NCBI RefSeq assembly: GCF_027257935.1
Contig: NZ_JANZKW010000002.1
Span: 124,001-188,000 of the forward strand
Source: Chitinimonas sp. BJYL2
Lineage (GTDB): Bacteria; Pseudomonadota; Gammaproteobacteria; Burkholderiales; Chitinimonadaceae
Direction: 5' to 3'
DNA length: 64,000 nt
The notes beneath the pieces were generated by a model, which did not search any database, was not told the origin of the DNA, and was given only the letters and a program-made list of their open reading frames with translations. Both the position numbers and the translations under genes were made by a program. This document shows positions 1 to 64,000 of the stretch, piece after piece. Numbering within the stretch: the first letter of the stretch is position 1; each line of letters begins with the position of its first letter.

Positions 1-233
1 ACGCTTGCCGAGCTGGCTTGCGTGCTCATGCATCCGGGTCGACAGAGCGTACTTGGCCGCCCGAATGTCTGCTGCAGCGGCCTGGTTGCACCTGGGTGGT
101 GAGGGACAGCTGCGTGGACGCTCGCCAAACTGGCTGAGACTTCAAATGAAGCGGACCGGCTAACATGTTGAGATTCTTGCGTTTCTGGCACTTCAGTTCC
201 AAACTTGAAAATCCAACGTCATAAACGGGAACG
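1..233. other. Leader region upstream of flgA, no gene seen
   Basis: No convincing coding frame is seen here. It holds a degenerate sigma-54-like element at 186-201 and one TTGCCG hexamer at 5-10, the hexamer that is repeated upstream of the other flagellar sigma-54 promoters in this window. Confidence 0.5.
186..201 (+). promoter_or_regulatory. Weak sigma-54-like promoter for flgA
   Basis: Reads TGGCAC-N6-TCCA, so the -24 half matches the flgB, flgF, flgJ and fliC promoters of this window but the -12 GC dinucleotide, normally almost invariant, is CC. It lies about 33 bases before the flgA ATG, a plausible distance. It may be a decayed or non-functional site. Confidence 0.3.
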
Positions 234-920
234 ATGTTGTTCAGATTGCTGCTAGCCCTGTTGCTGCTGTGTCCGTTTGCCTTGGCGGCCGAGTCCCGCC
301 AGAGCCTTGAGGCGATTAACGATGCGGCAACCCGTTTCCTGTCGGCACAGCTCGACAGCTACGGCCCGCGTGCGAGTTTTCAGCTGGGACGGCTCGACAA
401 CCGGCTCAATCTGGCGCCTTGCCAGAAGCTTGATGTGCAGCTTGCGCAAGGTAATCGGTTGATCGGGAATACCAGCCTGCGCATCAGTTGCGGCAAGGGC
501 GCGCGCTGGGCGGTGAACCTGCCTGCGGCCATCTCGATCCAGTCGGATTACTGGGTCAGCGCCCGTGCCTTGCCAGGCGGGTATGAAATCACCGAGAACG
601 ACATCGAGAAGCGCACGGCTGATCTGGCCACCCTGCCCGCTACCGTGATCGTGGACTTCACCCAGGCTATTGGCCGTACCGTGATTGGCGGCATTCCCGC
701 TGCTGCGCCATTACGCAGCGATTTGCTGCGTGCACCGTATGCCGTGAAGGTCAATGAGTACGTCAAGGTGCTCGCATCGGGCCAGGGTTTTGAAGTGGCC
801 AGCGAAGGCCGCGCACTGGGCAATGCCAATGAAGGCCAGAATGTCAGTGTGAAGATGGCTACCGGCGCCATCGTGCAGGGTGTGGCCCGTGCTTCGGGCA
901 CGGTTGAAATCCGCTACTGA
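234..920 (+). CDS. flgA: FlgA, flagellar P-ring assembly chaperone
   Basis: 228 aa, the usual length for periplasmic FlgA, which helps FlgI polymerise into the P-ring around the rod. A hydrophobic signal peptide covers residues 1-18 with an ALA-A type cleavage site. The C-terminal half contains the SAF-like domain (YWVSARALPGGYEITENDI around residue 105) typical of the family. It stands alone here: the gene that follows is ribF, and the flgBCDEFGHIJKL cluster begins about 53 kb away on the other strand. In enterobacteria flgA is divergent from flgB, so this locus has probably been split by rearrangement. Confidence 0.93.
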   Translation: MLFRLLLALLLLCPFALAAESRQSLEAINDAATRFLSAQLDSYGPRASFQLGRLDNRLNLAPCQKLDVQLAQGNRLIGNTSLRISCGKGARWAVNLPAAISIQSDYWVSARALPGGYEITENDIEKRTADLATLPATVIVDFTQAIGRTVIGGIPAAAPLRSDLLRAPYAVKVNEYVKVLASGQGFEVASEGRALGNANEGQNVSVKMATGAIVQGVARASGTVEIRY

Positions 921-991
921 TACCCCAGCCGCCTGAAAATACACTGTTTTTTGCATGCCGATGGCCGGCCCGGGCATAGACCCCTATCGCC

Positions 992-1019
992 CCCGCAAGT
1001 AGAATTGCGGGTTCCTTTT
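992..1019 (+). terminator. Probable rho-independent terminator after flgA
   Basis: A 7-bp perfect stem CCCGCAA/TTGCGGG with a 6-base loop is followed by TTCCTTTT. It separates flgA from ribF, whose start codon is 17 bases further on, so ribF probably has its own promoter or depends on read-through. Confidence 0.5.
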
Positions 1020-1035
1020 CCGGCGTCTTCCTTGC

Positions 1036-1992
1036 ATGCAGGTTTTCCGTGGCCTCCCCTTCCGATCTGCCGGCGCGTGCGCGTTGACCATCGGCAACTT
1101 CGATGGTCTGCACCTCGGCCATCGGGCCATGCTCGAACGCCTGATCCGCACGGCCCGTGAGCGTGGCCTGCCCGCTGCGGTGCTGACCTTCGAGCCGCAC
1201 CCGCGCGAACTGTTCACGCCCGACGCTGCGCCCGCACGGCTTTCCAGCCTGCGTGAAAAGCTCGAACTGCTGCGTGATGCTGGCGTGGACCGGGTTTATC
1301 TTGCCCATTTCAATCGCGCCTTTGCCAGTCTGGATACGGACGCCTTTGCGCGCGATGTGCTGGCTGCGCAGGTCGGCGCGCGTCATGTACTCGTGGGCGA
1401 TGACTTTCGTTTCGGCAAGGCGCGCGCTGGCGATACGACCAAGCTGGCCGAGCTGGGCCAGCAGCATGGTTTCAGCACCGATGTCATGCACGAAGTGGCG
1501 CTAGGCGAGCAGCGTGTATCCAGTACCTCAGTACGCACCGCGCTTGCCGCAGGTGATATGGCTGCCGCCAGCCGCTTGCTGGGCCGCCCTTACAGCATCA
1601 GCGGCCGCGTCAAGCATGGCCGCAAGCTGGGTCGCGAGATTGGTTTCCCCACGGCCAACATCCAGGTCAAACACAATCGCCCGCCGGTGACCGGGATTTT
1701 CGTGGTCGAAGTCCACGGTCTGGGCGCGCCGATTGCCGGCGCTGCCAGCCTGGGTTTGCAACCGACGGTGGATCATTCGGGTCTGATGTCGCTGGAAGTG
1801 CATTTGCTGGACTTCAGCGGCGACATTTACGGCCAGCATCTGCGCGTGGATTTTCTCAAGAAGCTGCGCGACGAAATCAAATACGAAGGACTGGACCCGC
1901 TGATTGCGCAAATCCGCCGCGATGTGGATGCCACGCGCGCCTGGTTCCGCGAGCGCCAGCACAGCGAACGAATTATCAGCCCCCGTCCGTAA
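1036..1992 (+). CDS. ribF: RibF, bifunctional riboflavin kinase / FAD synthetase
   Basis: 318 aa, the standard length. Phosphorylates riboflavin to FMN and then adenylates FMN to FAD. The N-terminal nucleotidyltransferase part has the GxFDGxHxGH signature (NFDGLHLGH at residues 21-29) and the SSTSVR motif near residue 160. The C-terminal flavokinase domain has [10 protein letters not shown] around residue 199. The gene starts a ribF-ileS-lspA-ispH run, a conserved order in beta- and gammaproteobacteria. Cytoplasmic. Confidence 0.95.
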
Positions 1993-2068
1993 GCGGGCGG
2001 GGGAGTACGAATCCTGCGAACCGGCACTGCGCTGGTGTCTCAAACCTGTATTGAACCGATTGCCCATC

Positions 2069-4969
2069 ATGTCCGAACAGAACAAATACCCCGTCAACCT
2101 GCTCGATACGCCCTTCCCCATGCGCGGCGATCTGGCCAAGCGCGAGCCGGGCTTCCTGCAACGCTGGCAGGACCAGAAGCTGTATGAGCGCGTGCGCGCC
2201 GCCAGCGCTGGCCGCCCCAAGTTCATCCTGCACGACGGCCCGCCTTACGCGAACGGCGACATCCACATCGGCCATGCGGTCAACAAGATCCTCAAGGACG
2301 TGATCGTCAAAACCAAGACGATGGCCGGCTTTGACGCGCCCTATGTGCCGGGCTGGGATTGCCACGGCTTGCCGATCGAGCATCAGATCGAAAAAATCGT
2401 GAAGAGCGACAAGACGGCCGTTGCCGCCAACCCCGACATCCACGCCAAGGTCGTCGCTTTCCGCAAGGAAAACGGTCTGGACGAGAAGGCTATCCACCTG
2501 CCGGCTGACTTCGTGCGCACGCTGTGCCGCGAATATGCCGAGAAGCAGATTGAGCGCCAGAAGAAGGACTTCATCCGTCTGGGCATCGTCGGTGACTGGG
2601 CCAACCCTTACAAGACCATGGCCTTCGACACCGAAGCCAACATCATCCGCACGCTGGGCCAGATCCATCGTCGCGGCTACCTGGTCAAAGGTCAAAAGCC
2701 CGTGCACTGGTGCGTGGACTGCGGCTCTAGCCTGGCCGAGGCCGAAGTCGAATACGAAGACAAGAACAGCCCGGCTATCGATGTAGCCTTCCCGGTCAAG
2801 GATACGGCCGCGCTGGCGGCCGCCTTCGGCCTGCCGGCCGAGCGCATTGCCGGCGTACCGGCTTACGCCGTGATCTGGACGACCACGCCGTGGACGCTGC
2901 CGGCCAACCGTGCCGTGTGCGTACACCCGGAGCTGACCTACGACCTGATCGAAACGCCCAAGGGCCTGCTGATTCTGGTGCGCGAGCTGGCCGAGGCCGC
3001 GATCAAGCGCTATGGCTTTGAATCGGTGGAAGTTGTTGCTCAGGCGCACGGCAGCAAGCTGGAGCACCTGCGCTTGTCGCACCCGTTCTACGACCGTGAA
3101 TCCCCGATCATCCTTGGCAACCACGTCACGACCGACGCCGGCACCGGCCTGGTCCACACCGCGCCTGCGCACGGCCTGGACGACTGGCTGGTGGGCCAGC
3201 GCTACCATCTGAGCGACGAGAACCCGGTCGGCAACGATGGCCGCTACAAGGCCGGCGTGCCGCTGTACGAAGGCAAGACCGTGTGGGAAGCGAACCCGCT
3301 GGTCATTGAAAAGCTCGTCGAGAACGATGTGCTGCTAGCCAATGTGCGCCTGAATCACAGCTACCCGCACTGCTGGCGCCACAAGACGCCGATCATCTTC
3401 CGCGCGACGGCACAGTGGTTCATCAGCATGGACAAACCCGGCCATGACGTCGGCGCCCTGCGCACCGTGGCGCAAAAGGCCGTCGATGCCACCGAGTTCT
3501 TCCCCGATTGGGGCCGTCCGCGCCTGGAGGCCATGATCAACAACCGCCCCGACTGGTGCGTATCGCGCCAACGTAACTGGGGCGTGCCGATGACCTTCTT
3601 CGTCCACAAGGTAACGGGTGAACTGCATCCGCGTTCGCTGGGGCTGCTGGAACAAGTGGCCCAACGCGTGGAGAAGACCGGCATCAATGCCTGGTTCCTG
3701 CTCGATGCTGCGGAACTGCTGGGCGATGAAGCCAAGGATTACGACAAGCTCAACGACACACTGGACGTGTGGTTCGACTCGGGCTCGACCCACTTTGCCG
3801 TGATCGGCACCCGCCCCGAACTGCAAAAAGCCGGCATGGCCGAAGGTGAGCCGCCGGCGGATCTGTACCTGGAAGGTTCGGACCAGCATCGCGGCTGGTT
3901 CCAGTCCAGCTTGCTGACCTCGTGCGCCACCCGTGGCCACGCGCCCTACAAGCAATTGCTGACACACGGCTTCACCGTGGATGGCAAGGGCGAGAAGATG
4001 TCCAAGTCCAAGGGCAATGTGGTCGCGCCGCAGAAGGTCATCGACCAATACGGCGCCGACATGCTGCGCCTATGGGTGGCCAGTACCGATTACTCGGGCG
4101 AGATGAGCATCTCCGATGAAATCCTCAAGCGCGTGGCCGACAGCTACCGCCGCGTGCGCAACACGCTGCGCTTCTTGCTGGCCAACCTCAGCGACTTCAA
4201 CGCCGCGACGGATCTGGTCGCCCCTGATCAGCTCCTGACCATCGACCGCTATGCGCTGGTCATGGCCCAGCAGGTGCAGGAAGCCGTGACCGCCGATTAC
4301 GCGCGCTACAGCTTCCATACGGCCATGCAGACCATCCACCACTACTGTGCGGATGATCTGGGCGGCTTTTATCTGGATATCCTCAAGGATCGTCTTTACA
4401 CCACGGCGGCCAACAGCCCGGCCCGGCGCTCGGCACAGACCGCGCTGTATCACCTGACACGCAGCCTGGCGTTGTTGCTGGGTCCGATCCTCAGCTACAC
4501 GGCTGACGAAGTGTGGAGCACGTTGAACGGCAATACCGATGACAACACTTTGCTGCACACTTGGTATGAGATTCCTCAACCCGCCGATGCAGAGAGTCTT
4601 GTGACCAATTGGGCAGTAATCCGTGAGGTTCGTGCTGCCGCAATGAAGCGTATTGAGGAAAAGCGCGAGGCAAAGGAAATTGGTTCCAGCCTGCAGGCTG
4701 AGTTGGAGCTGGCATACGAGCCAACCTCAACCATTCCCGAATTGCTAATGTCGTTGGGTGATGATCTGAAGTTCGTTTTCATCACTTCCGGAGTGAATGT
4801 TGTGGAGTCTGATGTGCCTGATATCCACGTCAAACCTTCCACCGCTGCCAAGTGCGAACGCTGCTGGCACTACCGCCTCGATGTCGGTACCCATCCAGAA
4901 CACAATACGCTGTGCGGCCGCTGCGTCAGCAATCTGTTCGGTTCGGGCGAGGAGCGTCAGCATGCCTAA
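2069..4969 (+). CDS. ileS: IleS, isoleucyl-tRNA synthetase
   Basis: 966 aa class I aminoacyl-tRNA synthetase that charges tRNA-Ile and edits valine. The ATG at 2069 is chosen because [20 protein letters not shown] is the usual family N-terminus; the 55 codons upstream overlap ribF in another frame. Visible motifs: HIGH at 66-69, KMSKS at 643-647, and the C-terminal zinc finger (CERCWHY and LCGRCV) close to the end. Codons from about position 4561 to 4830, in the anticodon-binding region, are clearly less G+C-rich than the rest of the gene. The stop overlaps the lspA start by 8 bases. Confidence 0.97.
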
Positions 4970-5513
4970 GTTCGGCTCCCGTCCCGGTGCCTACGGTCCC
5001 AAGTTCTTGCAGCACGGTTCTACGCGCTGGTTCATTCTGGCGTTCATGGTGATCCTGTTCGATCAGACCACCAAGTTGCTGATTGAAGCCGCATTCGATT
5101 TTGGTCACGTGATGCCGGTCTTCCCTGGCTTCAATCTGGTGCTGACCTACAACCCCGGCGCGGCTTTCAGCTTTCTGGCCGATGCTGGCGGCTGGCAGCG
5201 CCACTTCTTTACTGTGCTGGCATTGGTCGTATCGGCGGTCATCATCGTGGTGCTGCGAAAGCACTGGGCCCAGCGGCGCTTTGCGTTGGCGCTGGCGCTG
5301 GTGCTTGGCGGCGCCATCGGCAATGTGATCGACCGCATTGCCTACGGCCACGTCATCGATTTTCTCGATGTGTACTGGGGTAATGCCCACTGGCCGGCCT
5401 TCAATATTGCCGACGCAGCGATCTGCGTGGGCGCAGTCCTGATTGCACTGGATGGCTTTCTGGCGCCCAAGCCCGGTAGTGATGCGACCCAATCCAAGGA
5501 AACCACGTCATGA
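4962..5513 (+). CDS. lspA: LspA, lipoprotein signal peptidase II
   Basis: 183 aa inner-membrane aspartyl protease that removes the signal peptide of prolipoproteins. The start at 4962 gives the normal length; the frame open further upstream lies inside ileS. Four hydrophobic segments are present. The catalytic aspartates are D124 (GNVIDR) and D151 (FNIADA). About 20 hydrophilic residues precede the first membrane helix, slightly longer than in E. coli. It overlaps ileS by 8 bases and ispH by 4 (ATGA), so the genes are translationally coupled. Its clients include several lipoproteins in this window (FlgH, the GH114-like and RCC1 proteins). Confidence 0.95.
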
Positions 5514-6463
5514 GCAAACAGATCATTCTCGCTAATCCGCGTGGTTTCTGCGCCGGGGTAGACCGCGCGATTGCGATTGTGGAACGTGCGCTGGCGCAGT
5601 TTGGCGCGCCGATCTACGTCCGCCACGAAGTCGTGCACAACAAGTTCGTGGTGGAAGACTTGCGCCAGAAAGGCGCGATCTTCATCGAGGACCTGGTCGA
5701 GGTACCGGTGGGTGCCACGCTGATTTATTCGGCCCACGGCGTGCCGCTGTCAGTTCGCGCCGAGGCCGAAACCCGCGGCCTAAAGGTATTTGATGCGACC
5801 TGTCCGCTGGTGACCAAGGTGCATGTCGAGGTCAAGAAACTGCGTGAGCAAGGTTACGAGATCATCATGATCGGCCATGCCGGCCACCCTGAGGTAGAAG
5901 GTACAATGGGTCAGTCGCAGGGGGGCATGTATCTGGTGGAAGACGCCGATGATGTGGCGACGGTGGCGGTACGCGATCCACACAAGCTGGCCTATGTAAC
6001 GCAGACCACGCTGAGTGTGGATGATGCGGCGCAGGTCGTCAGTGCGCTCAGGCAGCGTTTTCCCGACATCGTCGGTCCCAAGAAAGACGACATCTGCTAC
6101 GCCACCCAGAACCGTCAGGACGCAGTCAAGAAGCTCTCGGACAAGGCCGATGTGGTCGTGGTGGTTGGCTCACCTAATAGCTCCAACTCCAATCGTCTGC
6201 GTGAAGTCGCCGCCAATGCCGGGCTGGATGCCTATCTGGTGGACAACGCTACGGAGTTGCAGGCTGACTGGTTTGCCGGCAAGCAGCATATCGGCGTCAG
6301 TGCCGGCGCCTCGGCACCGGAGATTCTGGTTCGTGAGGTGATCGAGCGCATCCAGAGCTTTGGCGCCAGCTCGGTAACCGAACTGGATGGCACGCCAGAG
6401 GGCGTGGTGTTCTCGCTACCCAAGGGACTGACCGGCACGGCCGACCCTCGCCAGCCTGCCTGA
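5510..6463 (+). CDS. ispH: IspH, HMBPP reductase
   Basis: 317 aa, standard length. [4Fe-4S] enzyme that makes isopentenyl and dimethylallyl diphosphate in the last step of the MEP pathway. The three cluster cysteines are visible: C14 ([10 protein letters not shown]), C98 (DATCPLV) and C196 (ICYATQ). The start codon overlaps the lspA stop. It is the last gene of the ribF-ileS-lspA-ispH run and converges on the GH114-like gene; the 18-base gap has only a short hairpin. Confidence 0.97.
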
Positions 6464-6481
6464 TTGCGCCAAGCCCGGTTA

Positions 6482-7372
6482 TCAGGCCGGGCAGACTTGT
6501 CGTTCGGCGTTCAGCGTGCGTCGTTTGAGGATAAGACTCAGCCCGAGGTTCTTGGCGACCGGGCAGGCAGTGGTGGTGGTCTGGCCGGTCTCCAGGTACT
6601 CGATGGCGAACACAGGCTTGCCAGCGTCCAGCAAGGGTTTGGTCTTGTCGCACCAATTGCCCTGCACACAACTCTCCACGATGGCGAAGTCGAACGAGGC
6701 AGCCAGCTGCCCGACATGGTTCGGGTCGTTTTTCATTCCGATGGCCAAACCACGTGCATGGGCCTCTGCGGCCAGCCAGCGACTGTAGGCACGCTGCTGC
6801 ATGGCGCTGATGGTAAAGCCGGTTGCCTGCGTATAGCTGTCGAGGTTGTCCGGGGCGACGCCATCAAATCCTTTGGATTTGCACAGATCGAGACGCGCCC
6901 GCATCAGAGGTGCGAGCTGATCCCAGGCGGCGATATTGAGCCACTTCTCGCCGGGCCAGCCGGCATAGTCATTGCCGATGATGGCAGTAGGGAACGCATC
7001 TTTGTCGGGGCGCCAGTTTTCCCACGCGCCAGCATTCAGATAGCACAGCACGCGACTCCCCTTGGCCTTGAGCGCAGCGATCGTTTCCACGCTGGTATCG
7101 AAGAGATCCACGTCGAAGACGTCGGCATTCACGGTCTGATCAACCACGCCAAAATACTGGATCTGCCAGCTGCTTCCCTTGGTCGGCTTCCACCAGCTGC
7201 TGGCTGGTGACGGTGAGGGATAGCTAAGGTCGGGCGGTTCTGTAGGGGTCGTGCTGCCGCCACCGCCGTCACCACCCCCACAGGCGGTCAGAAGTAAAGG
7301 CAGGCAAGCCATTGCCATGCTGGCGCGCAGGATGCGCCGCGGTGTCATGCTGGATGGTTTGCGCATCACCAT
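6482..7372 (-). CDS. Lipoprotein with GH114-like (TM1410) domain
   Basis: 296 aa. A lipobox LLLTAC ends at C31, followed by a Gly/Ser/Thr/Pro linker to about residue 60. The remainder resembles the glycoside hydrolase 114 / TM1410 family, a TIM barrel: WQIQYFG, LCYLNAGAWENWRPD, KGFDGVAPDNLDSY and AIVESC are the characteristic strand ends. Characterised GH114 members are endo-alpha-1,4-polygalactosaminidases acting on exopolysaccharide; the substrate here is unknown. The start overlaps the end of the upstream oxidoreductase gene by a few bases; M3 (7366) is an alternative start. Confidence 0.75.
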   Translation of the reverse strand: MVMRKPSSMTPRRILRASMAMACLPLLLTACGGGDGGGGSTTPTEPPDLSYPSPSPASSWWKPTKGSSWQIQYFGVVDQTVNADVFDVDLFDTSVETIAALKAKGSRVLCYLNAGAWENWRPDKDAFPTAIIGNDYAGWPGEKWLNIAAWDQLAPLMRARLDLCKSKGFDGVAPDNLDSYTQATGFTISAMQQRAYSRWLAAEAHARGLAIGMKNDPNHVGQLAASFDFAIVESCVQGNWCDKTKPLLDAGKPVFAIEYLETGQTTTTACPVAKNLGLSLILKRRTLNAERQVCPA

Positions 7373-8340
7373 AGTAGTACCACCTTACCTTGATTGAGAT
7401 TGGCATCCAGCCGTGTATGCGCTGCTGCCACCGCGTCTGCGGCAAAGACTTGGTCGAGCGTGATCTTGATCCTGCCGGCCAGAATGGCGGGAACGATAGC
7501 GTCAGCCAATGCGCGGCTCAGTGCCGCTTTGATGTCCAGGGGCTGGGGACGCAAGGTGGAGCCTCGCACACTCAAGCGCTTGACCAGCAGTCTGCCCAGA
7601 TCCAGCTGCCCCGTCGAGCCACCCAGCAGACCGATCACCAGTAATCGACCATCAGGGCGCAGGCATTGCAGATTGCGTGGCAGATAGTCGCCGCCTACGC
7701 AGTCCAGAATTACATCCACACCGCCTTGTTGTTTGACCACCGCCGCAAAGTCTTCTTGGCGATAAATGATGGCTTGCGCACCCATTGCGCGGCAGAACTC
7801 GGCTTTTTCCGGTGTACCCGTCGTTGCCAGCACCGAAGCGCCCTGCCAGCGAGCCAGCTGGATGGCGGCTGCACCTACCGCACTGGCGCCTGCGTGAATC
7901 AGCACTTGTTCACCCGCCTTGAGCTGACCCAGTGTGATCAGGTTGAACCAGGCCGTCATCCAGGCTTCGGGCAGGCTGGCAGCCTCTGCATGTGACCATG
8001 CCTCAGGCTTATGCAGGGCGCAGCCCGCATGCAGACGGGCATATTCGGCATAGCCTCCACCCTCTACCAAGCCGAATACGGCGTCGCCGACGGCAAAATC
8101 CTCCACAGCATCTCCGCAGGCAACCACCGTACCGGAAACCTCCAACCCCAGACCCGGCAGCGCGCCGGGTGGCGCTAGGTAGCGACCCTCACGCTGGAGC
8201 AGATCGGCACGGTTCACACCGGCAGCCGCTACGTGGACCAGCAGTTCATCGGGTTCGATGGTGGGCATGGGCAGTGTGCCCAGATAGAGGGTATCCACCC
8301 CGCCGGGAGCGTGCTGGCAGACGGCGCGCATGGTCTTCAT
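7366..8340 (-). CDS. NAD(P)H:quinone oxidoreductase, PIG3/Qor-type
   Basis: 324 aa medium-chain dehydrogenase/reductase without the structural or catalytic zinc cysteines. The N-terminal GroES-like fold (PPGALPGLGLEVSGTV) is followed by a Rossmann fold with HAGASAVGAAAIQLA. It most resembles the PIG3 / TP53I3-like quinone reductases that use NADPH. It overlaps zapE by 4 bases (ATGA) and the GH114-like gene at its end, so the three genes form one reverse-strand transcription unit without an obvious shared function. Confidence 0.85.
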   Translation of the reverse strand: MKTMRAVCQHAPGGVDTLYLGTLPMPTIEPDELLVHVAAAGVNRADLLQREGRYLAPPGALPGLGLEVSGTVVACGDAVEDFAVGDAVFGLVEGGGYAEYARLHAGCALHKPEAWSHAEAASLPEAWMTAWFNLITLGQLKAGEQVLIHAGASAVGAAAIQLARWQGASVLATTGTPEKAEFCRAMGAQAIIYRQEDFAAVVKQQGGVDVILDCVGGDYLPRNLQCLRPDGRLLVIGLLGGSTGQLDLGRLLVKRLSVRGSTLRPQPLDIKAALSRALADAIVPAILAGRIKITLDQVFAADAVAAAHTRLDANLNQGKVVLLW

Positions 8341-9497
8341 GTGAAAGCCACGTTCAGGGTCGCATCCTTGACCTTGCCCGACTCGTGCGGGAGCGCCAGG
8401 TAATCGTGTGATTGCATTTCAGTGAGACGGCTGGCGGTCCGGAAAAATTCCCCGGCAAAGGTGCCTTCGGTATACAGCTCGTCGATGCCGACTTCCGCCG
8501 ACAGTATCAGCTTGACGCGATAGTCGTAGAACACATCCACCAGCCATGTCAGGCGACGCGCTGCGGAGGAATCCTTGGCGCCGAGTCGGGGTACACCGGA
8601 TACCAGGATCGTGTGGTACTGGCGCGCGAGCCACAGGTAGTCGGTTTGCGATCTTGGGCCATCACACAGCTCCTTGAAGCTGAACCACACAATCCCGGGC
8701 GCGTGCCGCTCGGCCTGTACCCTGCGACCCTCGATCTCCATCTCCTTGGGCAGGTCTTCAGCGGTGGCGAGCTTGGCAAAGATATTGGCAAGGTTTGCAT
8801 CGGCATCAGCACCCAAGGGGGTGAAATAAGTACTCGCCTGCTCCAGGGTCCGCATGCGGTAATCATTGCCGCCATCCACATTGACCACCTCGACATGCCG
8901 CTTGATCAGGTCGATGGCAGGCAGGAAGTTCTGCCGCTGCAAGCCATTGGGATACAGGTCGTCCGGTGCGTAGTTGCTGGTGGCGATGAGCACCACACCC
9001 AGATCAAACAGATGGGTGAATAGTCGGCCAAGGATCATCGCATCGGCGATATCCGAGACATGGAACTCGTCGAAGCACAGCACACGGGTATCGCGTGCAA
9101 TATTGGCCGCCACAATGGCGAGGGGATCTGCTTCATTCTTGAGCAAGCGCAAACCATCGTGCACCTCCTGCATGAAATGATGGAAATGCAGACGCCGTTT
9201 GCGCCGGAATGGCAGGCAGGCAAAGAAGCCATCCATCAGGAAACTCTTGCCCCGCCCTACTCCACCCCAGAAGTAGAGCCCCTTGGGCACATCCGGTGAT
9301 GGCAGCAGACTGCGGCCAAACAGGCGGTCGCGCTTGCGCTTGAATTCGAGCAACTCATCGTACAGACGCTGCAAATGGGCAATCGCCTGCTCTTGCGCCG
9401 GATCACGCTGAAAGCCCTCATGCCTGGCAGCGGCTTCATACCATTGCCTGGGGGGGATGCCGACGGCAATGCCGGCGGTAAAAACATGTTGTGACAT
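8337..9497 (-). CDS. zapE: ZapE, AFG1-like cell-division ATPase
   Basis: 386 aa from the M at 9497, which begins MSQHVFTAG; 20 more in-frame codons upstream do not look like coding sequence. AFG1/ZapE family P-loop ATPase that binds the Z-ring in E. coli during late division. Walker A is GGVGRGKSF (about residues 78-86) and Walker B is LCFDEFHVSD. First gene of a three-gene reverse-strand run; divergent from phaB. Confidence 0.93.
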   Translation of the reverse strand: MSQHVFTAGIAVGIPPRQWYEAAARHEGFQRDPAQEQAIAHLQRLYDELLEFKRKRDRLFGRSLLPSPDVPKGLYFWGGVGRGKSFLMDGFFACLPFRRKRRLHFHHFMQEVHDGLRLLKNEADPLAIVAANIARDTRVLCFDEFHVSDIADAMILGRLFTHLFDLGVVLIATSNYAPDDLYPNGLQRQNFLPAIDLIKRHVEVVNVDGGNDYRMRTLEQASTYFTPLGADADANLANIFAKLATAEDLPKEMEIEGRRVQAERHAPGIVWFSFKELCDGPRSQTDYLWLARQYHTILVSGVPRLGAKDSSAARRLTWLVDVFYDYRVKLILSAEVGIDELYTEGTFAGEFFRTASRLTEMQSHDYLALPHESGKVKDATLNVAFT

Positions 9498-9654
9498 AGG
9501 CGTGATTACGAGAGTGGGCCGGGAATTATAACTTTCATGTTTACGTCCAAGACCCATCGTGTCGAGTCGTATATATTGAATGATGACCGCACCGTTGCAT
9601 CTAACAAATTAAAGGGCGGTCACCCCAGGCATGCAAACTCAGGAGAAAGCCAAG

Positions 9655-10389
9655 ATGGCCAGAATCGCACTCGTTACCGGCGGTATGGGCGGCATAGGGA
9701 CCGCCATTTGCCAGAAACTCGCCGACGCGGGGCACACCGTTGTCACCACTTATAGCCGGCCCGGCAAAGAAGTTCAGTGGTTGGCGGATCAGAAAGAGAA
9801 GGGTTATACCTTCCACGCTTATGAATGCGATGTCACCGACTTCGACGCCTGCCAGACCATGGCCGCGCGCGTACTCGCCGAAGTCGGCCCGGTGGATGTG
9901 CTGGTGAACAACGCGGGGATCACGCGTGACACCACTTTCCGCAAGATGAGCAAGATCGATTGGGATGCCGTGATCAGCACCAATCTCGATTCGCTCTTCA
10001 ATATCACCAAACCGTTTGTTGACGGCATGACCGACCGTGGTTTCGGCCGCGTGATCAATATCTCGTCGATCAATGGCCAGAAGGGCCAGTTCGGTCAGAC
10101 CAACTACTCTGCAGCCAAGGCGGGAATGCATGGTTTTACCAAGGCGCTGGCGCAGGAAGTCGCCCGCAAGGGTGTCACCGTCAATACAGTGAGCCCCGGC
10201 TATATCGCTACCGAGATGGTCATGGCAGTGAAGGAAGAAATCCGACAAGCCATCATTTCGGGCATCCCGGTCAACCGGTTGGGTATGCCGGAAGAAGTGG
10301 CTGACCTGATCACCTTCCTGGCAGGCAATCAGGCGGGCTTCATTACCGGTTCGAACATTGCCATTAACGGTGGACAACACATGTTCTGA
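9655..10389 (+). CDS. phaB: PhaB, acetoacetyl-CoA reductase
   Basis: 244-aa-class short-chain dehydrogenase that reduces acetoacetyl-CoA to (R)-3-hydroxybutyryl-CoA for polyhydroxybutyrate synthesis. Start at 9655 is preferred over 9631 because AGGAGA lies 8 bases before it and MARIALVTGG is the normal N-terminus. GGMGGIG (9-15) binds NADPH; the catalytic triad is S138, Y151 and K155. FabG is the main alternative, but the sequence resembles PhaB (GQFGQTNYSAAKAGMHGFTK). No phaA or phaC is next to it. A strong terminator follows. Confidence 0.88.
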   Translation: MARIALVTGGMGGIGTAICQKLADAGHTVVTTYSRPGKEVQWLADQKEKGYTFHAYECDVTDFDACQTMAARVLAEVGPVDVLVNNAGITRDTTFRKMSKIDWDAVISTNLDSLFNITKPFVDGMTDRGFGRVINISSINGQKGQFGQTNYSAAKAGMHGFTKALAQEVARKGVTVNTVSPGYIATEMVMAVKEEIRQAIISGIPVNRLGMPEEVADLITFLAGNQAGFITGSNIAINGGQHMF

Positions 10390-10412
10390 TCGCGGTAAAT
10401 ACGCCGCCTCCG

Positions 10413-10446
10413 ACGGCGACACTCAGGTGTCGCCGTTTGTTTTTTC
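10413..10446 (+). terminator. Strong rho-independent terminator of phaB
   Basis: A perfect 10-bp stem (ACGGCGACAC / GTGTCGCCGT) with a TCAG loop is followed by TTTGTTTTTT. Confidence 0.9.
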
Positions 10447-11344
10447 CAGGGCCACCGGCCCGCCATGCATCCTGCACAAGCGTGCGGCTGTGGCTTGTAC
10501 GCCAATTCCCGCTGTACTTTGACATTCGGGGACTACTCAACCAAAGCTGTCTCTCCGGTCCATCTTGGTCCGGACGCAAACCAAAGCAATGGAGACATGC
10601 AACGATGAATATCCTCGCATTCAAGCGACGAAGGTTGGCACTGATCGTCCCACTGGTCCTGATGGCGCCCACATGGGCCTGTGTGCCGCCGCCCCCGGTC
10701 AATATCAATCCCGCCCCACCCGGTGTGGAAGGCCAGTTACCGGTGACCACGCCAGTATTGATACAGGCGCCACCTTGGGATCCACGAATAACGCCCTGCC
10801 CCGGCTATGCCATGTATACCGACGAGGCCTGGTTGCCGGCGATCAGTCACGAAGACTACCAACGGCTGTTCCTCAATCAGGTCCCTTTGCCGGAGGCATG
10901 GCAGGCCACACGGATTTATCTTGGTGGCGATCAGGCTGCCTATCAGGGGCTGGCTTGGCGTGCCAAGTGGTGGACACAGGGTGAGGTGCCAGGGACCAGC
11001 TGGGGGGCCTGGGAAGTCGTGGAAACCGGGACCCTGCTGCCTTGGTCTGCCGCGCGCACCTATGTGACAGGCGACAAGGTGAGTTACGGCCCGTGGGTGT
11101 TCATGGCCAAGTGGTGGACCACGGGCGATACCCCGAATACGGACCCCTATGGACCATGGGAGCGCATTCCCGGGGTACAGGTGCCACAAGCACCCTTACC
11201 GTTTCAGGCAACCGTCTATCGTCGGGTCAGCAGCGGTATCGTCCAGAAATATGACCTGTTTCTGGCTACGCTGACGGGGCCGCAGTCTGCCGCGCCGGCA
11301 CGCTGGAAGGTGCATGTAGATGGTCAGGAAATCCTGAGTGGTAG

Positions 11345-11623
<279 letters not shown>

Positions 11624-11732
11624 ACGCGTAAAGCTTCATGCCCAGCAGCGCTACTCCCATCATTCCAATCATGCGCTGATCGGCAATTCACAGAATGTGG
11701 CGCCCGGCTTGCGAGCGCCAGAGACTGCCTTC

Positions 11733-12335
11733 TTAGAACTTCGTGCCTACACCCACGCCCCAGACCACGGGGTTGACCTTCAGGGTACCCAGCTTCGCGC
11801 CACCTGCGACGCTGACGTCGGTCTTTATGTAGATCTTCTTCACATCGACGTTGACGTACCAATCCTGATTGATCGCGAAGTCAGCACCCAGTTGCAGGCT
11901 GCCCCCGAAGCTGTTCTTGTCCACAGCCAGATCAGCAGCTCCCGCTTTCAAGTCGGCATTGTAAAAACGCGTGTAGTTCACGCCCACGCCGGCATAAGGG
12001 CGGATATCCGCGTTAGGTGCAAAGTGATACTGCAGCGTGAGCGTAGGCGGCAGATGGCTGACTTTGCCCAGGCTGGCGCCATTGGCCGTGACTTTATGGC
12101 GTGCCGTGCCCAGGATCAGCTCGGCACCCAGCTGATCGCTCAGCATGTAGGTGAAATCGAGCTCAGGCACGGTTTGCTTGTCCACATCCACGTTCAGCGC
12201 GGCCAGCGTGCCGGTATTGCTGACGCTTGGCGCTACCTGAACGAGGCGGCCACGCACCAGCAGATCACCTTGGGCGGCAACGGCGGTGGTGCCCATCAGG
12301 GCGCAGATGAGCGTGACAAGTGTCTTGGCTTGCAT
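11733..12335 (-). CDS. ompW: OmpW-family outer-membrane protein
   Basis: 200 aa. Signal peptide to about residue 21 (AVAAQG), then an eight-stranded barrel of the OmpW family: GDLLVRGRLVQVAP at the start, LPPTLTLQYHF and PYAGVGVNYT in the middle, and the C-terminal WGVGVGTKF ending in Phe, the BAM signal. OmpW proteins are narrow hydrophobic channels and are often induced by low oxygen. Two FNR-like sites and a plausible -10 lie upstream, in agreement with FNR control of ompW known from enterobacteria. Confidence 0.9.
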   Translation of the reverse strand: MQAKTLVTLICALMGTTAVAAQGDLLVRGRLVQVAPSVSNTGTLAALNVDVDKQTVPELDFTYMLSDQLGAELILGTARHKVTANGASLGKVSHLPPTLTLQYHFAPNADIRPYAGVGVNYTRFYNADLKAGAADLAVDKNSFGGSLQLGADFAINQDWYVNVDVKKIYIKTDVSVAGGAKLGTLKVNPVVWGVGVGTKF

Positions 12336-12385
12336 GATGCAGTTCTCCGTAAACTTGCTGCACCCGTGTGGTGCAGCCCGAGGTC

Positions 12386-12391
12386 AGCTTA
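12386..12391 (-). promoter_or_regulatory. Possible -10 element of ompW
   Basis: TAAGCT on the reverse strand. It would put the start of transcription near 12379, about 41 bases from the centre of the nearer FNR-like box, the class II activator distance. A 7-bp hairpin (CTGCACC/GGTGCAG, 12358-12376) would then lie in the leader. Confidence 0.3.
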
Positions 12392-12413
12392 CGGAGATTG
12401 CTGCGACGCAATA

Positions 12414-12427
12414 TTGCGCTGGATCAG
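12414..12427 (-). promoter_or_regulatory. FNR/ANR-like box 1 upstream of ompW
   Basis: Reverse strand reads CTGATCCAGCGCAA, close to the FNR pattern TTGAT-N4-ATCAA and to the GCGCAA variant half-site. The second copy lies 32 bp further upstream, three helical turns away. Confidence 0.5.
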
Positions 12428-12445
12428 ACCGGTATTGCTCCAAGT

Positions 12446-12459
12446 TTGCGCTAGATCAG
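12446..12459 (-). promoter_or_regulatory. FNR/ANR-like box 2 upstream of ompW
   Basis: Reverse strand reads CTGATCTAGCGCAA, which differs from box 1 at one base. The tandem, helically phased pair is more persuasive than either site alone. It lies between ompW and the end of the YhhN gene. Confidence 0.5.
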
Positions 12460-12466
12460 AACCCGT

Positions 12467-13114
12467 TCAGTTGCCGGCCTGCTCGCGGAAAACCGAGCGT
12501 GCAATGCCCCACTGGCCTGCCCAGTAGGTCAGCATCACGATATAGCCCGCGGCGGCAAATTCGGTGTGAAACTTGTTGATTGCCAGAACGCTATCCGATA
12601 TGCCGAACAGCAAGGCACCGGCTGCCGCAGCAAGCTGCCAGCGCTCGGCTGGTTGCTCCACCAGTGCTATGGCTCGCCAGAGCATGGCGCCGATCACCAG
12701 CACATAGGCAGCCACGGGTGCGGCCATCACGCCCAGCGTGGGATACAACACGGCAAATATGGCGCCCAGCCACAGGAGAATGGGTAGCAAGCGAACAATG
12801 CGCGCCTTGCGATTGGCCTGCACAAACGCCATCACATAACAGACATGGGCGCACAGAAACGCCACAAGCCCGCCGATGAACTGGCTGGGAGACCATGCCA
12901 GCAGGGCATCGCCGAGCAAAGAGAGCCCCAGCCCCACCAGTATCAGCTTTGCATAGCGGCCGGCTTGGTGGCTGATCCAGAGCATCATGCAGCTGACGGG
13001 TATCAGCTTGCTGATGAACTCCAGCTCATGCGGGCCGATAGCGCGTGCCGCAAGATGTATCACAAGGCCGATCAGGCCAACTACGGCAAGATTGCGAGGG
13101 GTGGTCAGCTGCAT
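12467..13114 (-). CDS. YhhN/TMEM86-family membrane protein
   Basis: 215 aa with about eight hydrophobic segments covering nearly the whole chain. The polar signatures GDALLAWSP and GISDSVLAINKF are typical of the YhhN family, related to eukaryotic TMEM86 lysoplasmalogenase. The bacterial substrate is uncertain. Upstream of ompW on the same strand with a 131-base gap holding the ompW control region, so probably transcribed separately. Confidence 0.85.
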   Translation of the reverse strand: MQLTTPRNLAVVGLIGLVIHLAARAIGPHELEFISKLIPVSCMMLWISHQAGRYAKLILVGLGLSLLGDALLAWSPSQFIGGLVAFLCAHVCYVMAFVQANRKARIVRLLPILLWLGAIFAVLYPTLGVMAAPVAAYVLVIGAMLWRAIALVEQPAERWQLAAAAGALLFGISDSVLAINKFHTEFAAAGYIVMLTYWAGQWGIARSVFREQAGN

Positions 13115-13243
13115 GTTGCGTGTCTCCCTGGTGTCCTTTCCGGACTTGAAAGTTCTTTTAAATCAGTCTGATAAACAAGCGCAAATTGCCGTAACAGGGC
13201 TTGCAGCGGTATCCTTGCGGCCTAGTGAACCCTGTGTACAGCC

Positions 13244-14059
13244 ATGCCCATCGTCATCAAGACTCCAGAAGATATCGAAAAAATGCGCGTTGCGGGCCGT
13301 CTGGCCAGCGAAGTGCTCGATTACATCACGCCCTTTGTGAAACCCGGCGTGACCACGCTCGAACTCAATCGCCTGTGTCATGAGCTGATGACCAAGGTGC
13401 AAGGCACGGTGCCTGCGCCGCTGAACTATTGCCCGCCCGGCTATACCCCCTTCCCTGCTTCGATCTGTACCTCGGTCAATCAGGTGGTGTGCCACGGTAT
13501 CCCGAACGACAAGCCGCTCAAGAATGGCGATGTGGTGAATCTGGACATCACGGTCATCAAGGACGGTTATCACGGCGATACCAGCCGGATGTTCTGTGTG
13601 GGCGAAGTGGCGCCGCATGCCAAGCGTCTGGCGCAGGTGACCTATGAATGCATGTGGATCGGTATCGACCTGGTCAAACCGGGTGCGCGACTGGGTGATA
13701 TCGGTGCTGCGATCCAGCGGCATGCTGAGGCGGCCGGTTATTCAGTAGTGCGCGAATTCTGCGGTCATGGCATCGGCAAGCAGTTCCATGAAGACCCACA
13801 AGTACTCCACTACGGCAAACCCGGGACGGGGATCGAACTGAAGGCCGGGATGATCTTCACCATCGAGCCGATGATCAACGCCGGCAAGAAGGACATCCGC
13901 TCCATGCCCGACGGCTGGACCATCGTCACCAAGGATCGCTCGCTGTCTGCACAGTGGGAACACACGGTATTGGTGACAGAGACGGGCTACGAAGTGCTGA
14001 CCGTGTCGGCCGATTCACCGGCCAAACCGGATATCAAGCCAGCGGCACTGGCTGCTTGA
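13244..14059 (+). CDS. map: Map, type I methionine aminopeptidase
   Basis: 271 aa, removes the initiator methionine from nascent proteins. All metal ligands are visible: D101, D112, H175, E208 and E239, with H84 as the additional active-site histidine. Usual length. It is not next to rpsB or tsf, unlike the arrangement in many bacteria. A textbook terminator follows directly. Confidence 0.97.
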   Translation: MPIVIKTPEDIEKMRVAGRLASEVLDYITPFVKPGVTTLELNRLCHELMTKVQGTVPAPLNYCPPGYTPFPASICTSVNQVVCHGIPNDKPLKNGDVVNLDITVIKDGYHGDTSRMFCVGEVAPHAKRLAQVTYECMWIGIDLVKPGARLGDIGAAIQRHAEAAGYSVVREFCGHGIGKQFHEDPQVLHYGKPGTGIELKAGMIFTIEPMINAGKKDIRSMPDGWTIVTKDRSLSAQWEHTVLVTETGYEVLTVSADSPAKPDIKPAALAA

Positions 14060-14066
14060 TTCGATA

Positions 14067-14089
14067 CGCCGGGTTCGCCCGGCGTTTTT
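14067..14089 (+). terminator. Rho-independent terminator of map
   Basis: Perfect 7-bp stem CGCCGGG/CCCGGCG closed by a TTCG tetraloop and followed by TTTTT. Confidence 0.92.
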
Positions 14090-14109
14090 CATGGATACCC
14101 CAAGCCGCC

Positions 14110-14559
14110 ATGCTGGTTGACATCGACCTTGCCGATGCCTTGCAGGCGATGGCCTTGCTGTCGCTGCAAAGGCTGGCCTATCAGCAGGAGGCGGAGCTGA
14201 TCGCTTACCCGGCGCTTCCGCCTTTGCATCAAACCCTGTCTGAGCTGATGGACTGTGGTGAAATCGTGTTGGGTTGGTGCCCTGAGGGCGCGCTGTTGGG
14301 CGCCGTTGGCTTTGTCATTACGGATACCTATCTCGATATCTGCCGGCTCGTTGTGCACCCTGCAGCCCAACAGCGTGGCATTGGACGCGCGTTGGTACGC
14401 GCCGCCGTAGCCGCGGCCCAAGGCAAGCCCTGCCGGGTTACCACCGCAGCAGCCAATCTGCCCGCCTTGGCGCTCTACCAGCAAGCGGGCTTCGTGATGG
14501 ATGCGCAGTTCGCCACGCCAGACGGCCTGGCCTTGGTCAGCCTGAGTCATCAAGGCTGA
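14110..14559 (+). CDS. GNAT-family N-acetyltransferase
   Basis: 149 aa from the ATG at 14110; the frame is open upstream but only through the end of map. The acetyl-CoA binding motif A is clear (LVVHPAAQQRGIGRALVRAA, about residues 79-98), followed by LALYQQAGFV, the usual C-terminal GNAT signature. The substrate cannot be deduced. The start is unusually close (20 bases) to the map terminator, so its promoter may overlap that terminator. Confidence 0.82.
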   Translation: MLVDIDLADALQAMALLSLQRLAYQQEAELIAYPALPPLHQTLSELMDCGEIVLGWCPEGALLGAVGFVITDTYLDICRLVVHPAAQQRGIGRALVRAAVAAAQGKPCRVTTAAANLPALALYQQAGFVMDAQFATPDGLALVSLSHQG

Positions 14560-14627
14560 CAGGCTTTCCTCTCCCGGCCAAAGCGGGGAAGATAGCGCTC
14601 AATCCGCTGCCTGCCTCCCTCCCTGCC

Positions 14628-17192
14628 ATGAATGCTCCCCACTCGATTCCCGCCCTGCGCAAGCAACTGAAAGCCGACCGTGCCGCGCTATACGCGGATT
14701 ACCACGATCCTGAAAAGGCGGGTGAGCTGATCGCCGCGGATGCGGCGCTTGTGGACGCATTTCTCGCAGCGCGTTGGGGTGAGCTTGCGGCAGACCCGGC
14801 TACGGCACTCGTGGCAGTGGGTGGCTATGGTCGCGGCCAGTTGTTCCCTGCTTCCGATATCGACTTGCTGATCCTGCTGTCGGATGAGGCGCAGGAGAAC
14901 GAGCTGGTCAAGATTGAGGGCTTTATCGGCTTGCTATGGGATCTGGGCCTGGAGGTCGGACACAGCGTGCGAACCCAGACCGAGTGTCTGGAAGAGGCAC
15001 GCAAAGACATCACGGTGCAGACCACGCTGCTGGAAACCCGGCTGATCGCGGGCAGTGAGTCGGCGTACAAGCAGATGCAACAGGCGGTGAGCAGCACACT
15101 GGACCCGCGTGCCTTCTTTGAGGCCAAGCTGCTCGAACAACAACAGCGACACGAGCGATTCCAGGGGTCGATCAACAAGCTGGAGCCCAATGTAAAGGAG
15201 GCGCCGGGCGGCCTGCGTGACCTGCACATGGTCCTGTGGCTGGCACGAGCGGTCAATCTGCCTTGTGACTGGGAAGGCCTCAAGAAGGCCGGTCTGCTGA
15301 CCGGTCAAGAAATGCGCAAACTCAAGCGCGCGGAAACCATGCTGTTCTCCTTTCGCATCGCCTTGCACCTGACGGCCGGCCGTCGCGAAGACCGGATCCT
15401 GTTCGATTACCAGAACGCGCTCGCTAAGCGATTTGGTTACGTCGATACCGATGCCGCCCGAGCCAGCGAGCAGTTGATGGCGGTGTACTACCTCTCTGCC
15501 CGGATCGTCGCGCAGTTGCAGCCCCTGCTCCTGCAAGCCATCCGGCGCATCCTGCATGGCAAGGCCGCTTTGGAAATCACGCCCATCAATCCGCGCTTCA
15601 ATGCACGGGGGCATTTGCTGGAGATTGCCAATCCGGATGTGTTCGAGACTACGCCCTCCGCCATTCTCGAAGCGTTTCTGGTCATGCAGCAGAATCCGCA
15701 GCTCACGGCGATCGGGGTCGATACCTTGAGAGCACTCTGGCACGCCCGCCCTCGCATCAACGCCGCGTTCCGGCGAGACCCCGTCAACAAGGCGCTGTTC
15801 ATGGACATCATCCGCCAACCTTGGGGAACAACCCGGGTCATGCGGCGGATGAACCAGTACGGGGTGCTGGGTCGGTATATCCCGGCCTTTGGCAAGATTG
15901 TCGGCCGCATGCAGCACGATCTTTTCCACGTTTACACCGTGGATGAACACATCCTCATGGTGCTGCGCAATCTGCGGCGCTTTGCCACACCGGCCTTCAA
16001 CCACGAATACCCGCTGTGCTCACAGCTGATCGAACAGTTCGAGCGCCCCGAGGTGTTGTATCTGGCCGCGCTGTTCCACGATATCGGCAAGGGCCGTGGG
16101 GGCGATCATTCTCAGCTGGGCAAGGTGGACGCGCGCGAGTTCTGCGTGGACCATGACCTCCCCAAGGCAGATACGGATCTGGTGGCCTGGCTGGTCGAGC
16201 ACCACCTCACGATGTCGAGCGTCGCGCAGAAGCAGGATGTTTACGACCCGGAAGTGGTGGAAGCCTTTGCCCAGATCGTGCGTGACGAGCGTCATCTCAA
16301 TGCGCTGTACCTGCTGACCGTGGCAGATATCCGCGGCACCAGCCCCAAGGTCTGGAATGGCTGGAAAGCCAAGCTGCTCGAAGACCTGTTCCGCGCCACA
16401 AGGCGCTATCTGGCGGGTGAAACGCTCAACACGGTGGATGCGCTTGATACCCGCCGCGATGAAGCCCAGAGTCAGATGCGCCGCTGGGGTTTGCGCGATG
16501 ATGCGCACCTTGCGTTCTGGAAAACCCTCGATCCCGTTTATTTCCTGCGCCATGATGCGCCAGAGATCGCCTGGCACGGCAAGGTGCTGTGGGGACGTTT
16601 CGAGTCGGACGAGGTGATTGTGCGTGCACGGCCCGCCGAGGGCGACGAGGGCTTGCAGGTCATGGTGTATTGCCACGATCAGCCCGATCTTTTCGCCCGC
16701 ATCTGCACCTTTTTCGAGCGCAACGGCTACAGCATTTTTGATGCACGCATCTACACCACCCTGCGAGGTCGGGCGCTGGATACTTTCTTCGTGCAGATGT
16801 CGGAGCGAACCACGGCGGAATACCGTGATCTGGTCGGTTTTGTGGAGTACGAGCTGACCCAGATGATCGTGCGCAACGAACCGCTTCCGCCGCCACTGAG
16901 TGGACGATTAAGCCGGGTGCTCAAGCATTTTCCCTTGCCGCCACAGGTACTTATCCGCCCGGACGACAAGCAGAAACTTCATATTCTGTCGCTGGTGGCA
17001 GGTGATCGCCCCGGTTTGCTGTCGCGCATTGCACGCGTGCTGTCACGCCACGAAGTCACCATTCATTCTGCCAAGATCATGACCCTGGGCGAAAGAGCGG
17101 AAGATACCTTCACCATATCTGGCGTTTGTCTGGCGGAATCCAAGACGCTTGTCAGGCTGGAGGCAGACCTGCTGGAAACCCTGCGCGTTTAA
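14628..17192 (+). CDS. glnD: GlnD, PII uridylyltransferase / uridylyl-removing enzyme
   Basis: 854 aa, standard length. Senses glutamine and adds or removes UMP on PII proteins to control nitrogen assimilation. Domains in order: nucleotidyltransferase with GGYGRGQLFPASDIDLLIL at about 65-83; the GlnD-specific region with KEAPGGLRDLHM; an HD hydrolase with ALFHDIGKGRGGDHS near 481-495; and two C-terminal ACT domains from about 674 and 782. Start at 14628 is the first good ATG, after a short hairpin-containing gap. Confidence 0.96.
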   Translation: MNAPHSIPALRKQLKADRAALYADYHDPEKAGELIAADAALVDAFLAARWGELAADPATALVAVGGYGRGQLFPASDIDLLILLSDEAQENELVKIEGFIGLLWDLGLEVGHSVRTQTECLEEARKDITVQTTLLETRLIAGSESAYKQMQQAVSSTLDPRAFFEAKLLEQQQRHERFQGSINKLEPNVKEAPGGLRDLHMVLWLARAVNLPCDWEGLKKAGLLTGQEMRKLKRAETMLFSFRIALHLTAGRREDRILFDYQNALAKRFGYVDTDAARASEQLMAVYYLSARIVAQLQPLLLQAIRRILHGKAALEITPINPRFNARGHLLEIANPDVFETTPSAILEAFLVMQQNPQLTAIGVDTLRALWHARPRINAAFRRDPVNKALFMDIIRQPWGTTRVMRRMNQYGVLGRYIPAFGKIVGRMQHDLFHVYTVDEHILMVLRNLRRFATPAFNHEYPLCSQLIEQFERPEVLYLAALFHDIGKGRGGDHSQLGKVDAREFCVDHDLPKADTDLVAWLVEHHLTMSSVAQKQDVYDPEVVEAFAQIVRDERHLNALYLLTVADIRGTSPKVWNGWKAKLLEDLFRATRRYLAGETLNTVDALDTRRDEAQSQMRRWGLRDDAHLAFWKTLDPVYFLRHDAPEIAWHGKVLWGRFESDEVIVRARPAEGDEGLQVMVYCHDQPDLFARICTFFERNGYSIFDARIYTTLRGRALDTFFVQMSERTTAEYRDLVGFVEYELTQMIVRNEPLPPPLSGRLSRVLKHFPLPPQVLIRPDDKQKLHILSLVAGDRPGLLSRIARVLSRHEVTIHSAKIMTLGERAEDTFTISGVCLAESKTLVRLEADLLETLRV

Positions 17193-17273
17193 GGTCTGGC
17201 TGGCCAACGCGCAGCCATAGACCGGGAGTTGAAGGTCGCGACGAATCGCCAAGGCGTGCCCGTGCCCTACACC

Positions 17274-18890
17274 TCAACCCAGCACGATCTGACCATCCAC
17301 CAGCCTGACCTTGGCACCGGAGCGATCCTCCACCACCTGGAGCATCTTGGTGCCGACCAGCAGATTGACCCCGCCATGAATGGCACGTGGCGCTTCGATA
17401 ATGGCCGTGTCGCTGACCTCCATCTGCTCTGCCAGCGCGTGGATGCGCGCATCCAGATCGGCCACTTCCAGCTGATTCGTCTCCAGCGTGTGCGTGGCCT
17501 TCTCGCGCATGCCGCCCACCGCTTTGGCAGGATTCTGTTCAAAGAAATGCAAGAGCTGCTTGAGCTTGGCTTGGTCTTCCTGCTTGCGTTTGCGTTCGTT
17601 TTCTAATCCGACGCGTTCGGCCGCGAGAAAGGGATTCACCCCTACCTGTACCACGGTGGGGGCGCCGGATGGCGAGCCGATCACCGGTGAGCGTATCCAG
17701 AGGTGGGCGCGTGCGCGCCCGCCGATCAGGCTGCCCTGATTACTGCCTGGCTTGCCGACCATGATGGATTCTCCCGCCGTCAGCTCGCACTGGCGGATAC
17801 CGCTTTCGGCGGTAATGGCCTTGCCAGCCTCCACGACAGCATGCTCCATGAATTTGGCCTGCACGGTGCCATTGCACTGGATACGTGCGGTCTCGGCGGC
17901 GTTGCCACCGACTTCGGCCTTGCCAATGATGCCGCCCTTCACAACGATGTTCCCGCCAGCTACGACCTCGGCGGCCTCTACCGTACCTTCAACAATCACG
18001 TCACCCGCAACACGCACGCTCATGCCGGCACGGATATCGCCGTTCACATGCACCGTCCCGTCAAAATTGATATTCCCCGAGCTGAGATCGATATCCTGCA
18101 CGTCGACCAAGGGATTCACGCTGATCCCCTTGTCGCTGATCGACGGTGCGCCCGCCATGGTGGCGACAAGCAAGTTGGCATCGTCCTCGGCTGGGGCCGC
18201 GCCTTTGACGCCTTTGTCGAAAGGCTCATCGGGAATGGGTTGGGCTCGGATAGGCTGGTCAAATACATCGACGCCATCCTTACCCTGAACCGCCGGGGTG
18301 CGCCGCATCAGCGGCGTACCGGGATCCACCACAATCAGCGAACCCAACTCGCGGTAATCTACGATGGCCTCGTCATCCTCCGTCTCCGCTGCACCACGCA
18401 ATGAGGCCAGCAGGCTTTCAAACCGCGCGGGTATGCCGGACTCCGGCTCCTCCCCCTCGGCAATGACCAGATCGTTGCACTGCTGGGCCTCTACCGCCGC
18501 GGCCAGCTCGGCCTCGTGCAGGTTGTGCGTAATGTTGCGTGCGGAGATTGCGGCACGGATCTGATCTATCGACACCGGTGCCCCGCCTTGTGGCGGCTTG
18601 ATGGTAAGCCAGGCGCAAAGCCGGCTCGGCGAAACCGAAATATCGAAAGTCCCGTCGCGCTGCTGACCAATCACCAGCTCAACCGTGGCCTCTGCCTTGG
18701 CGCACTGGCTGACGAAACTGCTCACAGCCGCTTCATCGATTGCACATGCCGCGAGCCCGGCATCGACCAGCGCAGCCTTTATCGCGCCAGCATCGGGTGG
18801 GCTGACCTCGGCGCCCGGCGTGAATTGGGCCTTCAGTTGCCTGGTGCTCGTATCCAGGTTGACCTGCAGGCTGTTTATTGTGCCGTCCAT
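17274..18890 (-). CDS. fapA: FapA, DUF342 flagellar-assembly-A family protein
   Basis: 538 aa. The start at 18890 is chosen because GGGAG lies just upstream of it; the 17 extra in-frame codons reach almost to the transcription start predicted from a sigma-28 promoter. FapA proteins (DUF342) have an N-terminal alpha/beta domain, a central right-handed beta-helix (the Gly/Val/Ala-rich repeats around residues 240-400, e.g. NINFDGTVHVNGDIRAGM and NIVVKGGIIGKAEVGGNAAE) and a C-terminal coiled coil. In other bacteria they affect flagellar assembly or polarity. No flagellar gene is adjacent. Confidence 0.87.
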   Translation of the reverse strand: MDGTINSLQVNLDTSTRQLKAQFTPGAEVSPPDAGAIKAALVDAGLAACAIDEAAVSSFVSQCAKAEATVELVIGQQRDGTFDISVSPSRLCAWLTIKPPQGGAPVSIDQIRAAISARNITHNLHEAELAAAVEAQQCNDLVIAEGEEPESGIPARFESLLASLRGAAETEDDEAIVDYRELGSLIVVDPGTPLMRRTPAVQGKDGVDVFDQPIRAQPIPDEPFDKGVKGAAPAEDDANLLVATMAGAPSISDKGISVNPLVDVQDIDLSSGNINFDGTVHVNGDIRAGMSVRVAGDVIVEGTVEAAEVVAGGNIVVKGGIIGKAEVGGNAAETARIQCNGTVQAKFMEHAVVEAGKAITAESGIRQCELTAGESIMVGKPGSNQGSLIGGRARAHLWIRSPVIGSPSGAPTVVQVGVNPFLAAERVGLENERKRKQEDQAKLKQLLHFFEQNPAKAVGGMREKATHTLETNQLEVADLDARIHALAEQMEVSDTAIIEAPRAIHGGVNLLVGTKMLQVVEDRSGAKVRLVDGQIVLG

Positions 18891-18945
18891 ACCATCTCCC
18901 GCGGCGATCCCGCCATCTTGTCGAACTACTTTGTGTTTCAAGTAT

Positions 18946-18972
18946 TTATCGGCATAACTTCCAGCAACTTCA
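18946..18972 (-). promoter_or_regulatory. Sigma-28 (FliA) promoter of fapA
   Basis: Reverse strand reads TGAAGTTG-N11-GCCGATAA. The -10 matches the FliA consensus at 8 of 8 positions and the -35 at 6 of 8, with exact 11-base spacing. The predicted transcription start is near 18939, 49 bases before the fapA ATG. Confidence 0.85.
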
Positions 18973-19030
18973 AATAGGAGTGAGCGGATGCATCGGTATA
19001 ATCGCTGCTTCCCTGTTGATATTGTTGCTC

Positions 19031-20932
19031 ATGCCCGCTCTCATCGTAGAAAACGCCTGCCTCGCATTTGGTCATGTTCCCTTGCTGGACCACGCGGATC
19101 TGGTCCTGGAACCCGGCGAGCGTGTCGGGCTGATCGGCCGTAATGGTGCTGGCAAATCATCCTTGCTCAAGGCAGTTGCCGGAGTCATCAAGCTCGATGA
19201 CGGGCGGGTACGCATCAGTAATCCTGACCGCGTGGCCTATGTCCCGCAGGAGCCCCCGCTGGACCCGGCACAGACCGTGTTCGAGGCCGTTGCCGAGGGT
19301 TTGGGTGAGTTGCGGCAGTTGATTACCGATTACCACGCGGCGGCACATGCCGCTGAGCACGATCCCGCTGCGCTGGAGCGGATGACCACGCTGCAACATG
19401 ATCTGGAAGCACGTGACGGCTGGCGACTCGACTCGCTGGTCGCGAGCACGCTTACCAACCTGAACCTGCCTGCCGACCGTAAAGTGGGCGAACTCTCGGG
19501 CGGCTGGAAAAAGCGCGTGGCGCTGGCGCGTGCCTTGGTCTCCGAACCCGAGTTGCTGCTGCTCGATGAGCCGACCAACCATCTGGATCTGTCAGCGATT
19601 GAGTGGCTCGAAGGTCTGCTCCGCAGCTTCGCGGGCGCCGTACTGCTGATTACGCATGATCGGCGCTTTCTCGACAATGTGGCCAACCGCATCATCGAGC
19701 TTGATCGCGGTTTACTGACGAGCTTTCCCGGAAATTTCTCGACCTACCAGTCCCGCAAGGCCGACATGCTGGCGCAGGAAGCCGTCGAGAACCGCAAGTT
19801 CGACAAGTTTCTGGCGCAGGAAGAGGTATGGATACGCAAAGGCGTGGAAGCCCGCCGCACGCGCAACGAAGGTCGTGTACGCCGGCTGGAACAGCTGCGC
19901 CGAGACCGCGCCGCGCGCCGTGATCGCCAGGGCAATGTCCAGTTCCAGCTCGACTCGGGTGAAAAGAGCGGCAAGCTGGTCGCCGAACTGGAAAACGTCA
20001 GCAAGGGCTTTGAAGGCCGCACGCTGATCCGTGATTTCACCACCCGCATCCTGCGCGGCGACAAGATCGGCCTGATTGGCCCGAACGGCGCCGGCAAAAC
20101 CACGTTGCTCAAACTGATACTCGGCGAGCTGGCGCCCGATACCGGCACCGTGCGCCAGGGCAGCAAGCAGGAAATCGCCTATTTCGACCAGTTCCGTGCT
20201 GCCCTGCCTGAAGACACGCCCATCTGCGAAGTCATCAGCCCCGGTAGCGATTACGTGCAGATTGGTAACGAGCGCAAGCACGTGATCAGCTATCTGGAAG
20301 ACTTCCTGTTCGCCCCCGCCCGCGCCCGCAGCCCGGTCAAGTCGCTCTCAGGCGGCGAGCGTGCCCGCTTGCTGCTGGCACGCCTGTTCACCCAGCCTGC
20401 CAATATCTTGGTGCTCGACGAGCCGACCAACGATCTGGATATCGAAACGCTGGAGCTACTCGAAGAGCTGCTGGCTGCCTACACCGGCACCGTGTTCCTG
20501 GTGAGCCACGACCGGACCTTCCTCGACAACGTTGTCACCCAGGTGATTGCATTTGAAGGCAACGGCAAACTGATCGAGAACCCCGGTGGTTATGACGACT
20601 GGCTGGTCGCGCGTAGCCGCATGAGCACCGCGCCGGCGCCGGCTGCATTGAAAGCGGCAACGCCCACGCCCGCCACAGAACCGGCCAAATCGCAGCGCAC
20701 CGTCAAACTCAGTTTCAACGAAACCCGTGAGCTGGAACGACTGCCCGACGAGATTTCGGCCCTCGAAGCCGAACAGGCCGAACTCAATGAACGGCTGCTG
20801 GACCCGAACGTTTACCGCAACCAGCCACTCGATGCTGCCGCCTGGCAGGCGCGTATCGACGAGATCGACCTGATCGTGGTGGAGAAGCTGGAACGCTGGG
20901 AACAACTTGAACAAAAGCGCGCTGGCGCCTGA
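19031..20932 (+). CDS. uup: Uup, ABC-F family ATPase
   Basis: 633 aa soluble protein with two ABC ATPase domains and no membrane span; Uup is an ABC-F translation factor also linked to transposon excision and ribosome rescue. Domain 1: Walker A GRNGAGKS at 36-43, signature LSGGWKKR, Walker B LLLLDEPTNHLD. Domain 2: GPNGAGKTTL, LSGGERAR, LVLDEPTNDLD. The C-terminus after a Pro/Ala-rich linker is the coiled-coil DNA/RNA-binding extension of Uup. Start at 19031 gives the family N-terminus MPALIVENACLAFG. Confidence 0.93.
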   Translation: MPALIVENACLAFGHVPLLDHADLVLEPGERVGLIGRNGAGKSSLLKAVAGVIKLDDGRVRISNPDRVAYVPQEPPLDPAQTVFEAVAEGLGELRQLITDYHAAAHAAEHDPAALERMTTLQHDLEARDGWRLDSLVASTLTNLNLPADRKVGELSGGWKKRVALARALVSEPELLLLDEPTNHLDLSAIEWLEGLLRSFAGAVLLITHDRRFLDNVANRIIELDRGLLTSFPGNFSTYQSRKADMLAQEAVENRKFDKFLAQEEVWIRKGVEARRTRNEGRVRRLEQLRRDRAARRDRQGNVQFQLDSGEKSGKLVAELENVSKGFEGRTLIRDFTTRILRGDKIGLIGPNGAGKTTLLKLILGELAPDTGTVRQGSKQEIAYFDQFRAALPEDTPICEVISPGSDYVQIGNERKHVISYLEDFLFAPARARSPVKSLSGGERARLLLARLFTQPANILVLDEPTNDLDIETLELLEELLAAYTGTVFLVSHDRTFLDNVVTQVIAFEGNGKLIENPGGYDDWLVARSRMSTAPAPAALKAATPTPATEPAKSQRTVKLSFNETRELERLPDEISALEAEQAELNERLLDPNVYRNQPLDAAAWQARIDEIDLIVVEKLERWEQLEQKRAGA

Positions 20933-21228
20933 TGGATCGTATGCAGATGAACATCCCTTACCTCAAGACCCGCCTTGCCTGGCTGCTGTTTCAATGGAGC
21001 TTGTGCGCGCTCAATGCCTATGAGGGCATCCGGTCAGGTCAGTTGGCCCCCTGGTTGATCGCGCTGGGATTTTTGCTGTTCGGTATTTCGGCCTTCATCA
21101 ATGTAATTCCATTCACCGGTGCTCAGCCCTTTCGGGCCGTGCTGCTGGATGAGCGCTACCGCAAAGCCAACGTGATGATCAGTGGCCTGGCGATTGTGTC
21201 GCTGTTGGCGGGTATGTGGATGAGTTGA
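20932..21228 (+). CDS. Small two-helix membrane protein, unknown
   Basis: 98 aa. The start overlaps the uup stop (TGATG), with in-frame ATGs at 20941 and 20947 as alternatives. Two hydrophobic segments (about residues 38-60 and 79-97) are visible, separated by a polar loop rich in Arg and Lys. I do not recognise the family. Coupling to uup suggests co-expression only. Confidence 0.65.
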   Translation: MDRMQMNIPYLKTRLAWLLFQWSLCALNAYEGIRSGQLAPWLIALGFLLFGISAFINVIPFTGAQPFRAVLLDERYRKANVMISGLAIVSLLAGMWMS

Positions 21229-21395
21229 ACGGCCTGTTGCCGGGATCGCGGCTTACGGCAGGTATTCCTGCGATGCAGACTGTCTTGGTGGTGTGCTAGA
21301 AAGCACGGGTTGCAAAGGGAATCCGGTAGGTCGGGCGCGCTGCAAACGCGTGCTGGCCTATCGTCCATCGCACCCACCCCAATCGGGATGCCGCC

Positions 21396-22154
21396 ATGAA
21401 ACTGCACCACCTGCTGATCTGTTGCTTCTTGTTGCCTGCCAATGCGGCCTGGGTGCCGTCTGCGGGGGTGGAGCCGCAGCGCGTGTTTGAGGAGGCGCGT
21501 ACGGATAGATTGGCGGGTCGTTATGAAGATGCACTGGTCAAGCACCAGTGGTTCTTTGCACATGCGCATCGCCTTCAGCCGGCCTTGGGCGGCGTCAGGG
21601 TGTCTTTCGCCATGCAAGACTGGGTGGCTTTGTCCAAAGTCTATCCTCCGGCCTCGGCTGCACTGGATGCGGCGGCCGCTGAGGCGGCTGAGCGGGCCAG
21701 AGCAGGCAAGGATCTGCCACAGAGTTTCCATGATGCGGTAGCACTCTTCGAGGCACGCAAGCTTCACCAGCAAACGCGCGACCTATATGTGGCTTTGTAC
21801 GCAAGCCATCGGGATATGGCGCTGCGTGCGGCCGCCAAAGTCCGGCATGCCCTGGTGCAAAGCGGCGATGATGCGCTCGCCGCAGAAACCGCACGCGGCA
21901 TGGCGGACTATCTGGATATAGAGTCATCCCACCAGCGTATGCTGCAGGCCATGTCTTCAGCAGGTCTCGACGACGTTCATCCTTGGCGAATCTATATCAG
22001 CAACGCCGCCGCGCTGATTGCCGTGCTGGCCCGCCACGGCCGGCAAGCCGAGGCCGACCAGATCGCCACCCGAGCGCTAGGCTACACGGGGGATAGTGCA
22101 CGGCGAGCCACGCTGGAACAGGCTCGTCTGGGTGTTTTGCCGACTCATCGCTGA
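21396..22154 (+). CDS. Exported alpha-helical (TPR-like) protein, unknown
   Basis: 252 aa. Short signal peptide (residues 1-18, ANAA) followed by an almost entirely alpha-helical chain rich in Ala and Arg. Helix pairs such as RTDRLAGRYEDALVKHQWFF and ARHGRQAEADQIATRAL have the A/G spacing of TPR-type repeats. No catalytic motif is seen. Flanked by non-coding gaps, so probably expressed on its own. Confidence 0.7.
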   Translation: MKLHHLLICCFLLPANAAWVPSAGVEPQRVFEEARTDRLAGRYEDALVKHQWFFAHAHRLQPALGGVRVSFAMQDWVALSKVYPPASAALDAAAAEAAERARAGKDLPQSFHDAVALFEARKLHQQTRDLYVALYASHRDMALRAAAKVRHALVQSGDDALAAETARGMADYLDIESSHQRMLQAMSSAGLDDVHPWRIYISNAAALIAVLARHGRQAEADQIATRALGYTGDSARRATLEQARLGVLPTHR

Positions 22155-22239
22155 TCGCTGCCCGCCCGGCGAAATCGACTTCGCCGCCCAAACCCTCTAG
22201 AATCCGCCCCCTTTCCCAGCAGAATCAAGCGGTTCCGTC

Positions 22240-23832
<1,593 letters not shown>

Positions 23833-23851
23833 GGTCAGCGAGTGCCATAAC

Positions 23852-23879
23852 AAAAGCCCCGCATTTGACGGGGCTTTTT
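23852..23879 (+). terminator. Terminator of prfC
   Basis: Stem GCCCCG/CGGGGC with a 7-base loop, preceded by AAAA and followed by TTTTT. The flanking A-run means it can also act on reverse-strand transcription of the kinase-like gene. Confidence 0.88.
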
Positions 23880-23914
23880 CATTGCCGTTTGAGGGCCAAA
23901 CAAAGGGCCGTGCC

Positions 23915-24433
23915 TCAGCGCAGCCAAGCCAACACGGTGGCCTCGGGTGGATCCAGCTGAGGGGCGTGCTGAAGTTCCACCTTGGGGCCTGCGTACTTAT
24001 CAAAGATTGCTTTATGGGCGGCCAAGGACATTGATCCGTCTCGCGTGTAGTACTCGGCTACCCATGACAGCAGAAACGGCAGGTTTGCATCCTGCTCTTG
24101 CTTGGATGGGTACTTATGCGGCTCCCAGGAACGGTTCTGGCAATGGACGGTGCAACGCGCCAGCCCTGGGTTGAGGAAGACGAGCAGCGGCTGGAAGGCT
24201 AGCGCAGCTTCGATCAGGTTACCGTAGCAGCCCTCTACCACCCAGCCGGTGTGCGTGGCGCAGAACGTCGATACGTCGGCTTCGGCCAGTGCGTTCGGTC
24301 GCGCAACCGCGGGCTGGTCCGGCTCCCAAGCAACCGAATCAAGGTCAAGCGCAGAGACGTTAGCCGTCGCTGCCAACCAGTTGGCCAAGGTAGACTTGCC
24401 TGAGCCGGCGTTACCGAGGATCGCAAACTGCAT
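23915..24433 (-). CDS. P-loop adenylate-kinase-like NTPase
   Basis: 172 aa. Walker A GNAGSGKST at residues 7-15 begins directly after the first strand, as in small nucleoside or shikimate kinases; LDLDSVAWEPDQ and WVVEGCYGNL are typical of the FlaR/AAA_17-like 'adenylate kinase family' proteins often annotated as DNA-topology modulators. The substrate is unknown. Likely cotranscribed with the chemoreceptor 12 bases upstream. Confidence 0.7.
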   Translation of the reverse strand: MQFAILGNAGSGKSTLANWLAATANVSALDLDSVAWEPDQPAVARPNALAEADVSTFCATHTGWVVEGCYGNLIEAALAFQPLLVFLNPGLARCTVHCQNRSWEPHKYPSKQEQDANLPFLLSWVAEYYTRDGSMSLAAHKAIFDKYAGPKVELQHAPQLDPPEATVLAWLR

Positions 24434-24445
24434 GGTCTTGGTTGC

Positions 24446-25924
24446 CTAGCGACCGCGTACCGACTGATCAAGGCCACGCATGGTCTGATCAAGATTGCTA
24501 ACGGCTTGTGCAATCGACTGCGTGGCATCACTGGCACTTGCCATATCGGCCCTCAGTTCTGCAATGTCGGTGGCAATGGCCTGAAACTGTTCAGACTGGC
24601 GCGCCTCGTTGCGCGCAACCGTGTTGGTCAGCTGGGTCAGCCGCTGCGTGCCGGCAATGATCTCGTTAAGGTGTTCGCCTGCTTCGGCGGCGCTCTGGCT
24701 GATATCGCTCATGCGCTCGCTGCCTGCTTGCATGGCTGTCATGGCTTCCCGGGTTCCGGCAAGAATCAGGCCGATCTTTTCCTCGATTTCGCGCGTGGCA
24801 CTGCTGGTGCGCTCTGCCAGTTTGCGTACTTCATCGGCCACCACGGCAAATCCACGGCCTTGTTCGCCGGCCCGCGCGGCTTCAATCGCGGCATTGAGTG
24901 CGAGCAGATTGGTCTGATCAGCGATCTCGCGGATTACCTGGACGATGCTGCCTATTTCGTCACTACGGCGACCCAATTCATCAATCTTGCTGGTCGCGTT
25001 CTCGACCGAGTCCACTGCGCGAGTGAGGTTGCTCAGGGTGCTGTCCATGGCCCGGCCCCCTTCACTGGCCTGCTGGCCCGCGCGATCTGCCTCCTGTGCT
25101 GCCTGGCTTGATTGCTGGGCATTCTGGATGGTGAGACCGGCAATCTCTTCCACCAGCCTGGCCATCTGCTCGGTCTCGCCGGCCTGATGCACCATGGTGC
25201 GGCTGATCTGGTCACTCTGGGTATTGATCTGCGTAGATTCGCTGGATGCGCGTGCAACAGCGGACTTCACTTCGACCAGCAGGCTTTCCATGGCCGCGTG
25301 CTCGTTTTCTGCCTCCAGCCGTGCTGCCTCGGTGCGGGCAAAGCTCTTGACCTTGCCCAGTTCGAACACCAGGGCCAAAGCGTAGATCACGATGGTCAGC
25401 CCCAATAGCGAGCGGAACTGAAGCTGTGGGTGGAGCTCCGGCCCGAGCGGGCTTTTGGGTATGGCCCAGCCCTGCTTGTGCGCAAGGTAGAACAGGACGA
25501 TGAACATCAATGAGAGGAAGGTCCACACCGCGCCACTGCGCGTGCCGCCGATGAATATCGCCGCAATGGGTACGAGCAGGAACCAGGGCGCAGAGGAAGA
25601 CTCGATTCCTCCGTTGACGTAACACATCCACACCACCATGCCGAGGAACACCGCAATTGCATATTCACGAACCAGGGCCAGGGCTCCCGTGATTTTCATG
25701 GCAAATGCCGCCAGCAAGGTCAGCACACCGGCCGTGAGGATGCCGCCCCCCATCGCGGTATGACCGAGCTTGAAATAGTTGATCGAGAAAATAGGTACGA
25801 AACAGGCTGCCAGCAGCGTGGCGCCGATGATGTTACGGGCACGGCTGTAATCCATCGGGTTCTGACGGATATTGTCGGGAATGAACCAGTCTAGCGCTTG
25901 ACTGAATTGCGAGCTGATCGACAT
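24446..25924 (-). CDS. Methyl-accepting chemotaxis protein with multi-span membrane sensor
   Basis: 492 aa. Start at 25924 has AAGGAGAT upstream; the longer frame would begin inside the putative -35. Residues about 30-200 contain roughly six hydrophobic segments with short loops and no large periplasmic ligand domain, then a coiled-coil signalling domain to the end. The hairpin tip that contacts CheA and CheW ([18 protein letters not shown], about 332-350) is fully conserved. There is no recognisable HAMP domain and no CheR-binding pentapeptide at the C-terminus. Confidence 0.9.
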
Positions 25925-25949
25925 CGCTTGATCTCCTTGTTGTGCCCGC

Positions 25950-25978
25950 ATTCTGGCTGACTGAACCCGTGTTCTCAA
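25950..25978 (-). promoter_or_regulatory. Possible sigma-70 promoter of the chemoreceptor gene
   Basis: Reverse strand reads TTGAGA-N17-CAGAAT, 26 bases before the chosen start codon. No sigma-28 element is evident here, although many chemoreceptor genes have one. Confidence 0.4.
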
Positions 25979-26063
25979 GGTAAGCCGGACAACTCGCCGG
26001 ATGGGGTGATCGCGCTTCCTGCACGTATAATCAGGGCTTCCTGAAATTCACCCGGCCGTTTCC

Positions 26064-27170
26064 ATGTCTGCACTCCCTGCCCTGCCCGATCCCCGCCGTC
26101 CCGCCAGCGGCCCCACGCAGCCGCTTCATGCGCTGGCTCAAGCCCTGCTCACCGAGCGTGATCTGGGCAAACTGGTAGCGGCCGAGTCTGCGCTGGATCA
26201 GGAGATTGCGCGCTTGCTGGCCAGCAACGGTGATGCGGCCTTGGCCGAAGCCACGGCAACGGCGCCCAGTGCGGCCGTTTTGCGCCTGCTCAACGAGCGT
26301 CTGCGCACATTACTGAGCCGCCCGGCCAAGCCCGGCACTGGCTATGCCGTTCCTTTCCTGGTGCCGCTGGTCATGGTGGCCGGTGTTCGTGGCAAACACA
26401 TGATTGAAGGCCGGCTGCCCGACGCCGATGCCGTACTTGAACTGCTGCGCACCCACGGTATCGTGGCCAAGCACGCTGATGTACATCTGCTCAATCGCCT
26501 TGTGGACCGCGATCAGTTGTTGGGTGCCGGCGTGAGCCTGCTGGCACATTGGCGCGATACGCTTACCACTGCAGCGGATGGTCTGCCCTACGATTTCAAG
26601 CCCACCCCGATTGTGGTGGAAGGGGATGGCGTCTACCTCCGCTATCTGGTCGGGGTCGCTTACCAGCCGGCCGATGCCGAGCCGGTCATCCAGCTTAACG
26701 CTCCGCCCGCTGCCTGGACCTTGGCGCTCAGCAAGCTTTTCGGCGAGCAGTTCAAGCACGATGCCATGACCCTGTTCCCCCTGCCTCGCGTGCCGCAAAA
26801 CTGGTTGGCCGGGCTGGATGATGGCCGCGTGGCGCAGCAGGAAATCCGTTTCCAGGTTTATGCGAGCAACACCCTGCGCAAGTTGCGTGAAGGGGGCGAG
26901 AAGCCGGTTGCCGTGCTGTCCTGTCACGAAAATGGTGAGTTGCGCGTGACGCTGGGCGCCGCCACCAATGGCGAAAACTGGGCGGGCTTTGTCTGGCCGC
27001 TGGGGCCGCTGGATCGCGTGGATGCCGTGCAGCACATGATGGTCAGCTTGCTGCAGGAGTGTCAGCAGGACGATATCCGCGTGCTGACGGACGTGCTGCC
27101 AACCATCAAGGACGATCTGCCCTACTTCCCGTTGCCTACAGAACTGGCCACGACCGAGACCCGTCACTGA
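26064..27170 (+). CDS. Conserved hypothetical cytoplasmic protein
   Basis: 368 aa, no signal peptide or membrane span. I do not recognise a domain with certainty. The N-terminal third is helical; the middle has alternating strands (YAVPFLVPLVMVAGVRGKHM, PTPIVVEGDGVYLRYLVGVA), and the end reads like an alpha/beta fold (VAVLSCHENGELRVTLGAA). First of three forward genes with gaps of 10 and 3 bases before the ferredoxin and hydrolase genes, so they are probably co-expressed. Confidence 0.75.
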   Translation: MSALPALPDPRRPASGPTQPLHALAQALLTERDLGKLVAAESALDQEIARLLASNGDAALAEATATAPSAAVLRLLNERLRTLLSRPAKPGTGYAVPFLVPLVMVAGVRGKHMIEGRLPDADAVLELLRTHGIVAKHADVHLLNRLVDRDQLLGAGVSLLAHWRDTLTTAADGLPYDFKPTPIVVEGDGVYLRYLVGVAYQPADAEPVIQLNAPPAAWTLALSKLFGEQFKHDAMTLFPLPRVPQNWLAGLDDGRVAQQEIRFQVYASNTLRKLREGGEKPVAVLSCHENGELRVTLGAATNGENWAGFVWPLGPLDRVDAVQHMMVSLLQECQQDDIRVLTDVLPTIKDDLPYFPLPTELATTETRH

Positions 27171-27180
27171 GACTGCCACC

Positions 27181-27489
27181 ATGAGCTTCTACAAGCATCA
27201 CGTGTTTTTCTGTACCAACCAGCGCCCCAATGGCGAGAGCTGCTGCAACGATCTGGGCGCTAGCGAGATGCACGCCTACGCCAAGCAGCGGGTGAAGGAG
27301 CTTGGCCTGGCTGGTGAAGGTAAGGTACGCACCAACAAGGCCGGTTGCCTGGATCGCTGCGCACTCGGCCCGGTACTGGTCGTGTACCCCGACAATGTCT
27401 GGTACCAGTATGTGGACAAGGAAGACGTCGAGGAAATCATCCAGGAGCATCTGCTCAAGGGCAAAGTGGTTGAACGTCTCAAGGTGTAA
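27181..27489 (+). CDS. Thioredoxin-fold [2Fe-2S] ferredoxin
   Basis: 102 aa. Four cysteines in the arrangement of thioredoxin-like [2Fe-2S] proteins: C11, C21 or C22, C56 and C60 (FFCTN, ESCC, AGCLDRC). The KAGCLDRCALGPVLVVYP block is characteristic of this family, which resembles NuoE and the Azotobacter Shethna ferredoxins. Electron partner unknown. 10 bases after the hypothetical gene and 3 before the hydrolase. Confidence 0.88.
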   Translation: MSFYKHHVFFCTNQRPNGESCCNDLGASEMHAYAKQRVKELGLAGEGKVRTNKAGCLDRCALGPVLVVYPDNVWYQYVDKEDVEEIIQEHLLKGKVVERLKV

Positions 27490-27492
27490 GCG

Positions 27493-28113
27493 ATGAAGTC
27501 ACCGCAGTTTCAACCCTTGATGATTGCCGGGCCGGTTGGCCAATTGGATACGCTGTTTCTGGACAGCGCACTGGATGAAGCCCCCGTCGGCATTGCCTTG
27601 GTGGCGCATCCGAACCCGACCCAGGGCGGCACCAACACCAACAAGGTGGTGCAGACCGTCGCCAAGGTGTTTTCACGCCGTGGCTGGGTGGTGTACTGCC
27701 CCAATCTGCGCGGTGTCGGCAAGAGTGAGGGGGAGCATGATCACGGCAAGGCCGAAGTTGATGACATGGCGACCGTACTGGCCCATGCGCAGGCTTCACA
27801 CCCCGGATTGCTTGTGGCGTTGGCGGGCTTTTCGTTCGGTACTTATGTGCAATCGCAACTGGCCGAGCGGCTGGGTGCTGGCGCACTTGCCAGACTGATA
27901 CTGGTAGCCCCGGCAACCAACAAGTGGGCATTCCCCGCGGTGCCGGCCGACACGCTGGTGATCCACGGCGAGGAAGACGATGTTGCACCGCTGGGCGCGG
28001 CATTCGACTGGGCGCGGCCACAGAGCCTGCCCATTGTGGTGATTCCCGGTGCGGGACATTTTTTTCACGGCAAACTCACCGTGCTGGCCGACGTGGTCAA
28101 TCGCCACCTCTGA
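27493..28113 (+). CDS. Alpha/beta hydrolase, small CocE/DLH-like family
   Basis: 206 aa. Nucleophile elbow GFSFG with S114, acid at D162 or D163 (HGEEDDVAP), and histidine H189 (GAGHFFHG). An oxyanion-type motif HPNPTQGG is near residue 39. The substrate cannot be deduced. Last gene of the three-gene run and convergent with ahpC across a symmetrical terminator. Confidence 0.85.
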   Translation: MKSPQFQPLMIAGPVGQLDTLFLDSALDEAPVGIALVAHPNPTQGGTNTNKVVQTVAKVFSRRGWVVYCPNLRGVGKSEGEHDHGKAEVDDMATVLAHAQASHPGLLVALAGFSFGTYVQSQLAERLGAGALARLILVAPATNKWAFPAVPADTLVIHGEEDDVAPLGAAFDWARPQSLPIVVIPGAGHFFHGKLTVLADVVNRHL

Positions 28114-28160
28114 TCCGCCATCGCTGATGCGCCACCACTGATACACAAAAGTGCATCCCA

Positions 28161-28194
28161 AAACAAAACGCCTCGCATTGCGAGGCATTTTGTT
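28161..28194. terminator. Bidirectional terminator between the hydrolase gene and ahpC
   Basis: Core stem CCTCGC/GCGAGG with an ATT loop is extended by AAACAAAA on one side and TTTTGTTT on the other, so both strands have a U-rich tail after a GC stem. Confidence 0.9.
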
Positions 28195-28214
28195 TGGTGC
28201 GGCAACGTGGCGAA

Positions 28215-28817
28215 TTACAGCGCGCCAGCGTTCTCGGCCAGGTACTTGGCCACGCCAGCGGCGTCGGCCTTCATGCCGGCCTTACCCTTGGTCCAGCCAG
28301 CCGGGCAGACTTCGCCGTGCTCTTCGGTGAATTGCAGGGCGTCGATCACGCGCAGCAGTTCGTCGATGTCGCGGCCGAGCGGCAGGTTGTTGACGACCTG
28401 GTGTTGCACCACGCCGTTCTTGTCGATCAGGAAGGTGCCGCGCAGAGCCACGCCATCAGCGTGCTCCACATCGTAAGCCTTGCAGATTTCGTGCTTGATG
28501 TCGGCAACCAGGGTGTAACCAACCTGGCCAATACCGCCCTTGTCCACGGCGGTGTTACGCCATGCGCTGTGGGTGAACTGGCTGTCGATCGACACGCCGA
28601 TCACTTCCACGTTGCGGGCCTTGAACTCGGCCAGACGGTGGTCAAAGGCGATCAGTTCCGATGGGCACACAAAGGTGAAGTCCAGCGGGTAGAAAAACAC
28701 GGCAGCGTACTTGCCCTTGATGGCGGCGCTCAGCGTGTAGTTTTCGTTGATCTCGCCATTGCCGAGTACGGCGGCGGCGGTGAAGTCGGGAGCCTGCTTG
28801 TTCACGAGTACGGACAT
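28215..28817 (-). CDS. ahpC: AhpC/Prx1-type 2-Cys peroxiredoxin
   Basis: 200 aa. The peroxidatic cysteine is C51 in FYPLDFTFVCPSE and the resolving cysteine is C171 in GEVCPAGW, so it is a typical 2-Cys enzyme that reduces hydrogen peroxide and organic hydroperoxides. No ahpF is adjacent, so its reductant is unknown. A pair of direct repeats with ATAG cores lies 64-105 bases upstream and may bind OxyR. Confidence 0.93.
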   Translation of the reverse strand: MSVLVNKQAPDFTAAAVLGNGEINENYTLSAAIKGKYAAVFFYPLDFTFVCPSELIAFDHRLAEFKARNVEVIGVSIDSQFTHSAWRNTAVDKGGIGQVGYTLVADIKHEICKAYDVEHADGVALRGTFLIDKNGVVQHQVVNNLPLGRDIDELLRVIDALQFTEEHGEVCPAGWTKGKAGMKADAAGVAKYLAENAGAL

Positions 28818-28883
28818 GTCGATTCTCCGGTTGGTTGATGCGTAAGGCGCGAGACTCTAGTGATCCCGCGCCTTGGGTGTCCA

Positions 28884-28921
28884 ATAGTATTGGCCGACTA
28901 TGGCAATAGTATTTTTGCTAT
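28884..28921 (-). promoter_or_regulatory. ATAG/CTAT repeats upstream of ahpC, possible OxyR site
   Basis: Two exact copies of CAATAGTATT begin at 28882 and 28904, 22 bp (two turns) apart, with CTAT tetranucleotides at 28898-28901 and 28918-28921. The spacing of the ATAG units fits the OxyR pattern; the CTAT units are off by one to three bases. Confidence 0.4.
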
Positions 28922-29499
28922 CAGGTCTTGGGCAACGTCACGCCAACCTGACCTTGATACTTGCCGCCACGATCCTTGTAAGACGTTTCGCAGATATCGT
29001 CTGCGTCCGCTTCAAAGAACAGCACCTGAGCGCAGCCTTCGCCAGCATAGATCTTGGCAGGCAGCGGCGTGGTGTTGCTGAACTCCAGCGTCACATAGCC
29101 TTCCCACTCGGGCTCGAACGGCGTCACGTTCACGATAATGCCGCAGCGCGCATAAGTGGATTTGCCCAGACACACGGTGAGCACATTACGCGGGATACGG
29201 AAGTATTCCACCGTGCGGGCCAGTGCGAACGAGTTCGGCGGAATGATGCAGTAGCCCTTGCCCGAGACATCGACAAAGCTGTTCTGGTCGAAGTTCTTCG
29301 GGTCCACCACGGTGGAGTTGATATTGGTGAACAGCTTGAATTCATCGGCACAGCGGATATCGTAACCATAGCTTGATGTGCCAAAGGAGACGATGCGCTC
29401 GCCTTGGGCATCCTGCTTGACCTGGCCCGGTTCGAAGGGCTCGATCATGCCGTGTTGCTCAACCATGCGACGAATCCAGCGATCGGATTTGATGCTCAT
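28921..29499 (-). CDS. dcd: Dcd, dCTP deaminase
   Basis: 192 aa, deaminates dCTP to dUTP to supply dTTP synthesis. Family landmarks: [12 protein letters not shown] at the N-terminus, [10 protein letters not shown], the substrate-binding GKSTYARCG, and [19 protein letters not shown] with the catalytic Glu. The C-terminal RGGKYQGQ closes over the substrate. Separated from mrp upstream by 78 bases that contain two hairpins. Confidence 0.96.
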
Positions 29500-29515
29500 A
29501 CGACGGTTCCTCTAG

Positions 29516-29575
29516 GTCGGGTCACAACCCGACGGGATGATGGAGGATGCCGGGTCGAAACCCGGGCTGCATCCT
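29516..29575. repeat. Two consecutive hairpins between mrp and dcd
   Basis: Hairpin 1 (29516-29533) is a 7-bp stem GTCGGGT/ACCCGAC with a CACA loop. Hairpin 2 (29544-29575) has an inner stem CGGGT/ACCCG and an outer stem AGGATGC/GCATCCT. There is no U-run on the reverse strand after them, so an mRNA-processing or REP-type element fits better than a simple terminator. Confidence 0.7.
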
Positions 29576-29577
29576 GC

Positions 29578-30666
29578 TCAAGTGTTCTGGACGACAATCT
29601 TCGGCAGCTTAGCCGAAAAATCCTTGGCCTTGCGACCGATCTGGACGGCGACCTTGCGGGCAATGGCCTTGTACAGCGCGGCCACCTGGCTATCGGGCTC
29701 GGCCGCCACCGTGGGCTTGCCTTCATCGATCGACAGGCGGATGGACATATCGAGCGGCAACTGGCCAATCAGCTGCACGCCGTAATCGCTGGCCATCTGT
29801 GCGCCGCCGCCCTCGCCGAAAATCGGCTCGACATGGCCGCAGTTCGAACACACATGCATGGCCATGTTCTCGACGATGCCGATGACGGGCACGCCAACCT
29901 TCTCGAACATTTTGAGACCCTTGCGTGCATCCAGCAGCGCAATATCCTGCGGCGTGGTGACAATGACCGCGCCGGTCACCGGCACGCGCTGGCTCAGCGT
30001 GAGCTGGATATCGCCCGTGCCCGGCGGCAGGTCGATGACCAGGTAATCCAGATTGTCCCAGCGCGTATCGTTGAGCAGCTGCATCAGCGCCTGCGTCACC
30101 ATCGGGCCGCGCCAGACCATGGGTTGCTCGGCATCGATCAGGAAGCCGATCGACATGACCTGCAAGCCATGCGCCTGCAAGGGGGTGATCGACTTACCAT
30201 CGGGCGATTCGGGCTTCTGGCCTTGCAGGCCCAGCATCAGCGGTTGCGAGGGGCCGTAAATATCGGCATCCAGAATCCCGACACGCGCCCCTTCGGCCGC
30301 CAGCGCCAGCGCCAGATTCACCGAGGTGGTCGATTTTCCGACGCCGCCCTTACCGCTAGCCACGGCAATCACGTTCTTTACATTGGGCATCGGCGTCAGC
30401 CCGCGCTGAGCGGTATGCGCCTCGATACGCGTTTCAACCTGGATGACGACGCGGCTCACGCCCGCCTCGGCCAGCAAGGCGGCTTCAATATCGGCCGCAA
30501 TTGCTGCGTGGCGGCTTTGCGCAGGGTAAGGCAGCGCGATAGTGAGCGTCACGGTGCTGCCATCGATACGCAGATCGCGTACCGCCTTGAGGCTGACGTA
30601 ATCGACGCCAGTATCGGCATCGATACAGGTTTTGAGTCGGTTCAGCAGATCGGCTTCGGTTGCCAT
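29578..30666 (-). CDS. mrp: Mrp/ApbC, iron-sulfur cluster carrier ATPase
   Basis: 362 aa. An N-terminal MIP18-like (DUF59) domain (about 1-80) precedes a deviant Walker A GKGGVGKST at 105-113. The CSNC motif near residue 270 binds the bridging Fe-S cluster between two subunits. The protein carries clusters to apo-enzymes in the cytoplasm. In many proteobacteria mrp lies next to metG, and here too metG is close by, separated by an oxygenase gene. Confidence 0.95.
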   Translation of the reverse strand: MATEADLLNRLKTCIDADTGVDYVSLKAVRDLRIDGSTVTLTIALPYPAQSRHAAIAADIEAALLAEAGVSRVVIQVETRIEAHTAQRGLTPMPNVKNVIAVASGKGGVGKSTTSVNLALALAAEGARVGILDADIYGPSQPLMLGLQGQKPESPDGKSITPLQAHGLQVMSIGFLIDAEQPMVWRGPMVTQALMQLLNDTRWDNLDYLVIDLPPGTGDIQLTLSQRVPVTGAVIVTTPQDIALLDARKGLKMFEKVGVPVIGIVENMAMHVCSNCGHVEPIFGEGGGAQMASDYGVQLIGQLPLDMSIRLSIDEGKPTVAAEPDSQVAALYKAIARKVAVQIGRKAKDFSAKLPKIVVQNT

Positions 30667-30688
30667 TCGGGGTCATTTCCTGTGCTGC

Positions 30689-30752
30689 AGGAGCGGCTTC
30701 AGCCGCGACTGCCCTTGTTTCGCGGCGGAACTTCGCGGCTGAAGCCGCTCCT
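30689..30752. repeat. REP-like doublet (inverted pair) between mrp and the oxygenase gene
   Basis: Two 20-bp arms at 30689-30708 and 30733-30752 are perfect reverse complements, 24 bases apart. Each arm has an internal palindrome GCGGCT-TC-AGCCGC. This GGAGCGGCTTCAGCC type is familiar from repetitive extragenic palindromes in Xanthomonadales and pseudomonads. No transposase is adjacent. Confidence 0.85.
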
Positions 30753-30760
30753 AAAAGGTG

Positions 30761-31603
30761 TTACTTCTTCACGCCCAGCTCGCGCAGGCGCTCTTCCAGA
30801 TAACTGTTGGCCGTGTGCCGTTCCGACAGCACCACCTCGCCACGCGGGTGCAGGAACAGCGGCAGCGAGATGCGCGATTGGCTGGCAAACTCGCCTACCG
30901 GGTTCAGTACGCGATGCGGCGTGGACGGCAGATAACCGCCTGTGGCCTCTTGCAGCATGTCGCCCACATTGATGACGAGCGCACCACTCTCGAAAGGCAC
31001 CGGCGTCCAGTCGCCACCGCGCGGTTTCACTTCCAGGCCGGGGCCAGTGGCGGCGGGCAGTACGGTAATCAGGTTGATGTCTTCATGCGCAGCGGCACGC
31101 AAGGCGCCTGCGGGCTCGTCGCCCGTCAGGGGGGGGTAACGCAGCACGCGCAGGAGCGTGAACGGGCTGTCGGTAATCATGGTGGACAGCGGCTGCGACA
31201 GCTTGGCAGCAATCTCTGCCGGCAAGGCGGCTTCAATCCAGCTCAGCAGCGTGGCCGCAAAGTGGCTGGCTTCGGCGTGATAGGCCAGCGCGTCTTCCTT
31301 GAGCGACTCCGGAATCGGGCCCCAAGTGTAGACGTGGTAGTACTCCTTCAAGTCTTTGAGCGCGTGACCCTTGGCGGTTTCAGACACATCGGGTGGAAAC
31401 CAGCCGGCCTGGGTCTTGGGGTCGAAGCGGTATGGCGCTTTGTCGTCGCCATTGAAAAAGTCGAGCCAGCGCGCATAGATGCGCTCGATCAACGCCTGCG
31501 GCAGCGGATGGTTGCGCAGCACGGCAAAGCCGGTATCGCGCAGCGACTGGACAAAACGTTGAGGCGCGTCGTGGGCGCTGTAATCGACGGTCTGGATAGG
31601 CAT
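30761..31603 (-). CDS. 2-oxoglutarate/Fe(II) oxygenase, isopenicillin-N-synthase family
   Basis: 280 aa. The double-stranded beta-helix carries the iron ligands HED (near residue 171, AAHEDINLITVL) and a distal histidine in STPHRV, with the RISLPLF strand supplying the Arg-X-Ser co-substrate pair. The N-terminal DTGFAVLRNHPLP is typical of plant- and fungus-like 2OG oxygenases such as IPNS or gibberellin oxidases. Substrate unknown. Divergent from metG. Confidence 0.88.
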   Translation of the reverse strand: MPIQTVDYSAHDAPQRFVQSLRDTGFAVLRNHPLPQALIERIYARWLDFFNGDDKAPYRFDPKTQAGWFPPDVSETAKGHALKDLKEYYHVYTWGPIPESLKEDALAYHAEASHFAATLLSWIEAALPAEIAAKLSQPLSTMITDSPFTLLRVLRYPPLTGDEPAGALRAAAHEDINLITVLPAATGPGLEVKPRGGDWTPVPFESGALVINVGDMLQEATGGYLPSTPHRVLNPVGEFASQSRISLPLFLHPRGEVVLSERHTANSYLEERLRELGVKK

Positions 31604-31762
31604 GTCAACACTCGTAGGGCGTGCTCAGGGATGGCGAGCAAAGGGCGACATTTTAGCGCGATGCTGCGCTGCGGTCGCCCTGAACACGCAGGCCCGCCGG
31701 TGAGCCAGACCCTTGGGCTATAATCCCCAGCTTCCGCATTGCAACAAACCGCGAGCATTCCC

Positions 31763-33793
31763 GTGACCCAACGCAAAATCCTGGTGACTTCCGCCCTGCC
31801 CTATGCCAACGCTGCACTGCATCTGGGTCATATGGTCGAGTATGTGCAGACCGATATCTGGGCACGTTTCCAGAAAATGCGTGGCCACACCTGCTACTAC
31901 TGCTGCGCCACTGATACCCATGGCTCGCCGATCATGATCAGCGCCGAGAAGCAGGGCATCACGCCCAAGGAGCTGGTCGAGCGCATGCACGATGTGCAGC
32001 AGGCCGATTTCGACGGTTTCCATATCGGCTTCGATAACTTCTACAGCACCGATTCTGAAGAAACGCGTGTGCTGGCCTATGACATCTACGCCAAGCTCAA
32101 AGCCGACGGCAAGATCACCAGCCGCGTGATCAGCCAGCTGTACGACCCGCAAAAGCAGATGTTCCTGCCGGATCGCTTCGTGAAGGGCGAATGCCCCAAG
32201 TGCGGCGCCAAAGACCAATACGGCGACAACTGCGAAGTCTGCGGCGCCACCTACGCCCCCACCGAGCTGAAGAACCCCTACTCGGCCGTGTCTGGCGCCA
32301 CACCGGAAATCCGCGAGTCCGAGCACTTCTTCTTCAAACTCGGCGATTGCGAAGAGTTCCTCAAGCAATGGACGCGCGAATCCGGCCGCCTGCAGCCTGA
32401 AGCCGCCAACAAGATGGCCGAGTGGTTCGAATCCGGCCTGCAGGATTGGGACATCAGCCGCGATGCGCCCTATTTCGGCTTCGAGATTCCCGATGCGCCG
32501 GGCAAGTACTTCTATGTGTGGCTGGATGCACCGGTCGGTTACATGGGTTCGAGCAAGAACCTGTTCGACCGTATCGGCGAGGACTTCGGCGCGTTCTGGA
32601 ACAAGGATTCCACGGCCGAGCTGTATCACTTCATCGGCAAGGACATCCTCTACTTCCACGCGCTGTTCTGGCCCGCGATGCTGCAGTACAGCGGCTACCG
32701 CACGCCCACGGCTGTAAACGTGCATGGCTTTCTGACCGTAAACGGCCAGAAGATGAGCAAGTCGCGCGGCACCGGCATTACGGCGCGTGAATACCTGGAT
32801 GCTGGCCTGAACCCCGAGTGGCTGCGCTATTACTACGCCGCAAAGCTCAATAGCAAGATCGAAGACGCCGACCTGAATCTGGAAGACTTCGTCTCGCGCG
32901 TGAACAGCGATCTGATCGGCAAGTACGTCAATATCGCCAGCCGCGCAGCCGGCTTCATCACCAAGCGTTTTGACGGCAAGCTGGCCGCCGCCTTGCCCGA
33001 CAATGAACTGATCGGCAAGCTGCAAGCCGCGTCTGAGTCGATTGCCGAATCGTTCGAGGCGCGCGAATACAGCCGCGCCGTGCGCGAACTGATGGCACTG
33101 ACTGACGAGATCAACCAGTACGTCGATCAGCAAAAGCCTTGGGAAATGGCCAAGCAGGAAGGTCGCGAGGCCGAGCTGCACGGCGTGTGCACGCTGCTGA
33201 TCAATCTGTTCCGCCTGCTCACGCTCTACCTCAAGCCCGTGCTGCCCAAGCTCACGGCCAGCGTGGAAGCCTGGCTCAACATTGCCCCGCTGCAATGGTC
33301 CGATGCGCAGACACTGCTGCTCGACCACGCCATCCAGCCCTACAACCACCTGATGACCCGCATCGACCCGAAACAGGTAGAAACCCTCGTGGAAAACAAC
33401 AAAGCCCAGACCGCCGCAGCCGCTGCACCAGCCGCTGCTGCCCAGCCCGCCATCGAAGCGATTGCCCCGACGATCAATATCGACGACTTCGCTAAGATCG
33501 ACCTGCGTATCGCCAAGATCATCGACTGCAAGCACGTCGAAGGCGCTGAAAAGCTGCTGCAACTGACGCTGGACCTGGGCGACCATCAGCGCAATGTGTT
33601 CTCCGGCATCAAGTCGGCTTACAAGCCCGAAGACCTTGTCGGCCGTCTTACGGTGATGGTGGCCAACTTGGCACCGCGCAAGATGAAGTTCGGCCTGTCT
33701 GAAGGCATGGTGCTTGCCGCCAGCGGCAGCGAGCCGGGCATCTATCTGCTCAGCCCTGATAGCGGTGCCCAACCGGGCATGCGTGTCAGCTGA
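31763..33793 (+). CDS. metG: MetG, methionyl-tRNA synthetase
   Basis: 676 aa from a GTG at 31763, giving the family N-terminus [16 protein letters not shown]; a TTG eight codons earlier is an alternative. Cytoplasmic class I enzyme. LHLGH is the HIGH motif, KMSKS lies near 330-334, and the knuckle [19 protein letters not shown] (about 143-161) binds zinc. The C-terminal 110 residues (from [13 protein letters not shown], about 573) are the tRNA-binding dimerisation domain. An Ala-rich linker precedes it. Confidence 0.96.
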
Positions 33794-33814
33794 TTCGGCT
33801 AAGGCGGTTGGCTC

Positions 33815-34375
33815 ATGACGTTCCCTGTGCTTCATACCGACCGCCTGCTGCTGCGTGAACTCACGCTGGCCGATACCGATGCCTTGTTTGCCATCCACCG
33901 TGATACCGAGGCAATGCGTTGGTTTGGCGCAGAGCCCATCACGGAGCGTGAGCAGGCAGCGCAGCTGATCGAGATGTTTGCATCTTGGCGGCAATCGCCT
34001 AATCCCGGTACCCGCTGGGCGATCGAGGATCGCTTCAGCGGTACCTTGCTTGGCACGGCTGGGCTGTTCAAGTGGAACCGTGCTTGGCGCAACTGCGTGC
34101 TGGGTTACGAGCTAGGCCGTGCCTACTGGGGCCAGGGCTATATGCAAGAGGCTTTGCATGCTTTGCTGGCTTACGGTTTCGAGGTCATGCGCCTGAACCG
34201 GATACAGGCTGAAATTCACCCTGACAATCTGGCGTCCTCGCGTCTGGTCGGCCGCCTGGGTTTCGTGCTGGAAGGACGTCATCGCCAGCAAGGCTATTGG
34301 CAGGGGCAGTTTCATGATCTGGACTGCTACAGCCTTCTTGCCCATGAGTGGGCGCCTCAACGAAAGTCGCCATGA
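33815..34375 (+). CDS. RimJ/RimL-like N-acetyltransferase
   Basis: 186 aa GNAT of the RimJ/RimL type (Acetyltransf_3). Family marks are LHTDRLLLRELTLADTD at the N-terminus, LGYELGRAYWGQGYMQEAL for CoA binding and NRIQAEIHPDNLASSRLVGR. Whether it modifies a ribosomal protein N-terminus, as RimJ and RimL do, or something else cannot be told. Its stop overlaps the HAD gene start. Confidence 0.85.
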   Translation: MTFPVLHTDRLLLRELTLADTDALFAIHRDTEAMRWFGAEPITEREQAAQLIEMFASWRQSPNPGTRWAIEDRFSGTLLGTAGLFKWNRAWRNCVLGYELGRAYWGQGYMQEALHALLAYGFEVMRLNRIQAEIHPDNLASSRLVGRLGFVLEGRHRQQGYWQGQFHDLDCYSLLAHEWAPQRKSP

Positions 34376-35055
34376 CCCCGCTGGATTTCACCCCCGCCGC
34401 CGTGCTGTTCGATATGGATGGCTTGATGATCGACAGCGAGCGAGCCGTCATGGAGAGTTGGCGCGACGCGGCACGCGATCACCAGATCACGCTGGAAGAT
34501 GATCTGCTCCATGCCATGGTCGGCATGCATGAGAAACTGTGCTACGCCATTCTCAGAGAGCGGCGGCCCGATCTCGACACCATGGCCATTCTCAATACCT
34601 GCGATGCGCACTATCACGAGCGCGTCATGGCCGGTTTGCCCCTTAAGCCAGGCATCGTGTCCTTGTTGCGCTGGCTGCGTGACATCGGGATGCCGCGCGC
34701 TGTGGCGACCTCGACCCGGCGTGATCGCGCTGACCAGAAGCTCGCCAATACCGGCTTGATCGAGTTTTTTCCTCTGGTGGTGACCGGCAGTGATATTGAA
34801 CATCCCAAGCCCGCGCCGGATATTTACCTTAAAGCTGCTGCCGGGCTGGGTGTGCGCCCACAGGACTGTCTGGTACTCGAAGACTCCGAGCCGGGCGTCC
34901 GCGCAGCACTGGCGGCAGGCATGACGCCGATCCAGATTCCCGACATGAAACCGCCCAGCGCGGAGCTTCTGGCTTTTGGCCACCGTGTCGCGCCTTCGCT
35001 TGGCGAGGCTGAGATGCTGCTGCGCGCCCGCCTGGGTCAGCAAGTCGCATCATGA
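34372..35055 (+). CDS. HAD-family phosphatase, beta-phosphoglucomutase-like
   Basis: 227 aa. Start at 34372 overlaps the GNAT stop (ATGA). Motif I FDMDGLMIDSE has the nucleophile D14 and general acid D16; motif II is VATST and motif III/IV is HPKPAPDIYLKAA followed by VLEDSEPGV. A helical cap lies between about 22 and 90, as in subfamily I members. Sugar-phosphate phosphatase is the most likely role. It overlaps acyP by 4 bases. Confidence 0.87.
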   Translation: MTPLDFTPAAVLFDMDGLMIDSERAVMESWRDAARDHQITLEDDLLHAMVGMHEKLCYAILRERRPDLDTMAILNTCDAHYHERVMAGLPLKPGIVSLLRWLRDIGMPRAVATSTRRDRADQKLANTGLIEFFPLVVTGSDIEHPKPAPDIYLKAAAGLGVRPQDCLVLEDSEPGVRAALAAGMTPIQIPDMKPPSAELLAFGHRVAPSLGEAEMLLRARLGQQVAS

Positions 35056-35327
35056 CCAGTCGCCTCTTGCGTATCGAGGGGCGAGTTCAGGGCGTGGGCT
35101 ATCGCAACGCGATGGAGACCATGGCCGCACGGATAGGGCTGTCTGGTTGGGTAAGGAATCGGCTGGATGGCTCGGTCGAAGCGCACATTGAGGGCGATGA
35201 CGAACAAGTGGCGTGCATGATCCGCTGGGCGCATTCAGGCCCTGCTGGCGCGGCCGTGAGCCAGGTTCTGGTCGCGGAGGTGACGCCGTGTCATCAATCA
35301 GGCTTTGTCCGCCGCCCTACAGCCTGA
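35052..35327 (+). CDS. Acylphosphatase
   Basis: 91 aa. Hydrolyses acyl phosphates such as 1,3-bisphosphoglycerate and acetyl phosphate. The catalytic residues are R18 (GRVQGVGYR) and N36 (GWVRNRLDGSVE). It follows the GNAT and HAD genes with 4-base overlaps, so the three are translated from one message. It converges on the solute-binding protein gene with an 11-base gap. Confidence 0.94.
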   Translation: MTSRLLRIEGRVQGVGYRNAMETMAARIGLSGWVRNRLDGSVEAHIEGDDEQVACMIRWAHSGPAGAAVSQVLVAEVTPCHQSGFVRRPTA

Positions 35328-35338
35328 GTGTAGCCGGA

Positions 35339-36088
35339 TTACCGGACGATCACGTTGGTTTGATAGCGCTGCATGATGGCATTAGCGTCCAGCCGCCGCA
35401 TGGATTCGTCAAAGCGACGCGCAACGGGCTCGGTTGAAGGATCGGGTCGAAAACACACATAAAGCAGCTTTTCGCCAAGCAGACGATCATGGAATGCCAG
35501 CTTGCCGGCTACCGGGCGCAATCGCGGCTCGGTTTGCATCAGGAACTCGAAAACACGGCGATCTATCACGGCGGCATCAATGCGATTGCCGGCTAGTTTG
35601 AGCAGATTCTGGGCGTCATCCAGCGCGCGATCTACTGGTTGTTTACCGCTGCTGATTGCAGCGTCCAAATCCGGTGTATTGACATAGTCCTGCACGACGC
35701 CAAGGCGGATGCCCTGTAAGTCGGCAATGGTTGCCCACTCGAATGGTTTGCTGCGTTGATAGGCAACTCCCAAGGGCCCGCTGCCAATAGGCTGAGACAG
35801 GCGACAGCGTTTGCGCACCTCGGGCGAGTCGTATTCCGGGAAGTAGCCTGAAAAGCCGGGCTCGCGCATCCCGGTTCTGACGGTACGGCTCCAGGGCAAG
35901 ACCTGGACCTGCAATCTCCAGCCCGCCGCTGCCAGCGCCGCCCGGACCACTTCTGTGTTTGCGCCTCGTCCAGGCAGGGCCTGAGAGGTATACGGCGGCC
36001 ACTCGGTCGTCGCCAGCAGGATATCCCTCGCCTGCCCTGCCATTGGCCAGACAGCCAAGGCCAGCAACATGATCCATGTTTTCATCAT
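35339..36088 (-). CDS. Periplasmic solute-binding protein, family 3
   Basis: 249 aa. Signal peptide to about residue 20 (MAGQAR). Resembles the extracellular solute-binding family 3: TTEWPPYTS near the start, PWSRTVRTG, and the second-lobe DLQGIRLGVVQDY and DAAVIDRRVF. No permease or ATPase gene is adjacent, so it is an orphan that may serve a transporter elsewhere or act in sensing. The ligand is unknown. Confidence 0.85.
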   Translation of the reverse strand: MMKTWIMLLALAVWPMAGQARDILLATTEWPPYTSQALPGRGANTEVVRAALAAAGWRLQVQVLPWSRTVRTGMREPGFSGYFPEYDSPEVRKRCRLSQPIGSGPLGVAYQRSKPFEWATIADLQGIRLGVVQDYVNTPDLDAAISSGKQPVDRALDDAQNLLKLAGNRIDAAVIDRRVFEFLMQTEPRLRPVAGKLAFHDRLLGEKLLYVCFRPDPSTEPVARRFDESMRRLDANAIMQRYQTNVIVR

Positions 36089-36326
36089 CGCCCGATCCGG
36101 TTCTTATCTGGCTGCATGGCTTACCCAATCGCTTTTGGCGTGGGTAGCCGATCAAAGCAGGGAGTATCCGGGCAGCCTGTCCTGAACCTCCCCTCAGCGC
36201 TCAGCTTTTCATGTTTGGCTGCTGATACGCCAGTTCTTCTATTTGTAGAGTATCCGGGTAGATATTGTCGATAGGGGTCTCCCCTTGAGACTCCGGATCA
36301 GACCGCGGTCGCGGTAGAATTGGGCC

Positions 36327-39300
36327 ATGCAATCCCCCGCCTTCATTCATCTTCGCCTCCATTCCGAATATTCCGTCACCGACGGTATCGTCCGTATCGA
36401 TGATGCCGTGCAGCGCGCCAAGCAACACGGCATGCCTGCATTGGCCCTGACTGACTTGATGAACCTGTTCGGCATGGTCAAGCATTACAAAACAGCACGC
36501 GGTAGCGGCATCAAGCCCATTGCCGGTGTGGATGTGTGGATTGAAAATCCCGATGACCGTGACAAACCCTTCCGCGCCCTGCTGCTGGCAAAGAATCGCG
36601 AGGGTTATGGCCGGCTTTGTGAGCTGATTACGGATGCCTATCGCCACAACCAGTATCGTGGCCGCGCCGAACTCAAGCGCGAATGGCTGGAAATCGGCAG
36701 CAATGCCGATCTGATTGCGCTGTCCGGCGCGCATCTGGGCGATATTGGTCAGGCCATCCTCAATGGCAATGCCGAGGTGGCGCTCGATCTGGCGCGCTGG
36801 TGGTCCGGTTTGTTCCCCGATGCGTTCTATCTGGAGCTACAGCGCACCGGCGACAGCAAGTGCGAGATCGCCGTACAAGGCGCGCTGGATATTGCATCTG
36901 GGCTCGATTTGCCGGTGGTGGCCACGCACCCGATCCAGTTTCTGGATGCTGACGACTTCAAAGCCCACGAGGCGCGCGTGTGCATTGCCGAAGGCTATGT
37001 GCTGGCCGACAGGCGCCGGCCGCGTCACTACACCGAGCAGCAGTATTTCAAGTCGCCTGACGAGATGGCCGAACTGTTTGCCGATGTGCCGGAGGCGTTA
37101 GCCAATACGGTAGGCATTGCCCGTCGCTGCAATCTGAACGTGACGCTGGGCAAGAACTACCTGCCATTGTTCCCCACGCCCGATGGCATGTCGCTCGACG
37201 ACTTCCTGGTATTCGAGGCGCAGCGTGGCCTCAACGAGCGGCTTGAGTACCTGTATCCCGATCCTGTCGAGCGTGAAGCGCGCCGACCCGAGTACGACGC
37301 GCGCCTGGCGTTCGAGTGCAAGACCATCAAGGACATGGGTTTCCCCGGCTACTTTCTGATCGTGGCCGACTTCATCAACTGGGGTAAGGCCAACGGCTGC
37401 CCCGTCGGCCCCGGCCGAGGTTCGGGTGCGGGCTCTCTGGTGGCGTACGCGCTCAAGATTACCGATCTGGACCCGCTCAAGTACGCCCTGCTGTTCGAGC
37501 GCTTCCTCAACCCTGAGCGGGTATCGATGCCCGACTTCGATATCGACTTCTGCCAGGAAAACCGCTGGCGTGTGATTGAGTACGTGCGCCAGAAATATGG
37601 CTGGGAAGCCGTGAGCCAGATCGCCACCTTCGGTACATTGTCGTCCAAGGCTGTGGTGCGTGACGTGGGCCGCGTGCTCGATCTGCCATTCGGCCTGTGC
37701 GACCGGCTGTCCAAGCTGATTCCGCTTGAGGCCAACAAGCCTGTCTCACTGTCCACTGCCATCGAGATGGAGCCGCAGATCAAGGAACTGATCGATGCGG
37801 AGGACGCGGGCGAGTTACTGGAGTTGGCCGAAAAGCTCGAAGACCTGACGCGCGGCATCGGCATGCACGCCGGGGGGGTGCTGATTGCGCCGGGTAAGCT
37901 CACTGATTTCTGCCCGCTCTACATTGCCAGCGGCGAGGACGCCTCGCCCGTCTCGCAATACGACAAGGACGACGTCGAGCAGATCGGCCTGGTGAAGTTC
38001 GACTTCCTGGGCCTGCGTAACCTCACCATCATTACCTTGGCCGAGCAGTACATCGAAAAACTGACCGGTCAGCCCATTGAAGTGGCCAAGCTGCCGCTGG
38101 ACGACGCCAAGGCGTACAAGGTCTTTGCCAACGGCAATACCACCGCGGTGTTCCAGTTTGAATCGTCCGGCATGAAGAAGATGCTGGTCGAGGCCAAACC
38201 CAGCAAGTTCGAGGAAATCATCGCCTTCGTGGCGTTGTACCGTCCGGGTCCGATGGACCTGATCCCCGACTTCACCCGCCGCATGCACGGCGAACGTTTC
38301 GAGTACCTGCACCCACTGCTGGAACCGGTGCTCGAACCGACTTACGGCATCATGGTGTACCAGGAACAGGTGATGCAGGCTGCCCAGGTTTGCGCCGGCT
38401 ACAGTCTCGGCGGCGCCGACTTGCTGCGCCGGGCCATGGGCAAGAAGAAGGTCGAGGAAATGGTGGCCCAACGGGCCATGTTCGTGGAGGGGGCGGCCAA
38501 GAACGGCATCGAAGCCGCCAAGGCCAACGAAATCTTCGACTACATGGAGAAGTTTGCGGGCTACGGCTTCAACAAGTCGCACGCTGCGGCCTATGCGCTG
38601 GTGGCCTATCACACGGCCTGGCTCAAGGCCCATCACTGCGCGGCCTATATGGCAGCCACCATGTCGACCGAACTGGATAACACCGATCAGCTCAAGGTGT
38701 TCTTCGACGACTGCCTGCTGAACGGCCTGAAGTTCCTGCCGCCTGATGTGAACCATGGCTACTACCGCTTTGTGCCGGTCAATGCCAAGGAAATCCGCTA
38801 TGCCTTGGGCGCCATCAAGGGAACCGGCGAGGCTGCGGTAGAGCATATTGTGGCCGTGCGCGAGCAAGGTGGGCCGTTTACCGACTTGTTCGACTTTTGT
38901 AATCGCACCGACAAGCGATTGGTCAACCGCCGCGTCATTGAAGCGCTGATTCGTGGTGGGGCATTCGATGCCATTCATGCAGACCGCGCCGCCCTGCTCG
39001 CCAGCGTAGGACTGGCCTTGGAGGCGGCTGAGCAGAAGGCCGCCAATATCAATCAGGGCGGACTGTTCGATGCGTTTGAACCCGAACCCGAGCACCAGAT
39101 GCAACTGGTGGCGGTGCAACCCTGGGATGAGTCGGTAAAACTGGCTGAGGAAAAAACAGCGATCGGCTTTTACCTCTCGGGCCACCCGTTCACCGCACAA
39201 GCCAAGTACGTAAGACCGTTTGCCAAAACAGAACTCGCACGCCTGATACCGCGTCGTGACGGTCCGGTGTGGATTACCGGCGTGGCGCTTGAGGTCCGCA

Positions 39301-39758
39301 CCAAGATCGGTCAGCGCGGCAAGATGGCGTTCATCACCCTGGACGACGCGACGGGTAAGCGTGAAGTGATGGTGTACAGCGAAGTCTTCGACGCCGCCCG
39401 TCATAAGCTAAAGGATGATGCGCTGCTGGTCATCGAAGCCAAAGTGAGTGAAGACAGCTACAGCGGTGCGGGCGGTTTGCGGATTGTTGCCGAGCGGATT
39501 CTGGACTTGGCGGAGGCGCGGAGCCGATTCGCCAAGGCGCTCTCGCTGGGTATCAATGGCAATGCCGATATCGGCCGACTGCGTAAACTGGTGCAACCCT
39601 TTGCCGGTGGCGATTGCCCGGTGCGCATCGAGTACCGCAATGAACGGGCTGCCTGCGCCGTTCAACTGGGACAGGATTGGGGTGTGACCCTGCGTGATGA
39701 GTTGCTAGCCGAGTTGCGCGGCTGGTTGGGTGACGAAGCCGTCAAGGTCCACTTCTAA
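36327..39758 (+). CDS. dnaE: DnaE, DNA polymerase III alpha subunit
   Basis: 1143 aa replicative polymerase. Order: N-terminal PHP domain (LHSEYSVTDG), palm with the catalytic aspartates in PDFDIDFCQENR (about 400-411), fingers with YGFNKSHAAAYALVAY, a helix-hairpin-helix region, and an OB fold (VWITGVALEVRTKIG, near 980). Length and layout match DnaE1, not the error-prone ImuB-associated DnaE2. A GC-rich stem without a U-run follows. Confidence 0.97.
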   Translation: MQSPAFIHLRLHSEYSVTDGIVRIDDAVQRAKQHGMPALALTDLMNLFGMVKHYKTARGSGIKPIAGVDVWIENPDDRDKPFRALLLAKNREGYGRLCELITDAYRHNQYRGRAELKREWLEIGSNADLIALSGAHLGDIGQAILNGNAEVALDLARWWSGLFPDAFYLELQRTGDSKCEIAVQGALDIASGLDLPVVATHPIQFLDADDFKAHEARVCIAEGYVLADRRRPRHYTEQQYFKSPDEMAELFADVPEALANTVGIARRCNLNVTLGKNYLPLFPTPDGMSLDDFLVFEAQRGLNERLEYLYPDPVEREARRPEYDARLAFECKTIKDMGFPGYFLIVADFINWGKANGCPVGPGRGSGAGSLVAYALKITDLDPLKYALLFERFLNPERVSMPDFDIDFCQENRWRVIEYVRQKYGWEAVSQIATFGTLSSKAVVRDVGRVLDLPFGLCDRLSKLIPLEANKPVSLSTAIEMEPQIKELIDAEDAGELLELAEKLEDLTRGIGMHAGGVLIAPGKLTDFCPLYIASGEDASPVSQYDKDDVEQIGLVKFDFLGLRNLTIITLAEQYIEKLTGQPIEVAKLPLDDAKAYKVFANGNTTAVFQFESSGMKKMLVEAKPSKFEEIIAFVALYRPGPMDLIPDFTRRMHGERFEYLHPLLEPVLEPTYGIMVYQEQVMQAAQVCAGYSLGGADLLRRAMGKKKVEEMVAQRAMFVEGAAKNGIEAAKANEIFDYMEKFAGYGFNKSHAAAYALVAYHTAWLKAHHCAAYMAATMSTELDNTDQLKVFFDDCLLNGLKFLPPDVNHGYYRFVPVNAKEIRYALGAIKGTGEAAVEHIVAVREQGGPFTDLFDFCNRTDKRLVNRRVIEALIRGGAFDAIHADRAALLASVGLALEAAEQKAANINQGGLFDAFEPEPEHQMQLVAVQPWDESVKLAEEKTAIGFYLSGHPFTAQAKYVRPFAKTELARLIPRRDGPVWITGVALEVRTKIGQRGKMAFITLDDATGKREVMVYSEVFDAARHKLKDDALLVIEAKVSEDSYSGAGGLRIVAERILDLAEARSRFAKALSLGINGNADIGRLRKLVQPFAGGDCPVRIEYRNERAACAVQLGQDWGVTLRDELLAELRGWLGDEAVKVHF

Positions 39759-39760
39759 GA

Positions 39761-39791
39761 TCGGGTGGGCATGCTGCGCTTGCCCACCCGA
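39761..39791 (+). terminator. Hairpin after dnaE
   Basis: A perfect 11-bp stem (TCGGGTGGGCA/TGCCCACCCGA) with a 9-base loop begins two bases after the dnaE stop. It lacks a U-tract, so its function as an intrinsic terminator is uncertain. Confidence 0.55.
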
Positions 39792-39798
39792 CGCACTG

Positions 39799-41151
39799 TC
39801 ACAGGCTGGCAGGCAGGCCAACCCCGCTCAGCACTTGTACGAAGGGGCTGATGGCGATGGCAAAGCTGCCATTACCAAGCTCGCCGGCAAGATTGCTGCC
39901 GCTCGCCCACAGACTGCCATCCGTCTTCAGGGCAAGCGTGTGATTCAGCCCCGCTGCCAATGCAGCAACGCCGGTCAGCGTCTGGCTGAACTGCATCTGC
40001 GCTCCCAGCATCCCCTGGCCCAGTTGCCCGTAAGCATTGCTACCCGTGGTCCAGACCGTGCCATCGCGCTTGAGAAGGGCCGAATGGCTGCCTCCAGCGG
40101 CCACTGCCCAACCATTACTGGCAACTTGTGTAAAGCTGGTCTGGCTGATGCCGCCATTACCTAGCTGTCCATAAGTGCCCTCGCCGCTCGCCCAGACCGT
40201 ACCGTCATGCTTGAGTACCAGGGTATGGCGACCACCTGTTGCTACCGCGGCGACCCCGGCCATTACCTGTACAAACTGGCTGCGCGCGTTGTTATCACCG
40301 GTTCCCAGTTGGCCGCTCGCGTTACGTCCGGCTACCCAGAGAGAGTTGTCATGTTTGATGACCGCGATATGACTGTCGCCCGCCGCCACCTGCTTGACGC
40401 CCTCCAGAATGGATGTGAACTGGTGTCGGTACTCCGCGCCAAGCACACCCGTGGCGTTGTATCCCGCCGCCCACAGGCTGCCATCCTGCTTGAGCGCCAG
40501 CGAGTAGTTCTGTGCCGCCACTACGACTTTCACGTTGCTCAACACGGCGCCAAACTGAGTGCGGCTGCTGGTATTGCCGCTACCTAGCTGGCCCTCATTG
40601 TTGCGGCCGGCACTCCAGACGCTGCCATCCTGCTTGAGGATCAACGTATGGCTACCTCCGCCCGATACGCCCTTGACGCCAAGCATCGGCGATTCAAACA
40701 ATCGGCGGTTGTTGATATCACCCAAGCCAAGTTGCCCTTGGCTGTTTTGCCCAGCAAGCCACAGGCTGCCATCGGACTTCAACGCGTAACTGGTGCTTTC
40801 ACCTGCTGCCATTGGCGCCACGGGCGTTTGCAGTTCGGCCATAAAACTGACGCTGACCGTGCAGGAAGCGGTGATGACGCCCGTTGTGTAGGTGTTGCCA
40901 CTGAGCGTGCCATTGCAGCCACTCAGACTGGCAATCACCTGGCCGCTTGACGGTGTAATGGTGAAGCTGGCGACGCCCCCGCTGCTGACCGTGGCGGCAG
41001 CGGGCGAGATGGTGCCGCCCGTGGCGGCACTGGTACTGACAGTGATGCTTGTCGCTGGTGGGGTGGTACTGCCGGCATCGCTACCGCCACCACAGGCGGC
41101 CATCAGGCACGACAAGAAAAGTGTGGATATCACCTTTGTAGATCGGATCAT
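39799..41151 (-). CDS. Lipoprotein with seven RCC1 repeats
   Basis: 450 aa from the M at 41151; a longer frame starts 20 codons earlier without a signal peptide. The lipobox SCLMAAC is followed by Gly/Ser/Thr/Pro. Residues about 35-110 are a bacterial Ig-like or InlB-B-type module (TSITVSTSAATGGTISPAAA). Then seven RCC1-type repeats of about 48 aa, each with LK.DGS.W..G.N..GQLG.G, forming one beta-propeller. Cell-surface or periplasmic; the partner is unknown. It lies directly downstream of flgL on the same strand. Confidence 0.85.
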   Translation of the reverse strand: MIRSTKVISTLFLSCLMAACGGGSDAGSTTPPATSITVSTSAATGGTISPAAATVSSGGVASFTITPSSGQVIASLSGCNGTLSGNTYTTGVITASCTVSVSFMAELQTPVAPMAAGESTSYALKSDGSLWLAGQNSQGQLGLGDINNRRLFESPMLGVKGVSGGGSHTLILKQDGSVWSAGRNNEGQLGSGNTSSRTQFGAVLSNVKVVVAAQNYSLALKQDGSLWAAGYNATGVLGAEYRHQFTSILEGVKQVAAGDSHIAVIKHDNSLWVAGRNASGQLGTGDNNARSQFVQVMAGVAAVATGGRHTLVLKHDGTVWASGEGTYGQLGNGGISQTSFTQVASNGWAVAAGGSHSALLKRDGTVWTTGSNAYGQLGQGMLGAQMQFSQTLTGVAALAAGLNHTLALKTDGSLWASGSNLAGELGNGSFAIAISPFVQVLSGVGLPASL

Positions 41152-41243
41152 GCAGGGGTCCCATCGGATGGATTGGATTGAATCGGTCCGCGAACAAGGT
41201 GGGTAAGCCATGGCGGACTGGCTGCAGTGGACGCGAAAATGCC

Positions 41244-41320
41244 GCGCGCCCGGTAAAACCAGGCGCGCAGGTTAGCAGTGCATTCGATGTGAGCGGCCTG
41301 GCAGCCTGCCGCCAGGCCGC
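41244..41320 (-). terminator. Two GC-rich hairpins downstream of flgL
   Basis: 41244-41268 is GCGCGCC/GGCGCGC with an inner GGT/ACC; 41293-41320 is a perfect 10-bp stem GCGGCCTGGC/GCCAGGCCGC with an 8-base loop. Neither has a U-run. They close the flagellar cluster before the RCC1 lipoprotein gene. Confidence 0.5.
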
Positions 41321-41345
41321 AAGGTGTCAGAAATTGGCGACAGCT

Positions 41346-43016
41346 TTAGCCGCCGATGTATTGGAACAGCGACAGGTTCTGCGTCTTCGAGAATGACTGC
41401 CGTGCCGCATCCAGGTAGGTCTGCGTCTGCGTGAAGTCACTGATCGCCTTGGTGTAGTCCAGATCGATCAGGCTGGAGATGGTCGCCTTGAACTGCACAT
41501 TCAGATCTTCATTGGTGTTCTGCGTTGACTCGCCCTCCTTCTGACGCGACCCGACGCTGGCCTGCACCGTCAAGACCCGGCTCAGGACGTTGTCGAGATT
41601 CGACAATGCCACGTTCAGGCGATTCTGGAACAACGCACCACCGATATCGTTATTCACGTAGTCAGTCAGTGCGGTACTGAAGTCGCCGAGGGTGCTGAAC
41701 ACGTCCTTGTCCACGCTTGGCTCAATGCTGAACGCATCGCCATCCTTGGGCACACCCGTCACCGAAATCTTCGCGCCGAAATCCCAGCCCGCGTAGAGCC
41801 CCGTTTCGCCCGCCAATTGTGCAAACACGATTTCAGAACCCGCCGTGTAGGCGCGCGGGAAGGCGTTGGGGCGGCCTGCGCCAATATTGTCAGTGCGCCC
41901 GCCTGCCGGCAGGCCGGTCGTGTAGTTGTAGCCATCGATCAGCGAACGGTTGTAGTTGGGGTTCGCTGTCACCCCATCCGGCAGGATGGGCTGGTTGTCG
42001 ATGATGTCGTAGCTGGTCAGCGTTTTGGTCGGGCTGGCCGGGTCGGGTACGACGTGGAACTGGATGCGATAGCGCTCGTTGTTGTTGGTGTTCACCCACT
42101 TGAGCGGATCGCTCACCACGCCCGGGCTGATGACTCCGGTTCCACCGTTGCTGGTGTTCTTGCCGTCGAACGTCGCCGTGGCGGGCACGACGGTGGACGG
42201 CACACCCTGCGCCTGAATCACCATGCCAAGGGCATTGACCCCACCAAGCAATGCTGCCGGTGTTTGCACACTGGTTGCACCATCGCTGATACGTGTGATG
42301 GTGTAGTTGGCGCCATCCCAGTCTACCCGGTAGTCCGATTCGACATAGCCACCGGCCGGGTCGCGCGAGAACTGGATCGGGCCGCTATCGGCCAGCGTGA
42401 CGGTACGTGGCAGGTTGGGCCGGCCCAGATTGGATTCGAACGTACCATTACCGGTCTTGATATTGACGAAAACATCCGTACCGGAGTTCGAGACCGGAAT
42501 CTGCCTTGACGGTGAAATCTGCACGGCGCGCGCACCCTGATCGCCGTCGTAACGGATATTGCCAAAGGCCAGTTCGTTGAAGGGTTTGGTATCGCCCTTG
42601 TAACCGGAAAAGATGTAAAGCCCATTGCCGTCGGTCGTGTTGGCAATGCCCAGAAGCTGTTGATATTTGCCGCGAATATCGGCATCGATCATCCGCTTTT
42701 CCGCATTGGTCAGCGCCGGGTTACCTGCCTGAACGGCCAGTTGCTGGATATCCTGAATGGTGGACACCACGCTCTGGAGATTGGCCTCGGTGAGCGCCAG
42801 CGTGTCGTTGGCGTATTTATTGTTCTCGATGTACTGCCCATTCAGGCTGACCGACTGCTGCAGATCGAGCGAACGCGCGGAAGCCACCGGGTCATCCGAT
42901 GGGGTGAGAATGGCTCGGCCAGTCGAGAGCTGGTTCTGCAGCTTGAACAGATCAACCTGGCGATTGTTCAGGTTGAACACGCCCTGGTTGTAGATGGAAG
43001 CGGTAGCGACGCGCAT
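41346..43016 (-). CDS. flgL: FlgL, hook-filament junction protein (HAP3)
   Basis: 556 aa; E. coli FlgL has about 317. The N-terminus (MRVATASIYNQGVFNLNNRQ) and C-terminus (QKEGESTQNTNEDLNVQFKA, QTYLDAARQSFSKTQNLSL) are the conserved D0/D1 helices that pack next to FlgK at the hook-filament junction. The extra 240 residues are a middle insertion with Gly/Asn-rich beta sequence. Residues 227-246 (SDYRVDWDGANYTITR) resemble FlgK 362-383. It follows flgK after 32 bases. Confidence 0.94.
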   Translation of the reverse strand: MRVATASIYNQGVFNLNNRQVDLFKLQNQLSTGRAILTPSDDPVASARSLDLQQSVSLNGQYIENNKYANDTLALTEANLQSVVSTIQDIQQLAVQAGNPALTNAEKRMIDADIRGKYQQLLGIANTTDGNGLYIFSGYKGDTKPFNELAFGNIRYDGDQGARAVQISPSRQIPVSNSGTDVFVNIKTGNGTFESNLGRPNLPRTVTLADSGPIQFSRDPAGGYVESDYRVDWDGANYTITRISDGATSVQTPAALLGGVNALGMVIQAQGVPSTVVPATATFDGKNTSNGGTGVISPGVVSDPLKWVNTNNNERYRIQFHVVPDPASPTKTLTSYDIIDNQPILPDGVTANPNYNRSLIDGYNYTTGLPAGGRTDNIGAGRPNAFPRAYTAGSEIVFAQLAGETGLYAGWDFGAKISVTGVPKDGDAFSIEPSVDKDVFSTLGDFSTALTDYVNNDIGGALFQNRLNVALSNLDNVLSRVLTVQASVGSRQKEGESTQNTNEDLNVQFKATISSLIDLDYTKAISDFTQTQTYLDAARQSFSKTQNLSLFQYIGG

Positions 43017-43048
43017 GATTTGGACTCCTGCTCTGACTAGCTGTCGGC

Positions 43049-45562
43049 TTAGCGGCCGATATTCAACACTTCGTCGAATGCCCGCTGGGCAACCTGGATG
43101 GTTCGGCTGGCAGCCAGATACGCTTGTTGGTACACCAACAAATTGGCAGCCTCTTCATCCAGATTCACACCGGATACATCGGCCATCTTGGTCTCGGTCT
43201 GTTGCAGCAGCGAGGCTTGAGCAGCCTGGTTGATCTTGACCTGATTGGCGCGAACGCCAACATCCGATACCAGTTTGCTGTAAGCGCCCTGAAAGCTGGT
43301 TGTGCCGTTGGCAAGCTTGTTGGCGGTTTGCAATACACCTATCGCCAGCATGTTGCGTGCATCGGCCTTGCCGCCGCTATTGCCCTCGATCAGGAAAGTG
43401 TCGCCCGCTGCCGGCAGCCCGCTCACCTGGATGGTCCAGCCGTTGAAGGTGATGTTGGAACCGGAGGTGTAAGGCTGATTCGACATCGGGGCCGCCGTGA
43501 TCGGATCATTGAGCACCGTGCCGGTGGCTGGATCGATCAGATCGTAGGTTGTGGCCGGGTTGTTGAAGCGCACGGCAACCGGCGTCTTCAGGGCAAGGTC
43601 GATCGGCACGGTACTGACCGCACCTGCAGAGACCGTTGCCGTGCCGTTGTTACGGCGCGGGTCAATCAGGAACCGGTCGCCCGCGGCCGGTGCGCCCGCA
43701 ATCTGAACGGTCCAGCCGTTATAAGTGATGTTGTTGCCTGCCACATACGCCTGGTTCGCCGCCAGGGTTGCGCCGGTCGCGGCATCGCGGATGTCGTAGC
43801 TGGCCGCGCCGGTAAAGACGATCTCGATCTTTTTGGTGGCCGCACCACCCTGTGCCTGCATTGAGGCAGTGATGCTGGTGATGGTACCGGTGCCGGTATT
43901 GGCGGTATCGGCCGAACTGGCAATGCTGACTGTGTCTGAAGAGGTACGGATGGGGGTGGCGGCTGCCACCTTGGCAGTATCCTTCACCATCACGGTCAGA
44001 TTGTCGGCAAATCCTCGTGTTGGCTGCACGGTGAAGCGGTCGCCCGGATTCGGCGTGCCCGTATTGATGCGAAACTGCATCCCGTCGATCTGAACCGGCG
44101 GATTGGCCCACTCATTGGCCGTGATATTGAAAACCGCGCCATCTTCCTTGCGCACCACGCGGTAGTCGGGCTGGTCATAAATGAATTCGTAATCGCTGGT
44201 TGTCAGCTTGCTGGGATCGTAAATCGAGACCTGCAGGTCTGCGGTGCCCGTATTGTTGTCGTTGGCAATCACGTTCGATGCGGCGGGCAGAAAGCTGACG
44301 CCATGGTTGCGTCCTGCTACCAGGTCAGCGGACAACTGAAAGCGCACACCAAAGGCCGAAAAGCCGGTCAGCGATGTCATCGCGCCGCTCGCCAGGGTAA
44401 CCGAGGCGGTCTGGCCATCGGTCAGCCGGGTGATGGTGTAGTTGGTTCCGGTGGCGTCCAGTGCGACGTTGTAATCACTCTCCACGAAGGGCAGAGCCGA
44501 GGTCAGTTCTGCGGTCAGCGATGGGCCGCCAGCACCGCCCAGATCATGTTGGGCGTTGACGCGTTCGGCATAGAACTGGAAGAAGTTGCCGCCATACTGA
44601 CCGTTCAGGTCTTGGCCACTCCGGTGCTGCACATTCACTGCCTGTGCCAGTGCAACGGCTACCCGACCCAGAGAATTCTGGGCCACATCCAGCACTTCCT
44701 TGCGGAACTCCAGCACACCACCCAGCGAGCCCCCGGTAATCATGCTGCTTGGAATGATCGCGGTGACGCCATACTGCTGATACGCCACATCGAAGCGGGA
44801 GGGATCATCCGCGGCCTGCACGGCGCCAAGCGTGAAAGCCTGGTTGCCCACGACCAGATTCTGGCCGTTACCGATAAAGATGTTGTAGCTGCCATCAGAT
44901 TGCTTGATGACCGTGGACTTCACATATTTGTTGAGTTCCTTGACCAGCTGATCACGCTGGTCGAGCAGATCGTTGGGCGGATTACCGCCGCCAGCGCCCT
45001 TGGCCAGAATGATCTGGTCATTCAGGTTGGCCAGTTGGCCGGTAATCGAATTGATGCTGTCTACGGTTGCCTTGATCTCGGTATTCACATCCTCACGGAG
45101 CGTCTGCATACGGCCATTCACCGTATTGAGCTTCTGGATCATGGCCTCAGCCAAGCCAAGCAGGGATTGGCGTGCCGGTACGCTTTGCGGGTTGTTCGCA
45201 ACCGTCTGGATCCCAGTAAAGAAGTCCTGCAGTGAGGGCGAGAAACCGGCACTGGGGTCCGCCAGCAGGTTGTCCAGATCGTCCAGGTGCGACTTGAGGT
45301 TGCTCAGGTAGCCTTCCTGCGTCTGCGCCAGTTGCACTTGGCGGCCAATGAACTCGTTGTAGATCCGCTGGATAGTATCGACTTCAACGCCGCGCCCCAG
45401 GAAGCCACCACCCGTCGGGGTGGGCTCCACGGCGCTCTGGGTGATGGTCTGGCGGTTGTAGCCAGGCGTGCTGGCGTTGGCGATGTTGTGGCTGGTGGTA
45501 TTGAGACCGATCTGTGCTGCCTTCAGTCCCGAAACCGCAATGCCGTAAATGCTGTTACCCAT
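43049..45562 (-). CDS. flgK: FlgK, hook-filament junction protein (HAP1)
   Basis: 837 aa; E. coli FlgK is about 547. D0/D1 helices are at the N-terminus (NTTSHNIANASTPGYNRQ) and the C-terminus (GVNLDEEAANLLVYQQAYLA). The middle holds repeated modules: residues 588-635 and 671-726 are a tandem duplication (ITYNGWTVQIAGAPAAGDRF versus ITFNGWTIQVSGLPAAGDTF), and 457-515 may be a third, diverged copy. It joins the hook to the filament together with FlgL. Confidence 0.95.
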   Translation of the reverse strand: MGNSIYGIAVSGLKAAQIGLNTTSHNIANASTPGYNRQTITQSAVEPTPTGGGFLGRGVEVDTIQRIYNEFIGRQVQLAQTQEGYLSNLKSHLDDLDNLLADPSAGFSPSLQDFFTGIQTVANNPQSVPARQSLLGLAEAMIQKLNTVNGRMQTLREDVNTEIKATVDSINSITGQLANLNDQIILAKGAGGGNPPNDLLDQRDQLVKELNKYVKSTVIKQSDGSYNIFIGNGQNLVVGNQAFTLGAVQAADDPSRFDVAYQQYGVTAIIPSSMITGGSLGGVLEFRKEVLDVAQNSLGRVAVALAQAVNVQHRSGQDLNGQYGGNFFQFYAERVNAQHDLGGAGGPSLTAELTSALPFVESDYNVALDATGTNYTITRLTDGQTASVTLASGAMTSLTGFSAFGVRFQLSADLVAGRNHGVSFLPAASNVIANDNNTGTADLQVSIYDPSKLTTSDYEFIYDQPDYRVVRKEDGAVFNITANEWANPPVQIDGMQFRINTGTPNPGDRFTVQPTRGFADNLTVMVKDTAKVAAATPIRTSSDTVSIASSADTANTGTGTITSITASMQAQGGAATKKIEIVFTGAASYDIRDAATGATLAANQAYVAGNNITYNGWTVQIAGAPAAGDRFLIDPRRNNGTATVSAGAVSTVPIDLALKTPVAVRFNNPATTYDLIDPATGTVLNDPITAAPMSNQPYTSGSNITFNGWTIQVSGLPAAGDTFLIEGNSGGKADARNMLAIGVLQTANKLANGTTSFQGAYSKLVSDVGVRANQVKINQAAQASLLQQTETKMADVSGVNLDEEAANLLVYQQAYLAASRTIQVAQRAFDEVLNIGR

Positions 45563-45589
45563 GATGTTCTACCTCTCTGGCCGGGCGAT

Positions 45590-46477
45590 TCAGGCCGCAG
45601 CCCGATAGGCGCGCAGTGCCGGATGCTCGGCAACACGGGCAAGTTTTCTGGCGTAGGCGGGATCGGTGGCATAACCACCCTCCTGCAAGCCGCTGGCAAA
45701 GGCCTTGGCATCGCTGCCGGCTTGCACGGCATCGCCATAGCGGCGCGACAAGAGCTTCGCGTAATCGGCAAAAGCATCGGCGTAGCTGTCATAGGCGCGG
45801 AAGCGCTCGACCCGTTTCTGCGCGACGCCATCAACGTATTCGGTGGTGGTGATGTCGGCCGTCTTGCCGGTCCAGCTGCTGCCTGCCTTGATACCGAACA
45901 GGTTGTGGGTGTTGTTGCCCTTCGCATCCGTGATCGGCTTCTTGCCCCAGCCGGTTTCCAGCGCGGCATGGGCCAGCATCAGGTGCGGCGACAAGCCCAG
46001 CATTTGCGCGGCGCCGGAGGCAGCTTCACCCAGGGTCTCGACAAAGCTGCTGGAGTTGGCCGGCGCGGCTGCCGGGGCAGCGGCAGGATTTGCCGCCCGC
46101 GCGGTCTCCACGCCTCGGGCGGGGCTGCGCTGTGGCTGTTGGAGCAGGCTTGGATTGCCCATGCGCTCAATCTGCGCCGCAATCACATCGGCCAGCCCAA
46201 GCCCCTTGCCGCTGGTCATGGTCTGTGACAACTGCTGGTCGTACATCGAGCGGAACATGCCGACCGAATTGCTTTCCAGCTCGTCAAACTTGGGGGATGC
46301 CTCGCGCATGGACTTCATCACCATATCGAGAAACATCTTCTCGAACTGACCCGCGACCTCGCGCGCAGCACCCTTGGGGTCCTTGGCGACGCGGGCGCGC
46401 AGATCGCCCACGGCCTGTGCGTCAATCGCGAGGCGGGCGTTCAGAGCGGCGTTCTGGCTGGCGGTAGAGAGGGACAT
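45590..46477 (-). CDS. flgJ: FlgJ, rod cap and peptidoglycan hydrolase
   Basis: 295 aa. Two domains: N-terminal rod-binding (about 35-100, VAGQFEKMFLDMVMKSMREA) and C-terminal glucosaminidase (about 145-290) with the catalytic glutamate E174 in AALETGWGK. A proline/alanine linker joins them. Dual-domain FlgJ is typical of beta- and gammaproteobacteria. A sigma-54 promoter lies 39 bases upstream, so it is transcribed at least partly apart from flgI. Confidence 0.95.
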   Translation of the reverse strand: MSLSTASQNAALNARLAIDAQAVGDLRARVAKDPKGAAREVAGQFEKMFLDMVMKSMREASPKFDELESNSVGMFRSMYDQQLSQTMTSGKGLGLADVIAAQIERMGNPSLLQQPQRSPARGVETARAANPAAAPAAAPANSSSFVETLGEAASGAAQMLGLSPHLMLAHAALETGWGKKPITDAKGNNTHNLFGIKAGSSWTGKTADITTTEYVDGVAQKRVERFRAYDSYADAFADYAKLLSRRYGDAVQAGSDAKAFASGLQEGGYATDPAYARKLARVAEHPALRAYRAAA

Positions 46478-46515
46478 GATGCTTTACCCGGTTCGACATT
46501 GGTCAGAACGGATAA

Positions 46516-46531
46516 AGCAGGTAGCGTGCCA
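46516..46531 (-). promoter_or_regulatory. Sigma-54 promoter of flgJ(KL)
   Basis: Reverse strand reads TGGCACG-N4-CTGCT: GG and GC at the proper 10-base spacing. It lies in the 158-base flgI-flgJ gap. Confidence 0.75.
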
Positions 46532-46604
46532 GAATGCAAGTCTATGATTCTATTGAATCAATCTGGCAAAAATACGAAGGCTGGGGGTGTCTGGCAGGAC
46601 GAGG

Positions 46605-46610
46605 CGGCAA
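46605..46610 (-). promoter_or_regulatory. Candidate enhancer hexamer (CGGCAA) for flgJ
   Basis: One exact CGGCAA 75 bases upstream of the flgJ -24 element, in the context GCGGCAAG shared with flgB and flgF; CTGGCAAA at 46563-46570 is a near match. Confidence 0.4.
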
Positions 46611-46635
46611 GATTCTCCGCCCGGCTGATCCGCGG

Positions 46636-47745
46636 TCAGATGACTTCGAGTTCGGCCTTGAGCGCGCCTGCGGATTTCATGGCCTGGAGGATGGCCAGCA
46701 GATCCTGCGGCGTAGCGCCGATCTGGTTGAGTGCGCGGACCACATCATTGAGCGAAGCGCTCTTGGGCACAGAGGTGACGCCGCCCTTCTCTGCCTTGAC
46801 TTCAACCGTGGCATTCTTGACCGGTGCGGTCTGGCCGCCTGACAAGGGGCCGGGTTGGCTGACGTCATTCTTGGCGGAGATGGTGACCGTGAGATTGCCG
46901 TGGGAAATCGCACACGGCTCCAGAGTGACCGCCTTGTTCATTACCACCGAGCCTGTACGTGCATTGATGATGACCTTGGCGATGGCCTCGTTGGGGACAA
47001 TGTTCAGGTCCTCCAGCCGGGCCATGAAGGCAACGCGGGCGTCCGGGTCCTGCGGGGCCCGGACCTGGATGGTACGGGCATCCAGTGCGCGGGCTGTGCT
47101 GACCCCGAAGCTGCTGTTGATGGTCTGCACTACCTTGCTGGCGGTGCCGAAATTGGCTTCGTTCAGGGATAGCTGAATGAACTCGCCATCCCCTACCCCC
47201 CCGGGGACTTCACGTTCAACCGTAGCGCCATTGGGCAATCTGCCCACCGCCAGCTGATTGACCTGGGTGCTGGAACCACCGGCCGATGCGCCGGCGCCGG
47301 CCACGATGACGTTGCCTTGGGCTATGGCGTAAATCTGCCCGTCGGCACCCTTTAGCGGACTCATCAGCAAGGTGCCGCCACGGAGGCTCTTGGCATTACC
47401 GATGGACGACACGGTAACGTCAATCTGCTGGCCTACTCGGGAATAAGGCGGCAGGACAGCCGTGACCGTCACTGCCGCGACGTTCTTGAGTTGCAGATTG
47501 GTACCTGGTGGTAGTTGCACGCCCAGTTGGGTAAGCATGTTGAGCACGCTTTGCACCGTAAATGGTGTCTGCGTGGTCTGGTCACCGCTTCCATCAAGGC
47601 CAACGACAATCCCGTAGCCGATAAGCTGGTTGGGACGTACGCCACCTACCGTGGTGAGCTCCTTGAGGCGCTGCGCCTGAGCCAGACTGCATCCCGCAAT
47701 CAGCAGCACACAGGCAATCAGACGGGCAGCGCGGGCAAGGATCAT
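46636..47745 (-). CDS. flgI: FlgI, flagellar P-ring protein
   Basis: 369 aa with a signal peptide of about 23 residues (LAQAQ). Forms the P-ring around the rod in the periplasm; FlgA is its chaperone. Family landmarks: LKELTTVGGVRPNQLIGYGIVVGLDGSGD (first part) and AKVIINARTGSVVMNKAVTL. It follows flgH after 21 bases and precedes the separately promoted flgJ. Confidence 0.96.
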   Translation of the reverse strand: MILARAARLIACVLLIAGCSLAQAQRLKELTTVGGVRPNQLIGYGIVVGLDGSGDQTTQTPFTVQSVLNMLTQLGVQLPPGTNLQLKNVAAVTVTAVLPPYSRVGQQIDVTVSSIGNAKSLRGGTLLMSPLKGADGQIYAIAQGNVIVAGAGASAGGSSTQVNQLAVGRLPNGATVEREVPGGVGDGEFIQLSLNEANFGTASKVVQTINSSFGVSTARALDARTIQVRAPQDPDARVAFMARLEDLNIVPNEAIAKVIINARTGSVVMNKAVTLEPCAISHGNLTVTISAKNDVSQPGPLSGGQTAPVKNATVEVKAEKGGVTSVPKSASLNDVVRALNQIGATPQDLLAILQAMKSAGALKAELEVI

Positions 47746-47766
47746 GGGTACTTGAGAAGTTCTGGG

Positions 47767-48435
47767 CTAGAAGGGCAAGAAGCTGAAGAAGAATTTCTGC
47801 AACCAGCCGGCGCGGTCAGCGCTGGCAATCGTGCCGCTGCCCATTTCTTCAATACGGGCCTCGGCGATGCGGTTTGAGGATACCACATTGCCTGCCTTCA
47901 CATCGGCAGGGTTCACGATGCCGGATACCCGCAAGTAACTGATCTCGCCGCGAATATTGACCTGTTTTTCACCGGCGATCACGAGGTTGCCATTGGCCAG
48001 CACGTCCGTTACCTGCGCTGTGATCGAGCCACGGAAGCTGTTGCTCGAACGCGCCGTTCCCTTGCCATCGTGCTTGTTGGAGGAGGCAGCATCCAGATTC
48101 AAACCACCCAGCAAACCGTTGTAAAGACGCGAATTGGCGGCAGCGGCAATTTCGGTGGTGTTTTCCGAGCTGCGCTCTGCGGTGATGGCCGAATTGCTCG
48201 ATGCATTCACCTGCTCTTCGATCATCACCGTCAGGTTGTCGCCCAGCCGGCGTGCAAGCGGGTCCTCGAACATCATGCGCGCACCCGCGGTCTGGTAGAT
48301 GCTGCCATTGGCCAGCACCACCGGTGCCTGTGCCATGGGCCGAACACTGGTGGGTTGCGTGATGATGGTGGGCGGCACGCTGCTGGCACAGGCGGTGAGC
48401 AGCAGCGGGGTCAGTACGATCAGTTTGCGGATCAT
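47767..48435 (-). CDS. flgH: FlgH, flagellar L-ring lipoprotein
   Basis: 222 aa. Lipobox LLLTAC with the acylated cysteine C16. Forms the outer-membrane L-ring. Conserved blocks: ARMMFEDPLARRLGDNLTVMIEE, ANGNLVIAGEKQVNIRGE and LRVSGIVNPADV. It needs LspA for maturation, which is encoded in this window. Confidence 0.96.
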   Translation of the reverse strand: MIRKLIVLTPLLLTACASSVPPTIITQPTSVRPMAQAPVVLANGSIYQTAGARMMFEDPLARRLGDNLTVMIEEQVNASSNSAITAERSSENTTEIAAAANSRLYNGLLGGLNLDAASSNKHDGKGTARSSNSFRGSITAQVTDVLANGNLVIAGEKQVNIRGEISYLRVSGIVNPADVKAGNVVSSNRIAEARIEEMGSGTIASADRAGWLQKFFFSFLPF

Positions 48436-48475
48436 GATGGCGTTCCTGTCTTTATGGGTATGTGCCGTTGATCAC

Positions 48476-49258
48476 TTACAGCTGCGTCAAGCGCTGTAGC
48501 ATCTGGTCAGACGTCTGGATCGACCGCGAGTTGATCTCATAAGCGCGCTGCGCCTGGATCATGTTGATCAGCTCTTCGGTGATGTTGACGTTGGACGTTT
48601 CCACATACTGCTGGTTGAGCACGCCCAGACCATTCTGGCCGGGATCTCCCACCTGTGGCGCACCCGAGGCCGCGGTTTCCATATAGATGTTCTCGCCCGC
48701 GCTCAGCAAACCGGCCGGATTGATGAAAGTAGCCAGCTGCACATTGCCGATCTGCGTAGCCTGGGTCTGGCCGGCTTGCAGTGCCGTCACCACCCCATCG
48801 CGGCTGACGCCGAATTGCAGCGTACCCTCGGGCACAGTGATGTTGCCGGCGAGCGGATAGCCCTCGGCGGTCACGATCACACCCTGGTTATTGAGCTGGA
48901 ACGCGCCATCACGGGTGTAGCCAATCGTGCCGTCAGGCATTTCGATCTGGAAGAAGCCGCGACCGTTGATAGCGAGGTCATACGGGTTATCCGTCAACTG
49001 CAGATTACCCTGCGTGTGGATGCGCTCGGTGGCCACGGGCTTGACGCCGGTGCCGAGCTGCAGGCCCGTAGGCAACTGCGTCTGCTGGCTGGTTGCGCCA
49101 CCCGGCTGGCGCAGGGTTTGATACAGCAGATCCTCGAACACGGCGCGGCTGCGTTTGAAGCCGTTGGTGTTGACGTTGGCGAGGTTGTTGGACACGACGT
49201 CGATGTTCATCTGCATCGCGTCCATGCCGGTTTTGGCGATCCATAGCGAGCGCATCAT
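48476..49258 (-). CDS. flgG: FlgG, distal rod protein
   Basis: 260 aa, the normal length. Begins [20 protein letters not shown] with the conserved [12 protein letters not shown] motif and ends with the axial-protein C-terminal helix [29 protein letters not shown] upstream serves as ribosome-binding site for either of the two adjacent ATGs. The gap to flgF is 58 bases and has no clear promoter. Confidence 0.96.
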
Positions 49259-49316
49259 GGCGGCAATCCTTTCCTGGTGATTCCTGTCGTTTTGTCTTTA
49301 TGCGTGCGCGGTGCGA

Positions 49317-50054
49317 TCAGTTCATGCTCATGATCTGCGCCGCAGCACGGGCGTTCTGATCGGCTGATTGCAACATCCGTACCTGCAAGTCGTAATTGCG
49401 CTGGTAATCGATCATCTTCACCAGTTGTTCGACGGCATTCACATTGCTGGCTTCCAGCATGCCGCTGCTGATCTGCACGCTGGCATCAACCTGAGCCGGC
49501 GTACCGTCGCGCAGACGGAAAAGACCGTCATTGCCGCGTTCGAGATCGCGATCATTCGGTTTGACCAGCTTGAGACGGCCAATCTCATTGACCTGCGCGG
49601 GGTCGTTGACCGGGGCGGCGCTGATCGTGCCGTCTTTACCGAAGGTCAGGACCGAGTTTTCAGGCACGATGATCGGGCCGGCATCGCCCTGCACCGGGAA
49701 ACCCTCGCGTGTCTTGAGCATGCCGGTCGCGTCGATCTGCAGGCTGCCATTGCGCGTGTAGGCTTCGCCATTGCCGGTTTGCACGGCAAACAGGCCTTCT
49801 GTGGTGACGGCAATATCGAGATCGCGACCGGTAGTCTGCAAAGGGCCGGGCGAGAAATCCGAGCCCGTCGTCTGCTCGACCGTGAAAGTGCGCGTCTGGT
49901 AACCCGTACCGCCCACGGCCTGTACAGCGCGCGACGCCGACAGCTCCTGCTTGAAGCCTGGCGTGCTCGCGTTGGCAAGATTGTTGGCGACGGTGGCCTG
50001 CTGCATGGTTGCATGCTTGGCACCCGTCATCGCCACATAAATTAGCCTGTCCAT
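49317..50054 (-). CDS. flgF: FlgF, proximal rod protein
   Basis: 245 aa from the ATG at 50054, with AGGAGA upstream; the open frame extends further but only into the promoter region. Signature MDRLIYVAMTGAKHATMQQA, then VANNLANASTPGFKQ, and the C-terminal VKMIDYQRNYDLQVRMLQ. Together with FlgG, FlgB and FlgC it forms the rod. Preceded by its own sigma-54 promoter. Confidence 0.95.
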   Translation of the reverse strand: MDRLIYVAMTGAKHATMQQATVANNLANASTPGFKQELSASRAVQAVGGTGYQTRTFTVEQTTGSDFSPGPLQTTGRDLDIAVTTEGLFAVQTGNGEAYTRNGSLQIDATGMLKTREGFPVQGDAGPIIVPENSVLTFGKDGTISAAPVNDPAQVNEIGRLKLVKPNDRDLERGNDGLFRLRDGTPAQVDASVQISSGMLEASNVNAVEQLVKMIDYQRNYDLQVRMLQSADQNARAAAQIMSMN

Positions 50055-50105
50055 AATGCTGCTCTCCTGTCGGGCAAGCCGGATTGGATTGCCCGAAGGG
50101 ACTAA

Positions 50106-50121
50106 AGCACTGATCGTGCCA
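50106..50121 (-). promoter_or_regulatory. Sigma-54 promoter of flgF(GHI)
   Basis: Reverse strand reads TGGCACG-N4-GTGCT, with the invariant GG and GC 10 bases apart. It lies 52 bases before the flgF ATG and splits the rod/ring genes from flgBCDE. Confidence 0.8.
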
Positions 50122-50165
50122 GCAGCCAAACCACGCGGAAAACCGGCCTGTACGGAAATACAGGT

Positions 50166-50201
50166 CGGCAAAGGCGGCAAACAGGGGATGCCGGGCGGCA
50201 A
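50166..50201 (-). promoter_or_regulatory. Array of three CGGCAA hexamers upstream of the flgF promoter
   Basis: CGGCAA at 50166-50171, 50175-50180 and 50196-50201, all in the same orientation, 45-81 bases upstream of the -24 element. Positioned as sigma-54 activator-binding sites would be. Confidence 0.6.
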
Positions 50202-50226
50202 GATCAGCCGCCCGGTTTGTCAGGAA

Positions 50227-52317
50227 TTAACGGAGATTCACCAGAGTCTGCAGCATCTGATCCTGCGTCCGGATCGTTTGCGCGTTGGCCTGGTAGGAGC
50301 GCTGGGCAGTGATCATGTCTACCAGCTCCTTGGTCAGGTCAATGTTTGAATCCTCCACCGCACCCGACTGCAACACGCCGAAGTCACTGGTACCCGGTGT
50401 ACCGAGACGCGCCTGATTCGAGGCAAAGCTCTCGGCCCAGCGGTTATCGCCTAGCGGCTGCAAGCCCTGCGGGTTTGCGAAGTTGAACAGGGTGATCTGA
50501 CCGATAGTGCGGTTCTGGCCGTTGGAATAGCGACCGAGAATCAAACCATCCTTGCCGATGCTCAGGCCGGTGATGCTGCCATCGGCATAGCCATCCTGAG
50601 TCAGTTCGTTCACGCCGAACTGGCTGCCGAACTGGGTGGTGCCGGTAAAGAAAGTATTGAAGGCCAGGGGTGTCTGCGCACCGCTCGGCGACGGAATCGG
50701 CGAGGTATAGAAGAACTGGTCCAGCCCGCCTGGCTGCATCTTGCCGGCAGCATCAAAGGTCACATAGCCGGGCTGCGTGACCGGCTCGCCGCCGTCGAAA
50801 CTGGTCTGCACTTCCCAGGTGTTGACGGCCACCTTGCTGAAATACATGGTCATGGTGTGGGGCACGCCCTGAGAGTCATACACCGTGGCCGAAGTCGAAT
50901 GCGTGTAGCTTGAGGGGTCGGATGGTGTGACCGATGGCGTACTCCGTGCTTCGGTCGTGCCCGCCGTAAAGGCGGATGCCGTTTCAGTCAGGCCACTGAG
51001 GTTGATCTCGATATCCATGAACTCGCCGGCCGAGTATTCATACTGCGCCGTAAGCGGTGAGCCACTGAGCAACTGCCCCTGTTCATTGAAAATCAGCGAG
51101 CCGGCCGTGATCGGAATGGTGGGTACGGCAAGGTTGACCGGGCCGCCTGGGTTCGCGCCCAGCGGGGTCGTCGATGGCACACTGGTGTAACCCACGGCCC
51201 ACTGATGATCGCCGATCTTTTCCACGGTAATGGTCAGATCCACCGGGTAGCCATCCGGGTCCAGCACGCGTTGTGTGTAGGTACGCTGAGAAGCAGGAAC
51301 TGGGGCAGCCGTGGTGTTGGCTGGCGTGGTGGAGTCCAGATTCGAATCCGACACCGCCACCGAAGTGTTGAGCAAAGAGGTGTCGTTGGTTGTCAGGTTC
51401 GGCGCCACGGTTGCGGCACCGAGCGTGGCACCGGCAAAGTTGAGCGTGAAATTCAGCGGCGTGGTGCCGTAGGCGGCTGGCGGCGAGCCCAGTTTGTATG
51501 ACACGTTATGGCTGGAGCCGCTGGACAGGATGCCGCCAGTGAACTGAAGAATCGTGCCGGTCGGGGTAAAGGTGCCACCGGTGCCCAGGTCATCCAGCCG
51601 GGTTGCGACAGACCAGGTTTCCGGGCTGACACCCACGACTTCGTCGGCGGTTTTGGTCAGTTGCACATCCACAGTGTGGAAGCGTCCCGCCGAATCGACA
51701 ACACGGGTCTGGTAGGTCAGTGTGCTGGCCACAGCTGCTGCCGTATCGAGCACCAGGCCAGTCAGCGACACCGTACCTGTGCCACGGTTGACAATCGGGC
51801 TGCGGGCGTCGAAGTTCATCCCCATCCGCAATCCGGCATTGACCTGTGTGGAGCCCCCCGTTGCTTGCGCGCCAATGTTGGAGGTCTTGATCTGGATCGG
51901 CTGCGGTGTCGCGCCGGTCACCAGCTGATTATCGTTATTGGCAATGTAACCCGCCAGCTTCTGGCCGTTATTGACGATGTAACCTTCGCGATCGAGCTGG
52001 AACTGGCCATTACGGGCATAGCTGTAGGAGCCGGCTGGGTCGATCATGCGGAAGAAGCCGTTACCCTGGATGGCAATATCCAGAGGATTGTTGGTACTGG
52101 TAATCGCGCCTTGGGCAAACTGTTGCGCCACGTTCGAGGTGCGGCCACCAATCCCCACCTGGACGTTCGTGCTGGCCAGCGTATTGGCATAGATATCGGC
52201 AAATTCGGCACGCGAGCCCTTGTAGCCCACCGTGTTGGCATTGGCGACGTTGTTACCGACTACGTCGAGGAACTTGGAGGCCGAATTAAGACCGCTGAGA
52301 CCTTGCTGGAAACCCAT
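50227..52317 (-). CDS. flgE: FlgE, flagellar hook protein (three D2-like modules)
   Basis: 696 aa; E. coli FlgE is about 402. The N-terminus (MGFQQGLSGLNSASKFLDVV) and C-terminus (VEDSNIDLTKELVDMITAQR) are the conserved hook core. Between them three modules recur, starting near residues 197, 346 and 472, each with a pattern V.D..G..........K......W.V (RVVDSAGRFHTVDV, RVLDPDGYPVDLTI, TVYDSQGVPHTMTM). The hook surface should be unusually thick. It follows flgD after 68 bases. Confidence 0.95.
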   Translation of the reverse strand: MGFQQGLSGLNSASKFLDVVGNNVANANTVGYKGSRAEFADIYANTLASTNVQVGIGGRTSNVAQQFAQGAITSTNNPLDIAIQGNGFFRMIDPAGSYSYARNGQFQLDREGYIVNNGQKLAGYIANNDNQLVTGATPQPIQIKTSNIGAQATGGSTQVNAGLRMGMNFDARSPIVNRGTGTVSLTGLVLDTAAAVASTLTYQTRVVDSAGRFHTVDVQLTKTADEVVGVSPETWSVATRLDDLGTGGTFTPTGTILQFTGGILSSGSSHNVSYKLGSPPAAYGTTPLNFTLNFAGATLGAATVAPNLTTNDTSLLNTSVAVSDSNLDSTTPANTTAAPVPASQRTYTQRVLDPDGYPVDLTITVEKIGDHQWAVGYTSVPSTTPLGANPGGPVNLAVPTIPITAGSLIFNEQGQLLSGSPLTAQYEYSAGEFMDIEINLSGLTETASAFTAGTTEARSTPSVTPSDPSSYTHSTSATVYDSQGVPHTMTMYFSKVAVNTWEVQTSFDGGEPVTQPGYVTFDAAGKMQPGGLDQFFYTSPIPSPSGAQTPLAFNTFFTGTTQFGSQFGVNELTQDGYADGSITGLSIGKDGLILGRYSNGQNRTIGQITLFNFANPQGLQPLGDNRWAESFASNQARLGTPGTSDFGVLQSGAVEDSNIDLTKELVDMITAQRSYQANAQTIRTQDQMLQTLVNLR

Positions 52318-52385
52318 GATGATTCTCCTACCGATTGCTACGTCGGGGTTGGTATCGGTGCGCTACGCTGGAAACGCACCGGCCC

Positions 52386-53054
52386 TTACATGATGCTGCT
52401 GATCTGGCTGTATGGAAGCGTACGTCCGTCGGCAAGCTGTACGTTCACATTGCCACCATCCAGCGACACACTGCTGACACCCATGTAAGTCATGGTCCGC
52501 AGCATGGTTTCGGCACCGGACGACGACTGCGCCGTGGCCGAGAGGTAATATTTGCCGGCCGGTAAAGGATTGCCGCTGGCATCCTTGCCATCCCACTCGA
52601 TGGGTTGCTTGCCTGCGGTAAGCTGACCCATGTCGATTTCGTCGAGCTTCTGGTTGCCGGCGCCATAGATGGTCAGTTTGACCCGTGCGCCACCTTCGGG
52701 AACCAGCACCTGCGCATTCATGGGCTTCTCGCCGTCGAAGCTCATGGTGTCGCCTTCGACCAGCACCTGCTTGCCGATGAGTGATGCCGCCTGAAAACCC
52801 TGGCTGGCATTGAATGTGGTCATCATGCTGGTGATGCTGGAATTCAGGTTCTCGATCCCGCTCACCATGCTCATCTGCGCCATCTGTGCCGTGCTTTCGG
52901 CACTGTCCATGGGATTCATGGGGTCCTGGCTTTGCAGCTGGGTGATCAGGAGCTTGAGAAAGCGATCCTGCATCTCCTGCGTCTTGCTTTTGCTGTCGCG
53001 CGCTTGATTCAGGTTGCTGAATACATCGGCGCTGCTATTGACGGCGGTTGTCAT
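52386..53054 (-). CDS. flgD: FlgD, hook cap / scaffolding protein
   Basis: 222 aa. The N-terminal DRFLKLLITQLQSQDPMNPMD is the classic FlgD signature; the middle FlgD Ig-like region (PVEWDGKDASGNPLP-type repeat: IEWDGKDASGNPLPAGKYYL) and a Tudor-like fold follow. It caps the growing hook and is not kept in the finished structure. Between flgC and flgE with short gaps. Confidence 0.96.
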   Translation of the reverse strand: MTTAVNSSADVFSNLNQARDSKSKTQEMQDRFLKLLITQLQSQDPMNPMDSAESTAQMAQMSMVSGIENLNSSITSMMTTFNASQGFQAASLIGKQVLVEGDTMSFDGEKPMNAQVLVPEGGARVKLTIYGAGNQKLDEIDMGQLTAGKQPIEWDGKDASGNPLPAGKYYLSATAQSSSGAETMLRTMTYMGVSSVSLDGGNVNVQLADGRTLPYSQISSIM

Positions 53055-53069
53055 GGCGCCAACCCCCTA

Positions 53070-53483
53070 TCAAGCCTGACCCAGTTGCAGCGTGCGCTGC
53101 AGCAGGGCTTTGGCCGTGTTCATCATGTCGGCGTTGGTCTGGAACGAGCGCGACGCCGAAATCATGTTGGTCATCTCTTCCACTACATTCACGTTGGGCA
53201 TGGCGATATAGCCCGTTGCGTCGGCCAGCGGATTCTTCGGGTCGTATACCAGCCGCGCTGGCGACTGATCTTCCGACACCGCATTGACCTTCACCCCCAC
53301 CGCTTGTGGCTGATTGCCATACAAGGGTGTGGCGGCAAAGACCACCTGCTTGGCGCGATACGGTTGACCGGTCGAACTGGTCGCACTCTCCGCGTTGGCC
53401 AGATTGCTGGCCGTGGCGTTGAGCCGGATCGACTGCGCGGTCATTGCCGAACCGGCAATGTCGAATACGCGAAAGAGTGACAT
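53070..53483 (-). CDS. flgC: FlgC, proximal rod protein
   Basis: 137 aa. Conserved [20 protein letters not shown] and [14 protein letters not shown] at the N-terminus, [20 protein letters not shown] near the C-terminus. Standard length. Between flgB and flgD. Confidence 0.96.
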
Positions 53484-53522
53484 ATCGTGCTCCCTTTACC
53501 CCGGATACCTTCTGCTTACCTG

Positions 53523-53936
53523 TTATTGCGACTGCAGCGCCGAGCGCATGCCTTCAATGCGTTTCTGCATGAAGGTCAGACTGGCCTGATAGCGGACGGC
53601 GTTGTCGGTAAAGTTCGCCATCTCGATATTCATGTCCACCGTGTTGCCATCGATGGAGGGCTGCACATCATTCCGATACAGCAGATCGGCTTCGAGCACG
53701 CTGCGGCTGTTGCCCGCAAGGTGCCGGCCATCTGTCCGCGCCATGCCCATGCCCTGATTGGCACCGCGCTGTGATGCCACAGCGTTGCCCAGCGCCTGCG
53801 CAAAGTCGAAATCGCGGGCCTTGTAGCCCGGGGTATCGGCGTTGGCGATATTGCTGGCAATGACTTCCTGACGCGTGGCGCGCAATTTCAGCGCCGCTTC
53901 ATTGAAGGCAAAGTGCTTGTTGATGCTCGAAAGCAT
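53523..53936 (-). CDS. flgB: FlgB, proximal rod protein
   Basis: 137 aa. First gene of the flgBCDEFGHIJKL cluster. Conserved ATRQEVIASNIANADTPGYK (about 20-39) and NTVDMNIEMANFTDNAVRYQ near residue 100. A sigma-54 promoter and a group of CGGCAA/TTGCCG hexamers lie upstream. Confidence 0.96.
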   Translation of the reverse strand: MLSSINKHFAFNEAALKLRATRQEVIASNIANADTPGYKARDFDFAQALGNAVASQRGANQGMGMARTDGRHLAGNSRSVLEADLLYRNDVQPSIDGNTVDMNIEMANFTDNAVRYQASLTFMQKRIEGMRSALQSQ

Positions 53937-53990
53937 GGTGGCCTCGCGGATGATTTATTGTGTTGTATCGGTCCTGTCGGGGTAGTTAAA

Positions 53991-54006
53991 AGCACAGGCT
54001 GTGCCA
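53991..54006 (-). promoter_or_regulatory. Sigma-54 promoter of flgB(CDE)
   Basis: Reverse strand reads TGGCACA-N4-GTGCT, GG and GC correctly spaced, 55 bases before the flgB ATG. Same TGGCAC-N6-TGCT form as at flgF, flgJ and fliC. Confidence 0.78.
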
Positions 54007-54065
54007 GCAGCAATGATGCTGATAGATCAACGACTTGCCTGCTGGATCCCACGACCATTCATGGC

Positions 54066-54116
54066 AGGCGGCAAGCCTTGCCGCCTTGCTGGTTGCCGCA
54101 ACCATGCTGGCGGCAA
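54066..54116 (-). promoter_or_regulatory. Group of four CGGCAA/TTGCCG hexamers upstream of flgB
   Basis: CGGCAA at 54069-54074 and 54111-54116; TTGCCG at 54078-54083 and 54093-54098. The first two form a perfect 10-bp inverted repeat with a 1-base centre, AGGCGGCAAG/CTTGCCGCCT (54066-54086). They lie 63-111 bases upstream of the -24 element. Confidence 0.6.
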
Positions 54117-54125
54117 GTGGGCATG

Positions 54126-54153
54126 AAAAAAGCCGGGCATGGCGCCCGGCTTT
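54126..54153 (-). terminator. Terminator of cysDN
   Basis: Reverse strand has stem GCCGGGC/GCCCGGC with a 5-base loop followed by TTTTTT, starting 26 bases after the cysN stop. It shields the flgB enhancer region from read-through. Confidence 0.92.
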
Positions 54154-54178
54154 GGTCGATGCAACAACAACGGTGGGA

Positions 54179-55618
54179 TCAGCGCTTGAGCAAAGTGCCG
54201 ATATCGCGCGCTTCCCAGTGCGGGAAGTATTTGCGCACCAGCGTGTTCAGCTCCACTTCAAACGCACGCAGACGCGCCAGCTCGTCCGATTCACCCGCCC
54301 CCTGCTCTGCTACTGCCGCGGCTTCGATCATGCCGGCACCAGCCGTGGCATTGCTGAGCCGATCGATCACGATCAAGCTGCCTGAGGCGCGGCTTTCACG
54401 GTAGGCATCGAATACGGCCGGAGCATTGAGCTGGATGCGGCACAGACCGATTTCGTTGAGCGCCAGCTCGTCAGCGCTGCTGGGTGCCAGGGTGTTGACG
54501 TCGATACGCTGCAGCAGCTGTACCACCCGGCCGCTCACCTGCTTGCCGGCCAGCTTGAACAGATACTCCTTGCCCAGTTGCAGCGGCTGCTCGTTCATCC
54601 ACACGATATGGGCATCGAATGCGGTCGCCACATTGGGACGGGTTTCGTTGGCCTTGACGAGCATGTCGCCGCGCGACACATCGATCTCGTCTTCGAGTGT
54701 GAGTGTGATGGCCTGGCCCGCAAAGGCCGCTGGCTGCTCGCCCTCGTAGGTGACAATGGCCTTGACCTTGCTCTGCTTCCCGGAAGGCAGCGCCACTACG
54801 GTGTCGCCTGGCGCAACGTGGCCAGCGGCAATCGTGCCGCAGAAACCGCGGAAATCCAGATTCGGCCGGTTCACGTATTGCACCGGGAGCCGGAAAGCAT
54901 CCAGATGCACGTCGTGATCGATTTCTACCGATTCAAGCAGCTGCATCAGCGTGCCGCCGGTGTACCAAGGCGCGCGTTCGGATGCGTTGACTACATTGTC
55001 GCCACGCAGTGCAGAAATCGGCACGAAGCGGATATCGGGTATGCCCAGCCCTTCGGTAAACGCGAGGTAATCCGCACGGATACGGTCAAACACAGCCTGA
55101 TCAAAATCGACCAGGTCCATCTTGTTGACCGCCACAATCACATGCTTGATGCCCAACAGGCTCACGATGAAGCTGTGGCGGCGAGTCTGGGTCTGCACGC
55201 CATAGCGCGCGTCGATGAGGATGATGGCGAGATTGCTGGTCGATGCACCCGTCGCCATATTGCGCGTGTACTGCTCATGGCCCGGGCAGTCGGCAATGAT
55301 GAACTTGCGCTTGTCGGTGCTGAAGTATCGGTAGGCCACGTCGATGGTGATGCCCTGCTCGCGCTCGGCTTGCAGACCATCGACCAGCAGCGCGAGATCG
55401 AACTCGTCATCGGTCGTGTTGTACTTCTGGCTGTCCTTCTTGATGGCGGCCAGCTGGTCCTCGAAAATCAGCTTTGAATCGTGCAGCAGGCGACCGATCA
55501 GCGTGGACTTGCCGTCATCGACATTACCGCAGGTGATGAAGCGCAGCAGATCCTTGTTCTCGTGCTGCTTGAGGTAAGCCAGGATGTCGCTGGCGATCAG
55601 GTCGGATTGGTGAGACAT
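54179..55618 (-). CDS. cysN: CysN, sulfate adenylyltransferase GTPase subunit
   Basis: 479 aa translation-factor-like GTPase that drives ATP sulfurylase with CysD. G1 is [10 protein letters not shown]3 [11 protein letters not shown] and G4 NKMDLVDF. No C-terminal APS kinase (CysC) domain is fused: the protein ends after the third beta-barrel. It overlaps cysD by one base. Confidence 0.95.
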
Positions 55619-56544
55619 CAGAAGTACCCTTCCATCTTTTTCTTTTCCATCGAGCCGCTCGAATCGTGATCGATCACCCTGCCCTGCCGTTCGCTGGTTG
55701 TCGTCAGCAGCATTTCCTGAATGATCTCGGGCAGCGTGGCCGCAGTGGACTCCACGGCCCCCGTCAGCGGGTAGCAGCCCAACGTGCGGAAGCGCACGGA
55801 CTTGGTCTGGATGCTGGCTTTCTGCTCGGGCGTCAGGTACTGGAGGATGCGATCGTCATCAATCATGACCAGCGTACCGTTCAGGTTCACGACGGGTCGT
55901 TCGGCCGAGAAATACAATGGCACGATCTCGATATTTTCGAGAAAGATGTATTGCCAGATATCCAGCTCGGTCCAGTTCGACAAAGGGAAGACGCGGATGC
56001 TTTCGCCCTTGTCGATACGCGAGTTGTAGATATTCCAGAGTTCCGGGCGCTGGTTCTTCGGGTCCCAGCGGTGGTTCTTGTCGCGGAAGGAATAGACACG
56101 CTCCTTGGCGCGGCTTTTTTCCTCATCACGTCGCGCACCCCCAAATGCGGCATCAAAGCCGTATTTGTTGAGCGCCTGCTTCAGGCTCTCGGTCTTCATC
56201 ACATCGGTGTGCTTGGCCGAACCGGCGGTAAACGGGTTGATGCCGGCTTTCACCCCTTCTTCGTTCACATGCGTGATCAGTCTCCAGCCTTCTGCCGCCT
56301 GCTGATCACGTAGCTTGTACATCTCCTGGAACTTCCAGGTCGTATCCACATGCATCAGCGGAAACGGCGGCTTGCCAGGGGCAAAGGCCTTCTTGGCCAG
56401 ATGCAGCATCACGGCCGAATCCTTGCCGATTGAATACAGCATCACCGGGTTGTCAAACTCGGCGGCTACCTCGCGGATGATATGGATGGACTCAGCCTCA
56501 AGCTGTTTGAGATGAGTCAGGCGTGCAGGGGAAATCGTTGTCAT
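55618..56544 (-). CDS. cysD: CysD, sulfate adenylyltransferase subunit 2
   Basis: 308 aa. PP-loop ATP pyrophosphatase fold with [13 protein letters not shown] (about residues 37-49); the [17 protein letters not shown] block and the C-terminal [19 protein letters not shown] are standard CysD features. With CysN it makes adenosine 5'-phosphosulfate from sulfate and ATP. Divergent from rlmJ. Confidence 0.96.
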
Positions 56545-56727
56545 GTCGTATCGGCAGGCTGGAACGCTATCGGTGCCATCGCACCATGGAGGAAGACGTT
56601 TTACCAGAAGGCAGGCAGGCGCAGAAAAACCGAATTGCTATATCCATAGCTGGTCGCCGATCAGCTTGGGACCGGCCGGATGGAGCGGCAGCGGTACAAT
56701 GCAGTCAACTTTCCAGAGAAACGCACC

Positions 56728-57573
56728 ATGCTGAGTTACCGCCACGCCTTTCACGCCGGCAACCATGCCGATGTGCTCAAGCACTATCTGCTTGTCCGTC
56801 TGCTTGATTACCTGAACCAGAAGGACAAGCCCTACTGGTATGTGGACACCCACGCCGGTGCTGGCGCTTATCAGCTCGATAGCCACTATGCGAGCAAGAA
56901 TGCCGAGTTTGCCGGCGGGATTGCTCGGCTCTGGCAGCGCCACGATCTGCCGGCAGGCTTGGCACAGTATGTCGATGTGGTACGCGGGCTCAATCAGGAC
57001 GGCAAGCTGCTGCATTATCCGGGCTCGCCGCTAGTGGCCGCCCCGCTACTCAGGCAAGGCGATCGGTTGCGCTTGTTCGAGCTGCATCCAACGGATTTTC
57101 CGATACTTGAAAACAATATGGCGACACTGCGGCGTCAGGCCAAGCTGTTCAAGTCGGACGGCTTTGCTGGCCTCAAGGCCGTGCTACCGCCCGAACCACG
57201 CCGGGGTCTGGTGCTGATTGACCCACCGTATGAAGAGAAGCAGGATTACCAGCGCGTGGTGCAAGCCATGGAAGAAGCCCTGCGCCGCTTCCCGACCGGG
57301 ACCTATGCGATCTGGTATCCGATGCTGCAACGCTATGAATCGCGCCAGCTGCCTGAGAATCTCAAGCACTTGCCGGTCAAGAGCTGGTTGCACGCGAGCC
57401 TGACGGTACACACGCCGAATGAGGACGGATTCGGCATGCATGGCAGCGGCATGTTCATCCTTAATCCGCCTTGGCGCCTGCATGAAGAGCTGAGTACCAC
57501 CCTGCCCTATCTGCGCACCCACTTGGCGCTGGACCCCGGTGCGAGCTATCAACTCGAACAACTTGCCGGTTGA
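56728..57573 (+). CDS. rlmJ: RlmJ, 23S rRNA (adenine-2030-N6)-methyltransferase
   Basis: 281 aa from ATG at 56728, giving the invariant N-terminus MLSYRHAFHAGNHADVLKH; the frame open 16 codons upstream is not conserved-looking. DTHAGAGAY binds S-adenosylmethionine and DPPYE (about residue 164) is the catalytic motif IV. Standard length. Confidence 0.95.
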   Translation: MLSYRHAFHAGNHADVLKHYLLVRLLDYLNQKDKPYWYVDTHAGAGAYQLDSHYASKNAEFAGGIARLWQRHDLPAGLAQYVDVVRGLNQDGKLLHYPGSPLVAAPLLRQGDRLRLFELHPTDFPILENNMATLRRQAKLFKSDGFAGLKAVLPPEPRRGLVLIDPPYEEKQDYQRVVQAMEEALRRFPTGTYAIWYPMLQRYESRQLPENLKHLPVKSWLHASLTVHTPNEDGFGMHGSGMFILNPPWRLHEELSTTLPYLRTHLALDPGASYQLEQLAG

Positions 57574-57606
57574 ATTTACGCGCGATCAAGCCGCTGAATA
57601 CAAAGC

Positions 57607-57634
57607 AAAAAAGCCAGCGGAACGATCCGCTGGC
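57607..57634 (-). terminator. Terminator of fliC
   Basis: Reverse strand has a perfect 8-bp stem GCCAGCGG/CCGCTGGC with a 6-base loop followed by TTTTTT. Confidence 0.92.
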
Positions 57635-57664
57635 GTAAAAGACTGCTGCATAGTATCCGAGGGC

Positions 57665-59353
57665 TTAACCACCACGCAGCAGCGACAGGACCTGATTGGG
57701 CAGCGAGTTGGCCTGTGCCAGCATCGCGGTACCCGCTTGTTGAAGAATTTGCGCACGGGTCAGGTTAGCGGTTTCAGCCGCAAAGTCTGCATCCCGGATG
57801 CGTGAACGCGAGGCGCTGAGGTTCTCGGACGTTACCTGCAGGTTGGCAATCGTCGCCATGAACCGGTTCTGCAGCGCACCGAAGGCTGCGCGCTGGCCGC
57901 TGACCACCGCAAGTGCGCTATCCACGATACGCAGGGCTTGGGTAGCACCCTCAACCGTGCTGATATCCAGCGAGTTCACAGCCGCCAGGTTGGAGCTGAC
58001 GCTACTACCCGAGTTGACCGACATCCCCGACGTGGCACCGGCAATCGTACCTGACGAGAAGAACACACCCGACTGCACCGCTGTACCGCTCAAGGCCGTG
58101 ATCGAGTAGCTCTTGTCAGAGTCCAGCACGACCTGACCGCCGATGCGTAGCAGGAAGCCCGATGTCTGGTTACCACCCGCTGCACCGCCGGAGCCCACCG
58201 CGCTCATGTTGTAAGCGGCACCCGCCGGCACACCACCCGCGCCACCCGTGACCATGGAGATCACACCGGTGGATTGGGTATCGACGGCGGTAGCGACCGC
58301 CTGCATGACGATATCGTTGCCATCGTCATTCGTCAGGATGATGGCGTTGCCGATTTCGTTCAGGCGCGCCGTGATGCCGGTCTGCGAGGCTCGATCATTG
58401 AATGCCTGCACGGCTTGGGACAAGCCTGCCGAGGTACGTGCATCGCCCACTTTGAAGGTGACATTGACGATCTGGGTGTTGTTACCCGTCACGTTAATCG
58501 AGTAGGAGAGGCCATTACCGCTGACGCCATCGACCGCGCCAGAGCTGGCACCCAAACCGCCAGCCGAGCTGACGTTGAATTGCAGCATGGCTTGGGTACG
58601 GGCTGTGGCACGGACACCGGTATTGGTGGCGTTGATGGCTGCCGCAATGTCCCGTGCCGAAGAGCCTGAAGTCAGATTGGTAATCAGCGCACCGCCGTTA
58701 CCACCGTTGATGCTCAGCGCACCCGATCCGTTGCTGTTGAACGAATTCAGAACGGCGCCAGAGGTACCGCCACTGATGACCGTGCCGGATACGGTGCCGG
58801 TCTGCGCAAACGTGGCCTGACCCAGCAGACTCTTCACCTGATAGCTGCCGTAGTTGTTGGTACGGAGATTCGAGGTTGTCGCCGTGATCGTCTGGTTGGC
58901 ATTGGCGCCGACCTGATAGATGGCTGCACCGTAGCTACCATCGAACAATTTCAAGCCGTTGAAATCCGTGGACACCGCAAAACGGTCCAGTTCGGCCGTG
59001 AGCTGCGTCACTTCGGAATTCAAGGCGGCGCGATCTTGCGGTGAGTTGGTCGCATTCGCTGACTGAACCGCGAGTTCGCGGATGCGCTGGAGAATGTCGC
59101 CCATTTGGGATAGTGCGCCCTCACCGACTTGAGCCAGTGACACACCATCGTTAGCGTTACGACGCGCCTGATCCGAGCCACGGATCTGCGAAGTCATACG
59201 CTCCGAGATCGCCAGGCCGGCAGCATCGTCGCGTGCCGAGTTGATACGCAAGCCCGAGGACAATCGCTGGAGCGAAGTCTCAAGACTGCCTTTCGAGGTA
59301 TCCAGATTCCGTTGCGCGTTGAGCGACGGAATATTGGTGTTGATGACTTGCAT
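57665..59353 (-). CDS. fliC: FliC, flagellin
   Basis: 562 aa. N-terminal D0/D1 ([40 protein letters not shown]) and C-terminal D1/D0 ([39 protein letters not shown]) are conserved. The middle (about 165-450) is a variable, Gly/Ser/Thr-rich surface region with a flagellin IN motif near 220-262 ([20 protein letters not shown]). AAGGAGAG precedes the start. Only this flagellin is present in the window. Two candidate promoters, a sigma-28 and a far sigma-54, lie upstream. Confidence 0.97.
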
Positions 59354-59409
59354 GATTACTCTCCTTCGCCGTGTGCCCTGGGTAGCAGGACGCCGTCTCT
59401 GTCGAACAC

Positions 59410-59436
59410 CGATCGGAAATGCGGTTTCTTTTCTTA
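59410..59436 (-). promoter_or_regulatory. Sigma-28-like promoter close to fliC
   Basis: Reverse strand reads TAAG-N15-TCCGATCG, compared with TAAA-N15-GCCGATAA: right spacing, CCGAT core intact. The distance to the fliC ATG is about 57 bases. It is clearly weaker than the fapA element. Confidence 0.5.
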
Positions 59437-59681
59437 CATTTCCCTACGGTTGCCACCCATGCCCCCGGGCAACAAACCGACTGCCTAGAGCGCGTCGGTT
59501 TCGATCACCATCGAACCTGCGCGCGGGAAACAAGGTCAACCAACCTCCCTGTTTCCGCTTCTCATTCCGTCCGGGCCCCGCTTGCCCCGTTACTGGGGTT
59601 GGCGGTAAAGCGCCTGTATTCGCTTCATCTGCCTGACCTGTACTGCTGTGGGTCACGCAATAATCCGGACGAACTCTTTAG

Positions 59682-59697
59682 AGCAATCAGCGTGCCA
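59682..59697 (-). promoter_or_regulatory. Consensus sigma-54 promoter far upstream of fliC
   Basis: Reverse strand reads TGGCACG-N4-TTGCT, the best match to the consensus in the window. The transcript would have a leader of about 315 bases before the fliC ATG. Confidence 0.85.
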
Positions 59698-59762
59698 GAG
59701 TTGTTTTATCTATACAAATCAATTGGTTAACAATATTTGAATGGTAGGAATGGCTAGGGAGC

Positions 59763-59864
59763 CGGCAAGTCATTGCCGAGCGGACCGGCAAAGTGGCGGG
59801 CCTGGGCGGCAACCGATCAGGCGGGCACAGGCAATCCTTGCCGGTACCGGCAAGGTACCGGCAA
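59763..59864 (-). promoter_or_regulatory. Array of seven CGGCAA/TTGCCG hexamers upstream of the fliC sigma-54 promoter
   Basis: CGGCAA at 59763, 59786, 59807, 59848 and 59859; TTGCCG at 59773 and 59838 (first base given). Most sit in a CCGGCAA(A/G) context, and 59838-59864 is a compact block with an ACCGGCAAGGT direct repeat. The array is 66-168 bases upstream of the -24 element, the normal range for a sigma-54 enhancer. Confidence 0.7.
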
Positions 59865-59901
59865 GGCGGAAGGTTGCTTGGATCAGGGGAAAATGAGAGG
59901 A

Positions 59902-60264
59902 CTAGCGGGAGGGGCTTGCGTCGGATACGGGGCGCTGCGCGGGCGCCGTATTCGTTGCTGGCAGTAACAAGCCGAGATCAGGGGGAGCGATAGCTTCGTC
60001 TACACCACGTTCGATAAAGTGTATGAAGGCGAGCAATTCGGCCACGGCCCGGTAGAGTTCGGGGGGAATATGGCGGTCCAGATCCACTTGCATCAGCAAG
60101 GTCACCAGCTCGGGGGACTCATGGACATAAACCCCCGCATCACGGGCACGCTCAATGATGGTCTCCGCCATCAGCCCGCGGCCTTTGGCGACAACGCGCG
60201 GAGCTGCAGCGCCTTCCCGATAGGCCAGCGCAACCGCTTCCTGAATGGGCCGACGTTTAGCCAT
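59902..60264 (-). CDS. FlhB2/FhlX, FlhB C-terminal-domain homologue
   Basis: 120 aa, corresponding to the cytoplasmic autocleavage domain of FlhB/YscU without membrane helices. Conserved core: EAVALAYREG, APRVVAKGRG, IPPELYRAVAELLAFIHFIE. The NPTH autocleavage motif is replaced (RRPIQEAVA), so it cannot self-cleave. In other bacteria such short proteins can partly replace the C-terminal part of FlhB. It follows the FliK-like gene by 2 bases. Confidence 0.87.
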   Translation of the reverse strand: MAKRRPIQEAVALAYREGAAAPRVVAKGRGLMAETIIERARDAGVYVHESPELVTLLMQVDLDRHIPPELYRAVAELLAFIHFIERGVDEAIAPPDLGLLLPATNTAPAQRPVSDASPSR

Positions 60265-60266
60265 GG

Positions 60267-61463
60267 CTAGCTTTGCTTGTCAGTCACGATGACTTGATGG
60301 GCATTAAGCGCCAGCCCTGCGGCCTCCATCTGCATTTGCAAACGAGACTGCTCGGTACGGATGCGAGACGCCGTCTCGGCGCTCCGCACCACAAACCCCA
60401 CTTCCACTTGGGTTTGATCATGCAAGGTAATAATGGCTTCCACCTGGCCCAGATGCGGCAACTCCAGTTCCAGCCGCGTACGCCATACCCGGTTGGGCGC
60501 GGCGGTGTCGGTCTGGTCGCGGCGGCGGTCATCCTCTTCTACTTCCCATTTGAGTGGCTGACCCGGCCATGCCTCACCCTGCCAGACAATCTGTCGCTGA
60601 TCGAGCAACTGTAGTTGTTGCTGAACCTGCTGGCGTGCCGCTGGCGGCAGTAAATCCAGTTCACTGGTCTTGCCTTGGGCAAGAAGTTCCCGGCCGGTCA
60701 CTTGTGATGCCTCATCGCCATCACGAACAGACTCGGGCAGTGAGAGCATGGCGCCGCGCTTTTCGGTCGCTGCAGATTCGCGCGCGCCCTGGTCGGCCAA
60801 AGACGCAGATTTCGCGCGTGCCTCGGCCTCGCTGGCCGGCGGCCCAAAGCCCCGCGCTGGCGGCTCGGAGAGAATCTGCTCAAGCGTGCGTCCCCCGGTT
60901 ACCCATTCGGCAAGGTGGGACTCATAGAACAATCCTCCCTGAGTCAGCGCCTGTTTGAGTTGATCGGCGAGTTTTGCCGGTTCTGCCGGCATATTGCCGC
61001 TTGCCATCAGCGGTACGGTACGACTCAGTAAAGTAGCGCTCGCGGGCTGATCACCCTGCTCGGCCAATTCGGCAACCATGGCGCCGACAAATCTCGCGGT
61101 GGCGCTGAGATCGACCTCTGTCGAACTGTCTCTGCCCGGGGGGAGCGGCTGAGGCAATACCGGATTGACGGGGGGCTGGCGCGGCAACAGGAACGTCAGT
61201 CGTGGCGAATTTGCCAGCACCTGCATTTCCAGCTCATCACCGGGCTCTGTATTGCGAGGCAGGTTCAGATCCAGCATCTGATCCTTGACCAGAACAGTGA
61301 ATCTTCCGGTCGGTAACTGGCTGGTCACTGTTGCGCGGACTTGCTCACCTACCGTGAACAGCTGCTGGATTTCCTGAATGGCATCGACCACCTGAATCAG
61401 CGGTAGATCCGGTGTCTTGACGTAGGCTTGCAGCGATGCCGCCAGCGCATTGGCGGGGATCAT
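60267..61463 (-). CDS. FliK-like hook-length control protein
   Basis: 398 aa. The C-terminal third (about 310-395, RLELELPHLGQVEAIITLHD and MQMEAAGLALNAHQVIVTD) is the FliK switch domain (Flg_hook). The N-terminal part is a Pro/Gln/Ala-rich region as in other FliK proteins but short. It may be the hook-length ruler itself or a paralogue; its pairing with the FlhB-like gene suggests a role in the export specificity switch. Confidence 0.78.
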   Translation of the reverse strand: MIPANALAASLQAYVKTPDLPLIQVVDAIQEIQQLFTVGEQVRATVTSQLPTGRFTVLVKDQMLDLNLPRNTEPGDELEMQVLANSPRLTFLLPRQPPVNPVLPQPLPPGRDSSTEVDLSATARFVGAMVAELAEQGDQPASATLLSRTVPLMASGNMPAEPAKLADQLKQALTQGGLFYESHLAEWVTGGRTLEQILSEPPARGFGPPASEAEARAKSASLADQGARESAATEKRGAMLSLPESVRDGDEASQVTGRELLAQGKTSELDLLPPAARQQVQQQLQLLDQRQIVWQGEAWPGQPLKWEVEEDDRRRDQTDTAAPNRVWRTRLELELPHLGQVEAIITLHDQTQVEVGFVVRSAETASRIRTEQSRLQMQMEAAGLALNAHQVIVTDKQS

Positions 61464-61473
61464 GACGGATGCC

Positions 61474-61839
61474 TCAAGACCGTTGAGACGCCCGGTAGAG
61501 AGCGACGATCAGCTCGGCTTCCCCCCGGGAAATACCGCAGCCTGCCGCTACTTCGGCAGAGTCCAGCCCTTCTTTGGCCAGGCGCATGGCTTGGGAGTAG
61601 GCACTTTCGGCCTCATCAGGTACAACGGCATCTGCTTGCCATGCATCACGCAGGCTCGCTGTCTCGCGTTGCAATGCCGCGATGCGGTCTTCAAGATGGT
61701 CGAGCCGCGCGTCGGTAGCAGCTGAGCCGGGTGGACTCTCCACTACTCGGTGACGTTGCCAGAGCAGGTAAATCACGCCGACACCGACCAGCAGCACGGA
61801 TGTGCTCAGTAAGGTGAGCCAGAGTTGTATCGTTGTCAT
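61474..61839 (-). CDS. DUF2802 membrane-anchored protein
   Basis: 121 aa. One N-terminal transmembrane segment (about 7-27), a coiled coil around 42-66 (RLDHLEDRIAALQRETASL), and a C-terminal helix-turn-helix-like DUF2802 domain (AMRLAKEGLDSAEVAAGCGI then RGEAELIVALYR). DUF2802 proteins are frequently found in flagellar clusters of proteobacteria; function unknown. Confidence 0.8.
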   Translation of the reverse strand: MTTIQLWLTLLSTSVLLVGVGVIYLLWQRHRVVESPPGSAATDARLDHLEDRIAALQRETASLRDAWQADAVVPDEAESAYSQAMRLAKEGLDSAEVAAGCGISRGEAELIVALYRASQRS

Positions 61840-61878
61840 CTTGGCCTCACTTTCCGGATAAGGAAGGCGCTGCCTGTT

Positions 61879-62223
61879 TCAGCCCGCGCCGTATGTCTTG
61901 CCCAAGCGTCGCCCGTTAACCTGTGTCAGGCGTATTTCTTCCAGGATGGCGCCCACTTCTGCTTGCCAGCCGCTCAACCGAGCAATCAACTCCTGATTCG
62001 CGTCATCTGTTTCACGCAGTAATCGGGACAAGGATTCCAGATTGGCATTATCAATCGCTTGCGCCGAACTGTCCTGAGCTTGCTGCTGCGCCAGTCGGTG
62101 GGCTGGCAGGATATCCAGAACATCATCCCACTTTTCCGCGCGGGCCAGCTCAAGCATGCGCAAAGTCAGATCATGCAAAACGCTGTGCGTACTGAGTACC
62201 TGATCGAATTCAGACACGTCCAT
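61879..62223 (-). CDS. fliT: FliT, flagellar chaperone for FliD
   Basis: 114 aa, all helical, with the family-like LTLRMLELARAEKWDDVLDI and IARLSGWQAEVGAILEEI. Sequence identity in this family is low, so the call rests mostly on length, helical pattern and position after fliDS. It overlaps fliS by 14 bases. Confidence 0.75.
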   Translation of the reverse strand: MDVSEFDQVLSTHSVLHDLTLRMLELARAEKWDDVLDILPAHRLAQQQAQDSSAQAIDNANLESLSRLLRETDDANQELIARLSGWQAEVGAILEEIRLTQVNGRRLGKTYGAG

Positions 62224-62674
62224 AACTCAGTGGTGTTCTCGCTGATTGCGGCGCTTCAACCTCGGGTTTGATCTCGCTCTGCTGAGGCTTGTCGATGGAT
62301 TCCCAAGCCTCTTTCAGCTGCTGCAATAGCACCTGGACTTCCTCGATTGCCGCTTCATCCATCTTCAGGTTGGCCTCAAGCAGGCGGAAGCCGATGTAAT
62401 CGTAAAGCGCAGAAAGGTTATCGACCAGCTCCCCGCCCTGCTCCCGGTCGAGACTCGAACGCAGGCCTTCCTCGACAATCGCAATCGCACGGGAAATGGC
62501 AACACCCTTGGGGCCCACCTCGCCATTACGCATGTGGACGCGGGCTTGCGTCAGCGCCTTGATTGCTCCGGCGTAGAGCATGACGATGAGCTTGTGCGGT
62601 GATGCGTTTTCCACATCCAGCTCAAGGCTGCTTTGGCCGTAGGCATTCAACGCTTGTTTGATATTGGCGGCCAT
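62210..62674 (-). CDS. fliS: FliS, flagellin export chaperone
   Basis: 154 aa. Binds the C-terminus of flagellin to keep it unfolded for export. Markers: ALNAYGQSSLELDVENASPH, LIVMLYAGAIKALTQARVHM and LSALYDYIGFRLLEANLKMD. It has a longer C-terminal tail than E. coli FliS. It lies between fliD and fliT. Confidence 0.94.
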   Translation of the reverse strand: MAANIKQALNAYGQSSLELDVENASPHKLIVMLYAGAIKALTQARVHMRNGEVGPKGVAISRAIAIVEEGLRSSLDREQGGELVDNLSALYDYIGFRLLEANLKMDEAAIEEVQVLLQQLKEAWESIDKPQQSEIKPEVEAPQSARTPLSYGRV

Positions 62675-62695
62675 TGGCCATCTGTCCTGTTCTGA

Positions 62696-64000
62696 TTACC
62701 GAGAAGAGGTAGAAGGCAGATTTGCCAACTGCTGACTCAAATAATTACTGGTGTTGCGCAAGGACGAAATGGTGACATCAAGCGCGGTGAACTGGGCACG
62801 GTAGCGCTTTTCCAGATCTGTCATGCGCGTGCTCAGTTTATCGAGCTGCTTGGTCAGATCCTCCAGCGTGCGATTCAGCGCATTCTGGCGGCTGGACAAG
62901 GCGCCGTTTGTCGTCTGCATCGACGAGATCGCATCGTTGATCTGTACGGCAAAGCCACGGCTGAACGACAGTGTGCCACGATTGCCTGCACTACCGCCTG
63001 TGACCTGAATCTTGAGGCCTGCGGCATCGCCCGCTCCGGTCAGGAACTGTCCATCACCCGTAGCCGTGCTGTTGCCGATGCTGCCTGCGATATTGAGCCC
63101 TGTCGTTGCCGGATCGGATGTCGACAAGCCAAGTGCGGTGGTCAGGTCGCTACTGATGGAATTGAGGGCAATCGTTGAACTACTGCCGTAACGATTCGAA
63201 GTCAGACTGAATGTGCCGGTCCCGGAATCAAATGCCACGGTCACACCCACACCCGATGCCTTGAGGATGGAGTCGCCATTGATCTTGGACTGAAGCTCCA
63301 GCGCCAGTTCACCTGCCGTTGCGTAATTGGCGGCATTCAGGGTCACAGTGCCCGATGTCACACCGTTGACGGTAACCGACAGGGTATTCGTGGTGGAGGT
63401 CAGATCAATATTGGTCGGCGATGCCGCTGCAGCACCGGCAATCAGCTGCCCTTGCGTCGCCATCTGCGTGATATTGATCGCATAGTTTCCAGCCTTGGTC
63501 CCGGTGGCGGTACTGAAGTAGGAAACTTGGCTATCGCTGGCGACCCCATAGCTGCCAAACAACGCCGCAACGGATGCGGCGTCCTTGCCGATCGCTGCAC
63601 TGAATTTCGTGCTGTCGTACAGCATGGTACCGGCTTTATCGAAGCTGATACCTACATCGGACAGACGCTTGAACGTGCCTGAAGCGGTGGTGCCGTTGAT
63701 CAAGTTACGTAGCTGGGCCTCGATAGTCCGGATTACGGTCTCGCCCTGAAGCGGACCAGCAGACCGCGTCGAGGCATCGTAGTAGGTGGTGTCCTTGATG
63801 ACCTTGCGGAGTTCGTTGTAGGCCTTGACGAACGAATCCAGGCCTTTGCTCGCCGTACTGGCATCCCGTGCCACGGAGATGGTGACAGGTGACGTAGTGG
63901 TTTTGAGCAGATTGAACGTAACGCCGGAAATCACGCTGGAGGCGTTATTCGACTCTGAGCTGACACCGATGCCGTCCACCGTAAAAGTAGCATTCTTCGC
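62696..64000 (-). CDS. fliD: FliD, flagellar cap protein (5' part beyond the window)
   Basis: The last 434 or so codons; the frame is open to the window edge, so the gene start is missing. Conserved: TTTSPVTISVARDASTASKG, a flagellin IN-type module (ITQMATQGQLIAGAAA and following repeats), and the C-terminal LEKRYRAQFTALDVTISSLR with SNYLSQQLANL. Caps the filament tip and helps flagellin fold. First gene (in the visible part) of fliD-fliS-fliT-DUF2802-fliK-flhB2. Confidence 0.93.
   Translation of the reverse strand, partial: AKNATFTVDGIGVSSESNNASSVISGVTFNLLKTTTSPVTISVARDASTASKGLDSFVKAYNELRKVIKDTTYYDASTRSAGPLQGETVIRTIEAQLRNLINGTTASGTFKRLSDVGISFDKAGTMLYDSTKFSAAIGKDAASVAALFGSYGVASDSQVSYFSTATGTKAGNYAINITQMATQGQLIAGAAAASPTNIDLTSTTNTLSVTVNGVTSGTVTLNAANYATAGELALELQSKINGDSILKASGVGVTVAFDSGTGTFSLTSNRYGSSSTIALNSISSDLTTALGLSTSDPATTGLNIAGSIGNSTATGDGQFLTGAGDAAGLKIQVTGGSAGNRGTLSFSRGFAVQINDAISSMQTTNGALSSRQNALNRTLEDLTKQLDKLSTRMTDLEKRYRAQFTALDVTISSLRNTSNYLSQQLANLPSTSSR

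Follow-up and report, generated by a model that had tools for sequence, protein, structure and literature searches.

CGGCAA-N3/4-TTGCCG dyads as putative FlbD-type activator sites upstream of four sigma-54 flagellar promoters in Chitinimonas sp. BJYL2

The Caulobacter FlbD site is given as CCCGGCA-N5-TGCCGGG, and the flagella-regulator motif of the Desulfovibrio FlbD homolog DVU1063 is printed as GGCAxxxxTGCC (both PMC3333781). FleR of Pseudomonas and FlrC of Vibrio are described as two-component sigma-54 activators of the rod and hook genes (PMC7064773, PMC6504787), and a SELEX motif exists for FleR of P. syringae (PMC7532196). Neither a stated FleR or FlrC site sequence for the Beta- or Gammaproteobacteria nor an account of the breadth of the box across bacteria or of its helical phasing was found in the open-licence literature searched. 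The enhancers of NtrC consist of pairs of dimer sites that lie upstream of a sigma-54 promoter on the same face of the helix; the NtrC half-site differs in sequence from CGGCAA/TTGCCG.

The stretch of Chitinimonas sp. BJYL2 DNA analysed here (64,000 nucleotides; the window) has a G+C content of 60.0%, and not the approximately 62% assumed in the initial annotation. That annotation described four reverse-strand promoters of the form TGGCAC-N6-TGCT, belonging to flgB, flgF, flgJ, and fliC, and these are indeed the four top-scoring sigma-54 matches in the window by our own scoring (Table 1). Upstream of them lie 15 copies of the hexamer CGGCAA or its complement TTGCCG, all 50-167 bp above the -24 box, in agreement with the 45-170 bases originally reported. 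The counts 7, 4, 3, and 1 were correct as numbers but had been listed against the genes in the wrong order; they belong to fliC, flgB, flgF, and flgJ, respectively. Judged by position only, the sites stand before the rod, hook-side, and flagellin operons.

Table 1. Flagellar sigma-54 promoters, genes, dyads, and half-sites in the window
Feature	Position	Strand	Remarks
flgB sigma-54 promoter	53991..54006	-	TGGCACAGCCTGTGCT
flgB	53523..53936	-	NCBIfam TIGR01396
flgB dyad	54069..54083	.	CGGCAAGGCTTGCCG; 12/12; right half 68 bp above -24; flanked as GGCGGCAAGGCTTGCCGCC
flgB extra half-site CGGCAA, upstream	54093..54098	-	
flgB extra half-site, upstream	54111..54116	+	TTGCCG in the promoter's direction; 110 bp above -24
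flgF sigma-54 promoter	50106..50121	-	TGGCACGATCAGTGCT
flgF	49317..50054	-	NCBIfam NF009280, TIGR02490
flgF half-site, upstream	50166..50171	+	50 bp above -24
flgF half-site, upstream	50175..50180	+	59 bp above -24; 21 bp from the dyad's right half
flgF dyad	50196..50210	.	CGGCTGATCTTGCCG; 10/12; right half 80 bp above -24
flgJ sigma-54 promoter	46516..46531	-	TGGCACGCTACCTGCT
flgJ	45590..46477	-	NCBIfam TIGR02541
flgJ dyad	46605..46619	.	CGGAGAATCTTGCCG; 10/12; right half 79 bp above -24
fliC sigma-54 promoter	59682..59697	-	TGGCACGCTGATTGCT; ATG 344 nt further on
Flagellin (fliC)	57665..59353	-	NCBIfam flagellin models
fliC proximal dyad	59763..59778	.	CGGCAATGACTTGCCG; N4 form, 12/12; right half 71 bp above -24
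fliC half-site pair, upstream	59786..59812	.	59786-59791 and 59807-59812; 21 bp apart
fliC distal dyad	59829..59843	.	CGGCAAGGATTGCCT; 11/12
fliC two further half-sites, upstream	59848..59864	.	59848-59853 and 59859-59864

On sequence grounds the better unit is not the hexamer, as had been proposed, but the dyad CGGCAA-N3/4-TTGCCG, of which the hexamer is one half-site. Every one of the four promoters possesses one such dyad, matching 10-12 of 12 bases and with its right half 68-80 bp above the -24 box, and among 95 flgB promoters from a class-wide survey the spacings of CGGCAA..TTGCCG pairs peak at 9 and 10 bp. A reading based on the hexamer alone was abandoned, since this hexamer is frequent in coding DNA and the conserved feature is the position of the dyad. 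We propose, with a probability of roughly 86%, that the FleR/FlbD-like sigma-54 activator of this genome binds enhancer dyads, with the hexamers as their half-sites. The flgF and flgJ dyads score just 10/12, which alone is not rare. Exact dyads number two genome-wide, one at flgB and one within an ORF (C3:399534); those with one mismatch number 34 (36 including the exact ones) against 18 for the control and lie mostly away from promoters. A genome-wide dyad scan as the sole predictor was rejected on these figures.

The inverted repeats might alternatively act in RNA, as hairpins or as terminators for the genes upstream, and GGCGGCAAGGCTTGCCGCC could form a short hairpin. By eye, however, the flgB dyad is not followed by a run of T, and cysN has a G+C-rich hairpin of its own with a T-run directly after it, upstream of this dyad; moreover, the dyads keep a helical register with the sigma-54 promoter downstream of them (see below). 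This explanation is extremely improbable.

Could the clusters reflect composition or codon bias alone? CGGCAA is certainly a common word: it occurs 169 times in the window, approximately once per 379 bp, where dinucleotide shuffles give a mean of 62.9, and it is outnumbered by only three hexamers. The initial estimate of one per 1.5 kb was therefore about fourfold off. Clusters of four to five hexamers in 200 bp are also present within ORFs, so that a cluster by itself is not diagnostic. Nevertheless, the four promoter regions contain 15 hexamers in 804 bp (1/54), whereas other intergenic DNA contains 37 in 29,241 bp (1/790) and ORF DNA 805 in 356,471 bp (1/443), a comparison covering the window and 21 slightly overlapping stretches of the same genome with mechanically called ORFs. 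The clusters are thus non-random, as originally claimed, and the hexamer is scarce in intergenic DNA that lacks these promoters. The pattern TGGCACN6TGCW has 47 matches genome-wide; at the 43 sites other than the four flagellar promoters, many of which are inside ORFs and may be non-promoters, the hexamer count in 200 bp is zero at 32, one at eight, and two at three. No hexamers were found upstream of a candidate sigma-54 site preceding fliK (C2:643450) or at a candidate glnK-like promoter (C1:1098033; gene named by eye). Chance is also contradicted by the conserved positions at flgB and flgJ, and by the enrichment over dinucleotide shuffles and the 10.6-bp phase among the 95 promoters, and we consider it very unlikely.

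Nine family relatives retain the flgB promoter, and the box is kept in eight of these: the dyad is perfect in seven, matches 11/12 in one, and is lost in one, G008, which retains the promoter. Alignment with the relatives reveals that the DNA around the flgB dyad, unlike the dyad itself, is not conserved. At flgJ, TTGCCG is found 78-81 bp above the -24 box in five of the seven relatives with flgJ inside the stretch. Upstream of flgF, none of the nine relatives has a sigma-54 match, save for a weak one 244 bp away in G007.

The initial annotation further suggested that promoter strength or timing is set by how many hexamers are present. The promoter of fliC, presumed to be the strongest, does carry the most copies both here and in G002 (nine). 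Counts at orthologous genes nevertheless drift between relatives, from 0 to 5 at flgB and 1 to 4 at flgJ within 200 bp, and sigma-54 flagellin promoters have 0, 0, 3, 4, 4, 7, and 9 hexamers within 220 bp; this drift leaves a copy-number code unsupported. The common denominator is instead one conserved dyad at a fixed distance, and we regard the copy-number proposal as unlikely. Taken as a whole, the earlier observation is real, with the corrections given above, and is partly confirmed; its interpretation is partly supported.

The box is present at sigma-54 flagellar promoters in many other bacteria, where it lies on one side of the helix. The evidence comes from the survey of 95 sigma-54 flgB promoters, whose loci were all oriented by tblastn. 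De novo ranking places CGGCAA as the top enriched 6-mer (83/95 upstream regions versus 18.2 in shuffles), and 55 of the 95 have dyads of at least 11/12, where 30 shuffle sets average 0.27. Tandem TTGCCG copies show spacing peaks at 20-22 bp. The positions of TTGCCG have a period of 10.6 bp (n = 127; statistic 55.7, the maximum of 500 uniform nulls being 10.0), and the phase is also seen with the nearest TTGCCG of each promoter alone (statistic 31.7; n = 73); the window sites deviate from the class phase by at most 3.1 bp. CGGCAA-strand positions in the same promoter set have no significant phase. Twelve of the 95 promoters lack an upstream hexamer; downstream sites as an explanation for these are unsupported, with merely two hexamers in 1,261 bp, a short stretch.

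The sequence itself shows the promoters and the dyads, how the dyads are conserved, spaced, and phased, and that the genome has an activator gene; that FleR binds the dyads, that a ring assembles, that the DNA loops, and that expression is affected are inferences. One dimer would occupy one dyad some 70-80 bp above the -24 box, and additional half-sites, often two helical turns off, would recruit further dimers to yield an active AAA+ ring. Through DNA bending, this ring would meet the sigma-54 polymerase on the same helix face, and the contact would fire the rod, hook-side, and flagellin operons. The phased box offers a clean test of such looping geometry.

The candidate activator gene lies outside the window in the same genome (L072:13490-14887), in a flagellar cluster adjoining genes for FliE (by eye), FliI, and FliL. 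Its product has REC, sigma-54 AAA+, and Fis-type HTH domains (Pfam PF00072, PF00158, PF02954). The best NCBIfam model is FlbD (NF050807), but the score of 459.6 bits is below the equivalog cut-off of 750, so the protein is a relative rather than an equivalog. A predicted cognate histidine kinase (PAS, HisKA, HATPase) is encoded at L072:17865-18887, with other genes between it and fleR. The earlier assignment of the sites to an activator of the FlrC/FleR/FlbD family is in keeping with this gene and with the dyad geometry.

The dyads may instead be sites for another regulator, such as a FleQ-like activator or a nucleoid protein. The genome has several further sigma-54 activators (seven strong PF00158 matches), and the dyad is sometimes kept in genomes without FleR (7 of 14 such genomes with a sigma-54 site, some of these being incomplete). 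Yet the geometry is that of the published FlbD site, with a similar site for the Desulfovibrio homolog (PMC3333781), and among the sequences compared, Burkholderiales FleR and alphaproteobacterial FlbD share the HTH residues RTLR-x-KL. Hexamers also accompany FleR: at least two are present in 71/91 hosts with a FleR homolog versus 7/24 without (Fisher, 1.3e-5), although strict dyads are only weakly associated (53/91 versus 8/24, p = 0.039). Another regulator is improbable, and FleR remains the preferred candidate.

Of the 29 Burkholderiales loci parsed, 13 also have a dyad within fleR itself; 1.3 were expected, and the excess goes beyond what synonymous codon choice gives. Outside the Burkholderiales, no fleR dyad was found in the linker zone of the 22 loci parsed (of 29). 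At 6 of 16 loci a sigma-54-like site is seen within fleR approximately 200 bp before the dyad; what is conserved there is probably the protein sequence. The internal copies suggest that regulation couples the checkpoint activator to the early operon following fleR.

In the Alphaproteobacteria, a sigma-54 pattern search gave 16 matches in two genomes versus 24 for the reversed control, so the pattern alone is uninformative in this class; an exact dyad was in range at one of these 16 loci. Searching 12 alphaproteobacterial genomes for exact dyads yielded 34 versus 10 in the control, with none in four of the 12. Among 16 exact-dyad loci examined, five adjoin sigma-54-like sites, all five flagellar-looking, and the other 11 do not. 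In these FlbD-bearing genomes, the five dyads stand 88-139 bp above the sigma-54-like sites of genes that resemble hook, flagellin, and fliK genes (named by eye).

The odds seem evenly balanced that a single operator grammar (CGGCAA-N3/4-TTGCCG dyads, two-turn spacing, and a 10.6-bp period locked to the -24 box) is used by FlbD, FleR, and FlrC in the Alpha-, Beta-, and Gammaproteobacteria and that Burkholderiales fleR additionally harbours an operator for its own product. This operator would lie in the part of the gene for the linker that immediately precedes the DNA-binding domain, and would either enhance the next operon, fliE, from a distance or provide feedback on fleR-fliE. If this is true, FleR/FlrC regulons could be read directly from sequence, and the shared phased box would make class III flagellar regulons predictable in many polar flagellates, even without genetics.

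By comparison with known systems, the FlrC sites of V. cholerae are usually downstream of the start, though functional upstream too (PMC6504787), whereas the Chitinimonas sites are upstream. The Desulfovibrio DVU1063 motif is similarly a GGCA/TGCC dyad at flagellar genes, with a printed N4 spacer (PMC3333781) as opposed to N5 (flgB, flgF, flgJ) or N6 (fliC) here. Closest is the Caulobacter ftr element, whose half-sites the initial annotation had already thought similar; the likeness is good, CGGCAA-N3-TTGCCG being the inner part of CCCGGCA-N5-TGCCGGG with identical spacing (PMC3333781). The form CGGCA-N5-TGCCG is found at flgB (12/12), flgF and flgJ (10/12 each), and, with one more spacer base, fliC (12/12). 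Both systems combine sigma-54 flagellar promoters with an FlbD-like activator. They differ in that the outer CCC/GGG is just partly matched in Chitinimonas, that the N4 spacing is also used (fliC), and that the Chitinimonas activator is FleR-like with a histidine kinase nearby. FlbD boxes being known from Caulobacter, with a relative in Desulfovibrio, the Chitinimonas dyads are best read as sites of this known kind.

The four minus-strand sigma-54 promoters (TGGCACN6TGCT) of the window are each preceded by copies of the hexamer CGGCAA/TTGCCG, where the initial annotation had placed them; its counts of 7, 4, 3 and 1 are correct as numbers and belong to fliC, flgB, flgF and flgJ, respectively, not to the genes named for them. 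Its background rate was too low: the window holds 169 copies, and only three hexamers are commoner. In a sample of the genome, one hexamer falls on every 54 bp upstream of the four promoters, versus one per 443 bp for ORFs and one per 790 bp for the remaining intergenic DNA, where the hexamer is not equally frequent. The genome contains 43 further TGGCACN6TGCW sites, of which 32 are free of hexamers over 200 bp and the others have one or two; the site upstream of fliK, a flagellar candidate, has none within that distance. Besides flgB, CGGCAANNNTTGCCG has one exact copy in the genome, within an ORF (L078:7535-7549; contig C3:399534-399548), which is probably a chance occurrence.

The window (bases 124001-188000 of contig C2) belongs to a genome of 3.45 Mb whose FlgE finds its closest match among named organisms in Chitinimonas taiwanensis (70% identity over the best segment), a genus placed by NCBI in the Betaproteobacteria, Neisseriales. 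Genome G005, of the same genus, equals the C. taiwanensis locus in the layout of hexamers and promoter upstream of flgB. The flagellar genes are broken up by cysD and cysN (54179-56544), which separate fliC from flgB; cysN likewise adjoins flgB in two relatives (G003 and G006). A short protein similar to the C-terminal part of FlhB is encoded at 59902-60264, immediately upstream of the fliC enhancer region.

When ten genomes are aligned upstream of flgB, a conserved block, GCGGCAARRCTTGCCGCC, is seen amid unconserved DNA. The window genome and seven of nine relatives have a perfect CGGCAA-N3-TTGCCG dyad, G007 matches it at 11 of 12 positions and G008 has lost it; with that exception the hexamers are kept, and the conserved unit is this dyad rather than the single hexamer first proposed. 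In the eight relatives that retain the dyad, its right half precedes the -24 box by 58-70 bp. At flgJ, TTGCCG is found 78-81 bp above the promoter in 5/7 relatives with flgJ in the stretch, most of them with a poor left half (10/12). Since 10/12 alone is not rare, the case for the flgF and flgJ dyads draws less on score than on where they lie and what accompanies them.

Dyads upstream of the flagellar promoters and within fleR in the window genome
Feature	Promoter (window, minus strand)	Dyad location	Matches
flgB dyad	53991-54006	right half 68 bp above -24	12/12
flgF dyad	50106-50121	right half 80 bp above -24	10/12
flgJ dyad	46516-46531	right half 79 bp above -24	10/12
fliC dyad	59682-59697	right half 71 bp above -24	12/12, N4 spacing
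Tandem dyad pair, fleR linker		L072 about 13695-13729; C2 about 649695-649728	

The flgE-flgF gap of six relatives' stretches (L125-L130) has degenerate repeats of the form CGGCAA..CCG immediately ahead of the start of flgF, without a recognisable sigma-54 promoter.

For a wider comparison, 115 regions upstream of flgB were drawn from other genomes: the order (Burkholderiales; 120 genomes searched, 83 matching) supplied 26 loci, the class (274 searched, 148 matching) 29, and the class list a further 60 regions. By our own scoring, with orientation corrected, 95 possess a sigma-54 site and 20 do not. Ranking of 6-mers over the 200 bp preceding the promoter puts CGGCAA first, with occurrences at 83 of the 95 promoters against 18.2 expected from shuffles; the remaining 12 have no hexamer upstream. 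Dyads of 11-12/12 accompany 55 of the 95 (27 at 12/12), versus a mean of 0.27 across 30 shuffle sets; within the order, one of at least 11/12 is present at 19 of the 20 loci with a sigma-54 site. Hexamer density is 1 per 90 bp in the 95 regions versus 1 per 250 bp in the other 20, which are unclean negatives, as five carry an 11-12/12 dyad and some have variant promoters.

At these 95 promoters TTGCCG is found preferentially 59, 70, 80, 91 and 102 bp above the -24 box, with a best period of 10.6 bp (n = 127; statistic 55.7, versus a maximum of 10.0 among 500 random sets); the nearest TTGCCG per promoter alone gives 31.7 (n = 73). For CGGCAA, on the other strand, no significant phasing against the promoter is seen. 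The window TTGCCG sites lie at most 3.1 bp off the mean phase. Preferred spacings are 20-22 bp for tandem TTGCCG and 9-10 bp for CGGCAA..TTGCCG pairs. Such phasing and spacing would be expected of an activator facing polymerase across a bend. No statement of a class-wide box or its phase was found in the literature searched.

The candidate activator, FleR, is 465 aa long and combines a receiver, a sigma-54 AAA+ and a Fis-type HTH domain; its best model is FlbD, at a score under that model's cut-off. Its gene adjoins flagellar genes, with a histidine kinase gene nearby. The kinase-to-fleR interval (L072:15079-17483) encodes a CheB-methylesterase-domain protein and a receiver, SpoIIE phosphatase and kinase-like protein, an unusual insertion for a fleS-fleR arrangement. 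A FleR homolog (E<=1e-100) is present in 57/120 order genomes. At least two hexamers precede flgB in 71/91 hosts with a homolog versus 7/24 without; the association of strict dyads with FleR is weak (p=0.039), and a dyad is carried by 7 of the 14 genomes that have a sigma-54 site without FleR.

The dyad also occurs within fleR itself. As it was first noticed as a pair in the window genome, the rest of the order serves as the test: a dyad of at least 11/12 lies in the reading frame, in the linker before the HTH and 194-280 nt before the stop, in 14/30 order loci, other Burkholderiales families included. In the parsed order set this is 13/29, versus 1.3 under synonymous-codon shuffles, and 9/25 without the four Chitinimonas loci; outside the order it is 0/22. 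Between the fleR stop and fliE some families have a sigma-54-like site and Chitinimonas a sigma-70-like one. The internal dyad may act on the fliE operon as a distal enhancer, or serve feedback.

That copy number sets promoter strength or timing, as had been suggested, finds no support: counts at orthologous promoters drift among relatives (flgB 0-5, flgJ 1-4), although fliC tends towards many hexamers. Sigma-54 flagellin promoters have 7, 9, 4, 4 and 3 within 220 bp and zero in two close genomes, where a seven-hexamer cluster lies 282-421 bp upstream. This promoter stands 344-366 nt before the ATG in 7/7 genus genomes examined; in the window the predicted fliC leader is ~340 nt (59354-59697). 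A second flagellin gene (L149:1802-3493), 78% identical, is without a sigma-54 site, and second copies in some relatives have a sigma-28-like promoter.

By their sequence signature the hexamer sites are real, conserved and functional, and most likely represent enhancer dyads for FleR, of the FlbD/ftr type; the initial annotation was right on location and activator family. Burkholderiales FleR and alphaproteobacterial FlbD share the recognition region S-x-RTLR-x-KL in the rows compared. Twelve FlbD-bearing alphaproteobacterial genomes contain 34 exact dyads versus 10 for the reversed control; of the 16 loci read, five have the dyad upstream of a sigma-54-like site, at a distance of 88-139 bp, the genes concerned being hook-, flagellin- and fliK-like, and the other 11 have it elsewhere. 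According to PMC3333781, the Caulobacter FlbD site is CCCGGCA-N5-TGCCGGG and the motif of a Desulfovibrio homolog GGCA-N4-TGCC; the window dyad has the spacing of the former, so that the guess of an ftr-like element was correct and the element belongs to a known kind.
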